From IMG/VR virus record IMGVR_UViG_3300022853_000831, positions 1-25,247 of that record: DNA of 25,247 nt, one strand, 5' to 3'. The notes below the pieces were generated by a model. That model did no database searches and was not told the DNA's origin. It saw only the letters and a program-made list of their open reading frames with translations. Position 1 is the first letter of the stretch. The number at the start of each line of letters is the position of its first letter. This DNA is from a virus. Below, one piece after another: positions 1 to 25,247 of this stretch. A program made the position numbers and the translations under genes.

Positions 1-846
1 AACAACATGACCTGATATTAAAGCCATGTCAAGTAAGCCTGACCAGCGAGAAACACCCCCATCGAAACGCACTGTGATAGGTATCTTTGATTTCTCTCGT
101 ACATATCTACTCTTCTCTACGTTAATGATGAAGTTGTAACCAGCAAGTTCTGCCCCATCCTTTTCTTGTTGACGGCCGAGAATGAAGATGTTGTCGGCTG
201 AGTAATATGATCCCGTACCGCCACCAATAATATCCTTTGGATACAAACCGATCTCTTTGTACGTGTGGTTTACCACGACCATTGGAATATCTTTGAGAGT
301 TAGATGAGGGGTCACCATTCGAAAGAGTGACTTAATCTGCTTTGCTCTACTCATATCTGCAACAGACTTACCATCCATTGCATCATCAACTTCTTTCTTT
401 GACGCCAAGTTTCCAATAGAGTCAATTAGAATCATAACACGATCACCACGTTCAATACCATTTAGCTGTTGCATGATATCAAACTTTAATTGCTCCACAT
501 CTGTGATAGGTGTGTGAACAACTCTATCCATATCGATACTCAGAGCTTTGAAGTAATCGAGGGGAGTTCCAAATTCTGAATCATAAAATAGGAGAACTGA
601 CTCAGGGTACTTCTCAAGATAACTCTTAGCCATAATTAAGCTAAACATTGTCTTGAAGTGCTTCGAAGGACCAGCCCACATTGTAAGTCCAGGTGTAAGA
701 CCACCATCTAACTTACCTGATAGTGCAACATTGATAGCTGGGACTGATGTTGGGATCATGTCCTTTTTGGTAAAGAACTTCGATGCAGCAAGTATAGCTG
801 AATCTTTGATTGTGGAGTTCTTCTTAATTTTATCTAATAAGCTCAT
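1..846 (-). CDS. uvsX: UvsX-type RecA-like recombinase (3' end cut by window edge)
   Basis: Strand-exchange recombinase that coats ssDNA with UvsY help and drives recombination-dependent replication. Reading the complement from the ATG at 844-846 gives 282 open codons that continue past base 1. The protein starts MSLLDKIKKNS. A Walker A of the T4 UvsX style, GPSKHFKT, lies near residues 59-66, followed by LLFYDSEFG and a Walker B-like VMILIDSIG, then a DNA-binding-loop-like IIGGGTGSYYSADN. T4 UvsX is about 390 aa, so roughly the last quarter is missing. The SD GAGG lies 6 nt before ATG. The gene directly follows a 92-aa conserved protein. The truncation is only the window edge, with no sign of damage. 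Family assignment is firm. Confidence 0.95.
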   Translation of the reverse strand, partial: MSLLDKIKKNSTIKDSAILAASKFFTKKDMIPTSVPAINVALSGKLDGGLTPGLTMWAGPSKHFKTMFSLIMAKSYLEKYPESVLLFYDSEFGTPLDYFKALSIDMDRVVHTPITDVEQLKFDIMQQLNGIERGDRVMILIDSIGNLASKKEVDDAMDGKSVADMSRAKQIKSLFRMVTPHLTLKDIPMVVVNHTYKEIGLYPKDIIGGGTGSYYSADNIFILGRQQEKDGAELAGYNFIINVEKSRYVREKSKIPITVRFDGGVSRWSGLLDMALISGHVV

Positions 847-854
847 TGTATACC

Positions 855-1133
855 TCAATGCATTGTGTTTGATTCTTGTTCAATTCCAGAATGGATAATA
901 TGCTCTAACAACTTTCCAATATACTGCTCAAAAGGTTCTATGTTACCAAAGTCCTTGGATCCTTTATCTAGTAATTCATACTCAAAGTTGATGTTAATTT
1001 TATGATCATCCTCTTCAGTATCTACATTTATCTGACCATAAGAGAATACTATACCTGCAAACGGTTCATCCAGCAACTTTATTGCCTCCATGCCATTGGC
1101 TTTGTTTTCAACCATGACGTAATTAAATTTCAT
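855..1133 (-). CDS. Conserved small protein upstream of uvsX (92 aa), function unknown
   Basis: Acidic 92-aa protein with no membrane segment, signal peptide or known catalytic motif. The N-terminal part (MKFNYVMVENKANGMEAIKLL, then PFAGIVFSYGQINV) looks like an alpha/beta fold, and the C-terminal part is helical. Its ATG overlaps the stop of the hydroxylase gene in an ATGA junction (1130-1133), and uvsX starts 8 nt after its stop, so it is co-translated with recombination and replication genes. I recall similar proteins beside uvsX in other T4-like phages, but this is memory and was not checked. No function is assigned. Confidence 0.85.
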   Translation of the reverse strand: MKFNYVMVENKANGMEAIKLLDEPFAGIVFSYGQINVDTEEDDHKININFEYELLDKGSKDFGNIEPFEQYIGKLLEHIIHSGIEQESNTMH

Positions 1134-1723
1134 CCCATCTCCTCAACAGTGTACTCAGGATTTTTTACATCAAACACGAATGTTATTCTAGGCACGTTAC
1201 CTAGATTTTCTGTTCCATGTAACTTCTTATTGTTGAACCAGAACAACATGCCTGGTTCAACTATCACGTATTCATCATCAACGAAGTATTTGTATTTGCC
1301 CTGAATCGATAAGTGATACCTATCTCTCGTTAAATAATAGGTTCCTTTATCAATATGAGCTCCAACATTATCTCCAACGTTGAGTCTGATAAAGGCACAC
1401 CTACTAACATCTCTAAAGTAATTACCTAGAATTCGAAATACTTCAGTGTGGTTGTGAAAGGCCGGAGTGGGTACACAGATTTCACTATCGCCCACATACT
1501 GACCAGGTTCACTAATAGCTCCCAGTACAAGCTGAAGAGCTGTTGCTTCAATTTTAGGGAAGTTTAAATCTTTAGTCACGTCACCAGTGTTAAGTATATT
1601 TTGTTGACTTCCCCAATCATCTGGATACTGTTCTAGTTGATGTGACACTCCCGACACATCAATCCCAGACTCCATCACACGAATGTGACGGCCAGGCTTA
1701 GACTCTGTTACTTGCGTATCCAT
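1130..1723 (-). CDS. 2-oxoglutarate/Fe(II) oxygenase, aspartyl/asparaginyl beta-hydroxylase type
   Basis: Predicted cupin-fold dioxygenase using Fe(II) and 2-oxoglutarate to hydroxylate an unknown substrate. Numbered from MDTQVTESK, the metal triad is visible as H123-x-D125 (GAHIDKG) and H169 (KKLHGTENLG). R179 (VPRITFVFD) fits the co-substrate arginine, and the PGMLFWFNN strand before H169 is typical of the Asp/Arg hydroxylase branch. I chose the ATG at 1721-1723, 197 aa, because it overlaps the gp43 stop as TAATG. An upstream ATG at 1768 would overlap gp43 by 46 nt. The tight link to the DNA polymerase suggests a replication-time role, but whether it acts on protein or nucleic acid is unknown. 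Confidence 0.85.
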   Translation of the reverse strand: MDTQVTESKPGRHIRVMESGIDVSGVSHQLEQYPDDWGSQQNILNTGDVTKDLNFPKIEATALQLVLGAISEPGQYVGDSEICVPTPAFHNHTEVFRILGNYFRDVSRCAFIRLNVGDNVGAHIDKGTYYLTRDRYHLSIQGKYKYFVDDEYVIVEPGMLFWFNNKKLHGTENLGNVPRITFVFDVKNPEYTVEEMG

Positions 1724-4227
1724 TATTCGAAAAAGTCCTCTAATGTTGATCGTTGGGTAGTTGACCAACCTAATGCATTTAGGATGTTCTGAACAGCATC
1801 TTCAAATGTCTTCTCAAACATCTTATCATAGTTGATGTATTCATACAATTCTAATTCAGGAGGTAGCTTATCAACAAACGATATACAATCTTCGTATATT
1901 GGATTAGGAACCTTCAAATAGACAAACTTTATCTTATCACCCTCTTGGATGAGCGGATATTGTTTTGTTAGGTTCTTTGCTTTTATATAGTGATTGTATA
2001 GTAAGGCTCCTCTAACATGAATGGGAGTAGACTTTTTGTAAATGGATGAATCGCTATGATACTTCTTTACGTCCGAGATGCCCCTTGGAAAAGCAATTTG
2101 TTCAGGTGTAAGAGCTCTAAATTCAGACTTATAATCGGCAACATAATTCTTTACATCGGCCTCTGTGCCATATAAGATTGCAGTGAGAGATCCCCTTAGC
2201 TTATCTCTAATCACTGAAGGGGTAGACGATTTGACCATCTGAAGACCCATCACCTTCAACTGAGGCTCGGTATACTGAACACCTTCCGAATTGTATACAG
2301 ACATCACATACCGCTTCTTGGATACGCTAATCATCGTGTCGACAAGGTTCTCTCGCTTCATCTGCATCTTCTGATCATACGCATTCATGTAGTTAGCAAG
2401 CTCTTGATATGACTCATCTATAAAGGGTTGAATCTTGTCTTCAGCAACCTTATCCATAAACTGAATAACTTTATCTGTTGGAACACTAACCTTACCGTCT
2501 ACACCGTAAACCTTTTGCACAAGATCGTTGAGAGACAACACAACAGAGTCTGTATCGATCAACACGATTCGGTCTACATTATCTGTTTTAAGAAGTTGAT
2601 TGAAGTATTCATTCAACTTATTGGCAATCCACCGAATCGATAGCTGTCCTGATATTGTAATACTCTCAGCGATGCGCATATCAAAATATCTGAAGTATGC
2701 GTTACCCATAGCGCCATAAGCACTGTTGAGTAAAATCTTCATAGCCATCTGTAGATTGTTTAGCCGACTAATTTCTCCCTCCCACTTAGGATCTTTAGTG
2801 TTGGCATACTCCTGCCTGGCTTTCAACATTTCTTTCTTGTAGATCACACGCTTGTCATAATACAACTGCATTTGAGTTGGAAGCAGCCCTTTCTTATCTT
2901 TTCTGAAGCACCACCCATTAGCGGCCATTGCAACGTCTTGATCATACACACCAGAAAGGTCAACTTCCTTATTCAACAACTTGTCAATAGAAGTATCCAG
3001 ACGTGTTTCAATGATGGTCTCGGGACTCATGTTGTATTGCATAATCAAGTGAGGATATAGCGAATTTAAGTCAAAAGAGCAGCACCAGTCGTGTTTGCCG
3101 ATAAGTGGATCCTTTACATACGCTCCCTTAAAGTGACCATCTTTCTGTCCACCCTTCCTTGGTGGAACAACAATCTTCTTCTCGTTGAGGTAATTGTAAA
3201 TGATGATGTCCCAAGTCTTGACGGGACTGAACACATCTTCATAGTTTACCTTTGCTGCGTACGCCATTGTTAAAGCAAGATCTAAAAGCTTCATCTTAGC
3301 ATCTAACCTATCAACAAGCTCCACATCTCGAATGTTATAATAGCAAAAAGTGTCCCAGTGATTTGTATAGAACTCTTTGAAAGTGTTACCAGGATTCTCT
3401 AGCTTACGCTCACCAAGCTCCACCCAAGCAATGTAGTCTAACTTGTAAGACTCTTGAGCGGAGTATGTGAACTTCTTGTATAAGTCAAGATAGTCTAGTG
3501 ATGCTACACCAGCAATGTAGGTCTTTTGAGCAGTACGTCCTCCAAGATCAACCTCTCGTTGGTTAACCTGTCCCCAAGGACTTAATTTATTGGCAAGGGT
3601 GCTACTCAATACTTTACAGAGTCTATTGTACAAATATGTCAAGTCAAACAAGGAACTATTCCATCCCGTAACAGCATCAGGACAATTCTGTTGCCACCAA
3701 ACGATGAAATCCTTCAGAAGAGCTTGCTCAGTTGAGAAGTATCGATATTCAAGGTTCTCCATCTTACCACTAAACTCTCGAGCTCCCCAAGTTATGATAC
3801 TTTTCTCTTTAGTATCCTTCACGGTGATCAACAGTATTCGCTCTCCTGCAACCTTGGGATCTGGGAATCCATGTTCAGTTTCTGTCTCGATGTCGATAGT
3901 GAATATAGACATCCCCAAAGGAATAGAAAGGATCTCTTGTGGGTATGTGTCAGCAATGTACTGATAGATGTTACCTGGAGACTCGTAAACTTCAAACCCG
4001 TGGACATCTTTATACCTTTCAACAAAGTCCTTGCAATCGTACATCGATCCTGGTTTAACAGCGTATACCACTTGGTCATCTAATGTCTGCCATTGGTCTG
4101 CTGCCTCTTTTAACTTTCCCTTGACCCATAGAGTTGGACGGAAGTCAACTTTTTGGTTGAACCTCCGCCCATCTTCAACACCCCTCACGTAGAGAGAGTT
4201 ACCTCTTTGATATACATTTGTATACAT
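1723..4227 (-). CDS. 43: Family B DNA polymerase (T4 gp43 type)
   Basis: Replicative DNA polymerase with proofreading 3'-5' exonuclease, 834 aa (T4 gp43 is 898). Exo I is FTIDIETE (D112, E114), Exo II TGWNSSLFD (187-195), Exo III YYNIRD (296-301). Polymerase motif A is SFDLNSLYP (384-392, metal Asp386), motif B KILLNSAYGAMGN (497-509) and motif C IDTDS (557-561). The C-terminal tail TLEDFFE resembles the sliding-clamp-binding end of gp43. The start at 4225-4227 has AGGA 6 nt upstream. The gap to the ligase is 41 nt, with no convincing promoter. All catalytic residues are present, with no intein or intron. Confidence 0.98.
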   Translation of the reverse strand: MYTNVYQRGNSLYVRGVEDGRRFNQKVDFRPTLWVKGKLKEAADQWQTLDDQVVYAVKPGSMYDCKDFVERYKDVHGFEVYESPGNIYQYIADTYPQEILSIPLGMSIFTIDIETETEHGFPDPKVAGERILLITVKDTKEKSIITWGAREFSGKMENLEYRYFSTEQALLKDFIVWWQQNCPDAVTGWNSSLFDLTYLYNRLCKVLSSTLANKLSPWGQVNQREVDLGGRTAQKTYIAGVASLDYLDLYKKFTYSAQESYKLDYIAWVELGERKLENPGNTFKEFYTNHWDTFCYYNIRDVELVDRLDAKMKLLDLALTMAYAAKVNYEDVFSPVKTWDIIIYNYLNEKKIVVPPRKGGQKDGHFKGAYVKDPLIGKHDWCCSFDLNSLYPHLIMQYNMSPETIIETRLDTSIDKLLNKEVDLSGVYDQDVAMAANGWCFRKDKKGLLPTQMQLYYDKRVIYKKEMLKARQEYANTKDPKWEGEISRLNNLQMAMKILLNSAYGAMGNAYFRYFDMRIAESITISGQLSIRWIANKLNEYFNQLLKTDNVDRIVLIDTDSVVLSLNDLVQKVYGVDGKVSVPTDKVIQFMDKVAEDKIQPFIDESYQELANYMNAYDQKMQMKRENLVDTMISVSKKRYVMSVYNSEGVQYTEPQLKVMGLQMVKSSTPSVIRDKLRGSLTAILYGTEADVKNYVADYKSEFRALTPEQIAFPRGISDVKKYHSDSSIYKKSTPIHVRGALLYNHYIKAKNLTKQYPLIQEGDKIKFVYLKVPNPIYEDCISFVDKLPPELELYEYINYDKMFEKTFEDAVQNILNALGWSTTQRSTLEDFFE

Positions 4228-4268
4228 TCTTCATCCTATAATCGATCTGTCATCATACACCCAACTTC

Positions 4269-5570
4269 TTATTTAATCAAGTCAGATGTATCAGCAATAG
4301 TCTTGTCAAGCCTCCACTCTAAAAATACTGGAAGAAAGAGAGAATCAACTCCTCTCCTCTTGTCGCTAATTCGCGCATTGTATTTAACAGCCACAATACG
4401 TCCGATGCATTCGCGAGTAATGGAATCACGATCAGCATCAGAGAAGCCCGTACCCAGACCGACCCTGACAGTACCACAAGCAGACTCAAGAACGAGAGCA
4501 CCCATACGTCCATTATTTTTTCCTGTTCCTTCTACCCAATCAACGACCTTGAGATCGCATTCAAGCTCACCCTTAAATTTGATCTGGTGCTTTGAACGCT
4601 TATTCTCCCAAATCATGTCTTTAGTTTTCAGGATGATGCCTTCTTGTCCTAAAGACAAAAGTCGCTCAAAATGAGATTGAGCTTCTTCTAGTGTGTCCAC
4701 TTCCTTGGTCCACACGTTACTGACTCGGTCATTAGCTCCCTCGATCAACACGTTTAACTTCTGAAGGCGAATCGAGTATGGAGTTTTGCACACTCCAGCT
4801 TCGAAATCCACTAAAGGAATTAGATCCCATAACGTAGCATATACTGTCTCCCCCTCAGCTTTTGACTGTGTCCCTTTAACGGCCTTGTTGAGTATACCAT
4901 TACCAGTTTTACGATCAAGAAATTCACCGGGCTGGCCACAAATAAGCAGCTCACCATCAAATACGACATCCTCTCCATTAGCCATAAGAATAAAAGGTTC
5001 AGCAAATGTTGGATCAGCAATCTGAATGTCTTTACCGTTACGTGAACGAAACTCAACAGTTCCTTCACGTACAACAGCATTGAATCTCATGCCGTCTGCT
5101 TTTAGTTGAACATAAGCTGGAAAATTAACTTTATCGATTAGTTTTTGATCGAACGCGGAAGCAAGCATGCAAGGGTATTCATGTACCAGACCTGGCCATA
5201 CCTTATTGACTGTAGATTCACTGACACCGCACTTCAAGTCTTTTTGAATGATACGCTCGATAACCTTAGCATCATCTTCAGTCAGCGAAGACAACATATT
5301 CGTTAGATATTTAACGGCAGCATTTCCAGTAACTCGACGGAGGTATATGGTGTGGAGACAATCCACTGCCATGTCTAAGCTGGTAGCTTTGTCAATTGTT
5401 GCAGGTGTGTAAGAGGGGATTTTGCGAATATAGAATTGGGTGAAAGTATCAAGCGCAAGGAAGCAAACGTGCTTAAGCAGCTCATTATCTTTGTGATTAT
5501 TTAACTGTTGAATCTTGAAGTTGCGTGAGCTGTTAGCAGCTAGCTCTACAAATATTTGATTGATGCTCAT
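4269..5570 (-). CDS. 30: ATP-dependent DNA ligase (T4 gp30 type)
   Basis: Seals nicks with ATP during lagging-strand synthesis and repair. With the ATG at 5568-5570 the protein is 433 aa (T4 ligase 487). The nucleotidyltransferase core is seen as KADG (adenylated Lys157), FRSRNGKD, FDGELLI, EGIILKTKD and the K-x-K-type motif V in HQIKFKGE, followed by an OB-fold C-terminus with NNGRMGALV. The N-terminal 140 residues are helical. AAGGA precedes the chosen start by about 10 nt. An upstream in-frame ATG at 5615 would overlap the preceding gene by 32 nt and is less likely. It shares an operon with the 134-aa gene 13 nt upstream. Confidence 0.95.
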   Translation of the reverse strand: MSINQIFVELAANSSRNFKIQQLNNHKDNELLKHVCFLALDTFTQFYIRKIPSYTPATIDKATSLDMAVDCLHTIYLRRVTGNAAVKYLTNMLSSLTEDDAKVIERIIQKDLKCGVSESTVNKVWPGLVHEYPCMLASAFDQKLIDKVNFPAYVQLKADGMRFNAVVREGTVEFRSRNGKDIQIADPTFAEPFILMANGEDVVFDGELLICGQPGEFLDRKTGNGILNKAVKGTQSKAEGETVYATLWDLIPLVDFEAGVCKTPYSIRLQKLNVLIEGANDRVSNVWTKEVDTLEEAQSHFERLLSLGQEGIILKTKDMIWENKRSKHQIKFKGELECDLKVVDWVEGTGKNNGRMGALVLESACGTVRVGLGTGFSDADRDSITRECIGRIVAVKYNARISDKRRGVDSLFLPVFLEWRLDKTIADTSDLIK

Positions 5571-5583
5571 AATGTAGTTGTCC

Positions 5584-5988
5584 TTAAACGCAACGCTGGA
5601 TGCGTAGTTGGTCAATGATTGGGTTTAACTCTGTTTGCATGCTAAAAGGTAGCCCAAAGGTGAAGCAAGCATACTCACTCCCATAACCCAAATCCCAATC
5701 CTCAAGTGAACCGTCCAGCATCCAGAAGATAGCAGTTGCACGATCCTTAGCACCATGAGCCATGTTGTGACTAATGTCACGCTCAAAATCACTAATTGCA
5801 CTGCGCTCGCTCTCTTCCTCTTCTGCTACCGCGCGGTGCAGAACTACGATCAACTCGTCCCAAATTTCCTGCTTACCATGATCGCTAGCCTCTGCCCAGT
5901 CAGCCCAAAAGTACTGGCCGGGTCGGAAGCCATAAGCGTCCTTGTGCAGATCTGAAATTGCATTCTCGTCAAAAGTGAATTCGGTCAT
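5584..5988 (-). CDS. Conserved phage protein of unknown function (134 aa)
   Basis: Acidic soluble protein. The N-terminal part (SDLHKDAYGFRPGQYFWADW) resembles a small family I recall from many tailed phages, whose role is unknown. The middle is a charged helix (AVAEEEESERSAISDFERD), and the C-terminus is rich in aromatics (SLEDWDLGYGSEYACFTFGLPF). The SD AAGGAG is close to ATG 5988. It is the first gene behind a clear sigma70-like promoter (6021-6049) and is followed 13 nt later by DNA ligase, so it probably belongs to the ligase transcription unit. No enzyme motif is visible. Confidence 0.85.
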   Translation of the reverse strand: MTEFTFDENAISDLHKDAYGFRPGQYFWADWAEASDHGKQEIWDELIVVLHRAVAEEEESERSAISDFERDISHNMAHGAKDRATAIFWMLDGSLEDWDLGYGSEYACFTFGLPFSMQTELNPIIDQLRIQRCV

Positions 5989-6020
5989 AGTAAGCTCCTT
6001 GATTTCTTAACTGATGCCCC

Positions 6021-6049
6021 ATTATACCAATTAAATGAATATAGGACAA
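6021..6049 (-). promoter_or_regulatory. Sigma70-like promoter for the 134-aa gene and ligase
   Basis: On the minus strand the gap shows TTGTCC (6044-6049), a 17-nt spacer ending in GG, and TATAAT (6021-6026), followed by GGGGCATCAGTTAAG. The downstream leader closely matches that of the promoter at 17543-17571, which suggests a duplicated promoter cassette. Spacing and -10 are ideal; the -35 matches 4 of 6. Confidence 0.75.
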
Positions 6050-6059
6050 CAGGCCGAAA

Positions 6060-6356
6060 TCACGCGAATTTAGAGCCCGCAGAAGCAATTACAATCCCTG
6101 AGAAGACGCGCATGTGCTCGTTGGCAATCTGCTCTGTTGGTGAGGATCCAGCAGCAATCGCAGAATTTTTTATCTCAATCTTACCTTCAGCATAAGGCAT
6201 AAACGGAGCAAATCCAACCGACATCTTACCTTCGGCCATCTGTTGATACACAAGGGTCACAGCATTTTTGACTTCGACAGAGTGCTCCGATGTTTGGACT
6301 ACTTCACCAACTAACTCTTCACCCGACACCAACTTATATAACATTAGTTTACTCAT
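6060..6356 (-). CDS. Small conserved phage protein, possible Sm-like fold (98 aa)
   Basis: 98 aa starting MSKLMLYKLVSGEELVGEVV. The pattern of short strands (a YKLVSGEE-x-GEV strand, a VKNAVTLVY strand, GFAPFMPYAEG, then a final FSGIVIAS strand) looks like an Sm-like small beta-barrel, a guess from pattern only. The ATG at 6354-6356 is preferred over a GTG at 6365 because AGG lies about 8 nt upstream of the ATG and overlaps the GTG. Its start overlaps the end of the 62-aa gene by 8 nt, so the two are probably translationally coupled. The next gene downstream has its own promoter. Confidence 0.8.
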   Translation of the reverse strand: MSKLMLYKLVSGEELVGEVVQTSEHSVEVKNAVTLVYQQMAEGKMSVGFAPFMPYAEGKIEIKNSAIAAGSSPTEQIANEHMRVFSGIVIASAGSKFA

Positions 6357-6537
6357 ATTTTTCACCTAAAAAAGAAACAAATTTAATTACGTCCATCTCA
6401 CCATGGAAGGACCTAACAATGACATTATCGTTTATTGTGTTGAGAGCAACAACTAAAAATAGTTGTTCATCCTGATTGAACGATAGCTGTACTTTCCATT
6501 TACCAAAACGTGTTGTTTGAAATCCCACTAAGACCAT
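6349..6537 (-). CDS. Small hypothetical protein (62 aa)
   Basis: 62 aa, MVLVGFQTTRFGKW to FLGEKYE, unrecognised. It has beta-strand-like segments (KWKVQLSFN, QLFLVVALNT, DNVIVRSF) and a helical end. The start is odd: there is no SD, and the ATG lies directly behind a perfect 8-bp GC-rich hairpin (6544-6565), inside ATTATAATGG. The end overlaps the next gene by 8 nt (TATGAGTAA), supporting a real coupled pair. It may be translated by read-through from the Hsp20 message. Confidence 0.6.
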   Translation of the reverse strand: MVLVGFQTTRFGKWKVQLSFNQDEQLFLVVALNTINDNVIVRSFHGEMDVIKFVSFLGEKYE

Positions 6538-6543
6538 TATAAT

Positions 6544-6565
6544 GAGGGCCCAAGAAAGGGCCCTC
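6544..6565 (-). terminator. GC-rich stem-loop after hsp20, probable (weak) terminator
   Basis: Perfect 8-bp inverted repeat GAGGGCCC / GGGCCCTC with a 6-nt loop (6552-6557), starting 5 nt after the hsp20 stop codon. The minus-strand tail is ATTATAATGG, not a U-run, so it may be a partial terminator, an mRNA-stabilising hairpin or a processing site rather than a full stop. Confidence 0.55.
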
Positions 6566-6570
6566 TCCTG

Positions 6571-7095
6571 TTAGTTGTGTTCCGTCAATAATTGAGGTTG
6601 AACAGGATTTTGATTGTGTTGAGCAAACTCAGACACCGTTGAAGGTTCATCTGAAATATCAATCTTTCGTGGCTTGTTGTGCTCTGGAATAATATGCTCT
6701 AATACTACTTTAAGCATCCCGTTCCAAAAAGCTGCAGCCTTCACTTCTACATTATCATTCAGCATGAATGTGCGCGTAAACGGACGAGCAGCAATGCCTT
6801 TGTAAAGGTAGTTCTCAGTCACATGTGTTTCATCTTCTGAAGACTTGCCACGGATGTGAAGTTTATCTCCATCTAGTTCGAGTTCAATATCTGACTTTGC
6901 AAACCCAGCAACTGCAATCTCGATTGCATACTTATTTTCTGCAATCTTTTTGATGTTATATGGTGGGTAGTTGGGAATGTTTTTTGCAATCCCATCATGA
7001 GCTTGCTGAATTCTTTTTATGTGATCCTCAAATCCCACAAAGAACTTATCAAAATCTTTAAGCTCTGGCCAAGTGCCTTGTTTACTAATAAACAT
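6571..7095 (-). CDS. Small heat-shock protein, Hsp20/alpha-crystallin family
   Basis: ATP-independent holdase chaperone, 174 aa. The alpha-crystallin domain spans about residues 45-140: NIKKIAENKYAIEIAVAG, the strand IELELDGDKLHIRG, the ARPFTRTFMLND segment and the closing AAFWNGMLKVVL (the family A-x-x-x-G-x-L signature), then IPEHNKPRKIDI. The C-terminal tail is rich in Gln, Asn and Pro. SD AGGAG lies 7 nt before ATG 7095. Hsp20 genes are common in marine T4-like phages. Upstream is a 150-nt gap with strong hairpins that may act as its leader; downstream is a GC-rich hairpin. Confidence 0.92.
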   Translation of the reverse strand: MFISKQGTWPELKDFDKFFVGFEDHIKRIQQAHDGIAKNIPNYPPYNIKKIAENKYAIEIAVAGFAKSDIELELDGDKLHIRGKSSEDETHVTENYLYKGIAARPFTRTFMLNDNVEVKAAAFWNGMLKVVLEHIIPEHNKPRKIDISDEPSTVSEFAQHNQNPVQPQLLTEHN

Positions 7096-7128
7096 ATTAA
7101 TACTCCTATTAAGCGAGGTTGGTTAATT

Positions 7129-7171
7129 GTGCATTCCATTAGGCAATGCACTGCCGGTTACTTTATCCGGC
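7129..7171 (-). promoter_or_regulatory. Tandem stem-loops in the hsp20 leader
   Basis: Two perfect hairpins separated by one nucleotide on the minus strand: GCCGG-9 nt-CCGGC (7153-7171) and GTGCATT-9 nt-AATGCAC (7129-7151). They end 33 nt before the hsp20 ATG and leave the SD free. There is no U-tract, so this is not a typical terminator. No recognisable sigma70 promoter was found in the gap 7096-7246. Possible roles are mRNA stability, processing or thermal regulation. Confidence 0.5.
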
Positions 7172-7244
7172 GCTCAGTATGCCAAGCAGTGAAATTTCGC
7201 AGACGCCATTTAACGTGACGACAACGTTCCCAAGGTAGGGACAT
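7158..7244 (-). CDS. Possible 28-aa basic, Trp-rich micro-protein
   Basis: An open frame MSLPWERCRHVKWRLR to HTERRIK begins 2 nt after the stop of the preceding 62-aa gene (TAAAAATG). The composition is striking: three Trp and about nine Arg/Lys in 28 residues. There is no SD, so translation would need re-initiation from the upstream gene. Its 3' end runs into the first hairpin of the hsp20 leader. It could be a genuine small ORF or chance coding in a structured leader. Confidence 0.3.
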   Translation of the reverse strand: MSLPWERCRHVKWRLRNFTAWHTERRIK

Positions 7245-7246
7245 TT

Positions 7247-7435
7247 TTATTTAGCTGATTCTACTTCTTGTTGAGGATCCTCTTCACCTTGCAGTTCTGC
7301 AAGCTGAGTTTCTCCCTGACCTTTGATCTTAGCAATCAAAGCAGCGATCTCATCAAACGGATGCTTGCCAAGTGAGCGTAGGATTGCATTAACTTCAGCA
7401 ACAGATAGTTCTAGATTGAGTTTAGTATCTTCCAT
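7247..7435 (-). CDS. Small acidic conserved protein following regA (62 aa)
   Basis: 62 aa starting MEDTKLNLELSVAEVNAILR, then SLGKHPFDEIAALIAKIKGQ and an acidic Gln/Glu-rich tail. It looks like two short helices with a dimerisation character, and the LELSVAEVNAILRSLGKHPF pattern is one I associate with conserved small proteins of T4-like phages, unverified. The ATG at 7433-7435 is chosen because AAGGTGG lies 7 nt upstream; a longer start at 7489 would overlap regA by 52 nt. It begins 2 nt after the regA stop. Confidence 0.75.
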   Translation of the reverse strand: MEDTKLNLELSVAEVNAILRSLGKHPFDEIAALIAKIKGQGETQLAELQGEEDPQQEVESAK

Positions 7436-7437
7436 GT

Positions 7438-7863
7438 TTAATCCACCTTCCTTCTTTGTCCAATGTTGTATTTTGGGATTAACTCCCACCCACTCTTCTC
7501 TTTATAGGATACAATCTTAATCTGAGAGAGTACTGATTGAGTATTGGTGGTTGGTTTTGAAACAATCTTTAACAACCCCCAATCCTCTAACAGAATCGCA
7601 ATTGCGTTTCTGCGTTCTATATCACCCACTGAAATATTGCTGTCTTTGTTATCAAGAATGAACAGCTCTTTAAAGTGGACGATAAAATAGCGTCCTTGCT
7701 TGTGCAGGATATGTGCGGATTGATATAACCTCTTATCTTTCTTAGAGGCAACACCAATACGAGTTAATGTTTCTTTGACCTTTAGAAAGTTGTCCGGGGT
7801 TGGTAGAGTAATCTCTAACATCGAGTCCGGAGTCCAATCGTAATAGATCACGTCTATCGTCAT
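7438..7863 (-). CDS. regA: RegA translational repressor
   Basis: RNA-binding protein that represses translation of phage early mRNAs by covering initiation regions. 141 aa; the segment FLKVKETLTRIGVASKKDKR, followed by LYQSAHILHKQGRYFIVHFK and ELFILDNK, then RRNAIAILLEDWGLLKI, closely resembles T4 RegA. The N-terminal extension before LEITLP is about 16 residues longer than the T4 start as I recall it. It overlaps the gp62 stop as ATGA (7860-7863) with AAGGTGG as SD, matching the T4 order 45-44-62-regA. Candidate targets in this window are starts sharing WTATATTATG, including gene 44. Confidence 0.96.
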   Translation of the reverse strand: MTIDVIYYDWTPDSMLEITLPTPDNFLKVKETLTRIGVASKKDKRLYQSAHILHKQGRYFIVHFKELFILDNKDSNISVGDIERRNAIAILLEDWGLLKIVSKPTTNTQSVLSQIKIVSYKEKSGWELIPKYNIGQRRKVD

Positions 7864-8240
7864 GATTTTCCACCTTTATCCATTTGTTGTTTTATATAAT
7901 CTATTTGTTCAATAGAGAGGATGGAAAGTGCTTCCATTGCCTTTTCCGAAGAGTATTTATAATACTCACAAACTACAGATAAGGCTTCTGGATCTTGATT
8001 TTTCTTAGCCCACTTACTAAAACGCTTGCGCTTGGGTATAGATGATCTTAGGAAGTTGAATTGCCATTCTTTTGGAATGGTATTACTCCTATTCATTTCA
8101 TTAGCATACAGTACAGTATCTGGGAAGTATGATAAGGCCCTGTTTACAATAAAAGGAACGTAATCTTTATTGGCTTGACTATCGCTAAACAAGTCTTGCT
8201 TGTTGTAAGTAATAGCGTTCACGAAATCAAAGGGATTCAT
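7860..8240 (-). CDS. 62: Clamp-loader small subunit (gp62 type)
   Basis: Partner of gp44 in the ATP-driven loading of the gp45 clamp. 126 aa, shorter than T4 gp62 (187 aa) but of the small type seen in many marine T4-like phages. Visible features are MNPFDFVNAITYNKQDLF, then YVPFIVNRALSYFPDTVLY and WQFNFLRSSIPKRKRFSKW, and a helical C-terminus. It overlaps the membrane-protein gene by 14 nt and regA by 4 nt. The assignment rests on its position between gene 44 and regA plus these segments. AGGTGG serves as SD before ATG 8240. Confidence 0.9.
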   Translation of the reverse strand: MNPFDFVNAITYNKQDLFSDSQANKDYVPFIVNRALSYFPDTVLYANEMNRSNTIPKEWQFNFLRSSIPKRKRFSKWAKKNQDPEALSVVCEYYKYSSEKAMEALSILSIEQIDYIKQQMDKGGKS

Positions 8241-8547
8241 TGAAATCCACCTCTTTTAGTTCGTGTTCAGATAATATAAAGGTCTTTCCAGGATAATTCT
8301 TTTCAAGGACATTCTTCACTTCGCTGGGAGTTTTACCTTGAGCTAAAAACTCTTGATTATCCTTTCTGTATACGTAGAACATATTATCGTCTTTTTTAAC
8401 CCCAACATGGACTACCTTATCTAACTCTTTTTCCAAGGCACCAAATAACGTATCTTGATGTTGCCTAACTATTATTTTGGCAATAATCCCTCCTGTTAGC
8501 CATCCAAGGTAAAATGATACTATTCCTGTTACAATATATTCAATCAT
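8227..8547 (-). CDS. Single-span membrane protein between gene 44 and gene 62 (106 aa)
   Basis: Residues about 5-27 (IVTGIVSFYLGWLTGGIIAKIIV) form one clear membrane helix with a short N-terminal end, followed by a cytosol-type domain: helix LFGALEKELDKVVHVG, then strands NMFYVYRKDNQEFLAQGKT, helix SEVKNVLEKNYPGK, and a strand FILSEHE. It overlaps gene 44 by 4 nt and gene 62 by 14 nt, so it is made with the clamp loader, but whether it is part of the replisome is unknown. One idea is tethering of replication complexes to the membrane. T4 has no gene here. Confidence 0.82.
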   Translation of the reverse strand: MIEYIVTGIVSFYLGWLTGGIIAKIIVRQHQDTLFGALEKELDKVVHVGVKKDDNMFYVYRKDNQEFLAQGKTPSEVKNVLEKNYPGKTFILSEHELKEVDFNESL

Positions 8548-9482
8548 AAGAATTTACATCCACCCATAATCTCAGTCAGACACGCCATTAAATTCAACTC
8601 ATGGTCTGCAACAAATGAAGCTTTGAATTGATAATCTGCTAGTAGTAGAACAAGTTGAGGTACGCTTGTTGGCTCCAGGAATATGTTTGAGTGATCGTAT
8701 AGTTCTCTGAATATCCGAACTGTGTCACCATCGCTGTTGGCGGAAGCCCATTTGCGTACCTCACTGAAGTTTTTATCCTTCATAAGAGTATATAGCTGTT
8801 TGAAAGAGTCAGAACTAACATTTACAAGAATACCCGAGTCAATTTTACCAGATACTGAATATCGTTGCATTTCATTAATCACTCGACGAAAGTCAGGGAA
8901 ATGCTTTTGTACAAGTTCTGCAACAACCTTCTTGTCAAAGTCAATCCCCTCTTGGTTGAGGATTGACATAACTCGCTTGAAGAATTGACCAGCCAGCTCA
9001 ATTTTATCCTTACCAGACACCCTAAAGTCAATCACCGAACACCTTGAGTGTAGAGGCTCAATAATTCTGTTCTTGAAGTTGCAAGTTAGGATGAATCTGC
9101 AATTGTCAGCAAACTCCTCAATAAAACCTCGAAGCGCTGGTTGTGTTGACTGAGGATTTAAGTAGTCTGCTTCATCAAGTATCACTACTTTTTTAGCATC
9201 CGTCAATGAAACCGATGAAGCAAACCCTCTAATCTTACTTCGTAATACATCAATACCAGACTCATCTGAACCGTTGATGAACATACAGTCGGCACCAATC
9301 TCGTTGCATAAAGCTCGAGCAACAGTAGTCTTGCCTACTCCAGCTGTACCGTAAAAAAGAAAGTTAGGCAGTTCACCTGACGAGATGTAATCCTTAAACG
9401 TTTGTTTTATACCTTCCTGTAGGATACACTCATTGATAGTTTGAGGGCGATACCGTTCTACCCATAAGAATTGATCACTCAT
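8544..9482 (-). CDS. 44: Clamp-loader ATPase subunit (gp44 type)
   Basis: AAA+ ATPase that opens and loads the gp45 sliding clamp. 312 aa (T4 gp44 is 319). Walker A is GTAGVGKTT (45-53), Walker B VVILDEAD (99-106), sensor 1 ILTCNF (131-136) and the arginine-finger SRC motif LHSRCS (144-149). Lid and collar domains follow. It has its own promoter overlapping the end of gene 45 and an initiation region GGAGTTATATTATGAG carrying the shared WTATATTATG motif. Its stop overlaps the membrane-protein start by 4 nt. Confidence 0.97.
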   Translation of the reverse strand: MSDQFLWVERYRPQTINECILQEGIKQTFKDYISSGELPNFLFYGTAGVGKTTVARALCNEIGADCMFINGSDESGIDVLRSKIRGFASSVSLTDAKKVVILDEADYLNPQSTQPALRGFIEEFADNCRFILTCNFKNRIIEPLHSRCSVIDFRVSGKDKIELAGQFFKRVMSILNQEGIDFDKKVVAELVQKHFPDFRRVINEMQRYSVSGKIDSGILVNVSSDSFKQLYTLMKDKNFSEVRKWASANSDGDTVRIFRELYDHSNIFLEPTSVPQLVLLLADYQFKASFVADHELNLMACLTEIMGGCKFL

Positions 9483-9506
9483 AATATAACTCCATCACAA
9501 AGAACT

Positions 9507-9535
9507 ATTATATCAGAAACTAAACGTGGAGTCAA
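9507..9535 (-). promoter_or_regulatory. Sigma70-like promoter for gene 44
   Basis: TTGACT (9530-9535), 17-nt spacer, TATAAT (9507-9512) on the minus strand, lying in the last codons of gene 45 with the -10 just beyond its TGA stop. It gives a leader of roughly 18 nt before the gene 44 start. Near-consensus elements with ideal spacing make this one of the strongest promoters in the window. Confidence 0.8.
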
Positions 9536-10175
9536 CTTCAATTGCAGCATAGTAAGTTAATTGCTGAGATGTTGATTGAAACCTACTGATCTTCTTTCCA
9601 CCAATCGAAACTCGGTAATCACTATTGATCATCTTGAGGTTTTCTACTTTGAAGTTGACTTTAAACTCTTTATCAGACAACCCAAGTTCAGACTCAAATG
9701 TGTTACCTGTTGGGTTAGATTTATCAGTAACGGCAACTGTAATAGTTGAACCGTTACCAACTAAAGAGAAGTCGGGTACGTGGAGAATCGAGGATACCCG
9801 TAGAATCTGCACCAACATTGAACTAGATAAGTCAAACTCAATATCAGGTTCGGGGAACTGCTTAATATTGGGAACAGGAGTAAGTATAGATTGATTAGCA
9901 CCATAGTATTTAACACTGTTCTTTCCTTCTTTAATTGTTACACACTTTGAATCAAACTCCAGGTTAGGGTTGTCAAACAATGACATCGCACCCAAGAATT
10001 CATTGAGATCGTAAATACCAAAGTCAACAGGGAACATCTCAGTAATATCAGCTTGTGCCACGATGTTCTTACCTGCAGATACAGTTGTGAGTTTGTTACC
10101 AGCTTTGATCGATAGGTTACTATTGATGCCTGCAAAGTTTTTAAATAAAGCGATTGTTTGTTTAGATAGATTCAT
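9513..10175 (-). CDS. 45: Sliding clamp (gp45 type)
   Basis: Trimeric DNA clamp that gives gp43 processivity and, with gp55, activates late transcription in T4. 220 aa (T4 228). Typical segments are MNLSKQTIALFKNFAGINSN, LTTVSAGKNIVAQADI, FPVDFGIYDLNEFLGAMSLF, the strand LEFDSKCVTIKEG and the C-terminal AIEVDSTFSF. SD GGAG lies 7 nt before the ATG. It begins 2 nt after the dUTPase-like gene. Late transcription through gp55 is therefore likely to need this clamp. Confidence 0.96.
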   Translation of the reverse strand: MNLSKQTIALFKNFAGINSNLSIKAGNKLTTVSAGKNIVAQADITEMFPVDFGIYDLNEFLGAMSLFDNPNLEFDSKCVTIKEGKNSVKYYGANQSILTPVPNIKQFPEPDIEFDLSSSMLVQILRVSSILHVPDFSLVGNGSTITVAVTDKSNPTGNTFESELGLSDKEFKVNFKVENLKMINSDYRVSIGGKKISRFQSTSQQLTYYAAIEVDSTFSF

Positions 10176-10177
10176 TA

Positions 10178-10720
10178 TTAAGCTCCATACTTTTGATCAT
10201 GTGATTTACCGATACCATACAACTTCTGATGCTCAGGTTTAGGTTGACCAGATCGATCGAACCCATACGATCCGTCGTAAGCATGAAGCATCTCTGCGTC
10301 GAAACTTATATACTGACCAACACGAGTTCCTTTTTTAATCCTAGCAGCACCACAGTTAACGTGTAATACTGCCATCATCGGTCCTGAATATCCAGAATCA
10401 TAAAGACCTGATGTCAAGAACAACCCGTTACGATTTAGAGTTGAACGAGTAATTACCCACCCTGCTTCACCCTCTCCAACGCTGATGGTATTCTCCATCA
10501 CAACCTCGTAGTGTCCTTCTGTAAGGTTAAAGTAAGACTCGGTATCAGGCTGGATCTCAACACTACCACGATGGTCTTTAAGATCGTTACATAACGTAAA
10601 CAACTGTGTATTGATTTTAAATACTCTATCCAACCGAAGATCTGTAGCATTAGGTTGAATGTCACCCTCTTGTACGTTACTGAGGGATGATGTCGAACCT
10701 TTTCCCATAATATGTTTCAT
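10178..10720 (-). CDS. dUTPase / dCTP deaminase superfamily protein
   Basis: Probably keeps uracil out of DNA by hydrolysing dUTP (or deaminating dCTP). 180 aa. The DCD-type N-terminal motif IQPNATDLRL (21-30) is present, as is RSTLNRNG (92-99), matching S-x-x-x-R of both families. The next motif GLYDSGYSGPMMAVLHVN (105-122) has the Asp and Tyr of dUTPase motif III, while the Glu used by dCTP deaminases for catalysis is not in its usual place. I therefore favour a dUTPase activity, not proven. SD AGGAG lies 6 nt before ATG 10720. It is next to dNMP kinase. Confidence 0.85.
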   Translation of the reverse strand: MKHIMGKGSTSSLSNVQEGDIQPNATDLRLDRVFKINTQLFTLCNDLKDHRGSVEIQPDTESYFNLTEGHYEVVMENTISVGEGEAGWVITRSTLNRNGLFLTSGLYDSGYSGPMMAVLHVNCGAARIKKGTRVGQYISFDAEMLHAYDGSYGFDRSGQPKPEHQKLYGIGKSHDQKYGA

Positions 10721-10736
10721 AGTATTCTCCTTTGTA

Positions 10737-11294
10737 TCACATCACTTCCAATATATTGTGCATTTCTTCTACAACACATTTGTTGTATTCTCTTAGAGTT
10801 AGATTGTGGTTGTGTACAATAAAATCACACACATCATCCTCAAACTCTGTCTCTGTCACATGACCATCAAAGTTGACACCAGATCTTTTAATCTTAACCA
10901 CAACTCCTCCCATACGATTAATTGACTCAAGCTCGTTCTGAAATCGGAGGTCAGTTATACACCAGATTGCAGATGGGTCTGATGCAATTTGATCTTCGAC
11001 ATATCTTACAAACTGTTGCTCGTCATATCGACGCATTAGCATACCAATCTCTCGAACTACTTGCCGACCAGGTACACTATGAGTAAAAAAGATATTGAAG
11101 TTCACAGATGTTCGTTTGAAAGCGTCATAAGATTGTTCGTCCGTTAACTCGAAGATCTTTGACACCTCCTCTTTGATTGGGTCAGCATAAGCAATCTTTC
11201 TGATATTGTGAAGAGGAAAGGCCTCTTTTGCAGCCTTGAAGAATTGGTCCTTACCAGATCCTTTGGCACCACACAATCCAATAACTAAACTCAT
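10737..11294 (-). CDS. 1: Deoxynucleoside monophosphate kinase (T4 gp1 type)
   Basis: Phosphorylates dNMPs to dNDPs for phage DNA synthesis. P-loop GAKGSGKDQFF near residues 8-18, DPIKEEVSKIF, the VPGRQVVREIGMLMRR segment and the IWCITDLRFQNELE strand (DLRF motif of this family) are present; 185 aa, somewhat shorter than the roughly 240-aa T4 gp1. The ATG at 11292-11294 is chosen over a GTG just upstream because GAGG lies 6 nt away and the junction with dpdA is TGATG. Co-translation with dpdA ties it to nucleotide supply during DNA modification. Confidence 0.92.
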   Translation of the reverse strand: MSLVIGLCGAKGSGKDQFFKAAKEAFPLHNIRKIAYADPIKEEVSKIFELTDEQSYDAFKRTSVNFNIFFTHSVPGRQVVREIGMLMRRYDEQQFVRYVEDQIASDPSAIWCITDLRFQNELESINRMGGVVVKIKRSGVNFDGHVTETEFEDDVCDFIVHNHNLTLREYNKCVVEEMHNILEVM

Positions 11295-12163
11295 CACTCA
11301 CCTCTACACATTTCGTCAATCACAGACATATTATACGTAATTTTTGACATTGTATCAATTGTAATTGTTGGGACGTGATTAAAGTCTACTTCCAGATCAA
11401 GCTTGCCCTTGGTAAGACCTGTTGGACTACCATCGTACTGGATGTTATTAATACCATGCCACACGGCTGATGAGCTGTCCCATGAATAGATGTGCTTGTG
11501 AAAAGGTGATAGAAGTTCTATCTCATTAGGACCTTCAGTCATACCTAAGCAATGAAATCTCTTGTAAGCGCGTGTACTCAATAACCCACGAGAATTCAAC
11601 TCTTTAAATATTGCGTATCGAGAAAGGTATCGCTGCATACGGAAGGCTTCGTCACGTGACCCATCATCATACTTCGTTTCATTCACACCAAGGGCGATAG
11701 GACAGGAGAGGATTGAAATCCCAATATAATCGATTGATGGAGTTTGAAGAGCCCACTGAAAGGACCTCATTAGACCTTCAAGATCACCCAACTCTGACTG
11801 TGGACAGAAGAATGTTTTGAACTTCCGAGACTTGAGGTTAGACATGAGCCTTTCAGCTGACTCTACTGTTTTTGACCAATGCTCTTTTGGATAGTCGGAC
11901 ATGACGATTGAGGTTGCACCAACTAGCTCACCCATCTGAATTAGTTTTTCAGAATTATACATAGGATGACCCCGTTTGAACATTTCAAACGCAGAATTGT
12001 CTAAATGATATACAACTTGAGGCTTCTTCTTCTTCAAATTGATGTAGAAGTTACGATACGTCTCATCTTCCTCAATTAGGTGTGCAAGTAATAGATGCAC
12101 ATCGTATTGTTGTACGATTGGAAGGTATTTTGTTGGTACAATATGGCAAAAATTAATCATCAT
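11294..12163 (-). CDS. dpdA: DpdA-like DNA 7-deazaguanine transglycosylase (TGT fold)
   Basis: Predicted to swap guanine for a 7-deazaguanine base in phage DNA. 289 aa. TGT-type signatures are seen: YHLDNSAFEMF (Asp55), the MSDYPKE strand (Asp90), DYIGISILSCP and, most telling, HCLGMTEGPNEIELL followed by YSWDSSSAVW, where Asp229 sits at the position of the TGT nucleophile. The zinc site C-x-C-x2-C-x(n)-H of tRNA TGTs is absent, as expected of DpdA proteins. Two ATGs in a row (12163, 12160) are possible; GAGG is 4 and 7 nt away. It overlaps the QueD-like gene by 4 nt and the kinase by 1. Substrate base unknown. Confidence 0.85.
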   Translation of the reverse strand: MMINFCHIVPTKYLPIVQQYDVHLLLAHLIEEDETYRNFYINLKKKKPQVVYHLDNSAFEMFKRGHPMYNSEKLIQMGELVGATSIVMSDYPKEHWSKTVESAERLMSNLKSRKFKTFFCPQSELGDLEGLMRSFQWALQTPSIDYIGISILSCPIALGVNETKYDDGSRDEAFRMQRYLSRYAIFKELNSRGLLSTRAYKRFHCLGMTEGPNEIELLSPFHKHIYSWDSSSAVWHGINNIQYDGSPTGLTKGKLDLEVDFNHVPTITIDTMSKITYNMSVIDEMCRGE

Positions 12164-12549
12164 TCAACCTCATAATGTTTGATTGCTCCGTTCTCATTAT
12201 CTTCAGCAACTGATACAATCATAGAGCGGTCAGGATAGCGTTTGTGAATTTCGTTTGCGACATCGTCAGCAATCATCTCGCAAGACTTGTAATCGAGATC
12301 GAGAGTCCCCTTATCAAAAAGGTTTTCTAACCAACGTTTAAACTGAATGAACTCAATGTCTCGGTCGTTGTGAAAGACGTCAATGACAACAAGGAAGTGA
12401 AAGATGTGTCGGTGTGGATATCCAAGGAAACTTACATCATACTCGTCGCCTGTGGCTAGTGCTGGGTCAGTTAGAGCTGCTGGATACTTGTGGATGCCTT
12501 CTTTTTCAAAGGTCACCCAAATGCGATTAAGCTTTGTTGTTAGTGTCAT
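12160..12549 (-). CDS. QueD-like T-fold protein lacking catalytic Cys, beside dpdA
   Basis: 129 aa with a QueD/6-pyruvoyltetrahydropterin-synthase pattern. YPHRHIFHFLVVIDVF corresponds to the HGH zinc strand, IEFIQFKRWLENLF to the Asp-Phe-helix segment, SCEMIADDVANEIHKRY to the substrate-binding helix and VSVAEDNENGAIKHYE to the last strand. The usual catalytic Cys four residues before HxH is Leu, and the Asp-His pair is not evident. It is thus unlikely to make carboxytetrahydropterin; a carrier, modifier or dpdA partner role is possible. The ATGA overlap with dpdA implies stoichiometric expression. A separate QueD lies at 14063-14563. Confidence 0.75.
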   Translation of the reverse strand: MTLTTKLNRIWVTFEKEGIHKYPAALTDPALATGDEYDVSFLGYPHRHIFHFLVVIDVFHNDRDIEFIQFKRWLENLFDKGTLDLDYKSCEMIADDVANEIHKRYPDRSMIVSVAEDNENGAIKHYEVE

Positions 12550-12579
12550 AATTATCTCTTCAAATAAAACATTATCAAA

Positions 12580-13059
12580 TTATTGATCCGACTTCGTTAC
12601 ATTATACCGTCTACGTGTAACGAAGTCAACTCTATCACGAGCTCCGATCTTATAAAGTCCTGTGTTCCTCAATCCCTTAGATACAATGAAACGTTTCATC
12701 TCGTTACGGTCATACCAGGCCATCCAGCCTGTCTGTGGGTTACAGTGCCAGATTCGATCACACACTTTTTTGGGATTAAACAACCAACCCTCGTCGTAAG
12801 TCTCGACATAAAACGCACCGTATATATTGAGGTTGTTTTTAATGTCGGCTGTATAGGAGTTATACCAGGAGGGGTTGCGAAAGGTGATGTCAACACCACC
12901 TACCTGGTGGCCAAAGGATGAGGGGTGGGCAGTACACTCCCACCCCCAAGTCTCGAACACCTTACACATGAACTGTTCACCTTCATCTCCCTTTACGCCA
13001 GTTGCACCAAAGGCGCCTGCTGCTGTTGGAGTCCATTCCTTAGTCAATCGATCACTCAT
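12580..13059 (-). CDS. Putative PD-(D/E)XK nuclease in the deazaguanine cluster
   Basis: 159 aa. Residues E26/E28 (GDEGEQF), then GGVDITF with D57, 14 residues, then ADIKNN with D72-I-K74 fit the E...D...(D/E)-x-K core of the PD-(D/E)XK fold. The second half is a strand/helix tail with basic and Trp-rich segments (TGWMAWYDRNEMKRF). If active it would cut DNA. The context, between folE and dpdA genes, suggests a link with base modification, for example attack on unmodified DNA, but that is inference. The start shares the WTATATTATG initiation motif, with AAGGA 10 nt upstream. Confidence 0.65.
   Translation of the reverse strand: MSDRLTKEWTPTAAGAFGATGVKGDEGEQFMCKVFETWGWECTAHPSSFGHQVGGVDITFRNPSWYNSYTADIKNNLNIYGAFYVETYDEGWLFNPKKVCDRIWHCNPQTGWMAWYDRNEMKRFIVSKGLRNTGLYKIGARDRVDFVTRRRYNVTKSDQ
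12591..12626. repeat. 10-bp perfect inverted repeat around the dpdA-operon promoter
   Basis: ACTTCGTTAC (12591-12600) and GTAACGAAGT (12617-12626) are perfect inverted copies, 16 nt apart. The first lies at the expected transcription start and the second overlaps the -35 of the promoter at 12601-12629, so it has the geometry of a DNA operator. The right arm also codes for the end of the nuclease gene. Confidence 0.7.
12601..12629 (-). promoter_or_regulatory. Sigma70-like promoter for the QueD-like/dpdA/kinase genes
   Basis: TTGACT (12624-12629), 17-nt spacer ending in GG and TATAAT (12601-12606), located in the last codons of the nuclease gene. The downstream leader is about 45 nt to the QueD-like ATG. 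A 10-bp inverted repeat brackets the -10. Confidence 0.78.
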
Positions 13060-13077
13060 AATATAATAGTCCTTTAA

Positions 13078-13746
13078 TTATCGGTTGATGTTGCTCATTA
13101 CTTCTTTACGAAGAGCAGAGTTAGTTACACCAAACATACCTAGACACGTTGCAGTCACTGTAGAACTATTTGTATCTTTAATGCCACGCTGTGAAACACA
13201 AGTATGAGCTGCTTCAATCACAACCATCACATGCTGTGACTCTGTAATAAAAGCAATTGCATGTGCAATTTGTTGGTTCAATCGTTCTTGTACTTGAGGC
13301 CGTTGAGCGAAATACTGTGTAATACGATTGAGCTTTGATAACCCTAACACACGTTTACCGGGAATATAAGCAATGTGAGCTTTACCAATAATTGGACGTA
13401 AGTGATGCTCACAATCAGAGTATAAAGTAATGTTCTTTTCGAGAACAAACTCGTCACCCTGGCAAAACTTATTTTCCACAGTTGTACATTTAGGAAATGT
13501 GTCAGTACGAAGACCAGAGAAGATCTCATCAACGTACATCTTAGCAACACGCAGTGGTGTTTCTTCTAATGAGTCATCGGCAATATCCAGGCCAAGTACT
13601 TCAAGCATTTCAGCTGTTAGAGCTGCAATCTTTTGAATCTTTTCATTACGATCAGCAAGGACCTTGTCGGTCGTTGGTGTATTGATTCCAAGAGACGTCA
13701 GATGGGCGTTTACTTCTTCACCAAGTTGAGGGTGATTTTTAGACAT
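13078..13746 (-). CDS. folE: GTP cyclohydrolase I (FolE)
   Basis: Converts GTP to dihydroneopterin triphosphate, the first step to 7-deazaguanines and folates. 222 aa, the same length as E. coli FolE. Zinc and catalytic residues are present: DCEHH (C112, H114, H115) and HTCVSQRG (H181, C183), together with ETPLRVAKMY and GLSKLNRI. SD AAGGAG lies 6-7 nt before ATG 13746. The 112-nt leader carries a possible pseudoknot and a hairpin. In this window it most likely feeds QueD and QueE rather than folate synthesis. No sigma70 promoter was found in the leader. Confidence 0.96.
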   Translation of the reverse strand: MSKNHPQLGEEVNAHLTSLGINTPTTDKVLADRNEKIQKIAALTAEMLEVLGLDIADDSLEETPLRVAKMYVDEIFSGLRTDTFPKCTTVENKFCQGDEFVLEKNITLYSDCEHHLRPIIGKAHIAYIPGKRVLGLSKLNRITQYFAQRPQVQERLNQQIAHAIAFITESQHVMVVIEAAHTCVSQRGIKDTNSSTVTATCLGMFGVTNSALRKEVMSNINR

Positions 13747-13772
13747 GCAATTCTCCTTCGAGTTAATTTAAC

Positions 13773-13850
13773 GACAGCAAAAGGAAAGAAGGGCTGTCAG
13801 CTCTTGCCGATGAAAAACCTAACGGTGCAACCATCGGATAACTTTGTTGC
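13773..13850 (-). promoter_or_regulatory. Structured folE leader: candidate H-type pseudoknot plus hairpin
   Basis: Minus-strand RNA can pair GCAAC (13846-13850) with GTTGC (13827-13831), and CCGATG (13832-13837) with CATCGG (13807-13812). The second 5' arm lies in the loop of the first stem, which is the layout of an H-type pseudoknot. A GACAGC/GCTGTC hairpin (13773-13798) follows, whose pyrimidine loop could pair with the folE SD. Read by eye, not folded; riboswitch function is speculative. Confidence 0.4.
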
Positions 13851-13858
13851 TTTACTAT

Positions 13859-14053
13859 TTAGAGCTTCTTTAGTTTTTGAGGCATATCTGGATACGTGCC
13901 CCAAGGAAGTTTAAACTTAGGATCAATATCCTCAGGTCCTCCTGCATCTATCCACATCTTACTAATTACAGTTCGAGGCTTACCTGCGTTCATCTCATAT
14001 CTGGTAAGTACTGATTGATCATCATATATACCATCGGCTACCCATTTAAACAT
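13859..14053 (-). CDS. Small hypothetical protein (64 aa) between queD and folE
   Basis: 64 aa, starting MFKWVADGIYDDQSVLTRYE and ending DMPQKLKKL, unrecognised. The middle (KPRTVISKMWIDAGGPEDID) may form a strand and turn. SD AAGGA is well placed and the gene begins 9 nt after the queD stop, so it appears to be translated in the same message. No metal-binding or catalytic motif is evident. The 112 nt after its stop hold the folE leader structures. Confidence 0.7.
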   Translation of the reverse strand: MFKWVADGIYDDQSVLTRYEMNAGKPRTVISKMWIDAGGPEDIDPKFKLPWGTYPDMPQKLKKL

Positions 14054-14062
14054 TATTTTTCC

Positions 14063-14563
14063 TTAATCCAACAAGTTCTCTGCCCATTCGCGATGTCCTT
14101 CTCGCCAAGCCATGTTACTCTGGGTCTCACGTACTTCTACACGATAACACCAAAGACGACTGGCCTCACCTGGACCCCAATAGTCGGGAATATACACTCC
14201 ATTGACAAATCGATAGAGCATATCAGCCAAACTCTCACACCCTAGCTTAGGAATCACAGTTAGTTTAGCCATCTTCTTTGATTCTAACAACTTATATGTT
14301 TCTAACTCAGGGTCATCTTCAGCTACAAGTAACGTATGATCAAACTGATCTTGAAGGATGTTTTTTAATTCTTTGAGACCACCATAGTCAGCTGCCCAGT
14401 TACGGACATCCAGGTCATTAGTGCCGAAGTAGAACTTCATACTAAAAGAATATCCATGAATCAGGTTGCAATGGCTGTCAGCTTTCCATTGTCTATAGGC
14501 AACAGGAAAGGCATCAATGTATTCTTTTGTTGAAGTGTATTTATATGCTATAGGTTGTATCAT
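14063..14563 (-). CDS. queD: QueD / 6-carboxytetrahydropterin synthase family
   Basis: Turns dihydroneopterin triphosphate into 6-carboxytetrahydropterin for QueE. 166 aa from the ATG at 14561-14563, which has GGGAG 5 nt upstream and overlaps the phosphoribosyltransferase stop as ATGA. The catalytic Cys32 in HCNLIHGYSF, the Asp-His pair FDHTLL (D75, H76) and the Glu in VEVRET (E146) are visible. Two positions that are zinc-binding His in classical QueD read Tyr here (VAYRQW, Y23; HGY, Y38), while H31 and H36 remain. It may use a modified zinc site. Despite this the family is clear and it sits next to QueE. Confidence 0.86.
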   Translation of the reverse strand: MIQPIAYKYTSTKEYIDAFPVAYRQWKADSHCNLIHGYSFSMKFYFGTNDLDVRNWAADYGGLKELKNILQDQFDHTLLVAEDDPELETYKLLESKKMAKLTVIPKLGCESLADMLYRFVNGVYIPDYWGPGEASRLWCYRVEVRETQSNMAWREGHREWAENLLD

Positions 14564-15006
14564 TTCTTCTCCCAAGGAAAAACTACCCAATCATTAGTGT
14601 TGAGGAGCTTTGCATAGTAATTTGATGGTTGTTGTGTGGTACTACGTTGAAAAACAGAAGCTGTAATCACATTACCACCCTCTGGATTATATTCCCAATC
14701 CTGTAAAAGCTCAACAAAGGTTCTTCCAGTGTCGTTGATGTCATCAACAAGAAGGATTTTTTTACCAGCAGCAATATCCTCGTTTATTGGGAGGTAGTGA
14801 GTTTGTTGTTGATGATCCCGAGTAGACCATTCAATGGGTACAAGAGGTAGATCCATGTAGTGGCTTAACAACACACCCGGAATTAGTCCACCTCTTGATA
14901 CAGCAGCAATGTAGCTAAAGTCGGTATGGTCTTTTATTATAGCATCAGCTACATCAAGGGACAGTCGGTGTATATATTCCCAAGTGTAATATAGTTTATC
15001 TTCCAT
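14560..15006 (-). CDS. Purine-type phosphoribosyltransferase
   Basis: Type I PRTase, 148 aa. The PPi-loop region is AAVSRGGLIPGVLLSHYM, the PRPP-binding motif is ILLVDDINDTGRTF, and the C-terminal NDWVVFPWE resembles xanthine/guanine PRTases. It would join a purine base to PRPP to form the nucleotide. ATG 15004-15006 is preferred over an in-frame GTG because AAGGA lies 6 nt upstream. Its stop overlaps queD. Inside a deazaguanine cluster it could salvage guanine freed by DpdA exchange back to GMP and on to GTP, the FolE substrate; this is inference. Confidence 0.85.
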   Translation of the reverse strand: MEDKLYYTWEYIHRLSLDVADAIIKDHTDFSYIAAVSRGGLIPGVLLSHYMDLPLVPIEWSTRDHQQQTHYLPINEDIAAGKKILLVDDINDTGRTFVELLQDWEYNPEGGNVITASVFQRSTTQQPSNYYAKLLNTNDWVVFPWEKK

Positions 15007-15045
15007 CACATTTCCTTAATCATTATTCGGCTAGCGTGAGTGTCA

Positions 15046-15903
15046 TTATGTACCCCATGCGTTGGAAAATAAGGGAATTTGAAGTCGATCACTATACCGT
15101 AGACCATGTTTCATTGCCATATCTGCTACGTTACGACTGTTTAATACGTAAACGCTTTCTACGCCACCTACAGGCATTAAATACACATGACCTTTAAATC
15201 CAGCCTCACGATATTCCTGTGTGGCAATCACTGCATCTGCAAAATCCTGTTCCGTGGCGATAACAAACTTCAAGTATGTAGTACCGACCTGTTCATATTC
15301 GCATACAACATCTGGTCTGATAGCATCAACCCACGCTTCACCAGAACATGGCAATTTTGCACTCACTGAAAATGTTATTTCTCTATCCCACCATTCGGCT
15401 GTCCACTCTCCTAAGTAACGTCTAAAGTCCTCAGTTAACTTTTGCGTACCATTTGTTTCGAATGTAATTTCTTTAAGACCATACATTTTAAGATGACTTA
15501 ATAAGTCAGGGTAAGCACGTTGCCATCCTAACAAAGGTTCACCACCTGTAATTACTAGATGCTCATCACCCCATACTTTAAAGGGTAAGATTTCAGCTAT
15601 ACGATCAGCAATGGCATCGCTTGTCAACATAGGGCTTAGATCTTTAAAGTCAGGATGCCATGATGCATAACTATCACACCCTGTACTTACTAACGGCAAA
15701 TCTTCATACTTTAAAAAGGTTTCAATCTTTTTATGAGTATGTGCTACTTCATCGGCTTCTGTGCTAAGCTCACCACGTGGCATACCAAACCCCGCGCACT
15801 TGAAGTTACATCCAAACGTACGAAGGAACACTGAGGGAACGCCCATATATCTACCCTCACCCTGGATAGAATAGAATAACTCAGCTACTTTAATCTTTGA
15901 CAT
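15046..15903 (-). CDS. queE: QueE: 7-carboxy-7-deazaguanine synthase (radical SAM) with split Cys motif
   Basis: Radical-SAM enzyme making 7-carboxy-7-deazaguanine from 6-carboxytetrahydropterin. 285 aa. It begins with the QueE hallmark ELFYSIQGEGRYMGVPSVFLR. The iron-sulphur cysteines are C32 and C36 (GCNFKC) and, 39 residues later, C76 in TGCDSYASW, where classical QueE has the third Cys directly after the second. ITGGEPLL (118-125) is the SAM-binding GGE motif, and FETNGT is also typical. SD AAAGGA lies 7 nt before ATG. It follows the terminator/promoter module at 15934-15975 and leads the deazaguanine unit. Confidence 0.92.
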   Translation of the reverse strand: MSKIKVAELFYSIQGEGRYMGVPSVFLRTFGCNFKCAGFGMPRGELSTEADEVAHTHKKIETFLKYEDLPLVSTGCDSYASWHPDFKDLSPMLTSDAIADRIAEILPFKVWGDEHLVITGGEPLLGWQRAYPDLLSHLKMYGLKEITFETNGTQKLTEDFRRYLGEWTAEWWDREITFSVSAKLPCSGEAWVDAIRPDVVCEYEQVGTTYLKFVIATEQDFADAVIATQEYREAGFKGHVYLMPVGGVESVYVLNSRNVADMAMKHGLRYSDRLQIPLFSNAWGT

Positions 15904-15933
15904 TGATCATCCTTTAATATAATGTATTGAAGA

Positions 15934-15963
15934 ATTATATATGAAGAAAGGGATCCAAATCAA
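15934..15963 (-). promoter_or_regulatory. Sigma70-like promoter for queE
   Basis: TTGATT (15958-15963), 18-nt spacer, TATAAT (15934-15939) on the minus strand, with the start about 25 nt before the queE ATG. The -35 falls in the loop of the terminator-like hairpin 15949-15975, so stop and start signals overlap. Confidence 0.6.
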
Positions 15964-15975
15964 CTTTGGATCCCT
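15949..15975 (-). terminator. Rho-independent-type terminator after the DUF932 gene
   Basis: 11-bp perfect stem (AGGGATCCAAA / TTTGGATCCCT) with a 5-nt loop, 5 nt after the DUF932 stop. The minus-strand tail CTTTCTTCATA is U-rich but interrupted. The stem is symmetrical and could stop transcription from either side. Confidence 0.7.
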
Positions 15976-15980
15976 AACTC

Positions 15981-16952
15981 TTATGCTATCGCAAGCAACA
16001 TATCTACTGCTTTGTTCTTCATCGATGAGTCGGCACCATACAGGCTGTTGACAAATTGACGATTAGAATCACGACGAGCAGTGCCGTGAGTGTACTTCTC
16101 AGTTACAGCGTTGAGGACATTCCAAGCAGTGCCACGACCCGAGTCTGCACCAAGACCATGACGAAGACGGTGCATCAAGTCATCTACTGCACGAGTTGTT
16201 GCACGAGATACTTCTGCATCTTGCTCTTGCTCTCTCTGCTTTCCAGCAAGCTCCTTGAAGAAATTGAATGCTGCATCATCGCTCATCTTTACATTAGTCA
16301 GCTTCTGCATCGACTCAATGTAATTAGCCCAAGCATTGTCCAATAAACCCAAGTCTAACTTAACTTCACGAGCATCAAAAGTCTGACGGTGTGTACGGCG
16401 AGCCTGACGACCACCTTCCTCACCAACAGCAATCTGCAGAGTGTTGTTGCACACAACACGAGTTGAAACAAACTTAGCAGAAGTAGCCAATGTACCATCC
16501 ACTCCAGTCATCAAGACCAATTGACCTCGAACCTCATCCCCTGGAAGGATCTCACCAACACGACCCGTCTCTGCGGTAGCCCAGAAACGCTTACCATTGA
16601 AGAGTACACCAGCTACACTCAACTTCATGTCGTAGATCTCAACTAGATCGCGGAAGAACTCAAGTACCTCTTTAGGCTGCACAACTCTGAAGTCTTCGCT
16701 CACAACACTTAACGGCTTGTTGCTATCTGAACGATACAAAACTTGCTGACCATTAAAATTCTTACGGCCATCAGGAGTCTTGAATTCTACAGGAGTACCT
16801 TCAACGCTCCAATCCATCTGAGCTGCCGTAACCCATTGTTCGATTGATGCGCCTTTCTGTAACTCTTGGCCAAGACCATGCCAAGGCTTATCACCGACAT
16901 AAGCAATTTCAGCTAGACCAGTTTGTTCGTTTGTGTAAATTTCGTGTGACAT
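15981..16952 (-). CDS. DUF932 / phage-plasmid-like protein
   Basis: 323 aa, family widespread in phages and plasmids; function unknown. Family landmarks are AYVGDKPWHGLGQEL at the N-terminus, VLFNGKRFWATAETG, the LVLMTGVDGTLATSAKF segment and TRVVCNNTLQIAVGE, followed by a helical C-terminal half with VNSLYGADSSMKNKAVDML. The ATG at 16950-16952 has AAGGA 8 nt upstream and the shared WTATATTATG context. It has its own promoter (16989-17017) and terminator, so it is a single-gene unit. No nuclease or repair motif is evident. Confidence 0.9.
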   Translation of the reverse strand: MSHEIYTNEQTGLAEIAYVGDKPWHGLGQELQKGASIEQWVTAAQMDWSVEGTPVEFKTPDGRKNFNGQQVLYRSDSNKPLSVVSEDFRVVQPKEVLEFFRDLVEIYDMKLSVAGVLFNGKRFWATAETGRVGEILPGDEVRGQLVLMTGVDGTLATSAKFVSTRVVCNNTLQIAVGEEGGRQARRTHRQTFDAREVKLDLGLLDNAWANYIESMQKLTNVKMSDDAAFNFFKELAGKQREQEQDAEVSRATTRAVDDLMHRLRHGLGADSGRGTAWNVLNAVTEKYTHGTARRDSNRQFVNSLYGADSSMKNKAVDMLLAIA

Positions 16953-16988
16953 AATATAATTCCTTCTCAATTTGTTTTCAGTTAGATC

Positions 16989-17017
16989 AGTATACCGTTA
17001 CTGACATTTAATGTCAA
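16989..17017 (-). promoter_or_regulatory. Strong sigma70-like promoter for DUF932, with palindrome over the -35
   Basis: TTGACA (17012-17017), 17-nt spacer ending in GG, TATACT (16989-16994). The -35 contains the TGA stop of the preceding gene. The 15-bp palindrome TGACATTTAATGTCA (17002-17016) covers the -35 and half the spacer. Confidence 0.82.
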
Positions 17018-17220
17018 CCATTTGTTACGGTTTCAAGTTCATCTACTTGATCGATATAGTTTGCAATGGTGTTCATCATCATATGGACAGCTGTAAGAAC
17101 TGCCGTTGGGTTCTCAGAGCTATTAGCTACATCTACTACATATTTGTATGCATCTTCGATAGTGTCTCGGTCAGCATATAATCTAAAACGGATGGCTTTC
17201 GCCAGTTCTGAGTTAGTCAT
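17014..17220 (-). CDS. Small helical hypothetical protein (68 aa)
   Basis: 68 aa, MTNSELAKAIRFRLYADRDT to DELETVTNG. It looks all-helical (EDAYKYVVDVANSS, LTAVHMMMNTIANYIDQVDEL), with no membrane span or enzyme motif, and may be a small dimer or regulator. SD AAGGA lies 7 nt before the ATG, in the shared ATATATTATG context. It follows the 92-aa gene by 13 nt and its stop overlaps the DUF932 promoter. Confidence 0.75.
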   Translation of the reverse strand: MTNSELAKAIRFRLYADRDTIEDAYKYVVDVANSSENPTAVLTAVHMMMNTIANYIDQVDELETVTNG

Positions 17221-17233
17221 AATATATTCCTTA

Positions 17234-17512
17234 TTAAATAAGAGTTAGGTTAATTACACGACCTGGGTATTCCATAATCATCACTTCACGTGGAACCATG
17301 ACTATCTCACCAACACGACTACCACGACCACGTTCTTGTGAACGCTTGCCACCACACTCATCAACAAGCACATGAATTTTGATAGCATCATATCCAGGCT
17401 CGTTGGTAATCTCAAGCACACGACCCTCAACAAAACAATCAGAACGACCATACATTGGCTTGAAATCATAAGAGCGGATGACATCGTTCTTTTGAATGTT
17501 TTCTGTAATCAT
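17234..17512 (-). CDS. Conserved small beta-rich protein (92 aa), function unknown
   Basis: 92 aa from ATG 17510-17512. It begins MITENIQKNDVIRSYDFKPM, then GRSDCFVEGRVLEI, AIKIHVLVDECGGKR, an Arg/Gly-rich loop (SQERGRGSRVGEIVMVPRE) and a final strand VINLTLI. The pattern suggests a compact beta-barrel, perhaps nucleic-acid-binding from the basic loop. The ATG 12 nt further upstream is rejected because the SD GGAG would lie inside its first codons. It has its own promoter at 17543-17571. Confidence 0.78.
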   Translation of the reverse strand: MITENIQKNDVIRSYDFKPMYGRSDCFVEGRVLEITNEPGYDAIKIHVLVDECGGKRSQERGRGSRVGEIVMVPREVMIMEYPGRVINLTLI

Positions 17513-17542
17513 TTTTAACTCCATTTATTTAACTGATATCCC

Positions 17543-17571
17543 AGTATACCAAAATGGGCAATTAAGGTCAA
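17543..17571 (-). promoter_or_regulatory. Sigma70-like promoter for the 92-aa and 68-aa genes
   Basis: TTGACC (17566-17571), 17-nt spacer ending in GG, TATACT (17543-17548), then GGGATATCAGTTAAATAAATGGAG. The -35 overlaps the TGA stop of the 105-aa gene. The leader resembles that of the promoter at 6021-6049. Confidence 0.8.
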
Positions 17572-17885
17572 CGGTTTGAACCCATATTTAAAATATATTT
17601 TTCTAATCCTGCTACCGTGGCAGGATAACCTGCTGTTTTTAAAAGCTTTTTTACGTGGGACAATAAATATCCCTTTGATTGCAGGATTGCAAGAGGAGAT
17701 TCTCCATCTTCCATACGGCTAAAGTACTCTTCTACGGTGAAGTTTTTGATCAGGAAGGTGATGAAGGAAGACTTACTGGTTTTTGCAGCGTATTTGAACC
17801 GGCCAACAAACTTGCTCATCTGGCTATGGTTGTAGTCAACGTACTCACCGTTGATGTAGAAGTTTTCTTTAGTAAATGCAGTCAT
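17568..17885 (-). CDS. Hypothetical protein (105 aa)
   Basis: 105 aa from the second of two adjacent ATGs (17883-17885), 6 nt after AAGGAG. Segments include FYINGEYVDYNHSQMSKFVGR, KTSKSSFITFLIKNFTVEEY, and MEDGESPLAILQSKGY, then a helical C-terminus ending LEKYILNMGSNR. The basic helix-rich pattern could fit a nucleic-acid-binding protein but no family is recognised. It has its own promoter at 17915-17943 and lies just after denV. Confidence 0.72.
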   Translation of the reverse strand: MTAFTKENFYINGEYVDYNHSQMSKFVGRFKYAAKTSKSSFITFLIKNFTVEEYFSRMEDGESPLAILQSKGYLLSHVKKLLKTAGYPATVAGLEKYILNMGSNR

Positions 17886-17914
17886 CATGGACTCCTTTGG
17901 TTAACTATGAGTCC

Positions 17915-17943
17915 AGTATACTAAATTAATTAATTTAGGGCAA
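17915..17943 (-). promoter_or_regulatory. Sigma70-like promoter with palindromic spacer
   Basis: TTGCCC (17938-17943), 17-nt spacer, TATACT (17915-17920). The sequence CTAAATTAATTAATTTAG (17921-17938) between the two elements is a perfect 18-bp palindrome. The denV TAA stop lies immediately after the -35. It is placed to drive the 105-aa gene. Confidence 0.75.
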
Positions 17944-18351
17944 CATGTCAGAACTTAGCGGTTTTCCGTAGTATCGATACCACTGAGGCTTTTGGTTTAT
18001 GCGCTCGTCAATGCGTTGTTTGTTCACTGCCACTGCGTGCTCGTCTGGGTGCCAATCGGTCTGGGGAAACTTGTCTAAAGCGCTCCAGTGTACTACACGA
18101 GCAGATGGGTTGATGTCAAAGTTTCGTTTATAGAGCTCTTCAATGAGGTTGAGCCACCTATCATGTAGATAACTTTTCTTATTGTAGAAAAACGACACAT
18201 GTCCTTTGTTGAGGGTGTATTTGTCTGTTGCTTTGTAACCATCTAGCTTGGACCGTCGAGCAATACCCGGAACCATGGGTAACTCTCTGTACTCAGCCAT
18301 AAGATGCTGGTCAGTTAGTTCTTCGACAGGGATAACATTTATACGTGTCAT
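17935..18351 (-). CDS. denV: Pyrimidine-dimer DNA glycosylase / endonuclease V (DenV)
   Basis: Removes UV-induced pyrimidine dimers with glycosylase and AP-lyase steps. 138 aa, the same length as T4 DenV, and the N-terminus MTRIN then DQHLMAEYRELP matches T4 closely. The catalytic N-terminal Thr2 (after Met removal) and Glu23 are both kept, as are R3 and R22. The C-terminus PQWYRYYGKPL resembles the T4 WYKYYGK end. It has its own terminator/promoter module upstream (18373-18407) and the shared ATATATTATG start context. The SD is weak. Confidence 0.96.
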   Translation of the reverse strand: MTRINVIPVEELTDQHLMAEYRELPMVPGIARRSKLDGYKATDKYTLNKGHVSFFYNKKSYLHDRWLNLIEELYKRNFDINPSARVVHWSALDKFPQTDWHPDEHAVAVNKQRIDERINQKPQWYRYYGKPLSSDMLP

Positions 18352-18372
18352 AATATATAAATCAAAAAGAGA

Positions 18373-18393
18373 AATCCCAGCATAACTGGGATT
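18373..18393 (-). terminator. Terminator after gene 46, overlapping a promoter
   Basis: 8-bp perfect stem AATCCCAG / CTGGGATT with a 5-nt loop, followed on the minus strand by TCTCTTTTTG, a good U-tract. It sits 10 nt after the gene 46 stop. The promoter for denV overlaps its left half. Confidence 0.78.
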
Positions 18394-18407
18394 GGTTTTA
18401 AAGTCAA
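18379..18407 (-). promoter_or_regulatory. Sigma70-like promoter for denV inside the gene 46 terminator
   Basis: TTGACT (18402-18407, containing the TGA stop of gene 46), 17-nt spacer, TATGCT (18379-18384). The -10 is in the terminator hairpin and is weaker than the others (4 of 6 to TATAAT). Confidence 0.6.
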
Positions 18408-20119
18408 CTAGTGGTGATTAAGGAGAATTCATTTTTCTTTTCAAGTCGAACTACGTTATCGAATCGGTCTATCATCTGATCGACCTTGTGGCTGATCACA
18501 AACACGTTAGTTTGATCACCAAATTGATTCATGATTGATAAGAAGTAATCGATACCTGCTCCATCTAACGCACCGTCCAAGATCTCATCCAGTATCATTA
18601 GGTTTGTGTTCACTGAGTTCTTCATCTTAGCAATCTGCCGCCAGGTGAATAAAATAGCAAGATCCAAACGACGCTTCTCGCCTTCTGAGAATGAATCGTA
18701 GGTAAACGCATCTCTGCCTCTTGACTTGATCACTTCTTGAAAAGACTCATCAAGATCAAACTTAACGTAAAAGTCCATTGCCGACAAGTACTTGTTGATG
18801 AGTTTATTCATGGCAGGCAGATACTCACGTATAATTGCGGTCTTGATACCAGTGTCTCTCAACAAAGCTGATGCCACGTCATGTAGCTGACGTGTGTTGA
18901 GTAGTTCGCTCTTTGTACCGACCATCTCAATTGCTTCTTCTGCCAACTCTCTCATGTTAGCTTTCTCTTCCTTGAGGCTAGAAGTGTCGAGTGTGGTGTT
19001 GTTCATTTCTTGAACCATCTCTTGGTTCTGTGAGGTGAGCATATTAATTTGATTTGTGTACGTCGATATATCAATAGAGTAATCTCTGAGATGATTCGCA
19101 TACTTACTAGCTTTATCGTACTGATTATCGAGTTTAGTAAGAGCCTCTTCAACCTGTAGTAGCTTAGCTTGATTATCAGCAATCTTTTTGTTAATGTCAG
19201 CTAGGACGCCTCCTTTATGTTCCTCAGCAATGTCTTGCGAGCATGTTGGGCACGTAGGATTATCACTAAAGAATTCTACTGTGTGATTGCATGAATCCAA
19301 TGTATTGCCTATCTTCATCTTCATTTTATTTGCTGCCACTAGAGCTTGGTTAACGTCGTCTGTGTTAGCTTTACTTCTTATTGCTTCCATGTCTTTAGTG
19401 GAAGTGTTTACCTTTTCTTGTATGCTTGTAATCTGAACATTGTTAGTATTAATTTTAGATTGAATACTGTCTATGATAGACTGCCTATTCGTTTCTAGTA
19501 CTTCAATCAGCTTCTTTTGTGATATCACTCGATTTCTATGGCTCGCAATATCAGATTCTAATTTTTGTATCTGATCTTTTACAGATGCAGTTTTATCTTT
19601 TAAGATAGAGTTCATTAAAGAAAATACTCGGATATCTAAAATATCCTCAATAACCTCACGACGTTGTATTGCCGAGAGTTGCATGAAAGGTACAAAGGTA
19701 GCTGATCCCAAGATCACAACTTGAGTAAATGTTTTGTAGTTTAGTTTAATGATTTGTTGTTCAAGTACTTTCTGATAATCCTTAAGAGCCGCGTCCTGAT
19801 TAATCATTTCGCCATCACACCAGATCTCAAACACGTTAGGTTTGATGCCACGCTTTATAACATACTCGCGACCATTGGTTGAAAACTCCAATTCAACTAT
19901 ACAGTTTTTACCGTTAATTGAATTGACAAGTTGGCCTTTATTGACATTACGAAACGGTTTACCAAACAACGCAAAAGTCAACGCACATAAAATGGTTGAC
20001 TTACCCTCTCCGTTCTTACCTGTGATTAAAGTTGAGGAGTGCTTGTTTAACTCGATTGTGTTAGATACGTTTCCTGTACTTAAAAAATTACGATATGTCA
20101 CTTTCTTAAATATTACCAT
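18404..20119 (-). CDS. 46: Recombination nuclease ATPase subunit (gp46, SbcC/Rad50-like)
   Basis: With gp47 forms the nuclease that processes DNA ends for recombination and degrades host DNA. 571 aa (T4 560). Walker A is GKNGEGKST (34-42). Long coiled coils flank a zinc hook TCPTCSQ (C290-x2-C293). The ABC signature FSEGEKRRLDLAIL and Walker B LMILDEILDGALD are near the C-terminus, with a C-terminal ISHK H-loop. The gp46/gp47 pair is intact with an 88-aa gene between them. The ATG at 20119 has GGGA about 8 nt upstream. Confidence 0.97.
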   Translation of the reverse strand: MVIFKKVTYRNFLSTGNVSNTIELNKHSSTLITGKNGEGKSTILCALTFALFGKPFRNVNKGQLVNSINGKNCIVELEFSTNGREYVIKRGIKPNVFEIWCDGEMINQDAALKDYQKVLEQQIIKLNYKTFTQVVILGSATFVPFMQLSAIQRREVIEDILDIRVFSLMNSILKDKTASVKDQIQKLESDIASHRNRVISQKKLIEVLETNRQSIIDSIQSKINTNNVQITSIQEKVNTSTKDMEAIRSKANTDDVNQALVAANKMKMKIGNTLDSCNHTVEFFSDNPTCPTCSQDIAEEHKGGVLADINKKIADNQAKLLQVEEALTKLDNQYDKASKYANHLRDYSIDISTYTNQINMLTSQNQEMVQEMNNTTLDTSSLKEEKANMRELAEEAIEMVGTKSELLNTRQLHDVASALLRDTGIKTAIIREYLPAMNKLINKYLSAMDFYVKFDLDESFQEVIKSRGRDAFTYDSFSEGEKRRLDLAILFTWRQIAKMKNSVNTNLMILDEILDGALDGAGIDYFLSIMNQFGDQTNVFVISHKVDQMIDRFDNVVRLEKKNEFSLITTS

Positions 20120-20132
20120 CGATACATTCCCA

Positions 20133-20399
20133 TCACATCACCTCTATAAAATTATCGATACTACTTTGCTGATAAATCAACATTAGTTTTAATTCTTCAA
20201 TATCATTTCTTTTATGCCAGGTGCCTACTCTGTAACCCCATATATCCGTTAATCCTCTTAATGATTCTGGTCTACCTAGGTATTTGATATCGCTGTAATT
20301 GAATGGTATACCTTCAGTAATCATTGATCTGCATAAATCAGTACGGAATTGTTGAAACTGGATATGATTACCAGCAATGATATGAACCTTATCCGTCAT
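20133..20399 (-). CDS. Conserved 88-aa protein between genes 47 and 46
   Basis: 88 aa; IIAGNHIQFQQFRTDLCRSM, then KYLGRPESLRGLTDIWGYRV and GTWHKRNDIEELKLMLIYQQ. It looks like an alpha/beta domain. Its ATG overlaps the gene 47 stop as ATGA with SD GGAGG, so it is co-translated with the nuclease pair and may assist or regulate it. T4 also has small genes near 46 and 47, but I cannot match this one to them with confidence. Confidence 0.82.
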   Translation of the reverse strand: MTDKVHIIAGNHIQFQQFRTDLCRSMITEGIPFNYSDIKYLGRPESLRGLTDIWGYRVGTWHKRNDIEELKLMLIYQQSSIDNFIEVM

Positions 20400-21445
20400 A
20401 TTACCTCCGCATTTATCGCCTCAATATACAAGGTCTTCATGAACGATTTAATTTTTTCTTTGTCCGCGTCAGTGTCAATCGAGTCAATATAGTTTGATAG
20501 CACATCAACCGTATCTTCTAGGTCAATATTATCATCTACTGCACCTTCCTGAAACTCAGACATGTCCTCTACAATCTTCACTTCATAACAACCTTTACTA
20601 TAAAGTTTATTCATAAAATGGTCAAATTTATATAAGTCTATCTTGTTGGTTACCACAACCTTTACAAATTTATTTTGCAGCACTTCATTATCAACATCAA
20701 AGAGATCCTTGGTGTCATCATAATCAATTCTAACAAATACATCATTGGTGTTTTGAAAGAATTCAATTTCACGAGTCTTTGTATCAAATAGATGATAACC
20801 TTTAGGATCGTTATGGTCTTGCCAGGTCATCTCGTAAGGCGTACCAACATACATAATGTTTTCTTTCTGCGACTTAGTATGATAGTGACCAGAGAATACC
20901 CTCTCGTACTTGTCAAACATTTTAATAGGCAGACCATCATGAGCTTCAGCACCCCTGTACATGGGGAACGATGATATTTCGAAGTGACCCAAGCAGATAT
21001 CAGATTTGCTGTTGGCAATAAACTTTAGGATATCTCCCTCGTTATCTTTACATATCCAAGGGATCAAATCAATTGAGGATCCATTATATTGAATTGTCGT
21101 TGGTTTCTGATACACAGTGATGTTTGAATACTCACCTAACACAAGGGAGGGTGAGTTTACTTCTAAACTCTCTCTAAAGAATATATCATGATTGCCTACT
21201 AATGTGTGTAAATGAATATTTTCTTGTTGTAACTTGTCAAAGAAGTATTCCTTTACTCTGCTCAAGCTGAAGAAGTTAATGTACTTACGGCGGTCAAACA
21301 AATCACCCATTTGGAATACATCAGTTACATCCTCTTGAACAAGGTGCTTGATCATATCATTAAAGAATAATTCAAAGTGATCATGAAAGAGGTTTAGATC
21401 ATTTCTAACTCCTACATGAGTATCACCAAGGAGACAAAACTTCAT
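20396..21445 (-). CDS. 47: Recombination nuclease catalytic subunit (gp47, SbcD/Mre11-like)
   Basis: Metallophosphoesterase nuclease, partner of gp46. 349 aa (T4 339). The metal motifs are LGDTHVG (D8, H10), QMGDLFDRR (D48), VGNHD (N85, H86), CLGHFE and VFSGHYHTKSQ. The C-terminal part likely binds the gp46 coiled-coil base. It overlaps the gp55 stop by 4 nt with GAGGTGG as SD, and overlaps the 88-aa gene by 4 nt. The order gp55-gp47-gp46 matches T4. Confidence 0.97.
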   Translation of the reverse strand: MKFCLLGDTHVGVRNDLNLFHDHFELFFNDMIKHLVQEDVTDVFQMGDLFDRRKYINFFSLSRVKEYFFDKLQQENIHLHTLVGNHDIFFRESLEVNSPSLVLGEYSNITVYQKPTTIQYNGSSIDLIPWICKDNEGDILKFIANSKSDICLGHFEISSFPMYRGAEAHDGLPIKMFDKYERVFSGHYHTKSQKENIMYVGTPYEMTWQDHNDPKGYHLFDTKTREIEFFQNTNDVFVRIDYDDTKDLFDVDNEVLQNKFVKVVVTNKIDLYKFDHFMNKLYSKGCYEVKIVEDMSEFQEGAVDDNIDLEDTVDVLSNYIDSIDTDADKEKIKSFMKTLYIEAINAEVI

Positions 21446-22008
21446 TGAACCACCTCATCTGAATCTAAGATGGTGTCCAAGTTAGCTTGACCACGCTTTG
21501 CTTTTGACTTCGCTTTTCTTTTTTCATCATAAATCAAGACGTTATCAAACACGCCATTGTTTTGCATAAACTCAACATATGTATTTGCGTATGTGCCATC
21601 GTCATGGTCCTGCACCTCAAACGCTTCAAAAGGCATTTCCATTACAATCTTACCTTTGATGAGGGTCTGTTTCTTTTCTTTTTGGATGCGACGAATGAAA
21701 GCATAGTATATGATCTGAGTAAAGTAAGCAAATGGGTTACTATATTTTTCAGGATTGAAGTTATTAAAATACATCAAGCAGTTTTCAATGCCATCAGATA
21801 TCATTTCTTCTCTGAAAGTGTAATTGATAAAGTTTGGCTTATATGATAGATGGGTGGCTATCTTGAGGATACATTCGCCAAGATATCTACTGAGTTGTGG
21901 TTTTGGATCACCCGACTCTTCTGCATCTAAGATGAACTGCTTATACTCTTTGATAGCAGCCAAGAAGTCGGCATTGTTTACGTAATGATTGCTTTTTGCT
22001 TTCGCCAT
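21442..22008 (-). CDS. 55: Late-transcription sigma factor (gp55 type)
   Basis: Directs host RNA polymerase to phage late promoters with the sliding clamp. 188 aa (T4 185). Segments like T4 gp55 are NADFLAAIKEYKQFI, FREEMISDGIENCLMYFNNF, KYSNPFAYFTQIIYYAFIRR and IQKEKKQTLIKGK. The ATG 22006-22008 is chosen with GAGG 6 nt upstream; an in-frame TTG at 22020 would place the SD inside the gene. The 125 nt before it hold a possible promoter and an AT-rich palindrome. Confidence 0.94.
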   Translation of the reverse strand: MAKAKSNHYVNNADFLAAIKEYKQFILDAEESGDPKPQLSRYLGECILKIATHLSYKPNFINYTFREEMISDGIENCLMYFNNFNPEKYSNPFAYFTQIIYYAFIRRIQKEKKQTLIKGKIVMEMPFEAFEVQDHDDGTYANTYVEFMQNNGVFDNVLIYDEKRKAKSKAKRGQANLDTILDSDEVVQ

Positions 22009-22133
22009 GATATTCCTCAATTTTCTGATATAATATAATTATCAGGCAAACATACTAATTCATCAAATAAAAATAAAGTTGCAAGTATATGTTGAGCACC
22101 CCTATAATCACTATGTCAGGGTTAAAGATGTAT
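22009..22133 (-). other. AT-rich leader region upstream of gene 55
   Basis: 125 nt between the 119-aa gene and gene 55. It holds an inverted repeat CTGATA/TATCAG (22025-22045) and the weak promoter below, plus a loose CCCT...AGGG pairing near 22088-22113. No coding frame, tRNA or convincing terminator was seen. Confidence 0.5.
22038..22066 (-). promoter_or_regulatory. Possible promoter for genes 55, 47 and 46
   Basis: TTGATG (22061-22066), 17-nt spacer, GATAAT (22038-22043) on the minus strand, giving a leader of about 25 nt to gene 55. Part of the -10 lies in a 6-bp inverted repeat (22025-22045). The elements are weaker than in the other promoters. Confidence 0.5.
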
Positions 22134-22493
22134 TTAATGCTTAGTATCCGATACATAAGAGCTTACAAATGTATCTTCTACTTCCTTAAGGTCCTTCTCT
22201 GAAGCCATTGACTTAGCTTCTTCTAGTAGATCATATGATTCTACCATCTTTAAGAACTTATTGGTAATCTCTGGATTAGCTGTAACTAGAAATTCAATGT
22301 GATCCTTCTTAATCTCAAAGAACCTCTCATCAGATAAAGGACAATAAGGCATCATTATTACATTAGAAGAAGATTGACTTACACGTACATAATAAGGGCA
22401 CTCTACTTTAACAGTATCTTCAAGGTCTGCCCTTATTATTGCTAATATATCATTATCTGATTTTGTTCGAATTACCACTACAACATCATTCAT
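22134..22493 (-). CDS. Conserved small protein between uvsW and gene 55 (119 aa)
   Basis: 119 aa with a beta-rich first half (VVVVIRTKSDNDILAIIR, VECPYYVRVSQSSSNVIMM, PYCPLSDERFFEI) and a helical acidic tail. The pattern recalls small beta-barrel (Sm-like) proteins, and a similar protein beside uvsW occurs in other T4-like phages as far as I recall. It overlaps the uvsW stop as ATGA and has no clear SD, so translation likely depends on coupling. Function unknown. Confidence 0.8.
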   Translation of the reverse strand: MNDVVVVIRTKSDNDILAIIRADLEDTVKVECPYYVRVSQSSSNVIMMPYCPLSDERFFEIKKDHIEFLVTANPEITNKFLKMVESYDLLEEAKSMASEKDLKEVEDTFVSSYVSDTKH

Positions 22494-23971
22494 AAGTTAA
22501 CGTCCACTAATTTAATTGAGAATTGCTCTGAAGAATACAACTTATACCTCTCAGCTCCATGCTGTAATGTATGATTCTTCCATGACTTCCAATGAAGGTC
22601 GTCGGTAAGGTCATACAAGTTGCAATGTGTCTTACCTTTATTTAGTCTCAATCCTCTGCCTATAGATTGGAGGTTTCTGATGATGGACTTTGAGGGGCTG
22701 GCAAATATTATATTTTCAATCGAAGGAATATTAATACCTGTCGATGTTGTACCAAAAGAGGCAACTACAATAGCATTTGTCTGATAGGATAACGTCTTAC
22801 GTATTTGCTCTCTTTCATTCACATCAATACCACCATGTATGAAGTATATAGGTCTATCTCCTGCTCTTTCCTTGATCATGTCATACAATACAGCACCATG
22901 CTTTTCTACAAACTGAAACAAAAGAAGAGTGTTGCCGGTACATCCCAAAGTGAGGTTCCTAATAAATCTATTTCTGGATTCGCTCTTGACTATAAAATCT
23001 ATTTCAGGTTGGTATTCTATTTTATTACATGCTTTCCTCACTTCTTCAGGATGCTTTAGCAAGATAGCCGTAATTTTGAGATCAGCTAACTTACCCTCAT
23101 CCTGCAACTTCTTAGTTGTTGTAACTTTATGTATGGTACCAAATATACCCTGTAATACCAGTTTATTTACTTTCTTGTCATCAAGAGACCCTGTTGTACC
23201 AATCCTATAAGCCACATTAGGCATCCGTTCCATAATTGTAGTTAAAGAATTAGCTTTAAATTGATGAGCCTCGTCTCCTATTACAACATCAAATTGTTGG
23301 AACCATGCTTTAGGCATTGTGTAGGCAGACTGCCATGTGGTGAACAAGATATCTTTTTCAAACACTTTCGGAAACCCTGAATACAGTTTCTGACAGTAGT
23401 CTTCAACTACCCAACCATTTGCGCTTGAATAGTCTTCAAAGTCAGTATACATCTGCTCTACAAGAGAGGTTGTAGGAACAACAATCATGATCTTCCGATC
23501 TCTATTCACATGCCATCTGGAGATAGTGTATATAATCAGAGATTTACCTGAACCGGTCGGACTTAACAACACTACCCTATTATTCTTAAAAGCTGTGTGT
23601 ACAGCCTCTATTTGATAATCTCTAATCTCAATAGGTTCTCCTCTACCGTGCAAATTCAAGGACGAAGCAAATACGCTTACATCCTTTTCGGACACAGATT
23701 CAATCACCACATCCGAATCATATAAAACTTTGTATCCTCTAGCATCAGCAAACTTATATACATAATCCAGGAGTCCGACGTAAAGGGATTTACGGATTGG
23801 ATCATAAAGCCTAATTTTTCCATCCCAAAGTCTAGCTTTAAACTTTGGTGTAAATTTAGCACCTGGATATTCATAAGTAAAAAAGTCACAAAGTTCAGAC
23901 TCTATTCCCATATCATCAGAATAGACTCTTAAGTGAACTTCATTTAACTTCTCAACTTTAAGTACTGTCAT
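22490..23971 (-). CDS. uvsW: UvsW recombination helicase
   Basis: ATP-dependent SF2 helicase that reverses forks and unwinds R-loops and branched DNA, helping the switch to recombination-driven replication. 493 aa from ATG 23969-23971 (T4 about 500). The N-terminal domain has FFTYEYPGAKFTPKFKARLW, close to T4 UvsW. Walker A is SPTGSGKS, motif II VIGDEAHQF, motif III TGS, and motif VI QSIGRGLR. SD GGGGA precedes the start, which forms TAATG with the uvsY stop. A longer start at 23998 is rejected on that basis. Confidence 0.96.
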   Translation of the reverse strand: MTVLKVEKLNEVHLRVYSDDMGIESELCDFFTYEYPGAKFTPKFKARLWDGKIRLYDPIRKSLYVGLLDYVYKFADARGYKVLYDSDVVIESVSEKDVSVFASSLNLHGRGEPIEIRDYQIEAVHTAFKNNRVVLLSPTGSGKSLIIYTISRWHVNRDRKIMIVVPTTSLVEQMYTDFEDYSSANGWVVEDYCQKLYSGFPKVFEKDILFTTWQSAYTMPKAWFQQFDVVIGDEAHQFKANSLTTIMERMPNVAYRIGTTGSLDDKKVNKLVLQGIFGTIHKVTTTKKLQDEGKLADLKITAILLKHPEEVRKACNKIEYQPEIDFIVKSESRNRFIRNLTLGCTGNTLLLFQFVEKHGAVLYDMIKERAGDRPIYFIHGGIDVNEREQIRKTLSYQTNAIVVASFGTTSTGINIPSIENIIFASPSKSIIRNLQSIGRGLRLNKGKTHCNLYDLTDDLHWKSWKNHTLQHGAERYKLYSSEQFSIKLVDVNL

Positions 23972-24408
23972 TACATCCCCGATAAGAATTGCTTCCACTT
24001 GATACCGTTTGACAATTGAAAGTCTCTTTGTTTAATCTGACCCATAATTGATTCAACTGCATATACCATGGTATCTATGTAATCAAGACGAATACTTACT
24101 TTTGACAAATCATCGTCTCCCTTTAGAAATTCATCCATCTCTGCTTTTAATGGCTTGTTGTACTGCCATTGTTCCCAACCGAACTCAGCGAGCTCTTGTT
24201 GAGAGAGCTCACCACGATAGTAACGAATTTTGTTTTTGCGAAGAGAACTGTAATCAATCTGAAGTTTAGTTTTTCTTAACTTAGCATCGATTAAGATTTT
24301 GAGGTACTTTGAGTGCAGCTTAGCAGTTCGTGTGGATGATTCGCCTAAGTGGTTATCATCTATCTCGCTATCTGTTTCCCACATGTTAATAATGTCATCA
24401 AGTTTCAT
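23971..24408 (-). CDS. uvsY: UvsY recombination mediator
   Basis: Helps UvsX displace the single-strand binding protein and load on ssDNA. 145 aa (T4 137). It begins MKLDDIINMWETDSEIDDNH, then TRTAKLHSKYLKILIDAKLR, KLQIDYSSLRKNKIRYYRGE and a C-terminal helix TMVYAVESIMGQIKQRDFQL, matching the all-helical plan of T4 UvsY. SD AAGGA lies 7 nt before ATG. It sits next to uvsW as in T4. UvsX is at the far left of the same window. Confidence 0.92.
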   Translation of the reverse strand: MKLDDIINMWETDSEIDDNHLGESSTRTAKLHSKYLKILIDAKLRKTKLQIDYSSLRKNKIRYYRGELSQQELAEFGWEQWQYNKPLKAEMDEFLKGDDDLSKVSIRLDYIDTMVYAVESIMGQIKQRDFQLSNGIKWKQFLSGM

Positions 24409-24425
24409 AATGTATTCCTTTGTTA

Positions 24426-24959
24426 CTATTCAAATTTATAATATGTATATGCAAATGAGGCTGTACCAGCAAGGTAGGTAGTATCAGTTGTAGTTGAACT
24501 CAGTTGTACAGATGCTAGTGAGGTTGGAAATAAATCAACAAACCTCACTGTTCTTATAACGTTGTTAGAACTATTTAGTATCTGTAAAATACCATCAGAA
24601 GCAGCAGCAGTAGAAGGAGTAGTTGAAGGGAAGTCGGTTCTACTGGCAATAAAGTTTTCGTATTGTGTCCAGTCTTCAGGAAACCCCATACCGATTAACC
24701 AGTTATGTATAGCAATATAGTTTATCATTTGTTCATCAATGAGGAATGTAATGCTCAACTCATCAAATTGAGGTTTATCACCTGGCATCCGTATGGTTGA
24801 CAATGGTGTACCAATTTCTGCTGCTGGTAGTGACAATGAGGGTATAGACGCTTCCTGACAAAAGAAAGAAATTTCTGGAAGCTTTTGTATACCAAATAAG
24901 AATCCGTTTGACTGCAAGGGATTTACATTATTTGGAATTGGACAAGTGAGAGGTTGCAT
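24426..24959 (-). CDS. Tail-tube-like structural protein
   Basis: 177 aa. It begins MQPLTCPIPNNVNPLQSNGF, then IQKLPEISFFCQEASIPSLS, DELSITFLIDEQMINYIAIH and the paired strands IRTVRFVDLFPTSLASVQLS and YLAGTASFAYTYYKFE. This beta-rich plan is that of contractile-tail tube proteins and their baseplate relatives (T4 gp19 and gp54/gp48 types), and resembles a structural protein I recall beside uvsW in marine T4-like phages. I cannot say tube or baseplate. The SD is weak. The late-type motif GATAAATA lies 29 nt upstream, fitting late expression. Confidence 0.72.
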   Translation of the reverse strand: MQPLTCPIPNNVNPLQSNGFLFGIQKLPEISFFCQEASIPSLSLPAAEIGTPLSTIRMPGDKPQFDELSITFLIDEQMINYIAIHNWLIGMGFPEDWTQYENFIASRTDFPSTTPSTAAASDGILQILNSSNNVIRTVRFVDLFPTSLASVQLSSTTTDTTYLAGTASFAYTYYKFE

Positions 24960-24988
24960 GATGTATCATCTAAATGTTATGTTATATA

Positions 24989-24996
24989 TATTTATC
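24989..24996 (-). promoter_or_regulatory. Late-promoter-like element GATAAATA upstream of the tail gene
   Basis: Differs by one base from the T4 late consensus TATAAATA recognised through gp55. It is in the 109-nt gap upstream of a structural gene, at a sensible distance (29 nt from ATG), which makes it the best late-promoter candidate seen. Confidence 0.5.
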
Positions 24997-25015
24997 TATG
25001 AAAATGTAGATGATT

Positions 25016-25054
25016 TGTATACAAGTATTGACTTTACCTATATAATGTATACAA
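25016..25054. repeat. Two TGTATACAA copies flanking the plus-strand promoter
   Basis: TGTATACAA occurs at 25016-25024 and 25046-25054, exactly 30 bp apart. Each contains the palindrome TGTATACA. The first overlaps the -35 and the second begins at the last base of the -10, the spacing expected for a two-site operator. Confidence 0.6.
25018..25046 (+). promoter_or_regulatory. Plus-strand sigma70-like promoter
   Basis: TATACA (25018-25023), 17-nt spacer, TATAAT (25041-25046). The -35 matches 4 of 6. The start would fall near 25053, just ahead of the SD AAGGA (25057-25061) of the 52-aa gene. It is the only promoter found pointing right. Confidence 0.65.
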
Positions 25055-25068
25055 ACAAGGATCTCCAT

Positions 25069-25227
25069 ATGCATGAAAATATTATAATTGAAAATAGAAT
25101 GAAGTTCCAAAAACATAAACTAGTATCCTTACCTCAGTATGATATTAGTAAAACAGAGTCTACTATTATGAATGAAGCTGGATATACAAAAGTATGGGAT
25201 TGTGGGCATCTAATATATACCAGATAA
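25069..25227 (+). CDS. Small plus-strand hypothetical protein (52 aa)
   Basis: 52 aa, MHENIIIENRMKFQKHKLVS to YTKVWDCGHLIYTR, unrecognised. I chose the ATG at 25069 because AAGGA lies 7 nt upstream and a promoter is right behind it; the frame is open back to 24946, but the earlier starts have no promoter and overlap the start of the tail gene. A charged N-terminal half precedes a Trp-Asp-Cys-Gly C-terminus. It is followed by a terminator-like stem, so it is a stand-alone unit. Confidence 0.65.
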   Translation: MHENIIIENRMKFQKHKLVSLPQYDISKTESTIMNEAGYTKVWDCGHLIYTR

Positions 25228-25230
25228 AAA

Positions 25231-25247
25231 AGGGCCTCCATTTGGAG
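25231..25247 (+). terminator. Terminator-like stem cut by the window edge
   Basis: After an A6 run (25226-25231), GGGCCTCC-ATTT-GGAG begins a hairpin whose last bases (expected GCCC) lie outside the window. The A-tract on the left suggests it may work in both directions, ending the plus-strand gene and a facing minus-strand gene. Confidence 0.6.

Follow-up and report, generated by a model that had tools for sequence, protein, structure and literature searches.

QueD is the closest described relative of the protein considered here, and the roles of its zinc-ligand histidines and of the glutamate that holds the guanine-like ring are established. T-folds that cleave carbon-carbon bonds and have no catalytic cysteine are also known, namely PTPS-III and dihydroneopterin aldolase. 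The known substrates of YhhQ importers are preQ0, preQ1 or queuine, not 7-carboxy-7-deazaguanine (CDG). In 2023, Cui et al. reportedly detected both dDG and dCDG in the DNA of phages, and they are said to have predicted a CDG decarboxylase named DpdL. Among the papers covered by the literature search for the present analysis, none was found that names DpdL in the CDG-decarboxylase sense.

The QueD of phage 9g complements E. coli queD (PMC6884629). Where QueC is missing, CDG is the last base made by the encoded enzymes of the pathway (PMC13329287). In tubercidin synthesis, the UbiD-like protein TubF is proposed to decarboxylate a CDG-derived nucleotide (PMC6112128). The phage protein described below, which we call TF, is predicted to be a T-fold paralog that has lost the chemistry of QueD and has taken up a new role in this known pathway.

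The deazaguanine locus

The window, meaning the whole stretch of DNA analysed (25,247 nucleotides), is a 25-kb virus fragment in which FolE, QueD, a phosphoribosyltransferase and QueE lie on the same strand as TF. No QueC gene was found in the window. The features of the locus are as follows.

11294..12163, minus strand: dpdA-like DNA-guanine transglycosylase, short type, 289 aa (model and profile match)
12160..12549, minus strand: TF (phrog_17812), QueD-like T-fold protein (exact open reading frame, 129 aa)
12590-12601 / 12616-12627, no strand: perfect 12-bp inverted repeat with a 14-nt loop, operator-like, overlapping the promoter
12629-12601, minus strand: sigma-70-like promoter TTGACT-17-TATAAT for TF-dpdA (11/12 consensus match)
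13078..13746, minus strand: FolE, GTP cyclohydrolase I (PF01227, E=1.5e-58; NCBIfam)
14063..14590, minus strand: QueD (PF01242, E=7e-15; alignments)
14560..15009, minus strand: xanthine/guanine phosphoribosyltransferase-like protein (PF00156, E=5e-12; NF006613, E=2e-17, below cut-off)
15046..15903, minus strand: QueE-like radical SAM enzyme, CDG synthase (phrog_2076, E=1e-49)

The TF and dpdA-like reading frames have the four nucleotides ATGA in common, which is the overlap pointed out in an earlier note on this DNA, and the separate QueD that the note placed about 2 kb away is the PTPS match at 14063-14590. TF is considered a real gene because of its pattern of codon differences from contig L012, its match to phrog_17812 and its homologs in phage records. 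The two proteins are 84% identical, with 54 synonymous and 20 non-synonymous codon differences; the differences number 19/11/68 at codon positions 1, 2 and 3. The match to phrog_17812 has E=5e-32, and the function of that family is given as unknown in PHROGs. Pfam and NCBIfam give no match to the TF of the window, the PTPS (PF01242) and QueD (TIGR03367) models included, and of 23 members one matches, weakly (E=0.045).

The model of the DpdA of the window (pLDDT 86) is a barrel of the tRNA-guanine transglycosylase (TGT) type, with archaeosine TGT (1j2b/1iq8) as the top Foldseek matches and the bacterial DpdA 7ui4 also listed. Its profile matches the longer phage DpdA, and the DN/DSGGFQ, HxLG and SxD blocks are aligned. 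The phosphoribosyltransferase-like gene at 14560-15009 recurs in at least 18 loci, and its product may recover the guanine that DpdA sets free. The reading frames around the deazaguanine genes of the window read like replication genes of the T4 type.

The earlier note also placed TF and dpdA behind a dedicated promoter with an operator-like repeat. Both elements are found in the window and the promoter, TTGACT-N17-TATAAT, is present in L012 as well, whereas the 12-bp inverted repeat is missing there, so that conservation of the operator is not seen in L012. In the whole window, short-loop perfect repeats of 11 bp or more are found at five positions, compared with 0.1 in mononucleotide shuffles. 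The window-wide promoter scan shows no excess (15 sites versus 14 in shuffles), and the promoter call therefore rests on the quality and position of the site, which lies inside the 3' end of the reading frame at 12580-13059. This frame, between folE and TF, encodes 159 aa with no Pfam match and with a GVDITF...ADIKNN motif resembling PD-(D/E)XK nucleases; within the set searched, relatives were seen only in the window and in L012.

Fold and conserved residues

Searching the PDB with the TF sequence profile gave no convincing relative, and a profile of five canonical QueD sequences gave no confident alignment with TF. The link to QueD is drawn from structure searches, from an hhalign match to phage QueDs and from motif alignment. 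An AlphaFold2 model built from 14 relatives (pLDDT 88, pTM 0.80) has the strand and helix order of a T-fold. In the PDB it comes closest to E. coli QueD and to PTPS proteins, with a Foldseek E of 6e-5, TM about 0.66-0.70 and a VIA Z of about 11.0. When the profile of TF is aligned with the phage QueDs from its own loci (E=4e-6), Leu42 falls opposite the cysteine of QueD. The model thus supports the view that TF is a T-fold protein nearest in fold to QueD, and an unrelated fold, which would have counted against the earlier reading, did not emerge.

All the elements of the QueD plan that had been read in TF (HRH, EFIQFKRW and SCEMIADDV) are confirmed. In an alignment of 92 family members the invariant positions are H20, H46, H48, F50, H60, R63, E66, F67, S89, C90, E91, E116 and Leu42, with H60 and F67 falling to nearly invariant in a divergent set of 23. 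The leucine reported at the position of the catalytic cysteine is shared by all 92 members, and the Asp-His pair, described as not evident, has no conserved counterpart in any member. When TF is aligned with canonical QueD, H20, H46 and H48 occupy the zinc-ligand positions (AAH and HGH) and E116 that of the base-anchoring glutamate. From these alignments the metal and base sites appear to have been kept while the catalytic cysteine and Asp-His were lost, and H20, H46 and H48 would bind a metal. Residues that are new relative to QueD are R63 and E66, in the motif HxxRDxEF, and C90, in SCE. R63 would be the natural candidate for contacting a substrate carboxylate, and H60, E66 and C90 may act on the same side.

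The kept metal-ligand histidines and base-anchoring glutamate were absent from the earlier note, as were the apparent replacement of QueC by TF and the occurrence of TF beside an importer in the absence of FolE and QueE. Long N-terminal extensions with no Pfam match are found on the TF of Chryseobacterium phage MA9V-3 (L011:7431-8312) and Vibrio phage Bakedbeans (L006:7212-8363). The MA9V-3 extension reads by eye like an HNH endonuclease domain. These fusions (293 aa in MA9V-3 and 383 aa in Bakedbeans) were considered as a clue to function and set aside, as no Pfam domain was found in the extra N-termini.

Association with DpdA and relation to QueC

TF is present in 27 phage records from 12 lineages, 26 of them found directly and the last being Faecalibacterium phage Roos, as well as in at least 597 viral contigs and, among genome assemblies of bacteria or archaea, in 14 contigs. 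A search of plasmids found it in none. DpdA accompanies TF in all 12 isolate lineages, so homologs do not occur mostly apart from dpdA, and the coupling of the two genes that the earlier note proposed is borne out. The short DpdA of the window type is found in six lineages (Rhizobium I1_18, Vibrio D479, Bakedbeans, Aeromonas, Cellulophaga phiST and Chryseobacterium MA9V-3), and a long type, the profile of which matches tRNA-guanine transglycosylases, is found in five (Phosso, ACP17, PA5oct, X1 and BUCT-ZZ01). The DpdA of Roos is DpdA1-like. DpdA lies within the fetched flanks of TF in 97 of 107 loci and is present in 24 of the 26 contigs found with the Roos query; conversely, all five phages with a window-type DpdA carry TF. 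In the 296-kb contig L023, four profiles detected no DpdA, though TF, a glycosyltransferase, FolE, a phosphoribosyltransferase and QueE are present. A tie of TF to a single type of DpdA was rejected, since at least three types are found with it and DpdA2-like DpdAs also occur in its absence.

A separate gene of the PTPS/QueD type is present in all 11 isolates examined, which are those with a de novo base pathway; the matches in D479 and Aeromonas fall in long divergent reading frames. Together with the loss of QueD chemistry, this agrees with the earlier suggestion that TF does a job other than that of QueD. A QueC-like gene is found in one of 12 TF-positive isolates versus six of six TF-negative dpd phages (Fisher p=4e-4), a statistic to be read as indicative and not as a census because the six comparison phages were hand-picked by QueD homology. 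On this indicative evidence TF takes the place of QueC, and the two nearly exclude each other. The one isolate with both is D479, whose divergent QueC-like gene reads MSGIDS in place of SGGxDS, and a weak QueC match in X1 carries an NAD synthase annotation. Among viral contigs, most of which are fragments, a QueC match exceeds the cut-off in 3 of 42. In D479, the QueC-like protein has a nicotinamide phosphoribosyltransferase as its neighbor, and the phage also encodes a PTPS-like protein of 306 aa that lacks the catalytic cysteine (L113:708-1514, L114:607-1527).

The DpdA2-like subfamily occurs with TF in ACP17, X1 and BUCT-ZZ01 and also in Vibrio phages that have QueC and fall outside the TF match list. 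Since DpdAs of this subfamily pair with either TF or QueC, the presence of TF follows the fate of CDG and not the type of DpdA.

Import and glycosyltransferase neighborhoods

The module of Roos (L092:9276-11872) consists of a ParB-like gene, TF, DpdA and an importer of the Vut_1/YhhQ type (Vut_1 E=2e-42), and the same arrangement is repeated in three gut contigs (L117-L119). In the Roos genome QueE is missing and no FolE exceeds the cut-off, so the base is presumably imported. Because Roos keeps TF in the absence of these enzymes, TF acts downstream of base synthesis and is not a helper of FolE, QueD or QueE.

A glycosyltransferase-like gene lies close to TF and DpdA in 89 of the 107 loci (for example, L001:8384-9475, L004:6837-7898, L005:5455-6615 and L013:11071-12273), and Glycos_transf_1 is detected in three of eight members scanned. 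Near TF, a cluster of NDP-sugar epimerases/dehydratases is found in 47 of the 107 loci and a cluster of DegT-type aminotransferases in 23. This company hints that the 7-deazaguanine in the DNA of such phages may be glycosylated.

Proposed function and alternatives

The analysis leads to a tentative proposal in which TF is a neofunctionalized QueD paralog dedicated to the 7-deazaguanine modification of phage DNA. FolE, QueD and QueE would produce CDG, and TF, with a metal held by H20, H46 and H48, the guanine ring anchored by E116, and R63, H60, E66 and C90 on the carboxylate side, would convert it to 7-deazaguanine. This step would stand in for QueC, which would give preQ0 from CDG, and DpdA would then swap guanine in DNA for the product of TF. 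That TF decarboxylates CDG for DpdA is the favored reading, at a likelihood somewhat short of even. CDG would be the substrate and decarboxylation the reaction because loss of the carboxylate is the simplest chemistry compatible with a supply of CDG from QueE, the lack of QueC, a protein with no ATP-binding domain and a small T-fold of the metal type. The proposal is weakened by the Roos-type loci, in which the importer belongs to a family that handles preQ0, preQ1 or queuine and not CDG, and by the glycosyltransferase adjacent to TF in most relatives, for which a base with a bare C7-H offers no obvious acceptor. The co-occurrence of TF with a QueC-like gene in D479 and its presence in L023, where no DpdA was found, also count against it. 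In an extended scheme, TF would be the entry enzyme: DpdA would insert the 7-deazaguanine after TF has acted on it, and the co-encoded glycosyltransferase would then attach sugars supplied by the NDP-sugar genes, giving a glycosylated base in DNA, while the variant in the window would stop before glycosylation. This scheme is improbable.

The constant company of DpdA, the only gene that all isolate lineages have together with TF, even Roos with its lack of synthesis genes, would also be explained if TF were a non-catalytic partner that binds the base through its E116/metal pocket, or that stabilizes DpdA or targets it to DNA. The gene overlap in the window and the loss of the QueD catalytic residues point the same way. 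Such a partner is nevertheless rather unlikely, as DpdA2-like DpdAs manage without TF when QueC is present, and as the invariant, enzyme-like set of polar residues (three histidines, R63, E66, C90, E91 and E116) is not obviously needed by a passive binder. The frequency of glycosyltransferase, NDP-sugar and aminotransferase genes around TF suggests instead that it might tailor the base in another manner, for example by giving the base a handle at C7, newly made or uncovered, which in most relatives the neighboring enzyme then glycosylates, and the Roos module suggests that it can work on an imported base. Loci of the window type have no adjoining glycosyltransferase, however, no cofactor-free reaction of this kind is obvious for a T-fold of 129 aa, and no activated intermediate is known; this tailoring role is likewise doubtful. 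Finally, the QueD of the window keeps the cysteine, Asp-His and glutamate and lacks two canonical zinc histidines (HGY for HGH, no AAH), TF being the reverse, as if TF were a helper or second subunit that supplies QueD with its missing metal site. Most of the phage QueDs examined share this pattern, whether TF is present or not. The QueD of HGY type occurs in the TF-negative phages Iggy, RHEph04 and phi38:2, a canonical HGH QueD is found at the TF loci L099, L101, L104 and L105, and Roos has TF but neither FolE nor QueE, all of which make a helper of QueD highly improbable. A split or complementary QueD was rejected on the same ground, the HGY form being equally common in the absence of TF.

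If the proposal of a CDG decarboxylase is true, a protein so far unannotated in hundreds of phages, among them PA5oct and Paride, which are jumbo phages of Pseudomonas, would be placed in a pathway of DNA protection. Genome content would then predict the modified base, with QueC indicating a preQ0-type base and TF indicating dDG or another base that is independent of QueC. TF would also be an example of a QueD fold that loses its chemistry while keeping its metal and base sites. The importer-TF-DpdA module of Roos and the glycosyltransferase arrangements make the question of its substrate directly testable.

Comparison with known systems

QueD/PTPS-I (PDB 4NTK) shares with TF the T-fold, the three zinc-ligand histidine positions and the base-anchoring glutamate, and is its best structural match. 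TF differs in its invariant leucine for the catalytic cysteine, the missing Asp-His dyad, a shortened loop and the new invariant motifs HxxRDxEF and SCE. QueF and QueF-L are also T-fold enzymes that act on 7-deazaguanine bases, and QueF-L is among the weaker structural matches, which fall well below those to QueD; the comparison with QueF covered the shared T-fold and the structural ranking, C90 being invariant in TF. QueC, which converts CDG to ADG and then preQ0, would occupy the same slot in the pathway as TF, on CDG before DpdA, but is a PP-loop ATPase of unrelated fold. TubF resembles the proposed TF in that it would decarboxylate a CDG-derived compound; it belongs to the prFMN-dependent UbiD family, which is unrelated to the T-fold.

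The setting expected for the predicted DpdL, namely FolE, QueD, QueE and DpdA with no QueC, Cellulophaga phages included, is the one in which TF is found, except in D479, where a QueC-like gene is present, and in Roos, which lacks FolE and QueE. The identity of TF with DpdL is a lead, and the earlier description of TF as a possible new step of the pathway may be too strong, since a CDG decarboxylase has reportedly been predicted already.
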